From a virus, in IMG/VR virus record IMGVR_UViG_3300006738_000004, positions 36,936 to 100,935 of that record: a stretch of DNA of 64,000 bases; one strand, written 5' to 3'. Positions within the stretch are counted from its first letter, which is position 1, and each line of letters begins with the position of its first letter. Under the pieces are notes generated by a model that was not told the origin of the DNA, searched no databases, and saw only the letters and a program-made list of their open reading frames with translations. Shown in pieces: positions 1-64,000 of the stretch. The translations under genes and the position numbers were made by a program.

Positions 1-9700: not shown

Positions 9701-10998
9701 GGTCGGTTCAGAGGTTCGCCTTCAGCCAAACGGGTGTTCTCACGATCAACCCCGCAGCCGCCGATTTCTTCGCCTTCCCCAGTGGCGATGGTGCTGCATC
9801 CCAAGTTCTCCAGACTGATGGTGCAGGTGCTGTCACTTGGGCCACGATTGCTGGAACCGGGGATGTTGTAGGCCCTGCGGGCGCTACAGACACGGCCTTG
9901 GCCCGTTTTGATACCAATACCGGCAAGTTGCTTCAGAACAGCGAGGCCACTCTCACCGACCTTGCCACTGACAACAAGGTGGTCTTGACCTTGGATGGTG
10001 GCGGTGCGGGAGACGCTGGCTTGACTCTCACTACGGGGGCCACACCGGGGCACGACGCTACTGTTACTTTGGATCACGGTGGGGCCGCAGCCGATACAGC
10101 ACTCCTCAAGTTCCAGAGCAACAGCACTCTCTTGTGCCAACTCGGCCTCCTTGGAGACGGCGTTACCGCTCTTCCTGGAATCACACTCCAGGACGACGCA
10201 GGCAACACCAACCTGACAGTCACCTATGAGGCAGGTGCTCCCGTAGCAGGCTTGCACACCACGGTGGCGACGGTTGATGCGTCCGGGTATGTCGGTGGCA
10301 GCATCGCCTCACTTGTCGTGGACGGCGGCCCGGCGGGTGGTCCGGGCTTGGAGACGCACGCTACCTTGGAGTTCAAGCAAGCAGGGGTAGCAGGCTTCCA
10401 CTTCTTGAGCCGCATGGGCGGGATGCACACGACCCCCACGCTCATGCTCAGGAGCGGGTTTGGCGACGACGTACTACAACTGGATGCGACCGCAGCGGGT
10501 GCGCCTACCATCTGCATCAACGGGTCTGACCTTGGGGGTGACCATTGGTTCCTTCCTACGGTGGATGGAACTGCCGGACAGGTTCTGACCACAGACGGCA
10601 CCCACAATGCTGGGGGTGCCGCTTGGGCAACCCCGGCAGGCTCCAACGTCGAAATCCTGAAGGCTGATTTCTCCTACGCTGATCATGGAGGGACAGTCAC
10701 AGTCATCCCTGACCTTGCGGAAGGGGATGTCGTTCTTCAGGTCTGGGTACGGTACACCATTGCTTTCAACAACGGAGTTGACCAAGTCGAAGTCGGGAAC
10801 ACCGGCTCGGTAGATGCGTACTTCGGGATGTCCGACACTGCCCCACACCACACCGCCTCAGGTTTCAGTACGGAGCCTGTGGACTTGGTGACGGTAGGTC
10901 CTTCCCCCGCCGATGTGATCGTTACCATCACCCCAGGCATTGGACTACCATCAACAACCGGTACTGGTTTCGTTTGTGTCCTGGTCCACAGAGCGTAG
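6757..10998 (+). CDS. Giant repeat-containing tail fibre (1413 aa)
   Basis: The start overlaps the previous stop (ATGA). Near residue 86, YVDRTYAGPAASDGSIAAPF then TTIQDAVNACN gives a second beta-helix entry like that of the preceding protein. Residues about 440-1165 are a tandem array of roughly 140-residue units. Recurring words include VLQTDGAGAVTWATIAGTGD, GPAGATDTALARFD and TTGKLIKD, typical of long rod-like phage fibres. The last 110 residues are a beta-rich end with the look of other tips in the cluster. A long fibre shaft with a binding tip is the likely role. Repeat expansion or contraction would change fibre length. Confidence 0.8.
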   Translation: MSAFHGEQTSAQGIHTLTAWEHVDIAARNAGTYAAGDVGKVSRVGTGVGPFTFYILKDAGGPITDANWDDVGTSTGSTVAPLTGRLYVDRTYAGPAASDGSIAAPFTTIQDAVNACNLGGAATPAEEEAQSWLVVIAGGYYDEALALPEKRSIWLKGGAGVYLSDGISNQPVTIPGTVLPSSNAPYTYTFENIIFSDTVTVTSGVALTYHLSFRSCVFFDPAGTAVGPAVDGTGWAGGSALRVYAEKSVLRAFDGNYAIQLVGDTQNTAVGMDECQLEGGITCAGYGRMRSCQFGNGPSGTCDFDFNAAGIGLTAVTLSNVERPVGVFDSQFAGSTQFNDASANPNTNLYVDNVSDKSFSDAGGTFGANTNATHPLWNASAGGPPTGAAGGDLGSNYPNPAVTAVHSGANQLAIANGLAGDEVLVVNGAGTSITGSALTNFGDLSGPAGAADTALAVFDSTTGKLIKDVATTTLEDTTGPKLKLAAAATAGHNAQIILDAGTLADKSQITLLRGGVTDWVFGVTASDEFHWADASGTVRLKLDQTGALTFNEAYTFPTTDGGVAGEVLTTDGGGTVTWAAPAGGGTVTSTAATTVATQLALMTTDTNIYNAPEATLVGGDFALDASSLGVGHTASLTLKSGHSTDPSILMFEDASTARWAVETINPATSGNLRFKELGTNLTVMSVSTTGALTLGDHAGGHEFTLPDADGTINQVLQTNGAGAVSWGSVAGGGTVTSSAAGTTATQLAVMASDTDIYNAPEVTLVEAGLALDASALGVNHDASVTLASGTTADDAVINFKQASTAKFTVGITDVATTPVGELLFWSGVGTQLMSLSDTAHLTIAPGVNQYTLPSARGAALEVLQTDAVGNVSWAAVAGTGDVSGPGAAVVDDALVRWDTTTGTLVKDSYAVLTDAQLTLTGVAAADAASLTLTAGTTADATLNIDAGSATNRGTIAFKQAGTDVMSLGVAASATSLGLLDSGSVQRFAFSQTGVLTINPAAADFFAFPSGDGAASQVLQTDGAGAVTWATIAGTGDVVGPAGATDTALARFDTNTGKLLQNSEATLTDLATDNKVVLTLDGGGAGDAGLTLTTGATPGHDATVTLDHGGAAADTALLKFQSNSTLLCQLGLLGDGVTALPGITLQDDAGNTNLTVTYEAGAPVAGLHTTVATVDASGYVGGSIASLVVDGGPAGGPGLETHATLEFKQAGVAGFHFLSRMGGMHTTPTLMLRSGFGDDVLQLDATAAGAPTICINGSDLGGDHWFLPTVDGTAGQVLTTDGTHNAGGAAWATPAGSNVEILKADFSYADHGGTVTVIPDLAEGDVVLQVWVRYTIAFNNGVDQVEVGNTGSVDAYFGMSDTAPHHTASGFSTEPVDLVTVGPSPADVIVTITPGIGLPSTTGTGFVCVLVHRA
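8060..10250 (+). repeat. Degenerate in-frame repeats encoding the fibre shaft
   Basis: Within the 1413-aa gene, DNA words such as GTTCTCCAGACTGATGGTGC and GGAACAGTCACTTGGGCT recur with small changes near 8455, 8900, 9340, 9805 and 10575. They mark four to five units of about 420-480 bp. The copies have diverged, so this is old duplication rather than a recent array. Confidence 0.6.
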
Positions 10999-11006
10999 AG
11001 GTAGTC

Positions 11007-11699
11007 ATGGCATACAAAAAGATTGATGGCATCATCGACACCAAGCTCAAGGTGATGAAGACCACGGGTCTTAGCGGTGATGTTTGGGCCGACGATGGCA
11101 ACTATTTCCAAAATGATGAGACCGGAGGCTTCTCCGTTAGGACGGGCGCAGCCAATGCCTTGCAGGTTCTGCAAGTTGCAGACCCTGCCGCTACTACGGA
11201 CTCAGCCACCAAGGACTATGTGGACACCAACGCTGGCTCGGTGGCTACCACTGAGCAGGTTGTCACCATCGAGTTCGACTACAATGATTTCAATGCCCAG
11301 GTGCCATTTTCTACGACGGGGTTCCAATACGCGGTGATGCAAGCAACCTTCACGCTTCCAGACGGGGCTTATGTCACTGGTTGTGGGGTTTGGATTGATC
11401 CAACCAGTCCGTGGTCCAACACGGCTGAGTGCATTGTCGGTGATGCCACTACCCCGGTTCCTGCTGGGCCTCCCCCGGCCCAGGCAGGGAACGTCATGCC
11501 GGACAGGTGGATGCTCAAGACCAACAACAATGCTTCTGCGGGAGGAAAGGTCTTCTGGCAGCCTAACTGGGACCTTCTCAACGACAATGTAGCCAAGACC
11601 ATCTTCGTGTGTATCGGTGAGACCCAGGTCGCTGATCCAGGGATCACGGTCGGCAAATGTCAGGTCTTTCTCAAGTACGTCGAAGCTCCGAGGACATAA
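11007..11699 (+). CDS. Virion/fibre protein (230 aa)
   Basis: ATG 11007 is chosen because AGAGGTAG precedes it; an in-frame ATG at 10974 would extend back into the upstream gene. The N-terminus (MAYKKIDGIIDTKLKVMKTT) is followed by a part with LQVLQVADPAATTDSATKDY, a common joint in phage tail fibres. The last 130 residues are a beta-rich end with a proline-rich loop (TTPVPAGPPPAQAGN). It belongs to the series of small fibre-like proteins between the giant genes. Partner and receptor are unknown. Confidence 0.75.
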   Translation: MAYKKIDGIIDTKLKVMKTTGLSGDVWADDGNYFQNDETGGFSVRTGAANALQVLQVADPAATTDSATKDYVDTNAGSVATTEQVVTIEFDYNDFNAQVPFSTTGFQYAVMQATFTLPDGAYVTGCGVWIDPTSPWSNTAECIVGDATTPVPAGPPPAQAGNVMPDRWMLKTNNNASAGGKVFWQPNWDLLNDNVAKTIFVCIGETQVADPGITVGKCQVFLKYVEAPRT

Positions 11700-11702
11700 C
11701 CA

Positions 11703-12509
11703 ATGCCAACTGCAAAAGTCGTAAACGCCATAGAAGAACTCAGAGTCGCTGACCGGATCGTCCTGAACCATTATCCTAACGGGACCTACGACCCGTTTGA
11801 GCTTCTTCAAGATAACAACGGGAATGTTCGTTGCCAGAGAAGGGACACCGAGCACCTCGTACCCATCCTCTTTGGGGAGGATTCGGGAGAGGCGGATAGC
11901 GGAGTCACTCGGGGCACTTTCGACACCTTGGCAGCCACTGTCACCACACACGGCACCGACATCGGGGTCAACGCTACTGACATCACCACGAATCAGGGCA
12001 ACATCACCACGAACACTGGGAACATCACCACGAATAGCACTGACATCGGTGATAACGGCACCGACATCACCACGAACACGGCTGACATCAGTACCCTCAA
12101 CAGCGCCGTCAGCGCACTGGGTGCCCAGAACGATGCCCAAGTATTGTGGTTGAAGCAGACCAACATAGACTTCGCAACGGCTGGCTCGACTCCGATCACC
12201 ATCGGGCTTCCCACTAACGCGAGGGTGTTTGATGTGAAGTTTGTCTTCGACGGGACTGATGCCCAAAGGACCCCGCAGACACCGCCTACTCTTACCGTGG
12301 AGTTCACCAACGGGGCAGCCGCCACTGTCCTGGACTGGACGAGCGCGGCCATGGTCATGATTCCAGAATACGTTTTCACTATCCCTCAGTACACAGAGAA
12401 TGATGGTGGGGCCGGGTCGAACATTCAGGTGACCACAAGCCAAACTACGTTCAACACTCTCCCGGCGTTTACTATTTTGGTCGGCATCATCAAAGACCCA
12501 CTTACTTGA
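11703..12509 (+). CDS. Fibre protein with repetitive TDI..N stalk (268 aa)
   Basis: Residues about 70-140 hold a low-complexity stalk of repeated TDIxxNxxDI and NITTNTGNIT words, typical of trimeric fibre or coiled-coil stalks. An N-terminal region of about 60 residues (VVNAIEELRVADRIVLNHY) precedes it. About 125 residues of beta-rich C-terminal tip follow. The stalk DNA is repetitive too (ACATCACCACGAA repeated near 11982-12090), so slippage could vary stalk length. It begins 3 bp after the previous stop. Confidence 0.78.
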   Translation: MPTAKVVNAIEELRVADRIVLNHYPNGTYDPFELLQDNNGNVRCQRRDTEHLVPILFGEDSGEADSGVTRGTFDTLAATVTTHGTDIGVNATDITTNQGNITTNTGNITTNSTDIGDNGTDITTNTADISTLNSAVSALGAQNDAQVLWLKQTNIDFATAGSTPITIGLPTNARVFDVKFVFDGTDAQRTPQTPPTLTVEFTNGAAATVLDWTSAAMVMIPEYVFTIPQYTENDGGAGSNIQVTTSQTTFNTLPAFTILVGIIKDPLT

Positions 12510-12522
12510 TTAGAGGTGACAT

Positions 12523-13275
12523 ATGGGATGCGAATCTCCACAGTTAGACGCGGTCATCATCCGAGACACGATTTCTTGGAGGCTTGATCCTTCCGGCGAT
12601 CCGATGCCAAGCCTCTACCAAATCGAGGGGCAGGGCCAACCTGCGATACACCTCAGTGCTGATGCGTCTGGGAACCAGCGGTGGCTCATCACGGACAGCA
12701 AGGGCCTGAGCGGGAACTCCACCGCAGAGCTTGCACCCGGTGACATTGCCCAGGTTGCGGCAAGGGATCACTTTTTTTTACTCAACAACGCCACAGCGGC
12801 CCAGGAGTTGAAAGACACTCTCCAGTTCGACACCACGAGTACTGGTGCCAAGATGATCGCCAATACGTTTACGTCCACGAACACCTGGGCGACCGTCACC
12901 ATCACCATCCCTTTCTTGTGCGCCTTCGACAACCTGAAGGCCACGCTGCAATCAGGGCAGGGGATGTCTTTTGGGAGGGTGTACTTGGGGGTCAAGGACA
13001 TCGCAAATGCACCTTCGTTTGGTATCAAGCTGATAGATTGCAAGGGGACGGCCCACGCTGGCCCCACCATTTCCAACTTCTCGGTGAACGATAAGTTGGA
13101 AGCCTTCAACCTTTCGTTCACCGATTTCTTCGGTGCGGGCAACATCTCTACTGCTTCCATGCTGAAAAGGGAGACGGCCAACATCGTGGTCGAGATCAAC
13201 ATGCCGAGTGCCGAGTTGGTCGCCTACGTTGGAACAGCTTTGGTAGGAACCAATCCACGCGCTCTTGTGCCCTGA
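12523..13275 (+). CDS. Virion/fibre protein (250 aa)
   Basis: The start has a strong AGAGGTGA ribosome site. The N-terminal third (RDTISWRLDPSGDPMPSLYQ and a following SADASGNQRWL) looks like a beta-barrel decoration, with no known motif. The rest resembles the C-terminal beta-rich domains of its neighbours. It contains a run of eight T (near 12773-12780) coding FFLL, a potential slippage site. I assign it to the adhesin array by position only. Confidence 0.7.
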   Translation: MGCESPQLDAVIIRDTISWRLDPSGDPMPSLYQIEGQGQPAIHLSADASGNQRWLITDSKGLSGNSTAELAPGDIAQVAARDHFFLLNNATAAQELKDTLQFDTTSTGAKMIANTFTSTNTWATVTITIPFLCAFDNLKATLQSGQGMSFGRVYLGVKDIANAPSFGIKLIDCKGTAHAGPTISNFSVNDKLEAFNLSFTDFFGAGNISTASMLKRETANIVVEINMPSAELVAYVGTALVGTNPRALVP

Positions 13276-13294
13276 TACTAAGTAGGGTGACTGA

Positions 13295-16200
13295 GTGCCG
13301 GTTTTTCTACCAGGGTTGATGGGGGGGTTTGGATACGGAGGCAATGCCTACGGATTCTCACCTTACGGTAGTGCGGCACATCCCAGGCTCCCGGTCCCAC
13401 CGGGTGGAGGCTACGGCGGGGCTGCTTACGGCCTCTCGTCCTACGGCTCTGTAGACATCACCCCTCCAAGGGTGACAGGAGCGAACCCTATCGACGGGTT
13501 CACCGTGGAAGTCCTCTTCAGTGAAGAGATGGCCCACGACAGCCACCTCTTCCTGTCTACTAACTACACCTTTGGGGCCACTTATGGCGTCCCTCTCACG
13601 ACCGTTTCGGTTGAGGGGGGAACCCCAGGCTCCCACGGGGGCTTTACCTCCGTCATCATCACCCATACGGGTACGACACTGGGAGGCTTGTACCTCCTTA
13701 CGGTGAATGACGGCCTCACTGGGCCTCGTGATTTGGCGGGGAACATCGTTGGGCCACCACCAACGAACTCGGCATCGTTTTCTGCTTACGGGGACCCCAC
13801 GACGTTCAAAGTCGAGGTTCCTCCTAACAATGATGACGGCCACACGGTGCTTCTGGAGTTCTTTGATTCAAGGCAGCAGTTTCAGCCCTTGCTCCCTGAA
13901 GCAGAGTTTACTCCTGGAGTAGACGACACGGTCTCGTACTCGCTCGACACCGAGTACCCCGTCGTCCCAACCATCAACTCAGCGGAGCAGGTCACAGCCC
14001 TTCCAGCCAAGGTGTTCTTGGACATCAGCCCGATGACCAAGACGACCTACGGGCTAACGGTTGGCCCCGCAAGGGCGCTTACCTACAAGGCTGCCGTGCT
14101 GCCTGATGTTGACCCGGATTTCGACGGGGTTGAGGTAGGGACGGGGACTTCCACCCTTGGGGAAGGTCAACTCCTTCTTACCAAGGATCAAGGAGTCACT
14201 TACGGCTGGTCCTTTGGGGATACGTCTGGTCGGCTTGTGGGAGGGACTTCCTTCCGGGCAGACATCAACTTCGATGCAGGCTCGGCGGCTATCTACCCGC
14301 CGATGTCGAGTTCCTCACTCTTCAGCTTCACGGTGAACGATGGGCAGCGTCAGGTGACGCTGACGCTGGCCGACATCGCTGGAACCAAGGTCATCGACAT
14401 CAGCACCCCTCTCGGGGCCATTGGGTCGGTTCCTGCTGAATGGGGGGAGGTCGGGACATCAGACACCCTCTCCCTTGTCAGAAACCAGAAGGGTGCCTTC
14501 TACTCGGTCCTGTTCAACGGGGTGCCCCTTCTTACGTTCCCTGTGGGGGGCGTGACTCCCACCACAATCCCAGTGGGGGTGCAGGCCCTCCTCCTGAGTG
14601 CCCACAAGGTAGGACTGTTCAAGATCGCCTATCTGGGCGTTTCAGCTTCCACGACGGTCTTTACTGACACTTGGAACTTCATCCACGACCTTGCGGGGAT
14701 CTTTGTAGGTTCTGGGGTTCTGGCACGGGACAGGATTCTCACTGACCGTGGGCCTTTGGTTCGTGGGTGGGGTGACGCTACTCCCGCTACCAAGGATGAG
14801 GTAGCGGTATGGGTCGAGGGTGTGGAAGTCGAGGTAGCGGATGTAAATCCCTACGTTGGGGAGATTTACCCCGCTATTCCCATACCCTTGTCTGCTCCTG
14901 GCACGGTTTCTGTGGCCTTGGACTACATTTGGTTCTCCAACCCTCCAATGAAGATGGAGGGCCTGAACACGAGGGGCCTCACCCTCAACAAATGGGATCG
15001 CTCGGTAGGCCACACACCTGGGGCGCTCGCCCCACTGCCCGCATCTTCAATGGGGGCCTTCCGGCACCACCGTTTCCCCATGGGAACGGCTTTGGGTCCT
15101 GTAGCCCGGAAGTCACCAAAGCAGATCGGCCACAGGTACATGGGTTTCCAGTTGGGGGGCTATTCTGCCCTTTTGAACCAACCGACGACCCTTTTGACGA
15201 ACCAAAACCCTCACGAGTTGTCGGTTGGGGGCCTAAAGGCGCAAAGTCAAGCAACGTCCGTCTTGTTCGACGGGGAGACCTCTCCTACTAATGCTTCAAC
15301 CCCGTGGGTTTTGCACGGGGTTGATTCAGGAGCAGTCTCTGCTAACAGCACCTACACCTTAGTGGATGCCAGTGCTGGCTCTTACGCCACGGGGACCGCT
15401 GCCTTTTACGAACAGAACATCGACCTATCCCTGGATTGCCACGTTGAGTTAGGGCTTCGCCTAAAGGTGGACGACTCTGCGGGGACCTACGACGGGGTGT
15501 TCTCAGGAATCGCATGTGGGATTCATGATGGCCTACACCTGCTCATGGTCGGCTTCCTCAAGATTGATGGGGTTCGATCTCTCGGGCTTCTCAAAAACGC
15601 ATCCCGTCCCGACTTTGAGGAGTCCTGGGAGGTGGGTCCTTCAGTAAGCGGGACAGCCACCACCGAAACGACGATAGACGTTCCTTACGACCCCATGCTC
15701 AACGGGATCAAGAGTGGATCTAAGGTTCGGATTCCCTCAGGCCCGCAGACAGGCGTCTACACGATAGCGGAGTGTGGCCTTTATCTGAACGACCTGGGCA
15801 CCGTAACTCTTGTGCTGGAGGAGGCCCTTCCTGAGCCTGTGCATCTTCTCGGGAACGACACAGTTGACCTCTTGTTCGATGTTCCATGGAACGAGGAGTT
15901 CGTTTCACTTCGATCCGTGTCTTTATTCCCAGCAGGGACAGCCTCAGTTTCGATTGGGGGGTCTGTCTCGGGTCCCTTGGCAGAGAACTTTGAGGTCACG
16001 GCCTACCCAGCCGACACTGCTTTACTGATTCCAGCAGTTCCCAAGGGACCTCAGAATGGAGTCGTGTTCTGGGGGTCCGTTTCACGGCCTGCAATCAACA
16101 CCTCAGTCTGGGAAACGGTCCAGTACTCGGTCATCCCTAAGTACCTCGTAGAAGCCTCTCATGGAATCACAGTTCTAACAGAGATGGGGGTCGTTCCTGA

Positions 16201-19132
16201 AGAGGACATGAACACCCCATGGTTCATCGCCGGGGGCTTTGGATTGTCACGAGTGGACTCAACTGGGGACACCCTCCTCCTCAAGTCTACTTCTTGCACA
16301 ACCCCACCCCTTGGGGAGGCTCCTCTTACCTTCTCTTACAACCGGGCGGTCCCTTACCTTAGCCCCAAGGTGCGGACAGAGGTGGAGGCCACCTTCCAGG
16401 TGGACTCCTCTATTCGGGGGAGCGGCTCTGCCTCCCTGCTGATCGAAGACACAGAGAAAATGGCTGAGGCCACAACGCTGTTCTTTCGAGAGGGGTCCGT
16501 TGCTGGCGTAGCAGGGGATTTCAGAACCCTGCTCGATCTTCCCTTCTGCTCGTTGTCCGGGTTGCTGGACCCTGAGACAGCGGGGTGGGCACCATTCTCC
16601 TGGAACAGTGGCATCAACACAGCCGTTCCTTACGGGCAAAGGCTCGTCGTTTCCCAAGGCGGTATTGGTGGCTCTCAGTGGCAGCAAGAGGCCACCCTTG
16701 ATGCTGCCACGACCCTCTTTTGCATCACGGAGGGGGTGATTTTCGAGGCCACTGTAAAGGTGCTCGCAACTACTCCCGACCTTGGAAAGGCAGGCCCCAG
16801 TTTTGGCGGCCTTGTGCCTTGGGGCGGCGGCCACAGCCAAGTTATGCTGGACTTCCTCTCAGACGGGTTTGTCGGGCTGATCAGGACCAGTGATGCTGCG
16901 ATTCTTGCCTCATTCTATGTGGGTTGGGAGGACGGAACAGAACAGTTCTATCGGCTGGTCTGCGACCCCAGTGCGAACCTTGTAGTTCTCTCGGTAAACG
17001 ACACTGTTGTAGGAACCGTCTCCCTTTCCTCGTTCACCATCGTCCCAGACCTTGACCCGCTCATGTTTAGGACGGTGTTTGGCGTGGTTGGTTCGGCAGT
17101 GTCCCTTTCATCTTGGGACGGCGTCAGCGGCGTTCCCCTGAAGGTTCGCGGAAGAGCAGAGGGGGACATCACCCTGAAGCGCACTCTTGGCATTTACCTC
17201 GGGGGCGGTCGTGAGGACATCAACCATTACCGGATTCCTCGTAGTGACTCGTCAACTGCTGCTAACTCCAGTAGCAGTGCCCAGCCCATCGAGATGGACT
17301 GGACAAACCCCCTGCGGGTGCGGCTGTACCACGACCCTGAATGGGGCGTATGCCTTTACCGTCCCGACCTTCCCCCTCCTCCCTGGCACACCGGGGACTT
17401 TGCTACGGAGACGACTGACCCCAGCGCAGCTTGGATCAGTGTGGAAAGTGCAGACCTCCCCTTCCACAGCACCCTAAAGGGGGCGATCCGTTGGGGGTCC
17501 GTCAACCCCCGCTCCATCACGCAGCAGCGATGGGATTCAGTGAGGTACCGCTTGAGGGGCGCACCCGACGGCTTCGGCATTGCTCCTCAAAACATGCTCC
17601 TGAACCGATCCCACCGGATGACCTCGGGGGAGTTCCTGTACGACACCACCCCTGAAGTGGTCACAGTCAACTCTGCGGGTGCGAGAGAGGTCAATGTACG
17701 GGCTTGCGGAATCTACGCTGACCGGGTTTTTTCGGTCCAGGTGGATGGCGCTTTGCTCCCGTTTGCGGATTGGAACTTTGACTCCGACACCCAACTGCTG
17801 GTGCTGAGAACAGCCCTTCCTTCTGACACCTACCCCGTCACAGTCACGTTTGCCGCTGCCCACCCCATCACCGAAACTTACCTGTGCTCGCAGCCTATTG
17901 AAGGATCGGTCACCCTCCTCAACGAGGGGACACCTCCTATTCCCAAGAGCTTGGATACCGCCAGCATCAGGGAAATCTTGGCAGGTTCCCGCCTGAACGA
18001 CCCCCTGGATGTACTGGATGATGCTGAAACCCTCATCATCAATGACCCCCACCGAGTCATCAAGTTTAGGGAAACGGAGACCTCTCTCTATACGGACCTG
18101 ACGTTCTGCGAGGTGGAAGACGGCGAGAACATCTGGATTTCCACCTTGTGCGACGGGCCGGGGATTGGGGAGGGGTTCTCGGACATCAAGATTGAAGGCA
18201 CCGATTACGCCAACTCCTTCTCAGTGCCGGAAGGTCCCGTGGGTCCATGGGGGAAATCCTCTCCCACAATCAAGGGGTCCGCGACCCACTTCGACCAGTC
18301 TTCTGTGCTCCTTGCTTCAGGCGGTGTGATTCAGGGCGGCGTGCTCGGACCAGGAACTGCGGTTCTACACCCCAACGCGAGAGGTCCTTCAGGTAAGCCT
18401 CCTCCAGGAATGGGCCTGAATCAGGACTTCCGCATTGTCCTCTCTGCCCAGGCCGTATTGACGGATGCGACAGTAGACCCTCCTGTTGAACAAGCCCTGG
18501 AAGAGAGATTCGACACCCAACGCCCTATGGGGGATAACGTACCTCCCACCGAAGCTCTCCCGGTCTCAAGCAACCCGGATGGGGTCCCTGGACTCCACAA
18601 CCTGGGCAAGTGTGTGGCCCGTCTTGAGGACTATGGGTCGGATACCTCCACTTCAAGGCTGGGGCCATGGGGAGCCAAAACGTGGTTCGGGGAAGTCACT
18701 GTCCTGGACAACGCCGCTATCCTGGACGGGGACACCATCACTATCGCGGGGCTTCCGCTCACTGCTCGAATGTTTGCCCCTCCTGGAGGAACGGACGAGT
18801 TCCAGATTGGGATTGATGCTGCGGAGACTGTGGCAAACATTCGAGATGCGATCAACGACACCTCGAACAGCTTTGTGGGTCTGTGTCACTCCCAAGTGGA
18901 ATCACTCCCCATTACAAATCAGGCAAACATCTCATCATCACGAGAGCTTACGTTCGTCCTGAGTAATGGGGCTGCCTTCCGGCCTAACCCCAGGACCGGG
19001 CTGTTCAGCAAACGGTCCCTTCTGGGCGGTGGCGCACAACTGGATGGCTACCAGTTCATTCTGGGCGGGGGTGTTGCACTACCAAGCCCAACTGTTACAG
19101 AGTTCACCATCGAAGCGACTCCCCCGCCATAG
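13295..19132 (+). CDS. Giant virion protein with Gly/Tyr-rich N-terminus and Ig-like domain (1945 aa)
   Basis: The GTG start at 13295 follows AGGGTGA. Residues 7-48 are a Gly/Tyr-rich segment with GGYGGAAYGLSSYGS-type repeats. An SbsA/Ig-like domain follows (TPPRVTGANPIDGFTVEVLF ... SEEM, about residues 55-155). The middle has several beta-rich segments of lectin-like look. An SG..TGVYT module near residue 815 matches the first protein of the window. Near residue 1810, TITIAGLPLTARMF ... AAETVANIRDAIN matches a module in the 1134-aa protein. This architecture suits a very long virion adhesin. No catalytic motif is evident. Confidence 0.75.
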   Translation: MPVFLPGLMGGFGYGGNAYGFSPYGSAAHPRLPVPPGGGYGGAAYGLSSYGSVDITPPRVTGANPIDGFTVEVLFSEEMAHDSHLFLSTNYTFGATYGVPLTTVSVEGGTPGSHGGFTSVIITHTGTTLGGLYLLTVNDGLTGPRDLAGNIVGPPPTNSASFSAYGDPTTFKVEVPPNNDDGHTVLLEFFDSRQQFQPLLPEAEFTPGVDDTVSYSLDTEYPVVPTINSAEQVTALPAKVFLDISPMTKTTYGLTVGPARALTYKAAVLPDVDPDFDGVEVGTGTSTLGEGQLLLTKDQGVTYGWSFGDTSGRLVGGTSFRADINFDAGSAAIYPPMSSSSLFSFTVNDGQRQVTLTLADIAGTKVIDISTPLGAIGSVPAEWGEVGTSDTLSLVRNQKGAFYSVLFNGVPLLTFPVGGVTPTTIPVGVQALLLSAHKVGLFKIAYLGVSASTTVFTDTWNFIHDLAGIFVGSGVLARDRILTDRGPLVRGWGDATPATKDEVAVWVEGVEVEVADVNPYVGEIYPAIPIPLSAPGTVSVALDYIWFSNPPMKMEGLNTRGLTLNKWDRSVGHTPGALAPLPASSMGAFRHHRFPMGTALGPVARKSPKQIGHRYMGFQLGGYSALLNQPTTLLTNQNPHELSVGGLKAQSQATSVLFDGETSPTNASTPWVLHGVDSGAVSANSTYTLVDASAGSYATGTAAFYEQNIDLSLDCHVELGLRLKVDDSAGTYDGVFSGIACGIHDGLHLLMVGFLKIDGVRSLGLLKNASRPDFEESWEVGPSVSGTATTETTIDVPYDPMLNGIKSGSKVRIPSGPQTGVYTIAECGLYLNDLGTVTLVLEEALPEPVHLLGNDTVDLLFDVPWNEEFVSLRSVSLFPAGTASVSIGGSVSGPLAENFEVTAYPADTALLIPAVPKGPQNGVVFWGSVSRPAINTSVWETVQYSVIPKYLVEASHGITVLTEMGVVPEEDMNTPWFIAGGFGLSRVDSTGDTLLLKSTSCTTPPLGEAPLTFSYNRAVPYLSPKVRTEVEATFQVDSSIRGSGSASLLIEDTEKMAEATTLFFREGSVAGVAGDFRTLLDLPFCSLSGLLDPETAGWAPFSWNSGINTAVPYGQRLVVSQGGIGGSQWQQEATLDAATTLFCITEGVIFEATVKVLATTPDLGKAGPSFGGLVPWGGGHSQVMLDFLSDGFVGLIRTSDAAILASFYVGWEDGTEQFYRLVCDPSANLVVLSVNDTVVGTVSLSSFTIVPDLDPLMFRTVFGVVGSAVSLSSWDGVSGVPLKVRGRAEGDITLKRTLGIYLGGGREDINHYRIPRSDSSTAANSSSSAQPIEMDWTNPLRVRLYHDPEWGVCLYRPDLPPPPWHTGDFATETTDPSAAWISVESADLPFHSTLKGAIRWGSVNPRSITQQRWDSVRYRLRGAPDGFGIAPQNMLLNRSHRMTSGEFLYDTTPEVVTVNSAGAREVNVRACGIYADRVFSVQVDGALLPFADWNFDSDTQLLVLRTALPSDTYPVTVTFAAAHPITETYLCSQPIEGSVTLLNEGTPPIPKSLDTASIREILAGSRLNDPLDVLDDAETLIINDPHRVIKFRETETSLYTDLTFCEVEDGENIWISTLCDGPGIGEGFSDIKIEGTDYANSFSVPEGPVGPWGKSSPTIKGSATHFDQSSVLLASGGVIQGGVLGPGTAVLHPNARGPSGKPPPGMGLNQDFRIVLSAQAVLTDATVDPPVEQALEERFDTQRPMGDNVPPTEALPVSSNPDGVPGLHNLGKCVARLEDYGSDTSTSRLGPWGAKTWFGEVTVLDNAAILDGDTITIAGLPLTARMFAPPGGTDEFQIGIDAAETVANIRDAINDTSNSFVGLCHSQVESLPITNQANISSSRELTFVLSNGAAFRPNPRTGLFSKRSLLGGGAQLDGYQFILGGGVALPSPTVTEFTIEATPPP

Positions 19133-19235
19133 GGAATCTGCTTTATAGGCAGGTTCAAAGGCGAACATGAACTACCGTCGGTTTTTCCCTTATCGGAGGC
19201 GTCGGTGAGCACAAAACTTTTCCAGGAGGAAACAT

Positions 19236-19739
19236 ATGCGACACTTTCTAACCTTGATCGTGCTGGTACTCGGTCTGACGGTTCCAACCGCTGCTTTTGC
19301 GGAAGAACCTGCTGCGGCTGAAGCAACGGAAGAGGCGGCTCCCGCTTCAGATGAAGCCGCACCTGCGGGGGACGAAGCTGCGGCAGATGAGGCTGCTGGT
19401 GACGAGGAAGTCCCGGACACTCTCGATGATGCCGCTGACGACATCAGCTTGCTCGTGAAGGCAGTCCAGGACAAGAACTGGTCCCTGGCTCTTGGTTTCT
19501 TGCTGATGCTCCTTGTCATGCTTGCCAACAAGTTCGGCCTGAAGGACAAGGTTGGCTCCAAGGCGGTCCCGTGGGTCGCTATGGGCCTCGCTGTGGCCGC
19601 TACCAGTGGTATTGGGCTGGCTAACGGTCTGGCGCTGATGGATGCTGGTATGCAGGGTGTTCTGGCTGGCGTGGCTGCCATTGGTGGCTGGGAGTTGCTT
19701 TTCAAGCACATCCTCCAGAGCAAGCCCGCTGCTGACTGA
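19236..19739 (+). CDS. Putative holin with signal-like N-terminus (167 aa)
   Basis: An excellent AGGAGGAAACAT site precedes the ATG. Residues 1-22 are a typical signal segment (FLTLIVLVLGLTVPTAAFA). About 55 Ala/Glu/Asp-rich residues follow, of low complexity. The C-terminal half has two to three hydrophobic helices (LALGFLLMLLVMLAN; VPWVAMGLAVAATSGIGLA; GVLAGVAAIGGWELLF). Size, membrane helices and position at the end of a structural block fit a holin that opens the inner membrane for lysis. No adjacent endolysin was recognised, so another membrane role remains possible. Confidence 0.55.
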   Translation: MRHFLTLIVLVLGLTVPTAAFAEEPAAAEATEEAAPASDEAAPAGDEAAADEAAGDEEVPDTLDDAADDISLLVKAVQDKNWSLALGFLLMLLVMLANKFGLKDKVGSKAVPWVAMGLAVAATSGIGLANGLALMDAGMQGVLAGVAAIGGWELLFKHILQSKPAAD

Positions 19740-19761
19740 GTAACCTCAGTCCACAAACTCA

Positions 19762-19793
19762 GACGCCCCCCGGAGAGATTCTCGGGGGGCGTT
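19762..19793. terminator. Strong GC-rich terminator hairpin, possibly bidirectional
   Basis: ACGCCCCCC and GAG on the left arm pair with CTC and GGGGGGCGT on the right arm, giving about 12 bp with one bulged G. It lies 23 bp after the holin stop. The right side has only a weak T run (GTTCTGCGCTT). It can end the + strand virion transcript and also a minus-strand transcript coming from the promoter at 20014-20045. Confidence 0.7.
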
Positions 19794-20007
19794 CTGCGCT
19801 TACCGCCCCAGGTTTTTGCCGACTGGGGGCTTCGGCCCTAATGTGGTGGGTCCATGGGGACCTCCAGGAGAGAGGAAGTTTCAGCGGACTCCTTTGGCCT
19901 GCCGCTGCGTCAGGGGTGCGACCTGAGCTTCGCGCACCGGAAACCGCCTTGGGTGGGGACACTGGCGAAGGCCCCTAAATCTAATCCATCGAGCTTCTCT
20001 CCTCTTC
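19794..20007 (-). ncRNA. Candidate minus-strand structured non-coding RNA
   Basis: A perfect copy of the phage promoter motif points leftward into a stretch with no convincing gene, and a strong hairpin lies at the far end. The predicted transcript (about 210-245 nt) contains its own hairpins, for example GCCGA/TCGGC around AGCCCCCAG, and GGGG...CCCC around CCTTCGCCAGTGT. The only open frames are short and lack a credible ribosome site. Promoter, structured body and terminator together suggest an RNA gene. No known RNA family was recognised. Confidence 0.4.
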
Positions 20008-20013
20008 TTGAAC

Positions 20014-20045
20014 TCTCTACGGGAGCCGCTGGGAACGGGAACCCC
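20014..20045 (-). promoter_or_regulatory. Phage-type promoter motif facing a gene-free stretch
   Basis: On the minus strand, GGGGTTC (20045-20039) is followed by 16 nt and CCGTAGAGA (20022-20014), a full match to the set. No minus-strand gene follows, so it is the main evidence for the candidate RNA at 19794-20007. Confidence 0.65.
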
Positions 20046-20134
20046 TTCTCTCGATGATTTGGCTATGAGTCAGGGTGTTCGACACCATGTGCGGAGTGTG
20101 CTCGGTAGAGTGCCGGACATGGAGGCAAGGTGAC

Positions 20135-20773
20135 ATGGGTTCAATGATGAAGGACAGGTTCCAATCTCCTCGTGGCCGGGTAAGCCTTGGTTTCACCATG
20201 GAGCAAGCTGCTGTGATGGCCCTTCCCAAGGGAGAGGTCTTCATTGAGATGGTGGATGGCAAGACGGGAGAGGTCCTTTTCAAGGAACATCGCCCCAACG
20301 TCATCACCGCTGACGCAGGCATTCAAGCCGCTCGCTACTTCAAGGACCCTTCGGAGCCTGCCAGCGGGGCCAACATGCTGGCTGTGGGCACCGGAGCTAC
20401 GGGTGCCCTGTTGTCTCCCGACGCCCCAAGCCCTGACCAACGGGGTTTGAATGCGGAGATTTCCAGGAAGGCGTGGGCTTCCACTACGTTCAGGAACGCC
20501 GATGGTGGCGCGTCAGAGATCCCCACCAACGTGGTGGATTTCACCTGCACCTATGACGAGGCAGAAGCAGTCGGTCCTCTGAATGAGATGGGCATCCTGT
20601 CCACACGCTCGGACAACCCGTTGATCACCTACCCCAACCCGGACATCTACCCGGCTCGGGAACTGTCACGGGACTTGCGGGACTACGATGTGCTGATCAA
20701 CTACCTGACTTTCGCGGTGATCTCGAAGCCCAGCACCGCTCGGCTGACCATTACTTGGCGAATCACGTTCTAA
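20135..20773 (+). CDS. Virion-associated hypothetical protein (212 aa)
   Basis: ATG 20135 is preceded by AAGGTGAC; a longer frame from 20075 would lack a ribosome site. The fold is probably beta-rich: EVFIEMVDGKTGEVLFKEHR, then NVITADAGIQAARYFKDP, and a C-terminus ARLTITWRITF. The ADAGIQAARYF... GTGATGA stretch resembles phage proteins found near tail genes, though I cannot name the family. It ends 11 bp inside the convergent KOW-like gene. A minor structural or assembly role is inferred from position. Confidence 0.65.
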   Translation: MGSMMKDRFQSPRGRVSLGFTMEQAAVMALPKGEVFIEMVDGKTGEVLFKEHRPNVITADAGIQAARYFKDPSEPASGANMLAVGTGATGALLSPDAPSPDQRGLNAEISRKAWASTTFRNADGGASEIPTNVVDFTCTYDEAEAVGPLNEMGILSTRSDNPLITYPNPDIYPARELSRDLRDYDVLINYLTFAVISKPSTARLTITWRITF

Positions 20774-21500
20774 GCACGGCCTCCAACTCCTTGGCAGCAG
20801 CTTCGGTTAGCTCCATGAGGAAGTCTTCTTCCTCGTTGTAGGCAAGGTAGTGCCCTTCGTGAAGGACGATGCTGCGGATAGTGCAGTAGGGATAAGGGAG
20901 GCTTTCCCGACCAGTGCCGGGATTTCCCATGGAGCCGGACTCATCGACTACGACCATGGGAGGACTCGGCTCTCCAAAGGTGGAGAGGGGAGGCAGTTCC
21001 CCGACTCCTCCCACCATGTTCTGAAGTATTTGGGGCTTGTCTTCCACCACGGTCACTTCATGGCCGTTGGCCCATACAACATCATCCTTGCCGGGTCCTA
21101 CACGGAAGCCAAGGCGGTCACCCTTGACCCAGAAGACCTTCCCTTCCGAAGAGCCGTCGAGAGTGCGGACATGCTCTCCCTTGGAGGGCATCTTGGGGGT
21201 GACGAGGGCCAGAATCCCGCTCCAGGTTTGTCCTGCGGGGGGTTGGGGGTTTCGGCAGAGGTCATCAGGGAAACCCGGCAGAACTACCTCGACGTTAGAG
21301 GCCGCAGTCCAATGGACTGTGTCAGCCGCATCTTTGATGCCGATGCGGAGACCGTGGTTGTGGAGACCTCCCTCCCCTTCCCAAAAAACGACGCCTCGTA
21401 CTCCATGAGGAACCTTCCGGCCTTTCACCACAACGACGCTCTTCCCCTTCTGGACCGAAAAGAGAGTGTCACGGGCCTCTTGTTCTGCTGGAGTGGTCAT
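20763..21500 (-). CDS. Protein with two KOW/SH3-like segments (245 aa)
   Basis: Two similar beta-rich segments lie in tandem. Residues about 18-75 have GKSVVVVKGRKVPHGVRGVV, with VHWTAASNVEVV at the end. Residues about 110-155 have GEHVRTLDGSSEGKVFWVKG, with VVWANGHEVTVVE at the end. The pattern (GxxV.V..G.. hydrophobic turn .. V.W) is that of KOW/SH3-type nucleic-acid or ribosome binding modules. The C-terminal 90 residues are proline-rich and acidic (EELPPLST-like, ending in an EEEDFLMELTEAAAKELEAV helix). It is a single-gene island on the minus strand inside the tail region with its own phage-type promoter. Function is unknown. Confidence 0.7.
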   Translation of the reverse strand: MTTPAEQEARDTLFSVQKGKSVVVVKGRKVPHGVRGVVFWEGEGGLHNHGLRIGIKDAADTVHWTAASNVEVVLPGFPDDLCRNPQPPAGQTWSGILALVTPKMPSKGEHVRTLDGSSEGKVFWVKGDRLGFRVGPGKDDVVWANGHEVTVVEDKPQILQNMVGGVGELPPLSTFGEPSPPMVVVDESGSMGNPGTGRESLPYPYCTIRSIVLHEGHYLAYNEEEDFLMELTEAAAKELEAVLRT

Positions 21501-21524
21501 CTTGTGGTTTCCTCACCTTTAGGG

Positions 21525-21558
21525 GATCTACGGCAGCAAGAGGCCAATGGAACCCCCC
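21525..21558 (-). promoter_or_regulatory. Phage-type promoter motif for the KOW-like gene
   Basis: On the minus strand, GGGGGGTTC (21558-21550), 16 nt, then CCGTAGATC (21533-21525). The gene starts at 21500 with AGGTGAGG between. Same architecture as the other copies. Confidence 0.7.
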
Positions 21559-21604
21559 TTTCTCGGTTCCATGCCTATCGAGATGGACAAGCGGAGGTGG
21601 CTCT

Positions 21605-21784
21605 ATGGGATGCGGATGTCGCAAGAAGACTGGTCGCAAGAAGACGGCAAGTCATGTGAAAAAGCCCATCGCATCAAAGCCATTGCCAAACAACTTCGTG
21701 TCCAAAGCCTCCCCGAAAAGTCGAGGTGTGAGAAGGAGCGGGACGTATACGCGCACTGCTTCAGGGTCGGTGGTGCGGAAATGA
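21605..21784 (+). CDS. Small highly basic CGC-motif protein (59 aa)
   Basis: GGAGGTG stands 5 nt before the ATG. The 59 residues begin MGCGCRKKTGRKKTASHVKK and are rich in Lys, Arg, Ser and Pro, with three Gly/Cys residues at the N-terminus. Short phage proteins starting with a CGC cluster are familiar near structural genes, but I know no function. The charge suggests DNA, RNA or polyanion binding, or a small decoration protein. A longer overlapping frame (21547-21831) is judged a shadow because the ribosome site fits this start. A 78-bp gap separates it from the next giant gene. Confidence 0.65.
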   Translation: MGCGCRKKTGRKKTASHVKKPIASKPLPNNFVSKASPKSRGVRRSGTYTRTASGSVVRK

Positions 21785-21862
21785 ATCAGGAGCGCGTTTC
21801 GGTGTCCCGGCTATACGCCGCGATGCCGTAGGTAAGGTACTCCCTCGGAGCGGGAATCCCGG

Positions 21863-24800
21863 ATGGCTATCAGAGATAAATACTTCACAGGTTCCACAGT
21901 CTCACGATACCTCCCGCCAGGGGAGCATTCGTGGGATGAGGCTGTGTACCAGTCCGGCAAGCCGGTTCTGGACGCTGAACTGAACCTATCCCAAGAGGTC
22001 GGGCGTCAACTCCGGTCCTTGGTACAGCAACGCACTGTCCCGTCTGGGTGGTTGCGGGGACCTGTTCCCCCTCGCTTCAACGAAGGGATTTCCTTCCTTC
22101 CCACCTCCAACCCCAACTTCGCCCCCAACACGTTTTGGATGGGGAAGAGGACCGCTCTCGTTGCGGGTGCCCCCATTGTGGTGGAGTTTTCCAACACCGA
22201 CCTGCCTAACATAAACCGGATCGACCTGGATGCGGCCACCGTTTACGAAGGGACCGGCACCTCCATCAAGCGCACGGACTTCGTGTTCCTTGAGGTATGG
22301 CGTTGCCTTGTCTCCCACTCCCCCCGTGCTTCAGCGACGGTCGAGGTGGTGACTTGGGGTGACCTGGATGCGGCTGATCAGATCCTCATCAACGCGGTTG
22401 TCCTGCAAGCGACAACGGGTGGGCCAGCACTCAACACGTTCAACCTGGGCCTGAATGCCAATGAGACTGCCGCGAACATCGCCGCAGCCATCAATGAGCC
22501 TCTGAACGCCTTTACGGGGATCTGCACGGCTGCGGTGGACGTATCGGACCCCACCCAGGTGAACCTCACCACTGTCGATGCTTTGGCCGGGGCCGCTGGA
22601 AATGCAGTGACCCTGAGCCTTGCCCTCACCAATGCAGGCAGCATGACGGTGAATGCGGGACCAGGACCCACGACCTTTGCGGGTGGTGCGGACACGCCCA
22701 ACAAGCCCACGCAGTTCTCCCTCTATCGAAACGGAAACGTCCAGTCCCCCCTTGCCACCAACCTCCCTGACGAGATCGCGGACCCCACCATCGGGACCGA
22801 GACAACCAAGCGAGTTCAGTGGCAGTACAGGATTCGAGCCACCGGGGCGGCTGAGGGCGTCAACTTCAAGACCCAGCACGACGGTTTCTCGCAGCCCAAT
22901 GTCCAGGCTCAAGGGTCCCAAGCTGCTCCTCTTGGGGCGCTCTTCCCCTTTGTCAAAGCAGACATGACTTCGGTGATCGACAACAGCAGTGCTGTTGCCT
23001 ACGACATCCGTGATCCTGGCCTGTGGATTTCCGGTGATGGGACTTCTGCTTCAGCGACCGCCCTTGGAACTGTCGATGGCTATGTCTATGCAGTGCCCAT
23101 CGGTTTCGTGTTCCGTAGAAACGATGCCTACAACGGCGGGGTATCAGCACCCCCGCTGGGTCAGGGGTTTTCCCCTCTGGACAACACGAATGGAGGGTTG
23201 CCTTTCACCCATCCCTTGTTCGTGAACCCGTACATTGGAACCATTGAACCTAACGAGTCAGACCGCCCTGACGGTCAGTTCTATGATGTCATCTCCGACA
23301 CGGACTTCCTCGACCTGCGGAAGAACGTGTATCCAGGAGGTATTGACCTCAAAGCAGAGCTTGAGCGCCAGATGGGCTTGGTCCTGGACAACACGCTGGG
23401 GACCTGGGCGATTGATTCAGGGGATAAGTCCGGCGCGATGGGCGGTGGCTCTGGGGATGTGAGTTGGAAGTACATGGTCTGCAACGAGATTGGTCGTGCA
23501 GATGCAGAAGGAGGCAACCCGCAAAACTCCGGGGACACCCTCCGGGGCAACTTCATCGCCAACTTCGATCATGTTCGCCGTCGTTTCGGAGACCAAGCTG
23601 TCGTAGAGCTTCGGGTTTTCCCGATCCTGCCAACCGACATTGCGATCAATGAGCCTGGGAAGTTCGTCATCAAGGACAACCCAGCTACGCAGCCCCTTTG
23701 CTGGGCTGAAGATGATGTCATCCACATTGACCTGAGCAGTCTGAACGCTACCGGGGATGGGACTTGGGCTGAAGCAACTGAAACCTACCACGGCGGCTCT
23801 GGCGGTTTTGTTTCCAACTTCTTCCCGTCAGGCACCTTGATCACTGGAATCAACACCATCCGACATGACGACGGGCAATCCACCGCTGTTGTGGTTCCCG
23901 AAGTCCAGATGAAGCTCGTTACTGGGCTGGGCACGGACTACGTTCAAATCACGCTGGATAGGAATGACACACCCTGTGATGGCGGCGGTATCGCGGGCTA
24001 TCCAGGCACAACGATTTCCATGTCTGCTCCAACAGCAGCCAACGACACGGGAAGCCCTCGACGCATCTTCGTGGAGTTGGAGATCACCTACCCGGTAGGC
24101 TCTGGAACTTCCGACACGCCCTGGCTGGACGCCAATGACGAGTCCGTGGTTCCAGATGCTCCCACCTCTGTGGGGGTGTATGACTTCGGCCCTGCTGTTG
24201 AAGACGGCGACGTCAGTCAGAGGCCCCCGGATTTCAATGAGCAGTTGCCGCCCTTGTTCCGGCCCTCACACCGGGAGATCCAGGTTGAGTATGCGTGTGG
24301 CGACCCCGGTGCCCCCGGATCTGCGTACACGGACATACTCATCTCCGCAGATCCGCTGAACATCACCGTGCCACGACGCATGTACGGATCGAAGAACACG
24401 GAAGCCACTGTCACAGACCTTATTTCAGGAACCGCCCGTGCAGTAGACCATTCAACCACTCACTACGGGATGTCCTCCCGGCGTCTGGTTCTCAACGACA
24501 CGGGGACCGCACCTGCCATCCCGCTTACCAATACAGGCTCTACGCCCGTTACTGTGAACTGGTGGCCTCAGGACCCCATCCCCAACTCTGGGGGTAGTGA
24601 CGGCTACCAGCTTGCCTTCTACTACCGGACCCAGGCAGAGCAGACGGTAGGGAGCCAAACGGGTATTCCCAGTCTCCCCGAGAACCTTGTAGTGGAGCCT
24701 CTGGTGATGGCCCGTAGCCTGTGGACTAACACGGTTTCCGTAGGCTCAGTAGATGTCCCCTTCCCGTACCTGAACCCGTCAGACCAAATCCCAGTCAACG

Positions 24801-25267
24801 CCGACACACCCGTGAATGATTTCCCAGGTGAGTGGGCACTTCAAGCAACTGCCGACATCTCGGTGATGGATTTCGACGCTGACGTTGGCATCTTGAACCT
24901 GCATCAGATGGTCCCTGTGGCTAACGCACCTGAGTTTGACTTCAGGTTCCCCGACAAGGATGTGGAGTTCCGCTCCCACTACAAGTTCTTGGACACGAAC
25001 GCTTACCGTCCCACCGCGATGGCACAACCGTTGTCAGGAATCGCCACACACAAGGTGAGCTTTCCCTTCCTTGCACGGGTGACGAGTGGCTTGGACGGCA
25101 CGGCTGGAAGCACCCTGTGGAGGGAGAACGAGGTTATCCTGTTGGTTGTTACTCGATACGCCATCCTTGATGAGGACAACACCGTGCTTTTCACTGATGG
25201 TGCAGGGAACCGGACTTGTGTAGGGGTGTACCGCACTGAGGGCCTCACCCTTTTGGCCTCGGAGTAA
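21863..25267 (+). CDS. Giant virion protein (1134 aa), paralogue of the 1802-aa protein
   Basis: Residues about 24-50 (WDEAVYQSGKPVLDAELNLS) match a segment near residue 23 of the protein at 33219 (VVVWQASKPPLDSELNLMAQ). Both are followed by a helix and a hydrophobic segment, so the two share an N-terminal domain, likely for docking to the tail. Around residues 155-280 is a module (INAVVLQATTGGPALNTFNL ... ETAANIAAAIN) also seen near the end of the 1945-aa protein. The rest is beta-rich with many Pro/Gly/Asp turns. No enzyme motif is seen. It begins 78 bp after the small basic gene. Confidence 0.78.
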   Translation: MAIRDKYFTGSTVSRYLPPGEHSWDEAVYQSGKPVLDAELNLSQEVGRQLRSLVQQRTVPSGWLRGPVPPRFNEGISFLPTSNPNFAPNTFWMGKRTALVAGAPIVVEFSNTDLPNINRIDLDAATVYEGTGTSIKRTDFVFLEVWRCLVSHSPRASATVEVVTWGDLDAADQILINAVVLQATTGGPALNTFNLGLNANETAANIAAAINEPLNAFTGICTAAVDVSDPTQVNLTTVDALAGAAGNAVTLSLALTNAGSMTVNAGPGPTTFAGGADTPNKPTQFSLYRNGNVQSPLATNLPDEIADPTIGTETTKRVQWQYRIRATGAAEGVNFKTQHDGFSQPNVQAQGSQAAPLGALFPFVKADMTSVIDNSSAVAYDIRDPGLWISGDGTSASATALGTVDGYVYAVPIGFVFRRNDAYNGGVSAPPLGQGFSPLDNTNGGLPFTHPLFVNPYIGTIEPNESDRPDGQFYDVISDTDFLDLRKNVYPGGIDLKAELERQMGLVLDNTLGTWAIDSGDKSGAMGGGSGDVSWKYMVCNEIGRADAEGGNPQNSGDTLRGNFIANFDHVRRRFGDQAVVELRVFPILPTDIAINEPGKFVIKDNPATQPLCWAEDDVIHIDLSSLNATGDGTWAEATETYHGGSGGFVSNFFPSGTLITGINTIRHDDGQSTAVVVPEVQMKLVTGLGTDYVQITLDRNDTPCDGGGIAGYPGTTISMSAPTAANDTGSPRRIFVELEITYPVGSGTSDTPWLDANDESVVPDAPTSVGVYDFGPAVEDGDVSQRPPDFNEQLPPLFRPSHREIQVEYACGDPGAPGSAYTDILISADPLNITVPRRMYGSKNTEATVTDLISGTARAVDHSTTHYGMSSRRLVLNDTGTAPAIPLTNTGSTPVTVNWWPQDPIPNSGGSDGYQLAFYYRTQAEQTVGSQTGIPSLPENLVVEPLVMARSLWTNTVSVGSVDVPFPYLNPSDQIPVNADTPVNDFPGEWALQATADISVMDFDADVGILNLHQMVPVANAPEFDFRFPDKDVEFRSHYKFLDTNAYRPTAMAQPLSGIATHKVSFPFLARVTSGLDGTAGSTLWRENEVILLVVTRYAILDEDNTVLFTDGAGNRTCVGVYRTEGLTLLASE

Positions 25268-25271
25268 GTAG

Positions 25272-28200
25272 ATGCCTCGTAATGTAGATCCCGGAACTAT
25301 CGTAGTCGGCGCAGGGCTTGCTCCTGAAGGGACTGTTGAGGACAACTCCCTCCGGTACCCGGAAAGGGATGTAGACCCCCTTCGGGTCCACCTCCATGAC
25401 ACCAGCCGTGCCCACATGGCTGTGGCTATCGGCATTGACGATGCAGGCCATTGCTACACCTCGGATGAGGTAGAAGGCGCACTCCAGGAAATCTGTGCTG
25501 CTGCTGGCGCGAGCCGCATGAACGGCATGGTCAACGGCGGCTACTTCGTTGAGCTTGGGCCACCTTCCACCGCAGTGATTCAGGCGGCTATCTCTGGTGG
25601 TGGTGTGGGCACGACGCTCACCTTGGTGGAACCCACGACCGTGTTGGTCAACACCCACGTCCTGCATTTGGGTGGCATGACCATCACGCTCCCCGATGAC
25701 GCTGTCAGCTTTGTCTATGTGGACTGCGATGGAACGCACGCCACTTACGAGACTCTCGTCTCCACTTTGGCACCTCCTCCCCAGATTGATTCAGGGGGTT
25801 GGCCCGGTGTCGAGCATGTCATGATCGCCAAGATCACGACCGTGGGAGGCATTGTCACCGCATACCAGGATGCCCGGTTCTTCGTGGCTGACCTGGACCG
25901 GAAGCTCGCTTACTCTGTGCGGGCCGTTCCAGGTGAGCCAGACAACGACCTCTATGCAGAGGCGTGCTTCGTTACCCTTGAAGCATCCCTTTTCTGGATG
26001 GAGTGGTACCACACCAATGCTATGGACGGCCAAGACACCAGGACTCGGATCCTGCTGCGAGGGACCCAGACAGTCTTCGCGCCCCTTGTGGTACCGCTCA
26101 ATAACGTGGTGTTCCAAGGGGACGGGGACGCGAAGATCGTATTCCCCGGTGGTTTTGCAGGGACCACGTTGTTCGATGTTTCGGATCGTATAGGTGTTGA
26201 GTTCCGTGACCTTGAGTTTGTCTCAAGCGTGGCCACCAACAACACCGCCATCTGGGCGAACGGGGCAACGACCGCTTCCAGTGGGCTGAGGGTTACCAAC
26301 TGCCAGTTTGCCCATACTGGAGGGGTAGCAAACCGTTGGACGACTGGTATTTCCGTAGAGTCCTCAGCGTCCCCGCCGTCCTGGATATTGGTCCAGGATT
26401 GCCAGATGATGGTGAGCGGTGCGGGGGTCCGCATTGATTCCGGTGCCTCCTGCACTATCCAAGGGTGCTTGGTAGCGGGGGTGGCTGGGGTCACCCCCGT
26501 GGGGATTGACCTCCCCGCCACTCAGCATGGGCTGGGTAGTGACAACAGGGTCTTGGATTGCGAGGTCAAGGACTGTGCAACCGCTATTCGAGCCACCGAC
26601 AGCAAGAGGCTCCATGTAGAAGGTTGCCAGCTTGAGGCTGACGACGACGGCATCATCATCCGGGCGGCGACCCAGAGCTTCGATCTCGAAGAGAACGTGA
26701 TCGAGGGGACCGTCATCAAGCTGGCCGATACCACCACTGCCTTGTGTGGCATCGTTTTCGACCACTCTGCCATTATCGGCCCGATGACCAAGAACGCCGT
26801 CATCGACTGCCTTATCGAGAACCAACGAACTGCGGGCTGGGCCGCTGGGGATTTCTCGTGGGGAATCGACTTCCGTAGCTTTGGGGGCGACGAGATCGGG
26901 GTGCTCAATCGAATCTCTGGCTGCACAATCCAGGGATTCAACAACCCTGCGGCTGCCTTGCTGGGCATTAGCGGGGGTGTGCGGCTTGACGCCGCTGCTG
27001 ACCAGACTCGAATCGTAGATACCGCCTTCCACCTGTGCGCGAACGGCATCTATTTCGACGCTGGCAGCGGGAACGTCGCCCAAGGAGTTTCGGTAGAGGG
27101 GTGTAAGTACACAGCTTCTACGAACACGGACTCAGGCTTATGCGCGGGCTTCACCTTCCTCTATCAGTTTGATGATTTGGGCATTATCGGGAACACCTTG
27201 CACTGCCTCGGGAACGCCGATGGCAGCCAGGGTGCAATCCTTGGAGTCTACGTCGGCAATCCTGAGGATAATGCGGGTACAGGGCTTCGTATTGCGAACA
27301 ACCAAGTCACAGGTATGGGGTATCAGACGGGAGCGATGCGCCCAGCGGGCATCCAGGTTGACGGCTTCTGGACCAATGTCAACGTCAGTGACAACACCAT
27401 AGACGGCTTCATTGGTGGGGGAGGAGGACACTTCCCCAACGGTGCTGGGGTGTCTTTCACCCCACGTTCCTTGGCCCCTCATGATGTGGTTGTTTCTGGA
27501 AACGCCATCACCCGTTGCCTTCACGGGATCACCGCAGCGGGGGTGGACCACACACACTTTGCGAGCACTTACAACATCACCGGCAACACCATCAGCTACT
27601 GCGCTGGCCCGATTTCCGACTCCACCAACGTCGTGATGCTGGACAGAGCCGTCTTCGGGATTGCCATGGAGTTCTGTGAAGATTTCATGGTTTCCTCCAA
27701 CGTCATCTCAGATTGCGGGAGCATCAACTTCCCCAATGGGAGCGCGGCTGTCCCTGCTGGGACTGAATCTACCATTGGCATCTGCGCCCTGAACTGTACG
27801 CAGTACAGCATCCACGGCAACCGGATCCATGAGCTTATTTCGACCGGGGTGGGCATCACGATTCCAATCCAGGCCCGCAATGACGGGGCGGGTGTGGGCG
27901 CGGCTGGCACTTGGGCCTCGCGTGCAGTCTCGATCTGCAACAACGAGATCAAAGGAGCGGGGAATCCCCCTTGGCTCCTCGGGGCCGCTGCCCAACTGTG
28001 GGGCATCTCCGTTTCGAGCAGTGCCTTTGGGGACGCGGCTGACTCCACTTACATCATCAATGACCTGACGATTTCGGACAACACCATCACGGGTTTGCGT
28101 TCCCATGCTGTCACTACCATAGGCAGCATAGGCATCTGGGTCGGTGCCCGCCAGAACGCTGAAATCTCCAAGGTAGCCGTCCAAGGGAACTTGGTTTCAG

Positions 28201-31200
28201 GGTGTGAGTGGTTCAGCATCTGGCTGGACGCCGACGCCAAGTCTACCACCCCTGGCTACTTCTCGTTCATAAGGGACGCCGACGTCTCGAACAACGTGAT
28301 CGGTGCTCAACACTCTGTAAGTGACGCTACGGCGGGGATCTTTGTGCAGGCCGCCGACGCGGGGAGGGTTCAGCACGCCAACATCAGCAACAACAACATC
28401 AGCAATGTCCCTGACCGGGGCATCTACCTCAAGTCTGACAGTGACAACAGCGTCCTGTCAGGGATTCGGGTTGTAGGGAACACCATCCCTTACATTCCCG
28501 TAGGGGACCACGGGTCCTTCGGCATCGAGTTGGAGAGCGTAAGTGACGTTGTGGCTGAGGTGCAGGATGTTGTGATTTCGGGCAACACCATCGGCGGCAG
28601 GCTCGTGTTCGACTCCGGGTCCAGCAACTTCATGGTGCATACCGGAATCAAGGTTTTCAACGAGGAGTGTTCCAAGTTCCTCCGAGTTCATGTTGACGAC
28701 AATGAGATTGCGGCCACTGCTTACGGTGTCCATTGGCAGGTGGCATCAACAGCGGCTCCTGGGTCCAACCTCACAGTACGTTGGCCCTCCATCAACCGAA
28801 ACACCATCCACTACGCGCCCCAGGACGGGATCTCCATCTTTGAGTTCAGGCCCATCTTTGTGGACTCCTTTGGAGCGCACTGGGAAGACGCTGAGTTCAT
28901 CGGAAACCAAGTTCGGAGTGCTTGCACTCCTTTGAACGGTCCTGCTGTTCCCCTGACAGTACACCTGTACGGGGACAACAACCCCAGCACCGCGCCCTAC
29001 CACTTCACCAACATCAAGATCAACGACAACACTGCGGAGAACACGTCCGAGACCACTGACGTACCAAACACGGAGTCCATCCTTCTGCACATTGCCAGTG
29101 CCAAGATGGATGTCCACGGCATTCAAATCAACAGGAACACAACTCAGGGTGGGGGCATCAACTGCCTTCTGGACCACTTGGATGTCGAACACGATGAAAT
29201 CTCGGACATCAACATCTGTAACAACGCGGTGAACGGCAACCTCGCTCGCATTGGGATCAAGTTCAACACCAAGGATGTTCCCATCCTCTCACCCCAGCCT
29301 ATCAGCAACGTGAAAATCGACGGCAACACAATAGAGAGCCTCGCCACGGGCATCACCTTTGCTCCAACAACCGAGTCCTCCTACGGAATCCTCGTCGCCA
29401 CAACGGGCGCTGAAGCGCCGATTCGAGGGTGCTCCATCTCCAACAACACCGTCGATGGCACGTTGTCATCTGCGCTGTCGGCAGCTTGGGGGGTGACAGG
29501 AATCAAGATGGTGGGTGCCGGGTGCAGGGCAATGAGCATCCATGGGAACACGTTGGTCAACTTGAGGGGTGATGACAAGCAGACGAGGGGTATCTGGTAC
29601 AACTGCTTGTCAGGCGATTCGACCCAGGCCCTTACCGTTGACGGAAACACCGTCAACGGAGCCGGGGGGAGCGGCATTGAACTCCAGTTTGGCGGGGACG
29701 ATGCGGGTGTACATGCTGGCGAAGACGACTCCATCTCTTGCTGCAACAACAACCTGCGGCTCGTCACTACCGGGAGTGACCCCGGCATCCCAGGCATCCT
29801 GATACACGCAGCAGAGGGCACAGACACGACGCTCAAGAACGTCCAAGTCCACGGGAATCAGGTCGAGGTGGGAGACTCTCAGATCGGCATCCAGGTTGAT
29901 GCTGATGGGTGGGACGACAACTACTCCATCTCTTGCTGCGACAACACCGTCAGCAAGAACTACGGGAAGGTCCCCAACTTCGGAATCCTCGGGTCTTTCG
30001 CCAACAACGCTGAGGACGTCCGGTTCGACGGGAACACTTGCGTTGCGTGGAAGAACTACGGGGTCATGGTTTTTGCTCCGCTGGTGATGCGGAACTTCTC
30101 CCTTAGCCGAAACCTCGTGCGGACAGGAAACACCGAAAAGGCTTCCTTCTATTCAGGGGTTCGGCTGTACGGAGACGCTTTGACTGAGGGGAGGAACACA
30201 ACCCTGGATGGGAACATAGTTGACTACATCGGCGGCAATCTCGTGGGTGCAAACCGTGGAGTGGTGTTCACAACCGACAACATCGCTTTGCTGGGAGGGG
30301 CCGACTGTCAGAACACCAGCATCAGCGGCAACAAGATCATGGAGGCCAGCTACGCTGTCTGGTTTGGGGGCGAAGGGGCCAATGACGCCATGAGCCACTA
30401 CAACACGAACATTTGCGACAACCAAGTCGTCATAAGCAACTCGAATCCTCAATACGCTCCAGTCTCGGGCATCAAGGTCCTGTCTGGGGCCAATCAGACT
30501 GAGTTCCAAGGGATGACCCTCAGCCGCAATCAAGTATCAGTGAGTTCCAACGACCATGACTACAAAGGGATCGACATCCTCATCGGGGGGGTTGATGGCC
30601 TCAACTCGCTCTGGGATGTCTCGGACAACCAGATCAACTACCTCAACCCCCTTGTCGATACCGCCCAGGACACAACTGGCATCTACTGGGAGAACTTCTC
30701 GACCAATGGCCTCTGCCATCAAATGCGGATCGCCCGAAACACGGTCGTGGGTGCCGGGAGGTGGGGCATTGCAGTCGGTTTCTTTGGGGATACCCGAGAA
30801 GTCCAAATCCTGGATAACATCATCCACAGCAGCCGAAACACATTCACAGGCGGCTACGGCTACCACAACGGGGATCTGGTTATCGAGTGGCAGCTTGGCT
30901 CGACCCTCAAGGCCCTGAGTGTCTGCGGGAACCATTGTCGGAACGGGGCCAAGCACCCAGACCGTTACGGTTTCGTTTTCAGTGATGCAGGCTTGCCGGG
31001 AACCATCGGTAAGTGGATCATCTCGAACAACACATCCCTCAACTATGAGCAGTTCAAGGCCGTCGACACCACCTTTACAAACCCCTCCGTTCTCCAGTAC
31101 TCCAACATCACCGACAACATCAACATGGACATGACTGTTGCTGCTGATAACTGGGATAACGGTCTGAACTGGGCCGATCCCACAAACGTCCATGTCTCCA

Positions 31201-31217
31201 ACAACGACGTGGTGTAG
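25272..31217 (+). CDS. Giant parallel beta-helix tail protein (1981 aa)
   Basis: The ATG follows GGAGTAAGTAG, 4 bp after the previous stop. The first 300 residues are a mixed head region (HMAVAIGIDDAGHCYTSDEV ... EGALQEI). From about residue 300 to the end there are well over thirty rungs of the type I.gN.I..., such as VQGNLVSGCEW, VSGNAITRCLHG and ICNNEIKGAGN, a right-handed beta-helix of NosD/pectin-lyase type. It is one of the longest such runs I can read here. Such helices form tailspikes or shafts that bind or cleave polysaccharides. Catalytic acids cannot be placed by eye. Confidence 0.82.
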   Translation: MPRNVDPGTIVVGAGLAPEGTVEDNSLRYPERDVDPLRVHLHDTSRAHMAVAIGIDDAGHCYTSDEVEGALQEICAAAGASRMNGMVNGGYFVELGPPSTAVIQAAISGGGVGTTLTLVEPTTVLVNTHVLHLGGMTITLPDDAVSFVYVDCDGTHATYETLVSTLAPPPQIDSGGWPGVEHVMIAKITTVGGIVTAYQDARFFVADLDRKLAYSVRAVPGEPDNDLYAEACFVTLEASLFWMEWYHTNAMDGQDTRTRILLRGTQTVFAPLVVPLNNVVFQGDGDAKIVFPGGFAGTTLFDVSDRIGVEFRDLEFVSSVATNNTAIWANGATTASSGLRVTNCQFAHTGGVANRWTTGISVESSASPPSWILVQDCQMMVSGAGVRIDSGASCTIQGCLVAGVAGVTPVGIDLPATQHGLGSDNRVLDCEVKDCATAIRATDSKRLHVEGCQLEADDDGIIIRAATQSFDLEENVIEGTVIKLADTTTALCGIVFDHSAIIGPMTKNAVIDCLIENQRTAGWAAGDFSWGIDFRSFGGDEIGVLNRISGCTIQGFNNPAAALLGISGGVRLDAAADQTRIVDTAFHLCANGIYFDAGSGNVAQGVSVEGCKYTASTNTDSGLCAGFTFLYQFDDLGIIGNTLHCLGNADGSQGAILGVYVGNPEDNAGTGLRIANNQVTGMGYQTGAMRPAGIQVDGFWTNVNVSDNTIDGFIGGGGGHFPNGAGVSFTPRSLAPHDVVVSGNAITRCLHGITAAGVDHTHFASTYNITGNTISYCAGPISDSTNVVMLDRAVFGIAMEFCEDFMVSSNVISDCGSINFPNGSAAVPAGTESTIGICALNCTQYSIHGNRIHELISTGVGITIPIQARNDGAGVGAAGTWASRAVSICNNEIKGAGNPPWLLGAAAQLWGISVSSSAFGDAADSTYIINDLTISDNTITGLRSHAVTTIGSIGIWVGARQNAEISKVAVQGNLVSGCEWFSIWLDADAKSTTPGYFSFIRDADVSNNVIGAQHSVSDATAGIFVQAADAGRVQHANISNNNISNVPDRGIYLKSDSDNSVLSGIRVVGNTIPYIPVGDHGSFGIELESVSDVVAEVQDVVISGNTIGGRLVFDSGSSNFMVHTGIKVFNEECSKFLRVHVDDNEIAATAYGVHWQVASTAAPGSNLTVRWPSINRNTIHYAPQDGISIFEFRPIFVDSFGAHWEDAEFIGNQVRSACTPLNGPAVPLTVHLYGDNNPSTAPYHFTNIKINDNTAENTSETTDVPNTESILLHIASAKMDVHGIQINRNTTQGGGINCLLDHLDVEHDEISDINICNNAVNGNLARIGIKFNTKDVPILSPQPISNVKIDGNTIESLATGITFAPTTESSYGILVATTGAEAPIRGCSISNNTVDGTLSSALSAAWGVTGIKMVGAGCRAMSIHGNTLVNLRGDDKQTRGIWYNCLSGDSTQALTVDGNTVNGAGGSGIELQFGGDDAGVHAGEDDSISCCNNNLRLVTTGSDPGIPGILIHAAEGTDTTLKNVQVHGNQVEVGDSQIGIQVDADGWDDNYSISCCDNTVSKNYGKVPNFGILGSFANNAEDVRFDGNTCVAWKNYGVMVFAPLVMRNFSLSRNLVRTGNTEKASFYSGVRLYGDALTEGRNTTLDGNIVDYIGGNLVGANRGVVFTTDNIALLGGADCQNTSISGNKIMEASYAVWFGGEGANDAMSHYNTNICDNQVVISNSNPQYAPVSGIKVLSGANQTEFQGMTLSRNQVSVSSNDHDYKGIDILIGGVDGLNSLWDVSDNQINYLNPLVDTAQDTTGIYWENFSTNGLCHQMRIARNTVVGAGRWGIAVGFFGDTREVQILDNIIHSSRNTFTGGYGYHNGDLVIEWQLGSTLKALSVCGNHCRNGAKHPDRYGFVFSDAGLPGTIGKWIISNNTSLNYEQFKAVDTTFTNPSVLQYSNITDNINMDMTVAADNWDNGLNWADPTNVHVSNNDVV

Positions 31218-31225
31218 AGGATCTA

Positions 31226-32164
31226 ATGCGTACTATTGCAGCTATGGCAAAAACCAACGCACTTTGTGTGGAGCACTCGGGTCAGACGCGGGTGCGAAAC
31301 GGTTGGACGAAAGACCCGGCTGACGATTCTTTCACCGCTCCCGATGTGAACGGCATCCTGGATGAGATGGTTGGGCTGGTAGCAGCGGCAGGAGCCACGA
31401 AGGTGTTGGACCTTGGCTGCGGCACTGGATGGTTTGCTGAGCGTCTTGCTTCAGCCCACCCCGAGATCGACTACACAGGGATCGACATCAGCATCCCCCA
31501 AATCCAGACTGCCCAAAGCAACGCTGGATCGATGGGCTTCAATAACGCTCCCGAGTTCCAGGTCGGCAACACCTGGGAGTTCTTGCGCTTCACTGATCCC
31601 ATCGACTGGGACTTCATCGTGTCCTCTCGTCATGTCTTTTGGGACTCGGACCAGAGGAACGACCTGCTCATGCTGGAGCTTCTGTTCACGAGAACGGCAA
31701 AGGGGGTCCTCATCTTGGGGGACAAGGAGCGCATCGCAAGGCTCCCTGCTGCTCGGTTCACTCGCCTCTCCTCTAACTTCACCGCCATGGGCAACCCCCT
31801 ACCCTACCACGACCCCAACGTGGCCAGGGCCTTCTTGACGGATGCCACGTTGGCGAACGCTTCACAAGAGGCGATGTCTCCCATCCTTTTCACGGCTGAT
31901 GGGGTAACAGAGGTAAAAGATCCTCCTACGATCCCAGGGCATCTTCAGTTCATCAACAAGGGGCAGTACAACCGGAAGCTCGCTGCGGACAAGATCCGAA
32001 AGGATGTGAAGAACCAGAACGCCAAGTCCACTGAAGTCGAGGGGATTACCTTCAACAGCAAGGGCCTTGTGACAGCAGTAGAGACTAAAACGATTGCCAA
32101 TCTGAAGAAGGTCCTGACCTCAGCGCAGTTGGATCCGAAGCTGGTCAAGGGGTCAAATCAATGA
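31226..32164 (+). CDS. SAM-dependent class I methyltransferase in the adhesin array
   Basis: Residues 60-70 read VLDLGCGTGWF, the SAM-binding motif I of Rossmann-fold methyltransferases. YTGIDIS about 25 residues later is motif post-I, with the Asp that holds the SAM ribose. No DPPY or NPPF motif (DNA amino-methyltransferases) or PCQ motif (cytosine enzymes) was found, so the target is open: protein, glycan, lipid or small molecule. A C-terminal extension of about 75 residues is Lys-rich and fibre-like (EGITFNSKGLVTAVETKTIA). It lies 8 bp after the beta-helix gene and overlaps the next gene by 4 bp, so it belongs to the virion operon. Confidence 0.8.
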   Translation: MRTIAAMAKTNALCVEHSGQTRVRNGWTKDPADDSFTAPDVNGILDEMVGLVAAAGATKVLDLGCGTGWFAERLASAHPEIDYTGIDISIPQIQTAQSNAGSMGFNNAPEFQVGNTWEFLRFTDPIDWDFIVSSRHVFWDSDQRNDLLMLELLFTRTAKGVLILGDKERIARLPAARFTRLSSNFTAMGNPLPYHDPNVARAFLTDATLANASQEAMSPILFTADGVTEVKDPPTIPGHLQFINKGQYNRKLAADKIRKDVKNQNAKSTEVEGITFNSKGLVTAVETKTIANLKKVLTSAQLDPKLVKGSNQ

Positions 32165-32976
32165 GAGCTATAGTCGATCTTGTCACCAACCGAATCATCA
32201 AGGTGGCCTCCACGCCCGCCATCCCGGACACGGGCACCGTGATCAACGGGAACTACATCTTCCCGGTCCCAGAGGGGGCCGCTGTGACAATCGAGGAGGG
32301 GGACTACATCCTTCCTCAAGACACCAACTCGATACCGTATCGCTCTGCCCAAGAGTTGCTTGTGCGGTACCCGATGTATGACTTCATCCACTACAACTTC
32401 CTTCTCGACACAGCAGACATAGCGGGAATCGACGTTGCCCCTACTGCTCCTACACCGCCCCTGGCAACGACCCAGGAAGTTCGTTGCCAGATCGGACGTG
32501 CGGCTGGACCGGCTCCGGTTGGGAATGCTCCTACGTCAGTGCGTCTGATGAAACGCAACGCCACAATCTCCGGGGGAGATCCATTCAAGGACGGCCTCCT
32601 GGTCACGGACACCATCGACATCTCAGCGATTACTTCGGGGGCTGCGGGCACTGACGAGGCCATGCTGTGGTGGAAGATAGGGGTGTGTGACGCTTCCATA
32701 GATTCTGCTCGGGGCTACGGTGCATATTCAGCAAGCCAGGGAAACGACCCTTCCTTGCGAGCGTTCCAGGAACCCGGTAATGGCCCGGATTCCATCCGGG
32801 CATGGCTGAGTAATGACGATGGGGTGACATGGTATCCGGCCCCTTACCTGGAGCCGATTGATCTTGTTGACCTTGGCGCAAACCTGCGTATTTGCTTCAC
32901 AAACACAAGCGTGTCCATCGACTATGTGCTGCTGGGCTTTTGCGTCCTGTTTGTCGATACCTGGACAAGCTCATGA
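32161..32976 (+). CDS. Fibre-like virion protein (271 aa)
   Basis: It starts at ATG overlapping the methyltransferase stop by 4 bp. The N-terminal region opens MRAIVDLVTNRIIKVASTPA and moves through a proline-rich linker (APTAPTPPLATTQEV) near residue 100. The last 160 residues are a beta-rich end (ISAITSGAAGTDEAMLWWKI, RAWLSNDDGVTWYPAPYL, FVDTWTSS) similar in look to the other tips. This head-linker-tip layout matches the other small fibre proteins. No catalytic motif. Confidence 0.72.
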   Translation: MRAIVDLVTNRIIKVASTPAIPDTGTVINGNYIFPVPEGAAVTIEEGDYILPQDTNSIPYRSAQELLVRYPMYDFIHYNFLLDTADIAGIDVAPTAPTPPLATTQEVRCQIGRAAGPAPVGNAPTSVRLMKRNATISGGDPFKDGLLVTDTIDISAITSGAAGTDEAMLWWKIGVCDASIDSARGYGAYSASQGNDPSLRAFQEPGNGPDSIRAWLSNDDGVTWYPAPYLEPIDLVDLGANLRICFTNTSVSIDYVLLGFCVLFVDTWTSS

Positions 32977-33137
32977 GGCCAAAAATCATCAAAGCAACTG
33001 AGTTGACCCCTGAGCAACAAGGAAAGTGGGCTGCTGGCAGAAGAAAGTATTTCACCTCCATCCTGCGAAACCCCTCTACGTCAGCGGATGAGAAAGGGAA
33101 AGCCCGTAAGAAACTTCAAGCCCTCGTAGATGGTTGA
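32973..33137 (+). CDS. Small basic helical protein (54 aa)
   Basis: The ATG overlaps the previous TGA (ATGA), and a longer upstream frame is a shadow. The sequence (MRPKIIKATELTPEQQGKWA then AGRRKYFTSILRNPSTSADE) is basic and helical, with no known motif. Translational coupling to the fibre gene suggests a chaperone or small accessory of virion assembly; this is inference. Confidence 0.65.
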   Translation: MRPKIIKATELTPEQQGKWAAGRRKYFTSILRNPSTSADEKGKARKKLQALVDG

Positions 33138-33218
33138 TGTCCGGTCGCCTTTCTATATCGTTCGCGGGGGTAGGGTAGGGCGTGGCCCTCTCTTGCTTTC
33201 ATCGGAGAATGGACGGAC

Positions 33219-36200
33219 ATGGCACAGGACTTCGGAAATGGTGTAAGCCGCACGCTTTCGGCGTCCAATCGGCAGTTTCAGGTCGTCGTATGGCAAGCGA
33301 GCAAGCCCCCACTTGACTCTGAGCTAAACCTCATGGCCCAGGTTGCCTGGGAACGTGCGGCCAACGAGGTTCGGGCCAACATGCACTCGGGGTTCCTCTT
33401 GGACCCGATGCGGGCCTCGATGGACTACATGACGAACCCCGATTGGTCGAACTGGTTCTACTTCGGAGACCAGGGTCCTGCTGACCTCTCCCCTGTGATT
33501 TGGGCCAACGTGAACGGCTGGGTCATTCCAGTCACGGGAACTCGGAGCGCCGACGGAACCACCTCGAACCGCATCGACCTCTGGGGACCTCCTACTTCCG
33601 ATACCCGGATCGACTTCGTTTACCTGGAGGCTTGGCTGTCCCAGGTGGCTCCCAACCCTTCTACGGAAAACAAGCCCAGTGCTACTTTCATCTGGAAGTA
33701 CGGCAACACCATGTTTGGGGGCACCAATGAGCCTGATGACATGGAAGATCCCACTATTGGGTTCGAGACTACGGAGCGGCTCCAGGTTCAGTACCGTATC
33801 CGCGTTTTTGGTGAGGGTGACGGTGCAGGTCAAAGTGTAGACCTCTCTACCTTCCCCGATGCCTTGGACGACCCGAATGTTGTGGCACAGGGAAACGGGC
33901 TTCTCCCCCTTGCTTCTTACCCGTGGACCAATATGCGGGACGAGTTGGGGGATCCCAGCTTGTGGAGAGCCGGTAACGGTGATGCCTCTAATGACCTCAA
34001 GACCGTGGATGGCTACAGCTACGCCATCCCCATTTGTGCGATCTTCCGCAGGAACTCGGACTACTTCGTAGCCGCCATGAACGGAAGCACCGCAGCAAAT
34101 CAGAACGGTGCGCTCAACCGTAACCCTACTTCAGCGACTCTCACGGACCCCGCTGAGGGTTCTCGGACCTTTACAGATGTCCGGCTTACTTCTGACTTGG
34201 CAACGGGAACCACCGGCAACGTGGATGTGCTTGGGCTTACTGGTTCGGGGATGGATAACTCTGACATCAGTTGGGACAGCTACTTCATCGTCATCAACAA
34301 CGAAATCATCCACCTTACGGGTGTCAGTGCTGCTTCAGGCACCATCACCATCCGTACTGGAGATGTAGGAACCACTGACCAGGGGCGTGGGCGCTGGGGC
34401 ACCCAGGACACCTACCATTCTGCCGGGTCTGTTTTGAGGTTCTTCAACTCGCGTCCCGACGACCTGTTCTCCGATGAAATCCATCGGACAGACCTCCTGG
34501 ACATGCGGCGAGGAGTTACGCCTGGAGAGTGGGATTACGACCAACTTCTGGCCCACAACCTGACCAAGCTGTTCCAGGGGGAGCTTCACAGCACCTGGAA
34601 GCAGGCGGCGGTCTCCGACACGGAAGGTCCCGTCGTCGTAGAGGTGGATACTCTTTGGAACGATGGGGCTTCGGCTGTTCCAGCCCAAACGGAAGCTCTG
34701 GATGGCCCCGACGGCATCAGAACTGCGTTCTCGGATGCGGCGATCCTCCAATCGGATGTCACTCTGCTTCTGTCGGACCAGGGCGCAGGCTCTGTTAGCT
34801 CATGGACCAGCGGACATACTTGGGATGTGGCGGCAGACTTCGCTGCTTCCGGGTACCAGATTGATGCTGGTGGAATCACCAACGGCGATTCCGTCTTCCT
34901 CTACATTGGAGGCAATGACGGCACGGGTGGGGCACGAAGCTCCATGCGAGCCGGAACCGAAAGGGCTGTCCGTTTCGTAAACCCCAGAGAGCAGGCCCTG
35001 ATTCAGAGGGGGATCGGCAAGGAAGATGCTGCCACGGGCCGCCAGAACCCGGTCAGCGTCAAGTTCCTTGGTGAGCAGGCGATGGACTCACCCTCTCCTG
35101 CCGAGGCTCTGGGTCGCCATCCAGGCCCTTACCATCCCCTTCAGGCGACGAACTTTGAGGCCCCCTTCGTTTTCTTGGGAGGCTTGCTCCACACACTGCT
35201 CAATGTCACGGACGCCAACCTTTACGAGAACTCTTCTCCTGGGTCCTTCGATGAGATTGAGTTCACGGGCCTCGACTTCGACGTCAATGGAGCTTGGTTC
35301 GCCAAGGACGCGGCAGGGCTGTTCCAGCATGACCCTTCTCTTCTTACTAACCCGCTTTACCATGATCAAAAGACGCTCTTTGGCCTCTTGACTCGTGCCG
35401 GATCTGAATGCTCAGGGTTGTCCTCTGACATGTACATCGTGATCTCTGGGGCAGGCACGGCCCTCAACAACGGGGTCTACAAGGTGTTGGGGGCAGGACA
35501 AACCGCAGGGTATACGGCCATCTCTGCATCAGCGCCTGATCGTATGGTCCTCACGCCCATGATGGTCGGTCATGCGGGAGTGGTGGCTGAAGCAGGTCTT
35601 CCTGCGGAAGCTCGGTCCTGGATGACCAGCGCGGAAGATGGCACAGGGGCAGTTAGTGGACAGGCAGCAGCTTGTCTGGTGTTCACCGACGTAGAAGGAC
35701 TTGCACTCGGGGACTCAAACCCGTGGGGTGCCACGAACCTGGGTCCTTACGCCATCACTTCCCCGCTAACAGGGGACTTCGCAATCAACCTCACTCTGGC
35801 GTACTCGCCCGGTCGTGGAGGGCTGGCTCGGGTCGCAGATGAGATAAACACCTTCTCTGTGATTCAGCCTGCATCCGGGATGCTGCGGCAAGCGCCTTCT
35901 TCCATTGACTCTCTCTTCTACTCTGAAGCAGGAGTGGTTGCAGTATCAGAGTCCTACTACCCGCCAGAGCCTCTTCAGGTATGGAATCGCTTGGACAGCA
36001 AGGGGTTGGGGGCTTCTAAAGCGCCTGCCTTTGGGGGTGGTCGAATCCACCTTTCCGAGGAGTCCCGTGAAGCAGAGGTCTTCGTAGACCCTGGCTCCAA
36101 GACAGTCCTGTTCCGACCCTTCCAGTCCAAGGGCATGACACTCCAGCCTGTGGTGCTGTCCAACATCCTTTACCCAGCGTCTTATGCGGTTGGAGACGCA

Positions 36201-38627
36201 CACGGACAGCCCATTGACGGGGCGGGCCTTTTCCAATCAGGCGCTCTGATCTCTTACGCTCTTCCTCCTGAATACATGCCTCGATTTGGGCGTCAGGACA
36301 TCCCCTTCTACCAAGACACGACAGGCGCAGGTACGGGTGCGTTTTTGGACGGGATCAACCACCTCTTCCAGGACAACACGACGAACACCTCTCAGGTTTT
36401 CAACATTATCGGAGGCACCGATAATGTTGGTGTCGCTGGGGTGAACCCCATCTTCGCCCAAACGGGAGACTTCGCTACCACAGCTTTGTATTACGGGGAG
36501 TACGGCGTCATCGCCTATGGCGCTGGAAACTGCTATCAGGCCCGGAAGATCGAGGACGTGAACGTCATCTCTTCCGATGTCCCACGGGGTTTGCGCGGCA
36601 TTGAGCTTCCTCCTTTCCTTGGAGTCGCTCGTATTTACGGAATCTACGACGGGCGCGATTGGGACGGTACGGGTGCATGGACTAACCGGGTAGTCCCGGT
36701 GACTGACCACATTCCCAACCTGCTTCGCAAGGACGCGGACTTGCAGACCCTCTACATCAAAGAGGGCGGTGGCGAGGACGTGACCGGCGATGCCGATGCT
36801 CACACCTACATCATCCCGGAAGACCTGATTGACATCAAACGCTCGGCTTCCTACGTCGCTGGTGAGACATGGGATGACATTGATTTCGTTGTGGAGTTCA
36901 CTTGCTTCGGGTTCGGGCTTGGGTTCATCAACAAGAACAACTACGTTGCCATGCGGGCACACAACGCTGAGGGTAATGACCCGCTTGGTATTGGGTTGGG
37001 CGTTCTGACGGACGTCTCGATGGTGCTTCCAGCGGCAGCCCCCTCCGATACGGAGTGCTACGCCGCGTACCGTAGGACGGTCTACCAGGGCGATCCCTAC
37101 ATGACCAAGGGCCAGAGTACTCGTGCCCCTGGACTCACCGACTATGCAACCCGATACGGGCAGGTCAGCGTTGCCAATGCTTGGGAACTGAGCATGGCGA
37201 TCCAACAGTATTGCAACGATACCGACTATTCCCAGATTCCCACCAAGCCGAATCCCCGTGCTCTTGAAGTTCTGGCCGCCAGTGACTTCTACACCACCTT
37301 GGGGACAGGCAAGATGGGAGGTTCGGTTTACGCAGGGACTCTCACGGACGTTGGCTGCTTGGATTGCTCGGGTCGTATTCCAGCGTCAAGCACTGCCATG
37401 CAGTACCAAGTTCGGACACGGGTCTTCACAGAAGGTCAGCCAGACTTCGCCCCCAGAGGGGTGGTCACCTTGGAGATCAGCAACACCACCTTGGCTGATG
37501 AAACCTTTAGCATCATCGACCGTGGAGGGTTGGCCTCAATCAAGACATGGACCTGGGACGGCGGTGGGGCAACCGATCCTGCGGTCGGGGCTGACTCGAT
37601 AACAAGTGCAACAAACGCCGCCACCATCCTTCAGGCTGACTCGGAGATTCCGAGTCTTTACCGCATGAGTGTTCAATACTTCGGGGACAACAAGCTCCAC
37701 TTCGTTGCTTTGGATGCCGGGTCTTTCGGGAACACCCTTGCCGTAAGGATTGCCGACACGAGCACGACTCCGATGCCAACGGGACAGCATCTTCACAACG
37801 CAAGTTTTGGTGCTTCCGTGACTTCGGTAAACTCAGGCTGGCACCCGTCTGAGCTTGTGTTGGGGGGTTCCAACCTTCCGGCTAATGGTGGTAATGGGGC
37901 ATCCCCCATCAACATGGGGGGCATGACAGAGAGGCTTCCGCTGGGAATCCTTGTTCAGGACTCCGACTTCGTTGGGGAAGATCCCCTGAATGTCGGTGCT
38001 TCCGTGATGACTAAGCCTGCTGGGAGCAACTCGCCCACAAGCATGATGGCACCCCTCTTCGATGGTCGTGAGTACCACCGTGTTGTGGGTGGTGCAGGGG
38101 CTGAGATTGGAATGTGTGACGGGGCTATCGGCTCCTACATGGCCTACTCCACGGACGCTCCGAGTGGTGTGCGGCAGTTCCGACTCTTCCGAGGGGGTGG
38201 TTCCCTGTATGACCTCGACCGCGTGGCTGGAGGCCCTGTGGAGTGGTACGTCGAGGGCTGGAGCAGCGAGCAGAGGCCGGTCCTCAAGGGCGGTGTTCTG
38301 GTGGGTCGAGCGTTCCTGGTTCGCAACTATGAGGAAAGGGCTTTCTCTTCCAGTGACGTGACCACTCATGGAGACGAGATTCAGATGGTCATCGCTACCC
38401 GCGCCATCTACGGGCAGGGCATAGGAACGGCAAGCTCAACTCCCTCTTACACCTTGGAGGGGGAGATCAGCCCCACAGGGTACGGGAAGGGCTATGCAGC
38501 GGCAGACCGCTATCGCCTGGAGGGCTACCCGATGATGCCCGCGCACAGCAAGGACTCTCCCTTCGTAAACCCAGAGCTTGCGCCGTACACGAATATCGAC
38601 CCCGCAACCGACGACCCGTGCCCGTAG
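33219..38627 (+). CDS. Giant virion protein (1802 aa), paralogue of the 1134-aa protein
   Basis: The shared N-terminal segment (VVVWQASKPPLDSELNLMAQ, residues about 22-41) pairs it with the protein at 21863. Both continue with a helix, a hydrophobic patch and a TVDGYSYAIPICAIFRRN-type segment (TVDGYVYAVPIGFVFRRN in the smaller protein), so homology spans several hundred residues. The larger copy carries hundreds of extra residues, including a Gly/Ser-rich beta region and repeated aromatic words. No enzymatic motif. It is the last gene of the tail region before the strand switch. Duplication and divergence of a large tail component is likely. Confidence 0.78.
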   Translation: MAQDFGNGVSRTLSASNRQFQVVVWQASKPPLDSELNLMAQVAWERAANEVRANMHSGFLLDPMRASMDYMTNPDWSNWFYFGDQGPADLSPVIWANVNGWVIPVTGTRSADGTTSNRIDLWGPPTSDTRIDFVYLEAWLSQVAPNPSTENKPSATFIWKYGNTMFGGTNEPDDMEDPTIGFETTERLQVQYRIRVFGEGDGAGQSVDLSTFPDALDDPNVVAQGNGLLPLASYPWTNMRDELGDPSLWRAGNGDASNDLKTVDGYSYAIPICAIFRRNSDYFVAAMNGSTAANQNGALNRNPTSATLTDPAEGSRTFTDVRLTSDLATGTTGNVDVLGLTGSGMDNSDISWDSYFIVINNEIIHLTGVSAASGTITIRTGDVGTTDQGRGRWGTQDTYHSAGSVLRFFNSRPDDLFSDEIHRTDLLDMRRGVTPGEWDYDQLLAHNLTKLFQGELHSTWKQAAVSDTEGPVVVEVDTLWNDGASAVPAQTEALDGPDGIRTAFSDAAILQSDVTLLLSDQGAGSVSSWTSGHTWDVAADFAASGYQIDAGGITNGDSVFLYIGGNDGTGGARSSMRAGTERAVRFVNPREQALIQRGIGKEDAATGRQNPVSVKFLGEQAMDSPSPAEALGRHPGPYHPLQATNFEAPFVFLGGLLHTLLNVTDANLYENSSPGSFDEIEFTGLDFDVNGAWFAKDAAGLFQHDPSLLTNPLYHDQKTLFGLLTRAGSECSGLSSDMYIVISGAGTALNNGVYKVLGAGQTAGYTAISASAPDRMVLTPMMVGHAGVVAEAGLPAEARSWMTSAEDGTGAVSGQAAACLVFTDVEGLALGDSNPWGATNLGPYAITSPLTGDFAINLTLAYSPGRGGLARVADEINTFSVIQPASGMLRQAPSSIDSLFYSEAGVVAVSESYYPPEPLQVWNRLDSKGLGASKAPAFGGGRIHLSEESREAEVFVDPGSKTVLFRPFQSKGMTLQPVVLSNILYPASYAVGDAHGQPIDGAGLFQSGALISYALPPEYMPRFGRQDIPFYQDTTGAGTGAFLDGINHLFQDNTTNTSQVFNIIGGTDNVGVAGVNPIFAQTGDFATTALYYGEYGVIAYGAGNCYQARKIEDVNVISSDVPRGLRGIELPPFLGVARIYGIYDGRDWDGTGAWTNRVVPVTDHIPNLLRKDADLQTLYIKEGGGEDVTGDADAHTYIIPEDLIDIKRSASYVAGETWDDIDFVVEFTCFGFGLGFINKNNYVAMRAHNAEGNDPLGIGLGVLTDVSMVLPAAAPSDTECYAAYRRTVYQGDPYMTKGQSTRAPGLTDYATRYGQVSVANAWELSMAIQQYCNDTDYSQIPTKPNPRALEVLAASDFYTTLGTGKMGGSVYAGTLTDVGCLDCSGRIPASSTAMQYQVRTRVFTEGQPDFAPRGVVTLEISNTTLADETFSIIDRGGLASIKTWTWDGGGATDPAVGADSITSATNAATILQADSEIPSLYRMSVQYFGDNKLHFVALDAGSFGNTLAVRIADTSTTPMPTGQHLHNASFGASVTSVNSGWHPSELVLGGSNLPANGGNGASPINMGGMTERLPLGILVQDSDFVGEDPLNVGASVMTKPAGSNSPTSMMAPLFDGREYHRVVGGAGAEIGMCDGAIGSYMAYSTDAPSGVRQFRLFRGGGSLYDLDRVAGGPVEWYVEGWSSEQRPVLKGGVLVGRAFLVRNYEERAFSSSDVTTHGDEIQMVIATRAIYGQGIGTASSTPSYTLEGEISPTGYGKGYAAADRYRLEGYPMMPAHSKDSPFVNPELAPYTNIDPATDDPCP

Positions 38628-38633
38628 GCCCTT

Positions 38634-39158
38634 TCAGACGTTAGACCGTGCCTTGAGCAGGGGACTCATGTCCAGAAGCTCCTGTGCAGCCGTAGGCAGC
38701 AGCACCATGATGAAGCTGCCGTTCTCGGAGAACGCATCGTACTGACCAGTACTTTCGTGGTTCCCAGAGCGTTGGATCTGCCGAATCGTGTTGTACGGGA
38801 AAGGCATCTCCTGCAACGAGGCATCATGATGAAGAAGGTCGGGTTCAGCCAGTTGGCGAATGTTGGTGGCGGTGCCCGTAGCGTAGGCATAACCCTTGGC
38901 TTCCTTCTCCCCAACCTTCTTGACTGCCTTGTCGATGGCGTAGTCCACTGGGGTGGCTCGACCGTGAGTGCCGACCTTACCCCAGTTACAGCGAACCGGA
39001 GCATTGCCACCACTGTAGGTAAGCTGCCACCACTTCTCGCTGTATCCGTTCTTGTTCTTACCGTTGTAGCCGCGATATTCGAGGCGTACTCGAAAGGGAC
39101 GATCCTGCCGCCAAAGCTGTAGGGCAACGTCCATAGACACCAGATGTGTTTTCGCCAT
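38634..39158 (-). CDS. WGR-domain protein (174 aa)
   Basis: Residues about 24-95 carry a WGR-like domain: KWWQLTYSGGNAPVRCNWGK, then VGTHGRATPVDYAIDKAVKK and KEAKGYAY. The W, G, R and K...KGY positions are those of the family, which is found in PARP and DNA-ligase-linked or stand-alone bacterial proteins and thought to bind nucleic acid ends. The start MAKTHLVSMD also fits. The C-terminal 75 residues are unassigned. It is a single minus-strand gene between the structural and replication regions, convergent with the 1802-aa gene and led by its own promoter motif and a GGAGG. DNA-end binding or repair is possible. Confidence 0.75.
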   Translation of the reverse strand: MAKTHLVSMDVALQLWRQDRPFRVRLEYRGYNGKNKNGYSEKWWQLTYSGGNAPVRCNWGKVGTHGRATPVDYAIDKAVKKVGEKEAKGYAYATGTATNIRQLAEPDLLHHDASLQEMPFPYNTIRQIQRSGNHESTGQYDAFSENGSFIMVLLPTAAQELLDMSPLLKARSNV

Positions 39159-39179
39159 GATTGATGGCCTCCTTCATCC

Positions 39180-39212
39180 CCTTTACGGGCAATGGGAGAG
39201 GTCGGAACCCCC
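39180..39212 (-). promoter_or_regulatory. Phage-type promoter motif for the WGR gene
   Basis: On the minus strand, GGGGGTTC (39212-39205), 16 nt, then CCGTAAAGG (39188-39180). The gene starts at 39158. A weaker divergent candidate (GAGGTC at 39198-39203, 15 nt, GGGTAAA at 39219-39225) overlaps it and could serve the rightward gene at 39247. Confidence 0.68.
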
Positions 39213-39246
39213 TGAAGTGGGTAAAGCCTCTATGGGAGGTCCTTAG

Positions 39247-40068
39247 GTGGAGGCTGCCTTGAAGCATGAGAAGCTAATCTCGTTTCGCTCTTCCCGTGTC
39301 ACAGCGGATATTACTGCTGCCATCCAGAGACTGGAGGTGGCAGCAGTAGAGCGCGGGGACGTGAAAGTCCACTTCAAGGGTGTTGCTGCGGGACAAACAT
39401 GGGACCGGGTTCAGGCACGTCCTGGGCCTCTCAAGCTACCCGCTCACCTTTCCATGCAACCCGCAGGCAGGGAGGTGTACCTGAAAGTGAGCTTCACGGA
39501 GGAGGGTGAGGACACCTTCCAACGTCGAGAGGCAGAGCTTGCTGTCCTGTGGGGGCTTGCCATCCCTTTGGGGTTCACCCCATGGCAACGGTTTCCTGTT
39601 CCCGGCAAGTTGGCTGAGGTGTTCCATTTCCTGGGGCCTTGGGACCACATCGTTGATTCCATGCACGGTGAGGGCCGAGGAGAGTGGGCGTGGCCTTCCG
39701 TTTGTGCAGCAGCCCAATGCGCTGTTGGGAAGTGGGAAGGAGACCAGCCTCTTGAACGCTATGTTCAGGCTCAACTTCACCGGATGGGGATCAACTGCGG
39801 CCCGGTGGACGGGGCTATCGGAGATCGAACTCTGGGTGCTTTGCGTGCTTTGGGGTTGGTGGGGGTGCCCGTGGCGCAGATTGCCGAAGCACTGGGCCAG
39901 ATGAAGGCCCCCAAACCCACCAAGATCGAGAGACAGGTAGGGCATGTCATCCTGCCAGGAGGGCATCGGGCCTTTACGTCTGGGCAAGTTCAGTCCATGA
40001 GAACAAAGACTGGCTACACACTCTCATATGATGGTCCCGGCAAGGTCATCCTGATGATTGAGGGCTGA
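39247..40068 (+). CDS. Peptidoglycan-binding domain protein (273 aa)
   Basis: The GTG start follows GGGAGG. Residues about 173-205 read QAQLHRMGINCGPVDGAIGD followed by RTLGALRALGL, the hallmark of the PG_binding_1 repeat (L...G...G.VDG..G..T..ALR) used by cell-wall lytic enzymes and tail parts. The first 140 residues (a Val/Arg-rich start, then FTEEGEDTFQRREAELAVLW) are not a known hydrolase, so this is not clearly an endolysin. The last 60 residues form a basic beta-rich end. It might be a tail or lysis-linked protein that anchors to the wall. It opens the rightward replication region. Confidence 0.65.
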   Translation: MEAALKHEKLISFRSSRVTADITAAIQRLEVAAVERGDVKVHFKGVAAGQTWDRVQARPGPLKLPAHLSMQPAGREVYLKVSFTEEGEDTFQRREAELAVLWGLAIPLGFTPWQRFPVPGKLAEVFHFLGPWDHIVDSMHGEGRGEWAWPSVCAAAQCAVGKWEGDQPLERYVQAQLHRMGINCGPVDGAIGDRTLGALRALGLVGVPVAQIAEALGQMKAPKPTKIERQVGHVILPGGHRAFTSGQVQSMRTKTGYTLSYDGPGKVILMIEG

Positions 40069-40069
40069 T

Positions 40070-40684
40070 ATGCACACTCAAGCTCTGGACCTCAATGACC
40101 CATCCCAAGCCTGCATGTACGGCAAGGGGGATGACATCTTCAAGATCGTCACGGAGCAGGCCAAGGTTTTCAACTCTGCTCTGAAGCCCTATGGGTCCAA
40201 GGTGTGGCCTTTGGTCCGTAAGGTAGGCGAAACCTACAAGGTCGCCCCCAACTTCGTCATGTCCAACCTCTTTGCCCGCGAGGCAAGCTGGCCGACATGG
40301 CTGTCCAAGGATGACCGCAGGCTCCTGCGCCTCTTGACGGAGTTGTTCTTCTTGCACGGTGGCCGCATCAATCTCCGCGACCCTTTGCAAGGAGGTACCC
40401 GAGGATTTCTGCTGCCAGAAGATGACAAGGCGATCCACAAGGCTTTCAAGGCTTTGATCAGTGCGGCAGAGAAGGAGTTCGAGAAGCCGTTGCTTCGGGT
40501 GTTTGCCCGACTGGAAGCACAGGTCGTTCCTCGAATCCAGGAGGCGTGCGTATGCCTCTACGGCGAGGAGTGCAGCAAGACGGACGCGGAAGAGTTATTT
40601 GAATCGGATCTGGTTCGGGGCCTGGACCACAACAAGATCCCCATCGAACGGCCTCAGGCTATGCGGTCGTTGCTCTTGAAGTAG
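40070..40684 (+). CDS. Hypothetical helical protein (204 aa)
   Basis: I chose ATG 40070, one base after the previous stop, with GAGGG upstream. The sequence is mostly helical with a mid-region rich in Leu, Arg and Phe (SKDDRRLLRLLTELFFLHGG). Two CVCLYGEECS-like cysteines near residues 158-165 could be structural. It resembles no family I know. Being coupled to the peptidoglycan-binding gene, it may work with it. It ends with TAG immediately before the promoter motif of the helicase operon. Confidence 0.6.
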   Translation: MHTQALDLNDPSQACMYGKGDDIFKIVTEQAKVFNSALKPYGSKVWPLVRKVGETYKVAPNFVMSNLFAREASWPTWLSKDDRRLLRLLTELFFLHGGRINLRDPLQGGTRGFLLPEDDKAIHKAFKALISAAEKEFEKPLLRVFARLEAQVVPRIQEACVCLYGEECSKTDAEELFESDLVRGLDHNKIPIERPQAMRSLLLK

Positions 40685-40714
40685 GGGGGTCCTAAAGGGC
40701 TTCGGGAGGGTATC
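40684..40714 (+). promoter_or_regulatory. Phage-type promoter motif (GGGGGGTC-16-GGGTATC)
   Basis: GGGGGGTC (40684-40691), 16 nt, then GGGTATC (40708-40714). It lies 22 bp before the SNF2 helicase ATG, which has GGAGG. It shows the second -10 form of the motif, also seen at 45234, 55408 and 58315. Confidence 0.65.
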
Positions 40715-40736
40715 CCTCATAGTTGGAGGCCCTCCC

Positions 40737-42320
40737 ATGCAGACCGTCTACGAGAAGCTCCAGAAGATCCGTGAAAAGGACGATCTGGCACTTCCGCACC
40801 CCACCTATATGGCCTCGTCCATCACGAAGCGGGACGGGTCCACTATCCCCTTCACCTTGCGGGGCTACCAAACCCAGATGGTCGTCCATCTGCTGGCGAT
40901 GAAGCGGTTTGTCGTGGGCGATGACACGGGCTTGGGGAAGACGGTTGAGGCCATCGTTGCGATGTGTCACCTGTGGGAGCGCGACCCGGAACTCAAGGCA
41001 GTCATCTTGACCAAGAAGTCTTCAGTGCCTCAATGGGCTTCGGAGTTTGCCCGGTTCACTCAAGGGGTAGAGGTGCTGGTGGCGAAGGGGCCACCTCCCA
41101 AGCGTGCAGCTATCCACGAGGCTTGGGAGAACAGCACAGGCCCTACTGTTCTGATTCAGGGCTACTCCTCTGCGTGCAACGACTTCTCTCGAATCCAGCA
41201 TTGGGAAGGTCATGTCCTGGTGACGGACGAGGCAACGGTCTACAAGACGCCCACCACGCGGGTCCACAAAGTCTGTCGCCACCTTGCAGCCCAGGCTGAC
41301 CGTTGCTGGGCGTTGACGGCCACCCTCATCAAGAACTCCCTGATGGAAGGCTACGGCATCTACAAGGTGGTGGTCCCTGACTTGTTCCGCATGTCAAAGC
41401 ACGCCTTCATGCAGAACTTCTGCATCCTCCGAATGCAGACAGTGGCGCGGGGTAGGCAGATCCCTGTGATTGTCGGCTACCGGGACCAAGACGTTTCACG
41501 ATTCAGGGACCAGATTGACCCGTACTACCTGGGGCGTCCTAAGCATCAGGTCGCTCACGAGCTTCCTGTCCTCACCACGAGGGATGTCTATGTCGGACTG
41601 TCGAAGTTCCAGAAGGAGAAGTACAGGGAGGCCCTGGACGGTTTGCTGGGCCATGGGGATGGGGAAGACAGGGAGACGACACAGCTTACGGCGCTCATCT
41701 ACTGCCAGGAGATCGTCAACCATCCCTCATTGATCGGTTTTGGAGACTCTTCTTCCGAGAAGATGGACGCGCTGGAAGCACTCCTGTCGGAGGGCGGTGA
41801 CCTCGAAGGAGAGAAGGTCATCGTCTTCACCCGGTTCAGAAAGATGGTGGATGTTGCCATCCCACTGCTGGAGAAGAACGGGTCTAAGTGTGTGCGTGTA
41901 ACGGGGGATGAGGGGGAAGATGAACGCAAGGCGGCGATGGATGCTTTCCAAGACCCTTCCTCCGACACAAACGTGATCTTCATCACCATGGCTGGAGGGG
42001 ATGCCATCAACCTTCAGGCAGCCAAGGCGCTCATCTTTTACGACACCCCTTGGAGTGCAGGCGACTACTTGCAAGTGCTGGGTCGCATGATCCGCATCGG
42101 TTCTGACCATGACCGCGTGTACGCCTTCCATCTTATCTGCGAAGACACCGTAGACGAGCGGGTTCAGGTAGTGCTGAGGAAGAAGATGGGCCTGATTGAG
42201 GCGGTGTTGGGAGAGCGGCTGCGCGGTGAGAAGGCTACCGGAAAGGTTTACTCGGTAGGGTCTGATGTCAAAGACCTCTACGACGCCTTGGTCATGGATG
42301 CCATCGGGAGACCGGAATGA
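40737..42320 (+). CDS. SNF2-family (superfamily 2) DNA helicase/translocase
   Basis: The protein has 527 aa. The seven SF2 motifs are readable: Walker A GDDTGLGKT (about 61-69), a Walker-B-type VTDEATVYK (DEAT instead of the common DEAH, about 162), motif III ALTATLIKN (about 191), and in lobe 2 VIVFTRFRK (about 363), AGGDAINLQAA and QVLGRMIRIGS (motif VI, about 446). Such enzymes move along dsDNA using ATP and help replication, recombination or protein removal. It heads the replication operon with helicase, primase and polymerase. The start follows GGAGG. Confidence 0.88.
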   Translation: MQTVYEKLQKIREKDDLALPHPTYMASSITKRDGSTIPFTLRGYQTQMVVHLLAMKRFVVGDDTGLGKTVEAIVAMCHLWERDPELKAVILTKKSSVPQWASEFARFTQGVEVLVAKGPPPKRAAIHEAWENSTGPTVLIQGYSSACNDFSRIQHWEGHVLVTDEATVYKTPTTRVHKVCRHLAAQADRCWALTATLIKNSLMEGYGIYKVVVPDLFRMSKHAFMQNFCILRMQTVARGRQIPVIVGYRDQDVSRFRDQIDPYYLGRPKHQVAHELPVLTTRDVYVGLSKFQKEKYREALDGLLGHGDGEDRETTQLTALIYCQEIVNHPSLIGFGDSSSEKMDALEALLSEGGDLEGEKVIVFTRFRKMVDVAIPLLEKNGSKCVRVTGDEGEDERKAAMDAFQDPSSDTNVIFITMAGGDAINLQAAKALIFYDTPWSAGDYLQVLGRMIRIGSDHDRVYAFHLICEDTVDERVQVVLRKKMGLIEAVLGERLRGEKATGKVYSVGSDVKDLYDALVMDAIGRPE

Positions 42321-43051
42321 TTGCAAAGAAGGATTGTCCCGCCTGTGAGGGAACAGGGACTGTGAGGGCGACCTCCAACCCGCCCCATCCTCCTTCGTAC
42401 CGTCGTTGCGAGTGCATCCTTCATCACGACATCCTCGCCAATGTAGAGCGAGGAATGAAGAACCTGTCATCAGCCGAGGTCATCAAGGAATCACGCCTTA
42501 CGGGCCTTGAAAAGGCCAATATCGTGGTGACGGCTGGGTCTAAGAAGTTCAAGTCGCACCTGCGGCACCTTGCAGTAAGGCAGCCTCCGACTTGGAGCTT
42601 CAAGGTGGTGTCTGACGCTGAGCTTGTGACTGCGTGGCTGTCGTCTACTGCTCTCAAAGGAGTCGATATTATCGACCCGGATGCCTACATGGTGTCCACC
42701 ACCTACCTCTCTATCCCCGACTTGGTGATGCCTCCTGGCCTCCTGGTGATTCGGATGGGGGTAAAGGTCGCTCGTAACCAAGCCTCCCCTGAAGTGTTGG
42801 CTGAAGCTGTGAACCTGCGCTCTCATAGCGGGAAGCCCACCTGGATTTGGGATGAGCCTACACACCCCCTTGGACCTGGACATTTGTTTTGGTCGGATGC
42901 GGTTGCAGACATCGTGGGGGAGTGGGAGCAGATCAAGCTCGTAGGGAAGTCTGATCCTCGAAGCCCTTCTCCCTCCTCTTCTGGGAAGGGGCAACCTCCC
43001 CGTATGGGCACAGGCAGCAAAAAGTCTCTGCGAGGCGGGAGTAAGGGGTGA
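42317..43051 (+). CDS. Cys-motif protein, possible helicase-loader-like (244 aa)
   Basis: The ATG overlaps the helicase stop (ATGA). Residues 7-13 read CPACEGTG and about 20 residues later RRCEC, a possible zinc site like a DnaJ-type knuckle. The middle and C-terminal part holds a hydrophobic stretch LLVIRMGVKVARNQASPEVL and GKPTWIWDEP. This is faintly like the lid of DnaC/DnaI-type loaders, but no Walker A is seen. Its place between a translocase and a DnaB-like ATPase suits a loader. The tail is basic and low complexity (SKSLRGGSKG-like). The loader role is a guess. Confidence 0.5.
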   Translation: MIAKKDCPACEGTGTVRATSNPPHPPSYRRCECILHHDILANVERGMKNLSSAEVIKESRLTGLEKANIVVTAGSKKFKSHLRHLAVRQPPTWSFKVVSDAELVTAWLSSTALKGVDIIDPDAYMVSTTYLSIPDLVMPPGLLVIRMGVKVARNQASPEVLAEAVNLRSHSGKPTWIWDEPTHPLGPGHLFWSDAVADIVGEWEQIKLVGKSDPRSPSPSSSGKGQPPRMGTGSKKSLRGGSKG

Positions 43052-44640
43052 AAACACTACTTCGTTCAACATTTGTTGCCGGGGCAAACGACGACCGAGA
43101 GCTTCTGTTACGAAACGTGCAGGCTCTTCGAGATTCGGGCTTAGGGTTCGACAATCCTGAGGACGGAGCCATCTGGGGCTACGTCCAGGACTTCCGTGAC
43201 CAGTACCACCACGTTCCTGACGCCACGACTCTTCGGAACCACTTCATCCAGGTTCGAGAGAACGAGGTGGTGGACCGCTTGGATGCGTTGGCGGTTGTGC
43301 CTCCTCGAACTCAGGGAGACTTCCTTCGCATCCTTGAAGCACGCGCTGAAGATCGCCGGGTGCGGATTGTGTCCGAGGTTCTGCGTGAAGCAGCACGCAT
43401 CGTGGACACGGGCATCACGATCAAGGAGGGGCGCGACGAAAGACTGCTTCGAGGCCCTGCCAGCGCGATTCGCTACATCCTCGACCGAGGGCATGAGGTC
43501 ATCATGCCCTCCACGGGAGTGCGGCTGTCCGGTGAGGTCACAGCCGACGGGGATGCTTTCCTCAAGGAGTACGACCGGGTTGAGTCAGACCCGTTGGCAG
43601 GTATCGGACAGTTCAGCGGCATCGAGCAGATGGATCTTGCTCTCAAAGGAGCGAAACGAGGGGAACTTTGGACCCATGCAGCTTTCACAGGCGGCCTGAA
43701 AAGTACGCTGGCTCTCAACTGGGCGTACAACCAAGCCGTCCACTACAAGCACTCCTCCATCTTCTTTTCGCTGGAGATGCCTTACCAACAGGTTCGGCGC
43801 ATCCTGTACACCCTCCACTCTTCCCACGACAAGTTCGCTGAGGTTCGCAAGGAGCTTGGCATCGGGCGCTGTATTTCCTATCAGCGCGTTCGTGATGGTG
43901 AGTTGGACACCTACCCCGCTGAAGTCCTGGAAAAGATGTCTGAGGCGCAAATAGAGGCCCTGGTGGACGGTTGCCGAGACCCGGATCGTCCTGAGCGCAA
44001 GTTCCTGACGGAATACGTCGTTCCTGACTTCAATGACCGGGCCAACAACTACGGCTCCATTCACATTGAGGTGGCCGACCCCGATAAGTCTGACTTCACA
44101 GTGACGGACCTCAAGGCCCGTTCTGAACTGATCCACTCGAAGGACCCTCAGGTGTCGATGATCATTGCTGACCATGCGGGGCTGATGTCACCTCGTCATC
44201 GTCATCGGTCCACCACGGAGAACCTGAACGAGGTGATTCGGGACCTGAAGCGGTTGGCGATGTCCTTCAACCGAGGGGCCGGAATCGCTGTGGTATCCCT
44301 CTTCCAGATCAACCGAGAGGGGTATAAGAACGCCGAAAAGAATGGCGGGTCCTACAACCTCACCCACCTCTCTTATGCCAATGAGGCAGAGCGGTCTTCC
44401 GACATTGTGACCGCAGGGTGGATTGACCCGGAACTCGCCAAACGAGGACTGGTCAAGGTTCAGTGCTTGAAGTCGCGTGATGATGAACCCTTTGCGGATT
44501 TCTATGCGGGCATCGTATGGGATTGCCGCCGCCTCACCACTGTCCATGACGTGACCCCTGAAGCAGCCAAGCGGGCAGGGGATGCTATCGACAGCACAGG
44601 TGACGAGTTGGGAGAGCGGCTTCTGGAAGACTCACCGTGA
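43048..44640 (+). CDS. DnaB-like replicative helicase (RecA fold)
   Basis: The GTG start overlaps the previous stop. The N-terminal 150 residues are helical. From about residue 195 a RecA-type ATPase core begins: WTHAAFTGGLKSTLALNWAY (P-loop position, about 208-227), SSIFFSLEMPYQQVRR (the FFSLEM motif of DnaB-family proteins, about 237), a Walker-B-like MIIADHAGL (about 370), and SLFQINREG (about 418). The P-loop reads GGLKS, without the usual G before K. Lys and Ser are present, so ATP binding may persist. Position before primase and polymerase fits a replicative helicase. Confidence 0.82.
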   Translation: MKTLLRSTFVAGANDDRELLLRNVQALRDSGLGFDNPEDGAIWGYVQDFRDQYHHVPDATTLRNHFIQVRENEVVDRLDALAVVPPRTQGDFLRILEARAEDRRVRIVSEVLREAARIVDTGITIKEGRDERLLRGPASAIRYILDRGHEVIMPSTGVRLSGEVTADGDAFLKEYDRVESDPLAGIGQFSGIEQMDLALKGAKRGELWTHAAFTGGLKSTLALNWAYNQAVHYKHSSIFFSLEMPYQQVRRILYTLHSSHDKFAEVRKELGIGRCISYQRVRDGELDTYPAEVLEKMSEAQIEALVDGCRDPDRPERKFLTEYVVPDFNDRANNYGSIHIEVADPDKSDFTVTDLKARSELIHSKDPQVSMIIADHAGLMSPRHRHRSTTENLNEVIRDLKRLAMSFNRGAGIAVVSLFQINREGYKNAEKNGGSYNLTHLSYANEAERSSDIVTAGWIDPELAKRGLVKVQCLKSRDDEPFADFYAGIVWDCRRLTTVHDVTPEAAKRAGDAIDSTGDELGERLLEDSP

Positions 44641-45230
44641 GTAGGGGTAAGCGCAGGGCAGAGCGCATCCATGATCAAGTCCCCATCGTGCAGGTGCTGG
44701 CTGACTACGGCTACTCGGTTCACTCTGATGGGGGCAGCCGAGAGCAGCAGTTCTCCTGTGACCTGCACGGCGATGGCCGAGACACCAAGCCCTCAGCACG
44801 GGTCTACCCCGATTCAGCGAGCTTCTATTGCTTTGCGTGCGGGGAGTCCCGCGATGCCATCTCCCTGGTTCGAGAGAAGGAGGGCGTGAGTTTCGGGGCG
44901 GCCTTGAAGGTGCTGGAATCAAGGTACGGGTTGCCAGCGTTGCCTTGGGAGGATGGCGATGCGTGGGAATCAACTGAGAAGCAAGTGGAGGGTGCTCTGG
45001 AGCACACGCAATCGGTCGATGAGTGCAGGCAAAGAGTCGAGCGGTTCTTGCTGGGGTTGACCAAGGAGAAGTCGTTGGGGATGGAGAAATCAGCGTCCCT
45101 CTGGGAAGCCTTCGACAAGATTGCCTACCTTCACGAAAAGGATTCCTTGGAATCGCCTCAAGCGATTGTTCTGTTCATGAAGATTTTACGCTCTGCCAAG
45201 GAATCTCTGGGGGTCAGGCACACCCTCTAA
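44637..45230 (+). CDS. Primase zinc-finger (CHC2-type) protein without TOPRIM
   Basis: The GTG start overlaps the helicase stop by 4 bp. Residues about 40-72 hold a CHC2-type zinc site: FSCDLHGDGRDTKPSARVYP, then FYCFACGESRD (C-x2-H ... C-x2-C). This is the template-recognition module of DnaG. The remaining 125 residues are helical with no TOPRIM motif, so the catalytic part must lie elsewhere or be supplied by another protein. It lies between the DnaB-like helicase and PolA. Full primase activity is unlikely; a primase partner or truncated primase is likely. Confidence 0.78.
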   Translation: MSRGKRRAERIHDQVPIVQVLADYGYSVHSDGGSREQQFSCDLHGDGRDTKPSARVYPDSASFYCFACGESRDAISLVREKEGVSFGAALKVLESRYGLPALPWEDGDAWESTEKQVEGALEHTQSVDECRQRVERFLLGLTKEKSLGMEKSASLWEAFDKIAYLHEKDSLESPQAIVLFMKILRSAKESLGVRHTL

Positions 45231-45240
45231 ACGGGTATTC
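45210..45240 (+). promoter_or_regulatory. Phage-type promoter motif before the DNA polymerase
   Basis: GGGGGTC (45210-45216), 17 nt, then GGGTATT (45234-45240). It overlaps the end of the primase gene, and the polymerase start (GTG 45258) has GGAGGTAAT. The spacing is one longer than the usual 16. Confidence 0.55.
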
Positions 45241-45257
45241 GTGTCTGTGGAGGTAAT

Positions 45258-47969
45258 GTGACCGACTTCTTTGACCAGCTTCAAGAAATGGAAAAGCCCG
45301 TAGTGGAGCGGAAGCTGTGGATGGACTCCGTCACGATGACGGTAGCCACCACTGAGGATCTGGACAGGATCGTTGACGAGTGCATCGCATCTGGGCTTTA
45401 CGGCCTCGACCTGGAAACCACAGGGTTGGATGCTCGGGTCTTCCACACGGAAAACGGGACTCCTTACACCAACGACAAGATCGTTGGCTACTGCATCGCC
45501 CCTAATGAGGACACTGGCTACTACATCCCCGTCCGGCACAAGGAAACGGATACCAATGTGCCTCCCCGCCTCGTAGCCGAAGCCATGAAGAGGTTGGTGG
45601 AATCAGACGCCGTAGCGGTTTTCCACAACGGGAAGTTCGACCAGGAGTTCCTTCAACATGATGACTACGGCCCCATTGGGGAATGGGAGAACCCGAAGGG
45701 GTGGGAAGACACCCTCATTCTCGCCTACTTGCGGAACACACGAGAGAGGAACAAGGGCCTGAAGGCGTTGTCGAAGAACGAGCTTGGCATGGAGATGATT
45801 GAGTTGAAGGAACTCTTCCCTCCCGAAAAGAAGCGGCAAGGGTTCTTCGACTTCTCTACTTTGGACCCTACTTGGCCCCCTTGTGTCTGGTATGCAGCGG
45901 CAGATGCCATTTGCACCTTGCGGCTTTTCCATGTCCTTCATCCCACAGTCATGGAGAGGGACGATCACAACAAGAGCCAACAGACCATTTATGCTCTGGA
46001 GAAGGGGTGCGTAGCAGCTACCCGTTGGATGGAGCGGTGTCGTATCCACATCGACCGGGAAAAGGTCGAGGAGTTGATTCGGCTCGGTCAACAGGAATGG
46101 ATGGACTGCCTTCGGGAAGTCTATGCGGATGCGGAAGGACTGTTGGGACGAGATGTGAGGCCCGGTTGGTTCAGGGTCATGGATGGAGAGGACGCAACCC
46201 TCAAGTTTGACCCCGACATTGTCAGGCCCTCCTACATGGAGGTGCGGGAGAAGGCGAATCAAGTCCCCTTTGAGGCCCCTCCATCTCTCATGAAGTCTGT
46301 GCCCTCACTGGTCAACATCAAGATGCAGGAATCAGTGGCGTTTCCTGCCATCTATGACGTGACCATCCCTGCAAACCTGGGCCTGATGATGCGGGAGTTG
46401 AACGTCCAGGGGTTGCGGCCCACCGAGAAATCAGGACAGGTGAAGACCTCAAAAGATGAGTTGGAGCGGGTGCTGGACAACGCGGGGGATCAGTTCCCCT
46501 TCATGGCGAAGGTCAAGAGGTTCCGCGAAGTTGCCAAGGGGCTTTCCTCCAACCTCTTCCCGGTTTGGCTCGACACAAGCCCAGCCCGTGCCCCCGATGG
46601 GTGTATTTGGGCGGGGTTCAACGGCCACAAGGTAGACACAGGACGGTTCTCCACCCCTACCCCGCGTAAGGGTGCGTTTCATGGGCAGGTGCGGTGGAAT
46701 CTCCACAGCATCCCGGCCACCTACGACAAGTCCAAGCCGTCATGTCTGTTGCGGATGCGGGAGTGCCTTACTGCTCGTCCTGGACGCATCCTGTTCGCTA
46801 TCGACTATTCCGGGGTTGAGCTTCGGATTGTCACCAACATCTCGGGTGAGCCAAAGTGGGTGGAGGAGTTCTTTCGCTGCTCCTCGTGTGACAAACGGTT
46901 CCCCCAAGGGGAGCTTCCTCCCCCCTTCTGCCCGGAATGTAGCTCCGACAAGATTGGAGACATCCACACCCTCACTGCCCTGGCGATCTACGGCGAAAGC
47001 AGCAAGCAACAGCGGCAGAACGCCAAGGCGTTGAACTTTGCGATGTGCTACGGCGGGGGTGGGTTGGCCGCTCAGCGGGCTGTTGGCGTTGGTAAAGAAG
47101 AAGGCCATCGCATCAAGCGCCAGTTCGACAAGACCTATACGGGCTTGCGTGCATGGTGGAAAGAGCAGCACAAGAAAGCCAAGAAGCAGAAGTACGTCAC
47201 GACAGCTTTTGGCCGCAAGTACCCGCTGCCTGACATCGACCATGAGATGGGCGGCTTCCGCTCCAAAGCAGAACGCAACAGCGTGAACGGCCCCGTGCAA
47301 GGAAGCAGTGCCGACATCATGAAGCTGGCGATGGCGTTGCTGCACCGCGACCTCAAGAAGAGAGGGTGGCTCAAAAAGGTTCTGATGACGGTCACCATCC
47401 ATGATGAGTTGGTCTTTGAGATTGAAGAAGACATCGCGGAAGAGGCAATCTTCATCATCGAGGACATCATGGTGAACAGAACGGCTCGCAACCTGCCGTG
47501 GGGAATCCCACTCAAAGTAGACATTGAGTTTGGGAGCGACTGGACAGTGCCGTACAACCTCACCGAGATGGCGCACAACCAAGGTGGAAACTGGACTTCC
47601 CATTTGGCCCAAGTGTTCCCACAGAGCTATGCGGCTTACCTGGAGGCGGGAGGCACAGTTGCGGAGGGGGAAGTCCCCCCACCCGTAAAAAGGAACACGG
47701 CAACCCCGCAACCGACAAGCAGCACCAAGCCAGCCCTTCCTTCCGACATCAGCAACAATGGAAAAGGCGAGGCCCATGTCTACCGGGTGCCTTCCCACAA
47801 GCTCACACCTTCAACTGCGGAGAAGCTCGCCAGAGTCATAGATCGGTGTTCGGGGCGTGGTACGGATGAGCTTCGTGTAGAGACGGACAGCGGTATTGAT
47901 CTTCTAAAGCAAGAGGTACGAGTCTCTTTCATCGAGTTTCAGATCATCGCCCGCTACGAGGGGCTGTGA
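45258..47969 (+). CDS. DNA polymerase, family A, with 3'-5' exonuclease and inserted zinc knuckle
   Basis: The protein has 903 aa with a GTG start. Exonuclease motifs: DLETTGLD (D51/E53), FHNGKFDQEF (about 120) and YAAADAICTLRLF (about 212). Polymerase motifs: A DYSGVELR (about 516), B RQNAKALNFAMCYG (about 586, with Phe at the nucleotide-discriminating position) and C IHDELVFE (about 714). Between A and B a C-x2-C ... C-x2-C knuckle (FRCSSCDKRF, then FCPECSSDK) is inserted. The last 110 residues or so extend beyond the palm/fingers, with a Pro/Thr-rich linker and a small basic end. It replicates the phage genome. Confidence 0.93.
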   Translation: MTDFFDQLQEMEKPVVERKLWMDSVTMTVATTEDLDRIVDECIASGLYGLDLETTGLDARVFHTENGTPYTNDKIVGYCIAPNEDTGYYIPVRHKETDTNVPPRLVAEAMKRLVESDAVAVFHNGKFDQEFLQHDDYGPIGEWENPKGWEDTLILAYLRNTRERNKGLKALSKNELGMEMIELKELFPPEKKRQGFFDFSTLDPTWPPCVWYAAADAICTLRLFHVLHPTVMERDDHNKSQQTIYALEKGCVAATRWMERCRIHIDREKVEELIRLGQQEWMDCLREVYADAEGLLGRDVRPGWFRVMDGEDATLKFDPDIVRPSYMEVREKANQVPFEAPPSLMKSVPSLVNIKMQESVAFPAIYDVTIPANLGLMMRELNVQGLRPTEKSGQVKTSKDELERVLDNAGDQFPFMAKVKRFREVAKGLSSNLFPVWLDTSPARAPDGCIWAGFNGHKVDTGRFSTPTPRKGAFHGQVRWNLHSIPATYDKSKPSCLLRMRECLTARPGRILFAIDYSGVELRIVTNISGEPKWVEEFFRCSSCDKRFPQGELPPPFCPECSSDKIGDIHTLTALAIYGESSKQQRQNAKALNFAMCYGGGGLAAQRAVGVGKEEGHRIKRQFDKTYTGLRAWWKEQHKKAKKQKYVTTAFGRKYPLPDIDHEMGGFRSKAERNSVNGPVQGSSADIMKLAMALLHRDLKKRGWLKKVLMTVTIHDELVFEIEEDIAEEAIFIIEDIMVNRTARNLPWGIPLKVDIEFGSDWTVPYNLTEMAHNQGGNWTSHLAQVFPQSYAAYLEAGGTVAEGEVPPPVKRNTATPQPTSSTKPALPSDISNNGKGEAHVYRVPSHKLTPSTAEKLARVIDRCSGRGTDELRVETDSGIDLLKQEVRVSFIEFQIIARYEGL

Positions 47970-48286
47970 TGTCCGAAGGAATCGCAAAGTTAGAAGCCCA
48001 CGTTCGGCAACTGGAAGCCGACATGTCCGTCCTTTCGGAGGCCATGGCTGAAATCCTTGCGTGGTCCAAGGAGGCAGAGAAGGCTGGTCTTATCCCTGTG
48101 CAGGTGCGGGGTCGTGCCCGCACAGCCCTCAAGTTGTCGAAGAACCAAGCGGAGATGGAGACCCTTCAAGAGATCATCGGCATCTTGCAGAAGGACGGGG
48201 AGGGTACTCTGTATGAGAGCCTCCAATCCCGTTTACTTGTTCTCCAAGAACGGCGAGAGGAGTACCGCTCTGGTTTGGAGGGGTGA
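47969..48286 (+). CDS. Coiled-coil protein (105 aa)
   Basis: The ATG shares a base with the polymerase stop (TGATG). Heptad-like residues run through the N-terminus (LEAHVRQLEADMSVLSEAMA) and the end (LYESLQSRLLVLQERREEYR). It is helical and charged. It is translationally coupled to the polymerase and may be an accessory, but no family is recognised. Confidence 0.65.
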   Translation: MSEGIAKLEAHVRQLEADMSVLSEAMAEILAWSKEAEKAGLIPVQVRGRARTALKLSKNQAEMETLQEIIGILQKDGEGTLYESLQSRLLVLQERREEYRSGLEG

Positions 48287-48289
48287 GAG

Positions 48290-48601
48290 ATGCCGCGTGA
48301 TCGAATGGGAAGCCTGGAAAACGGCCTGCATTGCCAGAACGGTGCGGAGTGGCCCCCTAAGGAAGTGTTTGGGTATGGGGAGGACCCTGAAGCCTGCCGT
48401 CCCCATGTTTCAGCACAACGCTACGAGCAGATCAAGACCTGGAAGCGGGTGTGCGGCTTGAAGGAGATGAACCCCGAGAAGTGCCCTACCTGTCCTTTCG
48501 CATTGGAACCCCACGAGGGTCCTCGCTTTGAACGACCCCCCAACAGCCCACAACCTCCTACGTCCTTCCTGAGCAGGGGCCGGTACAAGAGGTGGAAGTG
48601 A
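48290..48601 (+). CDS. Small Cys-containing protein (103 aa)
   Basis: It follows 3 bp after the previous stop. The region KRVCGLKEMNPEKCPTCPFA has three Cys that may bind zinc with another upstream (LHCQNG, or EACRPH). The C-terminus is Pro/Arg-rich. Unknown function. It overlaps the next gene (GTGA). Confidence 0.6.
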   Translation: MPRDRMGSLENGLHCQNGAEWPPKEVFGYGEDPEACRPHVSAQRYEQIKTWKRVCGLKEMNPEKCPTCPFALEPHEGPRFERPPNSPQPPTSFLSRGRYKRWK

Positions 48602-49593
48602 GCGTTCGAGACCTATGGGATGAGTGTTACAGCGGGGAACATCGGAAAGGTTCCCCGGCTGAGTTCAAGCAGACCTTCTGCGGTCGCTGCCTCAATCCGG
48701 GGTGTGGGAACTCTCTCCAATCAGCCACTATTTGGCAGAAGCGCATGGCTACTCAGGAAGACGTGCTCCTGAACAACCCTCGCTTCGCCACTGAAGCAGA
48801 CTCACGCTTCAAGGACATCCGGGACCTTGATTTCCACGACATGGTGCAAAGTGCTTTGGCCTTGGAGGTGAGCGCCCAAAAGGGTGACTGGGCGGTCCCC
48901 ACAGAGGAGGAAATCGGCAAAGCAGCGGCAGAGATGGTGGGGGTAGTCGTGCCCTTGGTGCCAGAACCTGAACCAGAGCCGCCAAAGGACCATCCGCTCA
49001 AAGCCTTCAATGCCAAGGAGGCAGTACGGCGTGTTCGCAAAGCCTTGACCTTGGAAGAGGTTGCCTTCTTGTTGGACCCTGTTGAGGAAGGAGGGTCTCG
49101 GGAAACACGGAAGACGGTGCTCAAAGCAGCGCAAGACATGCGGGTGAAGCTCGAACCACCACCGGAGCCTGAGGAAATCCTCGAACTGGGCCATTGGAGA
49201 GTTCGAGGTGATTCAGGAGACATCTACGACGTAAAGCACTTCGTAGATGAGTCATGGTCCTGCATTTGTCCGGCATTCATCCACAAGAAAGTACCTTGCA
49301 AGCACGTTTTGGACATACAGCACCGCCTCGCCACCCTCCCTGAAGAGTCTGCGCCTATCGCTGCACCCCCTGCTGCTTTTGTGGCCCCGGAGACCCCTCC
49401 GGTTCCCTTTATGGGCCGTGTTGCCAGGAACACCGCAGTTCCTTCCGAGGGGTTGCTGGTAGGGGGTGCGCCTGCTGTTGATGACTGGGCTGCTCCCCCG
49501 CCAGCAGTAAGAAAACCGACAGAGCGGAAGATCGAACCAGGGGGTCGGATTGTTTTAGGTGCGGGTACTTCTAAGGGAGGAAACGATGAATGA
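48598..49593 (+). CDS. SWIM-type zinc-finger protein (331 aa)
   Basis: I chose GTG 48598 because it overlaps the previous stop by 4 bp, though GTG 48592 is possible. Near residues 215-235, SWSCICPAFIHKKVPCKHVL is a SWIM finger (C-x-C ... C-x-H), a DNA- or protein-binding fold found near transposases, helicases and Rad51 partners. An N-terminal Cys cluster (TFCGRCLNPGCG, about 26-37) may bind another zinc. A Glu/Pro-rich linker (PEPEPEPPKDH) separates the parts. It lies in the early operon between replication genes. A replication or recombination accessory is plausible. Confidence 0.72.
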   Translation: MSVRDLWDECYSGEHRKGSPAEFKQTFCGRCLNPGCGNSLQSATIWQKRMATQEDVLLNNPRFATEADSRFKDIRDLDFHDMVQSALALEVSAQKGDWAVPTEEEIGKAAAEMVGVVVPLVPEPEPEPPKDHPLKAFNAKEAVRRVRKALTLEEVAFLLDPVEEGGSRETRKTVLKAAQDMRVKLEPPPEPEEILELGHWRVRGDSGDIYDVKHFVDESWSCICPAFIHKKVPCKHVLDIQHRLATLPEESAPIAAPPAAFVAPETPPVPFMGRVARNTAVPSEGLLVGGAPAVDDWAAPPPAVRKPTERKIEPGGRIVLGAGTSKGGNDE

Positions 49594-50596
49594 TCCAACC
49601 AAACTACTGGCCGAGGCAAATGCCTTGGTGATGCAGATACCCGGTGCTGCTGACATTATTGCGGCTACGCAAAAGGGTGATCACACTCCCATGGAGGCTG
49701 CTGCGCTGTTGGCGGGTCTGTTGGAACGCAACAAGAAGCAAGCGTCTGCGTTGAACGAACTCATTCGGGTTGAGGGGCAGGCTGCCCCGTTGGTGATGGA
49801 GCACGACAACGGGGCCTCGATGCTCAACCCTTTGGTGGAGGCAGCTATCATAGAACGCTCCAGCATCGACGGTGACGTTCCCGAATGCCGCTCTGGGCCA
49901 CTCCCGGATGGGGCCTTCCCTGCGGTTCCAGTAAAGACTGTCTCCCCGGACCCGGTGCTTGTAGGGGTGATGCTTCAGCGAGCCTCTGAGCAAGTGCAAG
50001 GGGAGTTGAAGCTCGCCTTTCAGGAACACAAGGCCATTTGTGCCACCAAACAGGCCACCATCAAAGCCCTGATCGACTGTGGCGACGACGATGAGAAGGT
50101 AACGGCACTGCTTGAGAAGGCCAAGAAGGACCTTCCAGCACCTCCAACGGGGGTGGGCGGCTACGAGGCGGGGGCGCTCCCGGCGTTGAGGGAGGTCCCA
50201 GAACCATCTCCCATTGAACTGGCGGTCCTTACCGAAGAGGCTCGCCAAAAGGCTGCTTACTTGGCAGTGGCAACTACCCAAGGCCGAAGGTCATTGAGGC
50301 CCGTGGTGGAAGAACTGGTACGCCAGGAGTTGGCTGACCATGGGGTTTCTGTGGAAGTGGGAGAGGTCGTTGATCCGACCCTCCAGGCTGTCTGGGTCGT
50401 GGAGGTTCATGGACCCGATGAGATCAGCGACGAGTTCTCCCCAGCTAAAACTGCGGCCATCACTTTGGCCCAAGATTTGGTAGGGGGAGGGGCTGCGGAC
50501 ATGGTATCCCCCGTACTAACAGTAAAGGCGATCAACGCTATTGCGGATCGTCAGTTCGGCTGGAGTGCTCTACTGAAACCCAAGGAGGACGTATGA
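49586..50596 (+). CDS. Hypothetical protein (336 aa)
   Basis: ATG 49586 follows GGGAGGAAACG and overlaps the SWIM gene by 8 bp. The N-terminal 80 residues are helical (EANALVMQIPGAADIIAATQ). A Pro-rich middle (PAPPTGVGGYEAGALPAL) is followed by a more ordered end (VWVVEVHGPDEISDEFSPAK). No domain is recognised. The composition is Ala/Glu/Val-rich. It is part of the replication operon. Confidence 0.6.
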   Translation: MNDPTKLLAEANALVMQIPGAADIIAATQKGDHTPMEAAALLAGLLERNKKQASALNELIRVEGQAAPLVMEHDNGASMLNPLVEAAIIERSSIDGDVPECRSGPLPDGAFPAVPVKTVSPDPVLVGVMLQRASEQVQGELKLAFQEHKAICATKQATIKALIDCGDDDEKVTALLEKAKKDLPAPPTGVGGYEAGALPALREVPEPSPIELAVLTEEARQKAAYLAVATTQGRRSLRPVVEELVRQELADHGVSVEVGEVVDPTLQAVWVVEVHGPDEISDEFSPAKTAAITLAQDLVGGGAADMVSPVLTVKAINAIADRQFGWSALLKPKEDV

Positions 50597-50913
50597 GTAT
50601 CGGAAACTGCATGGGTAGAACTATCGAGAGAACTTCGGGGCACGGGCATCTGGTAGTAGTAGTGCCAGAGACTCGTCTCAAGGAAGCATTGAAACACGCA
50701 AGTGTCTCGGTGCCCGAAGGCTCCTGGTGCGGGGGAACCACTTGGGTCACCCCTACCGGAAAGAAGATCACTGTGACGTCCGTCAACGCCAAGCCGTTCA
50801 GCGACGAGTTCTCTCTCGCTTTGTGTGGCTGGGGTGATCGGGACCACACCCCCCAGTGGGAGAAGTTGAAGGGGTGGAAAGAAGCCTCTGGCAAGCAGCT
50901 TTGCTCGACATGA
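50593..50913 (+). CDS. Hypothetical protein (106 aa)
   Basis: It starts at ATG overlapping the previous stop (ATGA). Beta-rich words HGHLVVVVPETRLKEALKHA and TTWVTPTGKKITVTSVNAKP, with a C-terminal CGWGDRDHTPQW, suggest a compact small domain. Unknown function. It is coupled to the next gene by another 4-bp overlap. Confidence 0.6.
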   Translation: MSIGNCMGRTIERTSGHGHLVVVVPETRLKEALKHASVSVPEGSWCGGTTWVTPTGKKITVTSVNAKPFSDEFSLALCGWGDRDHTPQWEKLKGWKEASGKQLCST

Positions 50914-51344
50914 GCCATGAAATCTGGACCGTGCAAGTGCAAGGAGGCACCCCTTTTGGCCTGGGGATTGCGGGCAACCCTCGCGTAGAACACAACGGGG
51001 GGATGTCAGTCTTTCATCTGGTGATCACTGAGCAGCAAGCTGAGGTCATCAAGGACATCGCAGAGCGTCGTGAGTGCAAGATTGAGATTCGGCCTATGCA
51101 GAAGCAGACAGATGAGCAGAAGTCCGAGAGGATGGCTCTCCTGGGCATTCAGCGAGGTGAGAAGTGCTGGCCCTGTGGGGCGTGCCCTAACTGTGCATGG
51201 TTTGACCCCCTTATTGAGGTAGGGGAGCCATGCGGGCATATCTCCTGGCCCGTGGAGACACGCGCTGCCTTTGAAGAGAGCGACAAGGCAGCCAAAGACT
51301 GGGAAGAGTGCCCCGTCAAAGAGCGGCTCTCCCAGGCGAGCTAA
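50910..51344 (+). CDS. Cys-rich zinc-binding-type protein (144 aa)
   Basis: ATG 50910 overlaps the previous stop by 4 bp. Residues about 89-115 read GEKCWPCGACPNCAWFDPLI, with EPCGHISWP after it, a probable zinc ribbon (C-x2-C-x2-C-x2-C, plus C and H). The N-terminal half is a beta/alpha segment (IWTVQVQGGTPFGLGI). No family name. The last gene on the + strand before a short minus-strand gene. Confidence 0.6.
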   Translation: MSHEIWTVQVQGGTPFGLGIAGNPRVEHNGGMSVFHLVITEQQAEVIKDIAERRECKIEIRPMQKQTDEQKSERMALLGIQRGEKCWPCGACPNCAWFDPLIEVGEPCGHISWPVETRAAFEESDKAAKDWEECPVKERLSQAS

Positions 51345-51553
51345 TCCTCATCCTCCCGGTCTGCGTCGTAGTTCTTCCAGTCCAGCCAGAAGCCTAACGC
51401 CACTATCAAGTGGAGGAAGGCTGAAGCAGCTACCTCCACCGTCTCATGGTAGTCGCTCAGGCTCAGATGGACATGGCCCACGATCCAAAAGGGGATTGCA
51501 AACTGCTGGCTGTACCAGATGAGAGCGAACTTACTGAACTTCTTGAACTTCAA
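51341..51553 (-). CDS. Small membrane protein (70 aa), two TM helices
   Basis: TTG start at 51553 with GGAGAGG before it. Hydrophobic segments ALIWYSQQFAIPFWIVGHV (about 10-28) and AASAFLHLIVALGFWLDW (about 42-59) suit two membrane helices, ending in an acidic tail. It could be a small inner-membrane protein acting in host takeover or lysis. The TTG start and its isolation on the minus strand make it less certain. Confidence 0.5.
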   Translation of the reverse strand: MKFKKFSKFALIWYSQQFAIPFWIVGHVHLSLSDYHETVEVAASAFLHLIVALGFWLDWKNYDADREDED

Positions 51554-51594
51554 CGACCTCTCCTGCCCTTTTCATCGTACCGGAGACTCGTTGT

Positions 51595-51626
51595 GGGGGG
51601 TTCTCAGAGGGACTCTTCCCCGTAGA
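51595..51626 (+). promoter_or_regulatory. Phage-type promoter motif directly abutting the next start codon
   Basis: GGGGGGTTC (51595-51603), 16 nt, then CCGTAGA (51620-51626). The next gene's ATG is at 51634, so the expected transcript start is at or just before the ATG, giving a leaderless or nearly leaderless message. Confidence 0.7.
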
Positions 51627-51633
51627 TAGAGGT

Positions 51634-52902
51634 ATGCGACTGCTCCCACAAGAAGTGCCGAGAGACCCTATTCATGCGGAGATCCTGCACGGGCTGGTGT
51701 CGAAGCGCCTTACACCCGACCAAGTGATGCCTTTGTTCGACATACCGGGCATTGGGTTCCATCGTGCCTTGTGGATATTGACCCTCTCAATGGCCTACTA
51801 CAAGTGGACGGGAAGCAACACCTTCGTCGTACCTGGGGCCATGCGTAAGGCCCTGGAGCAGACCTCCTTGGAAGAGGTCACAGCCGATGACTTGAAGTTG
51901 CCCTTCCCTTGCGTCTACATCGCGCTGCCTGGGTGTGACCTGGAGCTTTGGGGTGGCCCGAGAACCCAATGGCATGAGTGCGGGGGTGTGTTTTTGGTGC
52001 GTCCCACGCCTGAGGTGGGCCTCTGTGACGAGGGCCAAGACATCATCACGGTCTACCTGTGGGGCATGGAAAACGACAGGTCCGAGACAGCAGGGGACGA
52101 TGCGTCTTTCTGGCTCACCATCGACCTGAACGAGATGCGCCGGATGAGCTTGGACCTGGAGCAATACCTGTACATGCTCCTGGCTGATGAGAGCCGGGAC
52201 GAAACGTCCAAGGACCTGCTCCCGTTGGGCCTGCGTCTTGAGCTTGGAACGGAGATGCCCAAAGGAAAGAGGCGCAAGAAGCTGGTCAACAGCATGGTGT
52301 CGATCCTTCGGATTGCCATCAACACGCTTGTGTACCTCGACACGGACGAGCCTGATGTGACCCCGGACAAAGACTCAGCCAAGGTTGAGGCACAACGGCG
52401 GGAAACTCAAAAGGCCCTGGATCGGATCAAGAACCCCAACAAGAGCAGGGGTCGTCGCTTGCGGAAGAAGCTCGAAGACCTCCCTGAAGACAGGATTGTG
52501 TGGGTAGGAGGCTCCCTTACCAGCACTGAGCCGTCAGGTAAGAAGGGTTCGGCTGAGGCGAGGCGCAAGGCTGCTGAGCATTGGGTGAGGGGGCATTGGC
52601 GACCGAAGCGCCGGACCATCAAGGCCAAGATGGAAATAGCAAAGACGCTCTCGGAAACACAGAACGAAGCTGCCTTCAAGGCTATGGAACATGCCACCAC
52701 GCTCAAGAGTGGTGATGCCTCCAAGATCACTAAGGCACTCAAGGAAGCCCACAGGGCGCAAGAGGAAGCTGTTGAAGCCACCGCAGACTACACAACCCTT
52801 CAAGAGGAACTGGAAGGGCGCAGACGATGGATTCGGCCTTACCAGAGGAACAAAGGAGCGGAGCGGAAGGTAAAGTCTCATCTCTACGTCGTAGGTGATT
52901 GA
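51634..52902 (+). CDS. AcrVA2-like protein (422 aa), possible anti-CRISPR relative
   Basis: The order of features recalls the AcrVA2 family (the Moraxella anti-Cas12a protein). An N-terminal helical part is followed by LPFPCVYIALPGCDLELWG (about 89-107), a helical stretch ending in NTLVYLDTDEPDVTPDKD (about 226-243), then HWVRGHWRPKRR (about 317-328) and RWIRPYQRNKG near the end. I compared it with remembered AcrVA2 words (LPDWCVYV, LCVAEPDIT, RRGHWHG). AcrVA2 blocks Cas12a production, but its wide relatives in phages may have other targets. The start lies only 8 bases after the -10-like element of the promoter. A search is needed. Confidence 0.5.
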   Translation: MRLLPQEVPRDPIHAEILHGLVSKRLTPDQVMPLFDIPGIGFHRALWILTLSMAYYKWTGSNTFVVPGAMRKALEQTSLEEVTADDLKLPFPCVYIALPGCDLELWGGPRTQWHECGGVFLVRPTPEVGLCDEGQDIITVYLWGMENDRSETAGDDASFWLTIDLNEMRRMSLDLEQYLYMLLADESRDETSKDLLPLGLRLELGTEMPKGKRRKKLVNSMVSILRIAINTLVYLDTDEPDVTPDKDSAKVEAQRRETQKALDRIKNPNKSRGRRLRKKLEDLPEDRIVWVGGSLTSTEPSGKKGSAEARRKAAEHWVRGHWRPKRRTIKAKMEIAKTLSETQNEAAFKAMEHATTLKSGDASKITKALKEAHRAQEEAVEATADYTTLQEELEGRRRWIRPYQRNKGAERKVKSHLYVVGD

Positions 52903-53219
52903 TGGGTGATGACAAAAAGGTGGTGGATCTTGACCAGCATCGAATCAAGCTCGCTTTGGAGGGGGTGCGGGTTCCAGACCTGGACACTGACCCTGTGGCT
53001 TACATCGAAGGTGTGTGGGGGGAGGACGTTTACGGCTTCAACGCCGTAGTCAAAGACCTGGAAGATTTGCGGAGAGGGGGGACAGGTGGCGACTTGGGTC
53101 GTCCAAGGACGCACTACGAAGTAGAGTTACTCGTCAAGCATACGAGAGCTTTAGCCAATGACATTGCCCGCCACTTTGGGCTGGAACATTTGATACACAC
53201 CGAGGATGAACTGCCATGA
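52902..53219 (+). CDS. Hypothetical protein (105 aa)
   Basis: ATG 52902 shares a base with the previous TGA. Acidic-basic mix with words LDQHRIKLALEGVRVPDLDT and an ordered C-terminal helix (VELLVKHTRALANDIARHFG). It overlaps the following gene (ATGA). No family recognised. It travels with the AcrVA2-like gene, which is the only functional clue. Confidence 0.6.
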   Translation: MGDDKKVVDLDQHRIKLALEGVRVPDLDTDPVAYIEGVWGEDVYGFNAVVKDLEDLRRGGTGGDLGRPRTHYEVELLVKHTRALANDIARHFGLEHLIHTEDELP

Positions 53220-53587
53220 GACGACGAATCGCAAAGAAAATCGTACAGTTGTACGAGGACGGGGAGAGGGGCCACAGACGCCAAGCTGTGGTGGATGCCT
53301 TTACCAGGATGAGGATGGAAGTCCCGCAGCCCGAGGAGCCTGTTTCGGCCCCCGCGCAGAAGTTCGTGAAGAAGCCCCAACGAACCGAGGAAGAGATCAA
53401 GGCTGCGTTGTCTGCTGTCGTGAAGATCACGATGGACACCTTGGCGGGCAACTCGCCCTTTGAGGAAGCTGGCCCCGACCTCTCGTCCATGAAGGTGGGT
53501 GAACTGAAGGCTCTGGCAAAGGAGCGGGGTCTGACGGGCTACTCCAGCTTGAAGAAGGCTGAGTTGGTCAGCGCACTCTCCGCATAG
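53216..53587 (+). CDS. Small protein with Rho-N/SAP-like C-terminal motif (123 aa)
   Basis: ATG overlaps the previous stop by 4 bp. The last 40 residues (LSSMKVGELKALAKERGLTG then YSSLKKAELVSALSA) form the helix-extension-helix of Rho-N/SAP-like nucleic-acid binding domains. The N-terminus is basic (MRRRIAKKIVQLYEDGERGH). Residues 39-55 are Pro/Glu-rich. Similar motifs end the proteins at 58342 and 59607. It ends convergently, 20 bp inside the exonuclease gene. Confidence 0.68.
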   Translation: MRRRIAKKIVQLYEDGERGHRRQAVVDAFTRMRMEVPQPEEPVSAPAQKFVKKPQRTEEEIKAALSAVVKITMDTLAGNSPFEEAGPDLSSMKVGELKALAKERGLTGYSSLKKAELVSALSA

Positions 53588-54191
53588 CCTTCTTCGTGGC
53601 CTTGTAGGTGCGCCTGCGGTGTCCCCAGCGCATGAGGAACCTTGCTGCCTTGCCTGACCTGTTGCACAGGTGGTAGAGGCGGCGTGCGTCCTTCGCATCC
53701 TTCATAGCGGTGTGGGAGCCGTCGGTGTCCCACCGTAGGAACTCTCGGATAGCGTCCATCGAGAGAGACTCCAGGCCACATGGCACGAGATGCTCATAGG
53801 CGAGGGTTACGGTATCTACCTTGTGGTAGGGGAGTTTCGGATTCCACCCGGCATTCTTGAAGGATGCGGAGAGCATGTCGATGTCGAAGCCCACGTTGTG
53901 GCCCACCAGGACGCATCCTTGGAGGGTTCCGCTAATCAGGTCAACGACCTCTCCCATGCGGGGGGCAGCCAACCAGCGGTCTGGGTTGGCCGCATAGCCG
54001 TTGATCTCCAGCGCCTTCGGATGGGCGAGTTCGATCTTCGCGGGCCGGATGAGGGACTGGTAGTACTCAACGCGCCCATCCGGCCATTCCTTCACGATAG
54101 CCACCTCGATGACCTCATGGGTCGCCGGGTCGAGTCCCGTAGTCTCGGTGTCGATGAAAGCGAGTGGTCGTTCGGAAATAGGGATACGCAT
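53568..54191 (-). CDS. DnaQ-like 3'-5' exonuclease (207 aa)
   Basis: DEDDh motifs are complete: AFIDTETTGLD (about 11-21), LVGHNVGFDIDML (about 97-109) and SHTAMKDAKDAR (about 158-169, His-x4-Asp). This is the fold of proofreading and RNase-T-like exonucleases. PolA already carries its own exonuclease, so a separate repair, recombination or RNA role is likely. The C-terminal 35 residues are basic (SGKAARFLMRWGHRRRTYKA). The ATG has no clear Shine-Dalgarno and lies 15 nt from the -10-like element of its promoter motif, suggesting a very short leader. Confidence 0.88.
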   Translation of the reverse strand: MRIPISERPLAFIDTETTGLDPATHEVIEVAIVKEWPDGRVEYYQSLIRPAKIELAHPKALEINGYAANPDRWLAAPRMGEVVDLISGTLQGCVLVGHNVGFDIDMLSASFKNAGWNPKLPYHKVDTVTLAYEHLVPCGLESLSMDAIREFLRWDTDGSHTAMKDAKDARRLYHLCNRSGKAARFLMRWGHRRRTYKATKKAMRRVR

Positions 54192-54206
54192 TGTTTGTGC
54201 CTATAT

Positions 54207-54239
54207 TCTCTACGGTTTCCCAGGCGGTCTGGAACCCTC
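54207..54239 (-). promoter_or_regulatory. Phage-type promoter motif for the exonuclease gene
   Basis: On the minus strand, GAGGGTTC (54239-54232), 16 nt, then CCGTAGAGA (54215-54207). The start codon at 54191 follows closely, with no convincing ribosome site between. Confidence 0.68.
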
Positions 54240-54297
54240 TCGATGCTTTTCCTATAAGCAGTTGTAGATAGTACCTTCCCCCGACAGGAGTTCTCAC

Positions 54298-54546
54298 ATG
54301 GCTATTCGATCTACTGCTTCAGCCTTTCAGCCCTCACCCCCCTACCTTCGCATCAGGCCAGCTTTCGGCAAACGCATCGGTGGGAATACGGGACGTAGCA
54401 CTGGTATGCGTGATGGTGCCGTTTCTTCGGCCTACTCGGCTGGTGCGGGAGCCTTCCAGAACGGCGGCAACGTCAAGCCCAATATGTGCTGTGCGCCCCC
54501 TCCGGGAGCAACTCGCATGTTCAAGATAAACGCCAAGATGGGATAA
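54298..54546 (+). CDS. Small Gly/Ala/Ser-rich protein (82 aa)
   Basis: ACAGGAG stands 8 nt before the ATG. The protein is basic and low complexity (SGRSTG-type and GAVSSAYSAGAGAFQNGGN), with a CC pair (MCCAPPPGATRMF) and a basic C-terminus. No family recognised. It is alone between divergent promoter regions and ends one base before the next promoter motif. A small virion or regulatory protein is possible. Confidence 0.6.
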   Translation: MAIRSTASAFQPSPPYLRIRPAFGKRIGGNTGRSTGMRDGAVSSAYSAGAGAFQNGGNVKPNMCCAPPPGATRMFKINAKMG

Positions 54547-54577
54547 GGGGGTTCTGTAGCTTCTCCTGACCCGTAAA
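54547..54577 (+). promoter_or_regulatory. Phage-type promoter motif for the phosphatase gene
   Basis: GGGGGTTC (54547-54554), 16 nt, then CCGTAAA (54571-54577). The ATG at 54596 has GGAGAGGAG upstream. Confidence 0.7.
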
Positions 54578-54595
54578 GAGGGAGAGGAGAAGCTA

Positions 54596-55378
54596 ATGGC
54601 CCGCACTTTGTTCATAGGCGACGTTCACGGCATGGCCGATGAGTTGCGTCAGTTGGTGGAGCGACTGGACCCCCAAGCGGGTGATGCGGTCGTTTTCGTC
54701 GGTGACTTGGTGGACAAGGGACCGGATTCCGTTGCTGTGGTTCGCATGGCGCGGGAGATGGCTGAAGCTGGGTCTTTCCAGGTCGTGTTGGTTGAAGGCA
54801 ACCACGAGGACAAGCACCGTCGGTTCCGTCGGAATAAGACGTTGCGGCCTGAGGTTGCTGAACAGCAAGCTGCTCGGTCCCCCGTATTGGCTGAGGTCAC
54901 GGAAGCCTTGTCTCAAGAAGACGTGGCCTTCTTGGACTCTGCTGTGCCTTTCCACAAGGTCCCTGAACACGGCATATTGGTCGTTCACGGCGGTGTCCCT
55001 GGTGACATGGTGGAGTTCCCGGCTGAGACAGTCGAGGAAGCCGCTGCTTTGACGGGTAAGGCCAAGCGTCGGTTGCAGTTGTTGCAGCGCACTCGGTTCG
55101 TTTCTGTCAGCACAGGAGGCTTCTTGAAGTTGGGCACTGAATCCGAAGCTGATCCGTTCTGGGCTGAAGTCTTCGACGGTCGGTTTGGTCATGTTGTGTT
55201 CGGCCATGAGCCTTTCATGGATGGCCCCGGTATGTTCCCTCACGCTACAGGCGTGGACACGGGTGCCGTGTTCGGGGGGTCGTTGACAGCTTTGGTTGTC
55301 GAAGCCTCTGGAGAGCGGTCTTTCGTGTCCGTTCCTGGGCGTAAGTTCAGCGAGCGGTGGAGTTCCCCTGGCCGGTAG
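54596..55378 (+). CDS. PPP-type metallophosphatase (260 aa)
   Basis: Motifs of the calcineurin-like/PPP family are all present: GDVHG (about 8), GDLVDKG (about 36), GNHED (about 69), VVHGGVPG (about 125) and FGHEP (about 200), with GVDTGAVFGG after it. Members are Mn-dependent protein or nucleotide phosphatases, including the lambda phage protein phosphatase. In phages they may reverse host phosphorylation or cleave signalling nucleotides. A separate promoter motif and strong ribosome site precede it. Substrate unknown. Confidence 0.9.
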   Translation: MARTLFIGDVHGMADELRQLVERLDPQAGDAVVFVGDLVDKGPDSVAVVRMAREMAEAGSFQVVLVEGNHEDKHRRFRRNKTLRPEVAEQQAARSPVLAEVTEALSQEDVAFLDSAVPFHKVPEHGILVVHGGVPGDMVEFPAETVEEAAALTGKAKRRLQLLQRTRFVSVSTGGFLKLGTESEADPFWAEVFDGRFGHVVFGHEPFMDGPGMFPHATGVDTGAVFGGSLTALVVEASGERSFVSVPGRKFSERWSSPGR

Positions 55379-55381
55379 GTC

Positions 55382-55414
55382 GGGGGGGTTTCTTCCTTAT
55401 TGCCAGCGGGTATC
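55382..55414 (+). promoter_or_regulatory. Phage-type promoter motif (GGGGGGGTTT-16-GGGTATC)
   Basis: Starting 4 bp after the phosphatase stop, GGGGGGGTTT (55382-55391), 16 nt, then GGGTATC (55408-55414). The next ATG is at 55441, with GGAGG between. Confidence 0.62.
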
Positions 55415-55440
55415 AATACCTGTTGTCGGCTGGAGGCCCA

Positions 55441-55938
55441 ATGAAAATGGAAGACATGAAGGGGTGGACCATGGATGTGGTGGACCACCTCCTGAGCCAA
55501 GCAGTCACGTTCCGCAAAAAGGGAGATGAGATTCCCCCGACCTTCTTTTTGGTCTCGTTCCCGGAGAACGAAACCCCCTTGGTTTACCAAGTCGATCCCT
55601 CGAACTGGGGCAACGACAAGGAAGGTGTGGCTCAGCAGATCCGCGTCCAAAGTGAAGAGGTGGGTGCGCGGTACGTCATCCACCTGTGTGAAGCGTGGAT
55701 GTCTATCCCCTCCAACGAAGAAGCATTGGCGGCTGGGGCGTGGATAAACGCTGGCATGTCACTCGCCAGCTACCCGGACAAAACAGAGAACATCCTGCTT
55801 TCTGTTGACGGCCCTGACTTGAATCAGATTCTCATGCACCGAATCCACGACGACGGCTCCATCGGGGAGCGGGTGAACGTCGAGGGCGAGTACGGCGGCA
55901 ACTTCCACAACTTGTCAGGACACGTCGGCTGCAACTGA
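55441..55938 (+). CDS. Hypothetical protein (165 aa)
   Basis: ATG 55441 follows GGAGGCCCA. The protein shows an ordered alpha/beta mix: WTMDVVDHLLSQAVTFRKKG, FFLVSFPENETPLVYQVD, YVIHLCEAWMSIPSNEEALA and TENILLSVDGPDLNQILMHR. No known family. A small hairpin (GAGGC-ggtaga-GCCTC, 55937-55952) spans its stop codon. It may serve as a cytosolic enzyme or regulator; I propose no role. Confidence 0.62.
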   Translation: MKMEDMKGWTMDVVDHLLSQAVTFRKKGDEIPPTFFLVSFPENETPLVYQVDPSNWGNDKEGVAQQIRVQSEEVGARYVIHLCEAWMSIPSNEEALAAGAWINAGMSLASYPDKTENILLSVDGPDLNQILMHRIHDDGSIGERVNVEGEYGGNFHNLSGHVGCN

Positions 55939-55969
55939 GGCGGTAGAGCCTCTATCCCCGTGGTGGTGC

Positions 55970-56707
55970 ATGGCGACCATCAAGCTAACCGGCCTCGGCT
56001 CTGCCTTCGGCATCACCACAGCAGGGACCGATGACATTTCATCGACCCCTGGTGGGTTGACGGTCGGGGACGCCGATACCGATGACATCACGATCAACGC
56101 TGAGTTCACTTCCAGCTTGATTCCAGACATAGACAACGCGGTAGACCTGGGAAACGGGGATAAGTCGTGGCGTGAGATATGCCTGGGGACCGCGATCAAC
56201 CTCCATGGCACCGGCAATCTCGGCCTGCGGCTTGTGTGGGAAGACCCAACGATTCAGGACGAGACTATCACCCTCCCAGCCAGGAGCGGTCACGTTGCCT
56301 TGGAGGGTTTCCTACCCTCCTACCTGTCCTTCGGGAAGAACAACGCCCAGTCAGCAGACCTCACCGACTTTGAACTCTCCACCGTCAACGGGTCAACGAA
56401 CGCACGGGGGTGGAGGATGCCTGTCCCCGGTGCGGTCACCCACATAAGTTGTCAGTACGATGCGACCGCAAGCGGAGGCACCAACAGTTTCACCCTCGAC
56501 CTCTACAAGAACGGTGTGAAGGAAGTCGGGTACAGCCTCGTTATGAACGACGTCACTTCGGGTGACCAGGGGGACCAAGTGGCGTTCTCGCCGCATCTTC
56601 CCTTTAGTGCTGGTGACAGTCTGACATTGAAACTCACCATGACAGCGGGGCAGGGTGACACGTTCACTATGGATGACTTGGCGTGCCTCTTGAGGGTTCT
56701 GAACTGA
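55970..56707 (+). CDS. Fibre-like structural protein in the replication region (245 aa)
   Basis: The words LIPDIDNAVDLGNGDKSWRE and VGDADTDDITINAEFTSSLI are typical of phage tail-fibre shafts. The last 110 residues (SYLSFGKNNAQSADLTDFEL ... ATASGGTNSFTLDLYKNGVK) resemble the beta-rich tips of the adhesin array 20-50 kb away. So a tail-type gene lies among replication genes. It may be a displaced tip subunit or a separate host-recognition protein. No own promoter copy is seen. Confidence 0.68.
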   Translation: MATIKLTGLGSAFGITTAGTDDISSTPGGLTVGDADTDDITINAEFTSSLIPDIDNAVDLGNGDKSWREICLGTAINLHGTGNLGLRLVWEDPTIQDETITLPARSGHVALEGFLPSYLSFGKNNAQSADLTDFELSTVNGSTNARGWRMPVPGAVTHISCQYDATASGGTNSFTLDLYKNGVKEVGYSLVMNDVTSGDQGDQVAFSPHLPFSAGDSLTLKLTMTAGQGDTFTMDDLACLLRVLN

Positions 56708-58068
56708 TGCCCACCAACGTCGTCAAGACTCCAGCCGATGAGAAGAAGTGGCAGAAAGCCAAAGCCCGTGCAAAAGAGCAGGGGAAGGCCGAGAACTATG
56801 CCTACATCATGGGCATCTACAAGCAGATGAACCCCGAGAGGTTCAAGTCAGCCCAGCGGGTCGCCGCCAGATACGCAGCACAGCTTCCTTTGATGGACCC
56901 CCTCTACAACCTGCGGGAAGCCGCCAAGGAACTGCTCTTGCTGGAGGACCATCTGGGTCATGCCCAGAAGCACTGTCCTGACTGCATCCGTAAACATCTG
57001 CTCACCACGGAGGCACTGCTTGAAGAAGCAGTGCGCCTCGACACAGAAGGGGAGATGTTGGGGTTGCTCTCACCGCTTCCGGCACAGGTACGGGAACTGT
57101 GGACAGCCTATCAAGATGGTCGCCCGAAGCATGAGATCGGGCAAGCCGCCCGTGTTTTGCGTAAGGGACTCGTAGAGGCTTCTGCCGCTGTTCGTGTGGC
57201 TGCCCGAAAAGGGCCGCCCATGCAGATGGGGTCAGCCGCCATGCTCAAGCGTCAGGGCCTGATTCCAGTGGACGTGTTCTTCGGTGAAGCACGCCCCCAC
57301 AAGCGCCCCATCATTGAACTCGGGGACGGCTTGCAGGACCGACGTGGAAAGCTGCACTTCTTCGTGGGTGTTGATGAGCGGGGGAAGGCCATCCTCGCTG
57401 ACACGATGGACAAGGCTAAGCGGCTTCATCGGAAGGTCATCCAAGACCGTAAGCACCACACCACAGCGAAAAACGTGGCTGCGAGATTCCAACTCAAGCA
57501 GGCCAAGCCTGAGAAGGCCCTGTACACAGCCGTTTTTCTCGATGACCCCGATGCTTTGAAGCGGTGGTGGGTGGAAGAGACCGGGATTCCGCTGTTGCCG
57601 AAGCACTACGCCCACCACATGACCATCAAGTATAGGCCCGACGCCAAAGAGGTAGTGGACCTCCCCATCGGTAAACGTGCCCCCCTCAGGATTGTGGGGT
57701 GGGCGGCAGATGCGAAAGGGCAGGCGGTCAAGGTGGAATCATCGGTCAGAAGCACCAAGAAGATTGCCCATGTCACGGTTGCGACCGACGGCACCCGTCC
57801 CGTGTACTCCAACAAGCTCCTGGCTACGGGCATAGAGCCTGCAAGCGGAACGCTCAAGGGGCGCGTTGGCTACAAAAGCACAGACTTGCTTCGGCACAAG
57901 CCCGTCTTCGACCTCAGTGGAACCATCTACGAAGCACTGTCCAAGATGGGGCCACGCAAAGCAATGCTCCCGGAGCAAGTCACAGACGAACGGGACCACG
58001 ACGTAAGACGGGATGACCCAGAAGATGGCGGTGGTTCCGTGCTTCCGGGGAGCGAGGAAGAAGAGTGA
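56707..58068 (+). CDS. Multi-part protein with C-terminal 2H-phosphoesterase-like domain (453 aa)
   Basis: ATG 56707 shares a base with the previous TGA. Residues 5-40 (KTPADEKKWQKAKARAKEQG then ENYAYIMGIYKQM) are a short helical module common in phage proteins. Residues about 65-115 hold LEDHLGHAQKHCPDCIRKHL. From about residue 270, LYTAVFLDDPDALKRWW, HHMTIKY (about 303) and AHVTVAT (about 354) give the two H-x-T-x motifs of the 2H phosphoesterase fold (RNA cyclic phosphodiesterases, LigT, and Acb1-type anti-CBASS enzymes). The tail is acidic. An RNA-end or cyclic-nucleotide hydrolase is likely; the exact substrate is open. Confidence 0.62.
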   Translation: MPTNVVKTPADEKKWQKAKARAKEQGKAENYAYIMGIYKQMNPERFKSAQRVAARYAAQLPLMDPLYNLREAAKELLLLEDHLGHAQKHCPDCIRKHLLTTEALLEEAVRLDTEGEMLGLLSPLPAQVRELWTAYQDGRPKHEIGQAARVLRKGLVEASAAVRVAARKGPPMQMGSAAMLKRQGLIPVDVFFGEARPHKRPIIELGDGLQDRRGKLHFFVGVDERGKAILADTMDKAKRLHRKVIQDRKHHTTAKNVAARFQLKQAKPEKALYTAVFLDDPDALKRWWVEETGIPLLPKHYAHHMTIKYRPDAKEVVDLPIGKRAPLRIVGWAADAKGQAVKVESSVRSTKKIAHVTVATDGTRPVYSNKLLATGIEPASGTLKGRVGYKSTDLLRHKPVFDLSGTIYEALSKMGPRKAMLPEQVTDERDHDVRRDDPEDGGGSVLPGSEEEE

Positions 58069-58280
58069 ACGGTCCCGAAAACAAGGAGAAAGGCCCACAA
58101 AGTCATGACTGGTGTCCTCCTGGATTCTGGGCTATTCCTTTGGGGGACGAGAAGGCATCAGACCTGTTATGGTTGTACTCTCGTCGCGTAAAGCGGAGCG
58201 ACCCCCTTCTGAGTGAGCGGTTGGAAGAAGCGTTGCAGAAGGTTGGGTTCGACCCCTCCGACCAAAAGTTCCATCGTTAG
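58065..58280 (+). CDS. Small hypothetical protein (71 aa)
   Basis: GTG start overlapping the previous stop by 4 bp. The sequence (DWCPPGFWAIPLGDEKASDL, LLSERLEEALQKVGFDPSDQ) suggests a compact mostly helical domain. No known family. It is the last gene before the promoter motif at 58291. Confidence 0.6.
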   Translation: MNGPENKEKGPQSHDWCPPGFWAIPLGDEKASDLLWLYSRRVKRSDPLLSERLEEALQKVGFDPSDQKFHR

Positions 58281-58290
58281 GTTGAAGCAA

Positions 58291-58321
58291 GGGGGGTCTT
58301 AGTTTCTCCCTGACGGGTATC
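58291..58321 (+). promoter_or_regulatory. Phage-type promoter motif (GGGGGGTC-16-GGGTATC)
   Basis: GGGGGGTC (58291-58298), 16 nt, then GGGTATC (58315-58321). The next gene begins with GTG at 58342 after GGAGGTG. Confidence 0.65.
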
Positions 58322-58341
58322 TCTTACCTGGAGGTGCCCTT

Positions 58342-58845
58342 GTGACGAGGAAACTGAAGCCTATTGAGCTTCCCGTCGATCCCAAGTTGGCTGAGGAAGT
58401 GCTCAACTTTCCGGTTGTGGGCGCAGCCGGAACCGCCATCACCATTGGTGACCGGGTGCGTGAAGCTATCGCTGCGGTGGGGGAGGCGAACGCCTTCCTT
58501 TCCGAGAGTGTGGTCGCCAAGCTCCTGGCCGAGACCTTGATGAAGAGCCAGAAGAGGCGGGGCTTCCCCTCGCTTCAAGTTTCCCCGAATGGTGAGGTGG
58601 TTCTCCGCATTGACTATGAGGCTGAGTCCCCTACAGACCACAAGCCCCGGCCTCTTCCCTCCCTCAATGAACTGAGGGCGCTGGCGGCTGAGGCGAACGT
58701 GGACATCTCGGATCTCGGACGCAAGAAGCATGAGATCATCAAGAGGTTGGAGAGCCACCCGACGGACGCTCCCCCGGATAGACTGCGGGACGACGTTCAA
58801 GAATCAAAGGTAGCTCTCGGGCACATCAAGCTCCCCCGACACTAA
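58342..58845 (+). CDS. Hypothetical protein with SAP/HeH-like end (167 aa)
   Basis: GTG start with GGAGGTG upstream. Residues about 110-140 read LPSLNELRALAAEANVDISD, then LGRKKHEIIKRLESH, a helix-extension-helix pattern of SAP/Rho-N-like domains. The N-terminal 90 residues (ELPVDPKLAEEVLNFPVVGA, ...) are of no known family. With the proteins at 53216 and 59607 it forms a set of small phage proteins with related ends. Confidence 0.62.
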   Translation: MTRKLKPIELPVDPKLAEEVLNFPVVGAAGTAITIGDRVREAIAAVGEANAFLSESVVAKLLAETLMKSQKRRGFPSLQVSPNGEVVLRIDYEAESPTDHKPRPLPSLNELRALAAEANVDISDLGRKKHEIIKRLESHPTDAPPDRLRDDVQESKVALGHIKLPRH

Positions 58846-58890
58846 TCTCGACGGTATCCCCCCTATACGGGACGGCAAACGGAGGTTAGC

Positions 58891-59265
58891 GTGTCCAACT
58901 ACGGTTTCTGGACTTACGGCAACAAGTGTGGCCTTGAAGGGGCCGCATCTACGCTTGTAGAGATGCGGGACGGTCGAACCGTGACGCAAAAGGACCCGGA
59001 CAACCCTGCCGTTCTCGAAGACTACTTCATCGCCTTCAGCTTGAGGTCATCGAAGCAGGCCCGGAACGACTTCACACGCCTTTTCAGTGGCCTTAGCAAA
59101 GCAGCCCAGTCACGCCTCACGGATTTGATTCTTCAGAACCCGGCCCAGACCTCTCTGGTTCTGAATGACCAAGACTTCGCGGATGCGATCCAGCACCGCG
59201 AGGTGACATCCGGGGTACGGACACGGTTGGAGATGGCGATCCGTAAGTTGCCTGGGGGACTGTGA
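58891..59265 (+). CDS. Hypothetical protein (124 aa)
   Basis: GTG start with GGAGG 7 nt upstream. Opening MSNYGFWTYGNKCGLEGAAS and a helical second half (LRSSKQARNDFTRLFSGLSK). No domain known. The GC-rich gap before it holds a CCCCTATACGGG box, but no full promoter match was seen. It shares a base with the next gene. Confidence 0.62.
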   Translation: MSNYGFWTYGNKCGLEGAASTLVEMRDGRTVTQKDPDNPAVLEDYFIAFSLRSSKQARNDFTRLFSGLSKAAQSRLTDLILQNPAQTSLVLNDQDFADAIQHREVTSGVRTRLEMAIRKLPGGL

Positions 59266-59603
59266 TGGCGAAGTCCGCTACACCCCCACCCCCAGAGGTC
59301 ACGTCACCGTGTACTCGGGAGAAATCACCCCTGCAATCCAAGAAGTTCATCGCCTACTTGCTGGCCGAAGCAACTTGGAAGGTGGTCGTGATCATCGGCT
59401 TGAGCGGAATCATCTACATCCAGACACAACCAGACACAACGGCGGTGGATACTTGGATGTATTGGCTTCTCTTAGCGTGCGTGGTCATCGCAGGTTTTGT
59501 AGAAGCAGGTTTTATTGGAGGGCAGGCGTGGCTTGATAGGTATGTTCGCCTTGCCCTGATTGCAGCTAACACTGGGGATGAATCCCCATCTCACAAGGAG
59601 TAA
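59265..59603 (+). CDS. Small membrane protein (112 aa), two TM helices
   Basis: ATG 59265 shares a base with the previous stop (TGATG). After a Pro/Ser-rich N-terminus, hydrophobic helices are WKVVVIIGLSGIIYIQ (about 38-53) and WMYWLLLACVVIAGFVEAGF (about 64-83). An amphipathic end (WLDRYVRLALIAAN) follows. It could be a second holin-like or early membrane protein. No enzymatic motif. Confidence 0.62.
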   Translation: MAKSATPPPPEVTSPCTREKSPLQSKKFIAYLLAEATWKVVVIIGLSGIIYIQTQPDTTAVDTWMYWLLLACVVIAGFVEAGFIGGQAWLDRYVRLALIAANTGDESPSHKE

Positions 59604-59606
59604 GTC

Positions 59607-59870
59607 ATGGGACGAGGAATCCCCACAGCACTCATGGGTCGCCCCCTTCGTAGAAGTGGACACCCTATGCGACACAACAACCCAACAGGAGCCAAGGAGG
59701 CAGCCCCGGCTCCCGCCCCAGCGCCTGAACCTGCACCCGAAGCTGAAGAAGCAGCTTTCAGCATGTCCAACTCCAAGGCCGAGCTTTTGGCTGAGGCTGA
59801 TCGCCTCGTATTGGGAGTGGACAGCGGGAACACCAAGGCCGAGATCCTGGCGGCTATCGAAGCTGTGTAA
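59607..59870 (+). CDS. Ala/Pro-rich protein with HeH/LEM-like end (87 aa)
   Basis: ATG follows AAGGAG. A basic N-terminus (MGRGIPTALMGRPLRRSGHP), an Ala/Pro/Glu linker (APAPAPAPEPAPEAEEAAF), then NSKAELLAEADRLVLGVDSG and NTKAEILAAIEAV. The end is a helix-extension-helix (HeH/LEM-like) nucleic-acid-binding motif. It lies 3 bp after the membrane protein gene. It may link DNA to other phage parts. Confidence 0.65.
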   Translation: MGRGIPTALMGRPLRRSGHPMRHNNPTGAKEAAPAPAPAPEPAPEAEEAAFSMSNSKAELLAEADRLVLGVDSGNTKAEILAAIEAV

Positions 59871-59879
59871 GAGGGGCCA

Positions 59880-60323
59880 ATGGCTGATCTTCAGCCCATG
59901 GTGGTGTTTATGTACACCCGGTCACGGGAGTACGGCTTTTGTGCGGCCTCTTCAGAGGATGCCCAGGTGTACTTCCACGTCGATGTGTTTCACCGGACGA
60001 TGCCCCAAGAGCCTCCTCCCATCGTGGGGGAGGCTGTCCAAGTAGAGGTTTCCTCTAACCCAGACCGCCCCAAAGCTATCAGGGTGCTTCGTGCCGCCCC
60101 TCCGAGCCGTCTCGTAGGAGAGGTGAAATCCTTTGACCCTGGAAAGGGTTGGGGCTTTATCCAGCACGAGTCGGGAAGCTACTTCCTCCATAGGAGCGAG
60201 ATGGAAGGCATATGGGTGCCTGTTCGCGGGTCACGGGTATCCTTTTATCCGGGAATGAAGGACGGGCAGCCTCGTGCGTGCCATGTCGGACAACAAGGAA
60301 CTCTTGGGCAAGGAGAGGGATAA
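59880..60323 (+). CDS. Double cold-shock-domain protein (147 aa)
   Basis: The second half carries a clear cold-shock fold: VGEVKSFDPGKGWGFIQHES (RNP1-like KGWGFI, about 84-93), then YFLHRSEM (RNP2-like) and VSFYPGMKDGQPRACHV. The first half (MYTRSREYGFCAASSEDAQV, then YFHVDVFH and VQVEVSSNPDRPKAIRVL) is a second, weaker copy. Such proteins bind single-stranded RNA or DNA and melt structure. A phage could use it to aid translation or replication. Confidence 0.8.
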   Translation: MADLQPMVVFMYTRSREYGFCAASSEDAQVYFHVDVFHRTMPQEPPPIVGEAVQVEVSSNPDRPKAIRVLRAAPPSRLVGEVKSFDPGKGWGFIQHESGSYFLHRSEMEGIWVPVRGSRVSFYPGMKDGQPRACHVGQQGTLGQGEG

Positions 60324-60325
60324 CG

Positions 60326-60952
60326 ATGTCGGTTGATAGCAACCCTTTTGGGGGCACAGGCGCAGGAAGCACCTACACGCCAATGACAGATGTGGAACGA
60401 GAGGCTGTCTCTCGTTTGGTCGAGGCAGGCAGGTTGCGGGTCCATGTCGTGGGTTGGGGTGTTGTCAATAGCCCTCGGGTCATCATCGGGGACCTGCGTA
60501 TCGGCATCCAGTTCCGACTGGACTTCAATGCTCCAGCAGTCCCGCAACCCAACCACTACTTCGACCTTGAGCTTAGGACGGACTCAGGGCTTCTCCTCTA
60601 CAAGGAGAGGCAGCCGACCATCTTCAACTACAAGCCTGTCCAAATCTGTGCGGGGATGTTCCTGGACTTGGTGTGGGACATCGCTATCCGGCACATGGAC
60701 CCCAAGATCGTGAAGGCCCTTGTGCCAGGAGCAACGGGCTTCACATCCAGATGGCAAGACCGGGACACTGGGGAGATGACCCTAAAGGGGAACACCCGGC
60801 ACATGACCGCAGAGACCCTTCAACGGTTGAAGCAGGTTCGAGTCATGGAAGAGGTCTCCAAGGCCGACACCAAAGAGATGGCCGCAAAAGCCACCGCCAA
60901 AGCTGAGGGCCTTGAGCTTGCGGCGAAGAAGGCGCTCATCAAGCTCAAGTAG
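60326..60952 (+). CDS. Hypothetical protein (208 aa), last of the replication operon
   Basis: ATG 60326 follows GGAGAGGGATAACG; a longer frame from 60212 overlaps the cold-shock gene and lacks a ribosome site. Words VHVVGWGVVNSPRVIIGDLR, YFDLELRTDSGLLLYKERQP and a basic helical C-terminus (KEMAAKATAKAEGLELAAKK) suggest an ordered N-terminal domain and a long helix. No known family. A perfect GC-rich hairpin follows at 61019-61043. Confidence 0.62.
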   Translation: MSVDSNPFGGTGAGSTYTPMTDVEREAVSRLVEAGRLRVHVVGWGVVNSPRVIIGDLRIGIQFRLDFNAPAVPQPNHYFDLELRTDSGLLLYKERQPTIFNYKPVQICAGMFLDLVWDIAIRHMDPKIVKALVPGATGFTSRWQDRDTGEMTLKGNTRHMTAETLQRLKQVRVMEEVSKADTKEMAAKATAKAEGLELAAKKALIKLK

Positions 60953-61018
60953 GTGAGCAACTTTGACTTCATCCCATCCCATCCCTGGTACCAAGGGAGG
61001 TGGGAACCACCCCTTCCA

Positions 61019-61043
61019 AAGGCGGCCCCCATGTGGCCGCCTT
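61019..61043 (+). terminator. Perfect 9-bp terminator-like hairpin
   Basis: AAGGCGGCC-cccatgt-GGCCGCCTT forms a perfect 9-bp stem with a 7-nt loop, 67 bp after the stop of the last replication-operon gene. There is no T run beyond CTTCTACT, so it may work with a factor or as an RNA-end stabiliser. Confidence 0.65.
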
Positions 61044-61330
61044 CTACTCGGAGGCTCCCCAAAAAAGCGGCCCCAGATCGCTCAAAGCAGACGCTGGTTG
61101 CAACAACGCGGTGTGCTCAGAAAAGCTCAGTCTGAACTTCCTCTTTTACGTCGAAAAGGGTGTTTTCGATAAGCAAGGTTGAACCTGGGTTTTCGAGGGG
61201 TGTTTTTTGAGCCTCAGAAATCTCTGAGCTTACGGACAGTTCCCCGGCTCGAATCATGCTTCAGGAACCAGTGATGTCGCTCACGGACCTTCACGGACTG
61301 GATCTCACCGGCTGCTAAAATCCTGCTGAC

Positions 61331-61364
61331 GGGGGGGGTTCCATTTGGGCGGCCTCACCGTAGA
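61331..61364 (+). promoter_or_regulatory. Phage-type promoter motif in the gene-free region
   Basis: GGGGGGGG plus TTC (61331-61341), 16 nt, then CCGTAGA (61358-61364). It points right into the gene-free stretch. It supports transcription from about 61370. Confidence 0.65.
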
Positions 61365-61567
61365 GAACACAGAGGGCTTCCCCTTCATCCCACGGGGTGG
61401 AGAACAGTCCTCAAGCCTCCCCCGGCTCTAAGCGGGTTCGGTCTCTGCCGACCCTAAACGCAGCACCCTCTCACTGGTGTAAAAAGGGAGCGCCTTCTCC
61501 CTGGTGTGAAACGGAGCGTGAGCCTACCGGACGTTATACCGGAGGCGTAGCCGACTACGTTAGTGTT

Positions 61568-61642
61568 GGGGTTCCAACCCACCTTACGGGGGCGTGTGAC
61601 CACGGGCGATACCGGGGGGTTCCAACCCACCTTACGGGGGCG
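61568..61642 (+). repeat. Pair of identical 27-bp boxes
   Basis: Identical units at 61568-61594 and 61616-61642 begin GGGGTTCCAACCCACCTTAC and end GGGGGCG. GGGTTCCAACCC is an inverted repeat (GGGTT-cc-AACCC). The first bases echo the -35-like part of the promoter motif, but no CCGTAnA lies 16 nt on. They could be regulator sites or RNA hairpins. Confidence 0.7.
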
Positions 61643-61792
61643 CGGCTGCGAAATGCGAGAAGACGCAGGGGTTGGCCTCCCTTATCGGGCCACCCACTTT
61701 CATTTACCCTTCCACAGCGCCGTTAGAGTCGGTGACCAGGGGATAGGCAACCCCGTTGAGTTGTGGGAGGGTTCCCTTCAAATGGCGGGAAT

Positions 61793-61824
61793 GGGGGGTT
61801 CCCCTTTTCCTCTTCGCCCGTAGA
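61793..61824 (+). promoter_or_regulatory. Second phage-type promoter motif in the gene-free region
   Basis: GGGGGGTTC (61793-61801), 16 nt, then CCGTAGA (61818-61824). No gene follows on the + strand before the convergent glutamine synthetase at 62038. Confidence 0.65.
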
Positions 61825-61830
61825 GAGACT

Positions 61831-61990
61831 AAGCCCACGATAGTGCCCGGTGACTTACCTTCTTCAAGACCGGATTCAGGCTTCGTGTAAGAAGGCGGTC
61901 CACGCGACACAGTGGAACGGCCCCCAGTAGGCCCGACGTTGCCGACGTTGCAGCGAGGCCAAACAGGGTTGCAGGTGCTGCAAAGCCCCC
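61831..61990 (+). ncRNA. Candidate structured RNA downstream of the promoter at 61793
   Basis: The predicted transcript can form CCTTCTT/AAGAAGG (61858-61864 with 61889-61895), CCAC/GTGG around GCGACACA, and near its end GGG-TTGCAG-gtg-CTGCAA-aGCCC (61966-61988), a strong hairpin that might end it. No usable open frame was seen. No known RNA family was recognised. A regulatory or host-directed RNA is possible. Confidence 0.35.
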
Positions 61991-62037
61991 TCTCCTAAAG
62001 CCCCGTTGATCTGGACGGCACAAGGGAGGTGGTTTCG

Positions 62038-63126
62038 TTATTCAGGCGCGTGCAGCGGCGAGTTACCGGGAGTGGACGGGTCTGTGAAGTCGAAATGGGT
62101 TGTCTTCTCTGAAGCCAACTTGGCGGTCTTCAGCATCTCCAACGCTACCTCGTAGGGGCAAGCGTTGGCGTTAGGGCGTCGATCTTCCAGGTAGCCATAG
62201 CCATCCTTGGCTGTTCCTATCGGGATGCGGATGGAGGCCGTGCGGTCGCTGACGCCGTACCGGAACTCGTTGTGGGAACAGGTCTCGTGCTTCCCGGTCA
62301 AACGCATCTCGATGCCATCCCCGTACACAGCGAGATGAGCAGCCCTACGCTCCGGGGTTCCAGCGGCTTCGCACCATGCTTTGATGTGCTCCATGCCTCC
62401 TTCTTCACGCATTGCTGCGGTGGAGAAGTTGGTGTGCATCCCACTCCCGTTCCAATCACCGGGAACGGGCTTCGGATCGAGCGTGGCGTTGATGCCATGG
62501 TCTTCGCCCAGGCGGTACAGCAGCCAGCGGGCAAACCAGAGATGGTCTCCTGCTTCAAGGGCAGTGCAAGGACCGATTTGGAACTCCCATTGACCCGGCA
62601 TCACCTCAGCGTTGATGCCGCTGATCTTCAGCCCTGCCTCAAAGCAAGCCTGGAGATGGTCCTCGATAAGCTCCCGTCCGTACACTTGGTCGGCACCGGC
62701 ACCGCAATAGTACGGGCCTTGGGCAGGTGGAAATCGTCTGTCCTCCCCGAAACCGAGAGGTCGTGCCCCGTCAAAGAGGACATGCTCCTGCTCCATGCCA
62801 AACCACGCATCCGTGAACCCCTCTGCTTCCAGGAAATCGCGCACCGCAGCCCGCTTGTTGGTGGGGTGGGGGGTGACACCATCAGCCTCGTAGACTTCGC
62901 ACAAGGCGAGGAAGTGGCCCCTGCCTCGAACGGGGTCAATGACGATCCGCACGGGCTTCAGGATGCAGTCTGAAGAGTCTCCACTGGCTTGCCCTGTGGA
63001 ACTTCCATCGAAGTTCCAGTCAGGGAAGGTCATTTCTTCCCCCTCCGGTTCGGCCAGCACCTTGGTTTTTCCACGGATGGTGCGTGTTGGGAAGGTGCCG
63101 TCAGGCCATAGGTAAGTGACAAACAT
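62038..63126 (-). CDS. Glutamine synthetase, GSII (eukaryote-like) type
   Basis: The protein has 362 aa from ATG 63126 (GGAG upstream), the usual GSII length. Family words: FDGSSTGQA (about 39-47), FGMEQEH (metal-binding Glu pair, about 113/115), GINAEVMPGQWEFQIGP (about 171-187), PVPGDWNGSGMHTN (ammonium/glutamate-site His, about 232), HETCSHNEFRYG (about 281), DRTASIRIP and GYLEDRRPNANACPYEV. It makes glutamine from glutamate, ammonia and ATP. All catalytic residues I can place are present, so it should be active. It follows the FmdB-type gene with a 25-bp gap. A phage copy would be an auxiliary metabolic gene. Confidence 0.92.
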   Translation of the reverse strand: MFVTYLWPDGTFPTRTIRGKTKVLAEPEGEEMTFPDWNFDGSSTGQASGDSSDCILKPVRIVIDPVRGRGHFLALCEVYEADGVTPHPTNKRAAVRDFLEAEGFTDAWFGMEQEHVLFDGARPLGFGEDRRFPPAQGPYYCGAGADQVYGRELIEDHLQACFEAGLKISGINAEVMPGQWEFQIGPCTALEAGDHLWFARWLLYRLGEDHGINATLDPKPVPGDWNGSGMHTNFSTAAMREEGGMEHIKAWCEAAGTPERRAAHLAVYGDGIEMRLTGKHETCSHNEFRYGVSDRTASIRIPIGTAKDGYGYLEDRRPNANACPYEVALEMLKTAKLASEKTTHFDFTDPSTPGNSPLHAPE

Positions 63127-63151
63127 GCTCGCTCCAGGTGGTTTACGCCGT

Positions 63152-63337
63152 CTAACCAGCGTACCCATCTTCAGCCCAGCCCCCGCCTTTCAAAGCAAAG
63201 GAGGTCTGAGAGATCATCTTCTTACAGTTCTTGGAGTCGCATTCGGGGCAACTCTGGGGGTTTTCACGCTCGTCGTGCTTCAGGAGCCTCTCGAACCTCT
63301 TCTCGCATTTCTCGCATCGGTACTCGAACAGAGGCAT
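63152..63337 (-). CDS. FmdB-family zinc-ribbon protein (61 aa)
   Basis: ATG 63337 has GGAGGGGATCC upstream. The sequence starts MPLFEYRCEKCEKRFERLLK, has CPECDSKNCKK in the middle and FALKGGGWAEDGYAG at the end, which is the full FmdB pattern (two Cys pairs plus the GGGW..DGY tail). These putative regulators bind zinc; their role is not well known. It is 25 bp before the glutamine synthetase and surely co-transcribed, so it may control or assist that gene. A longer frame to 63508 is a shadow. Confidence 0.88.
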   Translation of the reverse strand: MPLFEYRCEKCEKRFERLLKHDERENPQSCPECDSKNCKKMISQTSFALKGGGWAEDGYAG

Positions 63338-63402
63338 GGATCCCCTCCTTGCTTCCACAATACCGATAAGGTGCCTATTCACGCCGACCGACGGGAGAGA
63401 AG

Positions 63403-64000
63403 ATGGCACGAACCATTCGAGAGATAGTCCACGAGCAGATGCAGATGCAGATGCAGCCGCTGAAGCTCCAGCCGGATTACGGAAGTTCAGAGGGGGCAGC
63501 AGTGCCACGCGGGGAAGACCGCCAAAAGCAAGCCTTCAACAAAGAGAACGGCCCTGAGCTACTGGGCCAACTGCTTCGCGTGCTCAAGAGCAACGGCATG
63601 GACGACGCACTACAAGCTATCAAAAGCTGTGGCCTCACCCGTAAGCTCAACGATGAGTGGATGGGAGACACCCGGAACCGCCAGAAGCGCAAGCGTGATC
63701 GGCGTGCAGGCCAGCAATCCCTTTCAGCCCTGAGTAACGATTTTCACGATGTCCATGACGCCGTTGACATGACCAGGAAGACCTACAGACCGTTGGCGTT
63801 GGTGCTTGGGCGACTGGCAAAGCCGAGAGGGTCGATGGACGACCCCATCTTTAGGTCGGGGTATCTGGAAGACGTAGACGAAGCCATCGAGCAAATCCAA
63901 GACATCGAGTGGGCGGCACCCCGGTTGTACATGGTCCAGAGCGCACTGTCGGATGCGCTTTCGGAGTTGGTCCCTCTTTCCAAGAAGCTCAGAAGGCTGC
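63403..64000 (+). CDS. Hypothetical phage protein, 3' end outside the window
   Basis: ATG 63403 follows GGGAGAGAAG and the frame stays open to the last base (199 codons visible). It starts MARTIREIVHEQMQMQMQPL, with a QM repeat caused by CAGATG repeats near 63438-63452. It has a basic centre (RNRQKRKRDRRAGQQSLSAL) and continues helical (LEDVDEAIEQIQDIEWAAPR). No domain is recognised. It diverges from the FmdB-glutamine synthetase pair across a 65-bp gap. Confidence 0.75.
   Translation, partial: MARTIREIVHEQMQMQMQPLKLQPDYGSSEGAAVPRGEDRQKQAFNKENGPELLGQLLRVLKSNGMDDALQAIKSCGLTRKLNDEWMGDTRNRQKRKRDRRAGQQSLSALSNDFHDVHDAVDMTRKTYRPLALVLGRLAKPRGSMDDPIFRSGYLEDVDEAIEQIQDIEWAAPRLYMVQSALSDALSELVPLSKKLRRL

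Follow-up and report, generated by a model that had tools for sequence, protein, structure and literature searches.

A class II glutamine synthetase gene linked to an FmdB-family gene in a lineage of large phages

Gene organization of the locus and identity of the enzyme

We analyzed a stretch of 64,000 nucleotides, hereafter the window, which comprises bases 36936–100935 of a 100,935-base virus record from IMG/VR, i.e. the right end of that record. About 660 bases from this end, a two-gene unit occupies positions 62038–63337 of the minus strand. Both the outer coordinates and the gene content put forward in the original prediction were confirmed, the former by an ORF check and the latter by profile matches identifying a class II glutamine synthetase (GSII) and a zinc-ribbon protein of the FmdB family. 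At the E-values obtained, chance is no concern for either match. The following features, all on the minus strand, make up the unit and its upstream region; L002 denotes the closest relative of the window by synteny, which is carried on record G001.

62038–63126, minus strand: GSII, 362 aa from the likely start; assigned by Pfam, PDB, catalytic residues and an AlphaFold model
63132–63135, minus strand: Shine-Dalgarno-like GGAG ahead of the likely GSII start, read from the sequence
63152–63337, minus strand: leading gene of the unit, encoding a 61-aa zinc-ribbon protein of the FmdB family; TIGR02605 and PF09723 above their cut-offs, conserved in relatives
63342–63350, minus strand: strong Shine-Dalgarno sequence AAGGAGGGG ahead of FmdB, read from the sequence
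63355–63380, minus strand: 26-nt element upstream of FmdB, distinct from the phage promoter motif described below; L002 has the identical sequence and L196 retains part of it

The open frame of GSII extends from 62038 to 63168, corresponding to 376 aa when counted from its opening. Methionine 15, encoded at 63126, is the likely start, since the homolog in L002 begins there and GGAG precedes it. FmdB is thus separated from GSII by a gap of 25 bases with the likely start, or of -16 with the ORF start, and both genes probably share one transcript. FmdB scored 64.3 bits with TIGR02605 (cut-off 31.3) and contains two CxxC motifs (C8/C11 and C30/C33). It shares the MPxYEYxCxxC start, the second CxxC and the SFxLKGGGW tail with phage FmdB zinc ribbons elsewhere (TIGR02605, phrog_1076). 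The 26-nt element was also seen at about 9960–9985 of L196, a phage contig that carries FmdB and lacks GSII in the stretch examined.

The enzyme was expected to be full-length with an intact active site, and this was borne out. Both Pfam domains, Gln-synt_N and Gln-synt_C (PF00120/PF03951), exceeded their cut-offs (47.4 and 76.2 bits). When the protein was used as query against the PDB, class II chains scored 322–406 bits and class I chains at most 51 bits, the best solved relative being glutamine synthetase 4bax of Streptomyces coelicolor (2e-120, 405.6 bits). An AlphaFold model of the monomer (pLDDT 86, pTM 0.86) likewise had 4bax as its best PDB match (TM 0.86/0.93), and the top 50 Foldseek matches were class II enzymes without exception. 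The fold, two-domain architecture, length and all active-site residues are shared with S. coelicolor GlnII, at 54% identity in the structural alignment. In contrast to bacterial GlnII, the enzyme is phage-encoded, belongs to a separate phage-only clade (see below) and scored 447.1 bits with the NCBI GlnII equivalog model NF041605; as the curated cut-off of this model is 500, we assign the protein to the class II glutamine synthetases but not to this equivalog.

We then compared residues binding ammonium, glutamate, ATP or metal in mammalian glutamine synthetase, omitting the row for Y162, which tracks Y171. All 19 positions checked are identical in the window GSII. Eighteen of them are invariant across 86 non-redundant viral GSII proteins, while R262 is kept in 85 of the 86. 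These residues bear on the idea that the protein is a GSII-like ligase acting on another amine, for instance in a γ-glutamylamide or modified-nucleotide pathway. Glutamine synthetase-like ligases with such substrates do exist, as exemplified by γ-glutamylputrescine synthetase, whose model weakly matches the window enzyme. However, models of other ligases reached only 40–71 bits as compared to 447 for GlnII, and the ammonium-site residues D63, S66 and E305 as well as every checked glutamate and ATP residue are as in the mammalian enzyme, which renders a different amine substrate very improbable. We therefore regard the gene as encoding a genuine, intact class II glutamine synthetase, for which ATP-dependent activity is predicted.

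Phage descent of the contig and of GSII

The original prediction was open to refutation by a chimeric contig or by host chromosomal DNA, and it called for phage sequence on both sides of the unit. Such sequence is provided by G001, a record of 180,576 bases. When reversed, this record and the contig are collinear over 98 kb, between contig position 3 kb and the right end of the contig at 100.9 kb. In G001 the FmdB-GSII pair is internal (83.4–84.8 kb), some 83 kb from the left end, with phage sequence to either side. A terminase match is present in G001, and the window itself additionally encodes an SNF2-type helicase, a DnaB-like helicase, a primase zinc-ribbon protein and a DNA polymerase. 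A weak match to a contractile-sheath initiator was detected left of the window. Collinearity with G001, the terminase and the phage replication genes together make chimerism or host origin of this DNA very unlikely; the collinearity rules out these possibilities as far as sequence can.

Two minor observations concern the terminase and the DNA polymerase. The terminase matches in three records contain one in-frame stop each: G001 at 17083–18663 (TAG), G014 at 92403–93992 (TAG) and G012 at 75949–77391 (TGA). An intron, a frameshift or recoding may each account for these stops. The nearest deposited phage record for the DNA polymerase (window 45258–47969) is LR745208.1 (485 kb) with 49% identity; judged by this gene, close relatives of the phage are absent from deposited records.

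A phylogeny of the enzyme against host and phage homologs had also been proposed. In a tree of 65 proteins, the window GSII grouped with L007, L002, L003, L008, L005 and L017 in a phage clade of seven members (support 100/97), which is nested in a phage-only GSII clade of 19 members (100/99). The identical seven were grouped at SH-aLRT 99 in a tree of 125 rows. Viral GSII as a whole did not form a single clade in either tree, suggesting that there were probably at least two transfers of the gene between cellular and phage genomes. As a side observation, the N-terminus of the phage GSII in L025 (9995–11005) could not be aligned with the others, possibly reflecting a frameshift or a replacement.

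The original prediction had read the missing phage promoter as a hint at later acquisition of the unit. Its position near the contig end, on the strand opposite to its neighbors and without the phage promoter motif, would indeed fit a recently arrived host gene or a chimeric contig. However, the window GSII shares 78% identity with the closest phage GSII as compared to 59% with the closest cellular one found, the phage-only clade is deep and well supported, and GC and GC3 of the gene resemble the rest of the genome. Moreover, the unit is located at the same place in G001, where the promoter is missing too, so that its absence says nothing about the age of the gene. The phylogeny, the composition and the gene order shared with G001 all argue against late acquisition, and to a recent arrival or a chimera we assign next to no probability. 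dN/dS was 0.11 between the window and L002 and 0.20 between L005 and L017, rough values as dS is near saturation, showing that the gene appears to be under purifying selection. By these criteria, GSII is to be seen as an old phage-borne gene of a known enzyme class, long kept in one lineage of large phages.

The statement that phages seldom carry glutamine synthetase proved weaker than worded, as the gene occurs in many viral contigs, in huge-phage records and in published phages (PMC12619734). Relatives of GSII were found on 106 viral contigs in one scan, and a profile-based scan yielded at least 588 IMG/VR viral contigs encoding them. Deposited phage records gave 13 GSII matches including four records of 635–735 kb; two of these four appear to represent the same genome. 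These huge-phage records (LR756501/LR756503 of 735 kb, LR756502 and LR745206) encode more distant relatives that are 44–50% identical to the window GSII.

In the open literature, glutamine synthetase is reported for nine of the moraphages (PMC12619734) and for phages from anaerobic digesters (PMC11944383), and its occurrence in marine viromes has been reviewed (PMC9083009). Like the enzyme studied here, these are phage-encoded and a role in nitrogen metabolism has been proposed for them; the passages that describe them name neither a glutamine synthetase class nor a linkage to FmdB. Openly available literature contained no report of FmdB-GSII linkage in phages that we could find. Glutamine synthetases of phages are already known, and new here are the well-supported phage-only GSII clade and its linkage to FmdB. 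The window GSII is a real phage metabolic gene of a class found in many phages and represents no new kind of system.

Linkage of FmdB and transcription signals around the unit

In each of the seven clade members, FmdB is located no more than 2.3 kb from GSII. The gaps between both genes, in bases, are:

window: -16
L002: 31
L003: 103
L008: 11
L005: 413
L007: 2243
L017: 2202

FmdB also lies 1.6 kb from GSII in L015/L018 of the sister clade. As the seven members share ancestry, they attest to one conserved linkage and not to seven independent events. One of 80 bacterial GSII loci (L124) had an FmdB match nearby. In a control addressing 80 other phage FmdB loci, GSII was present in none within the stretches fetched, setting these FmdB genes apart from that of the window.

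The original prediction suggested that FmdB may regulate GSII. A dedicated regulator forming a nitrogen-response module with the enzyme would be in agreement with the proximity in all seven members, in five of which FmdB is upstream on the same strand at a distance of at most 413 bases, and with preservation of the linkage although many flanking genes differ among clade members; in addition, PHROGs designates another matching family as FmdB-like transcriptional regulator. However, the adjacency has been preserved in just one clade, and phages frequently carry FmdB at sites remote from GSII, as the control illustrates. Zinc-ribbon family matches occurred in 17 of 20 phage records with GSII (13 over cut-off), and beyond this clade they were mostly distant from GSII. 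Finally, L017 encodes FmdB and GSII on different strands, with 2.2 kb between them. A dedicated regulatory role of FmdB is therefore rather unlikely, and the gene arrangement points to a linked neighbor of GSII, i.e. an association.

To assess transcription signals, we used the phage promoter motif GGGGGTTC-N17-CGTARAKAG, presumed to be the promoter meant in the original prediction. The window contains 10 matches as compared to 0.62 expected, an excess that is partly by construction because four of the window sites served to define the motif. The same motif occurs about 40 times in G001, a record not used for deriving it. A motif scan placed sites in the window as follows:

61334, 61794, 51596 and 54547, plus strand: phage promoter motif
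2294, 20046, 21557, 39212 and 54239, minus strand: phage promoter motif

Several of these sites are found 38–54 bases ahead of genes. The CGTA box presumably resembles promoters recognized by ECF-type sigma factors; a Pfam search of ten small ORFs from the record detected no sigma factor. As had been noted, no match precedes FmdB-GSII on the minus strand. A sigma-70 promoter was likewise not found within 60900–64000, including the region ahead of FmdB. Three features are located on the other side of the unit, downstream of GSII:

61334–61367, plus strand: phage promoter motif located downstream of GSII and directed toward it, not followed by a convincing ORF (motif scan)
61674–62037, no strand assigned: noncoding segment immediately adjoining the 3' end of GSII, conserved in G001 with about 90% identity over ungapped positions
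61794–61827, plus strand: second phage promoter motif aimed at GSII from downstream (motif scan)

Behind the promoter at 61794, no convincing gene on the same strand begins before 63403. The counterparts of both sites in G001 are at 85004 and 86025, the ortholog of 61794 being 85004 (minus strand). Between the window and G001, about 62% of the synonymous sites of GSII differ, and other intergenic stretches are 74–92% identical. Folding gave no support for a stable RNA structure in the 3' segment (z-scores -0.6, -0.25 and -0.12), and one compensatory pair was observed in the two sequences compared. No known RNA family was matched in the window at gathering thresholds, and two exact-match scans for further homologs of the segment returned the known relative only. 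With phage promoters pointing into it, the segment could be an RNA gene or a regulatory element, which we put forward as a lead only. That FmdB-GSII is an old dedicated nitrogen module later shut off by convergent transcription, the downstream promoters producing an antisense or small RNA from 61832–62037, seems improbable to us.

Proposed role of the phage enzyme

We consider it likely that GSII is a phage-borne enzyme long kept in a lineage of large phages, where, judged from its class, it would supply glutamine and escape adenylylation. During infection, phage GSII would convert glutamate, ammonium and ATP to glutamine, which may serve as nitrogen donor for synthesis of purines, CTP and amino sugars while phage DNA is being produced in the cell. 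The adenylylation motif NLYDLP of class I enzymes (GSI) is absent from the window GSII, and host adenylylation would therefore not switch it off. The phage enzyme could stay active when the adenylylation cascade shuts down host GSI, and a bypass of this control, as originally proposed, is a reasonable inference from enzyme class. None of three families searched as glutamine consumers (GATase, GATase_6 and QueC) was matched in the partial genome containing the window or in G001, so that use of the glutamine by host enzymes must be assumed. In other phages, isolated matches to GATase and GATase_6 were obtained, and none to QueC over cut-off.

GSII thus represents a stable part of one large-phage lineage rather than a stray host gene, and nitrogen assimilation during infection becomes a testable trait with a defined gene set. 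For the poorly known FmdB family, the clade-specific link offers a concrete partner to test. A further observation concerns a protein of 461 aa encoded at 56683–58068 of the window: its residues ~169–259 are 57–67% identical to parts of other phage proteins encoded near GSII in L003 and L005, and it has a weak match, below cut-off, to the phosphodiesterase domain of fungal tRNA ligase.
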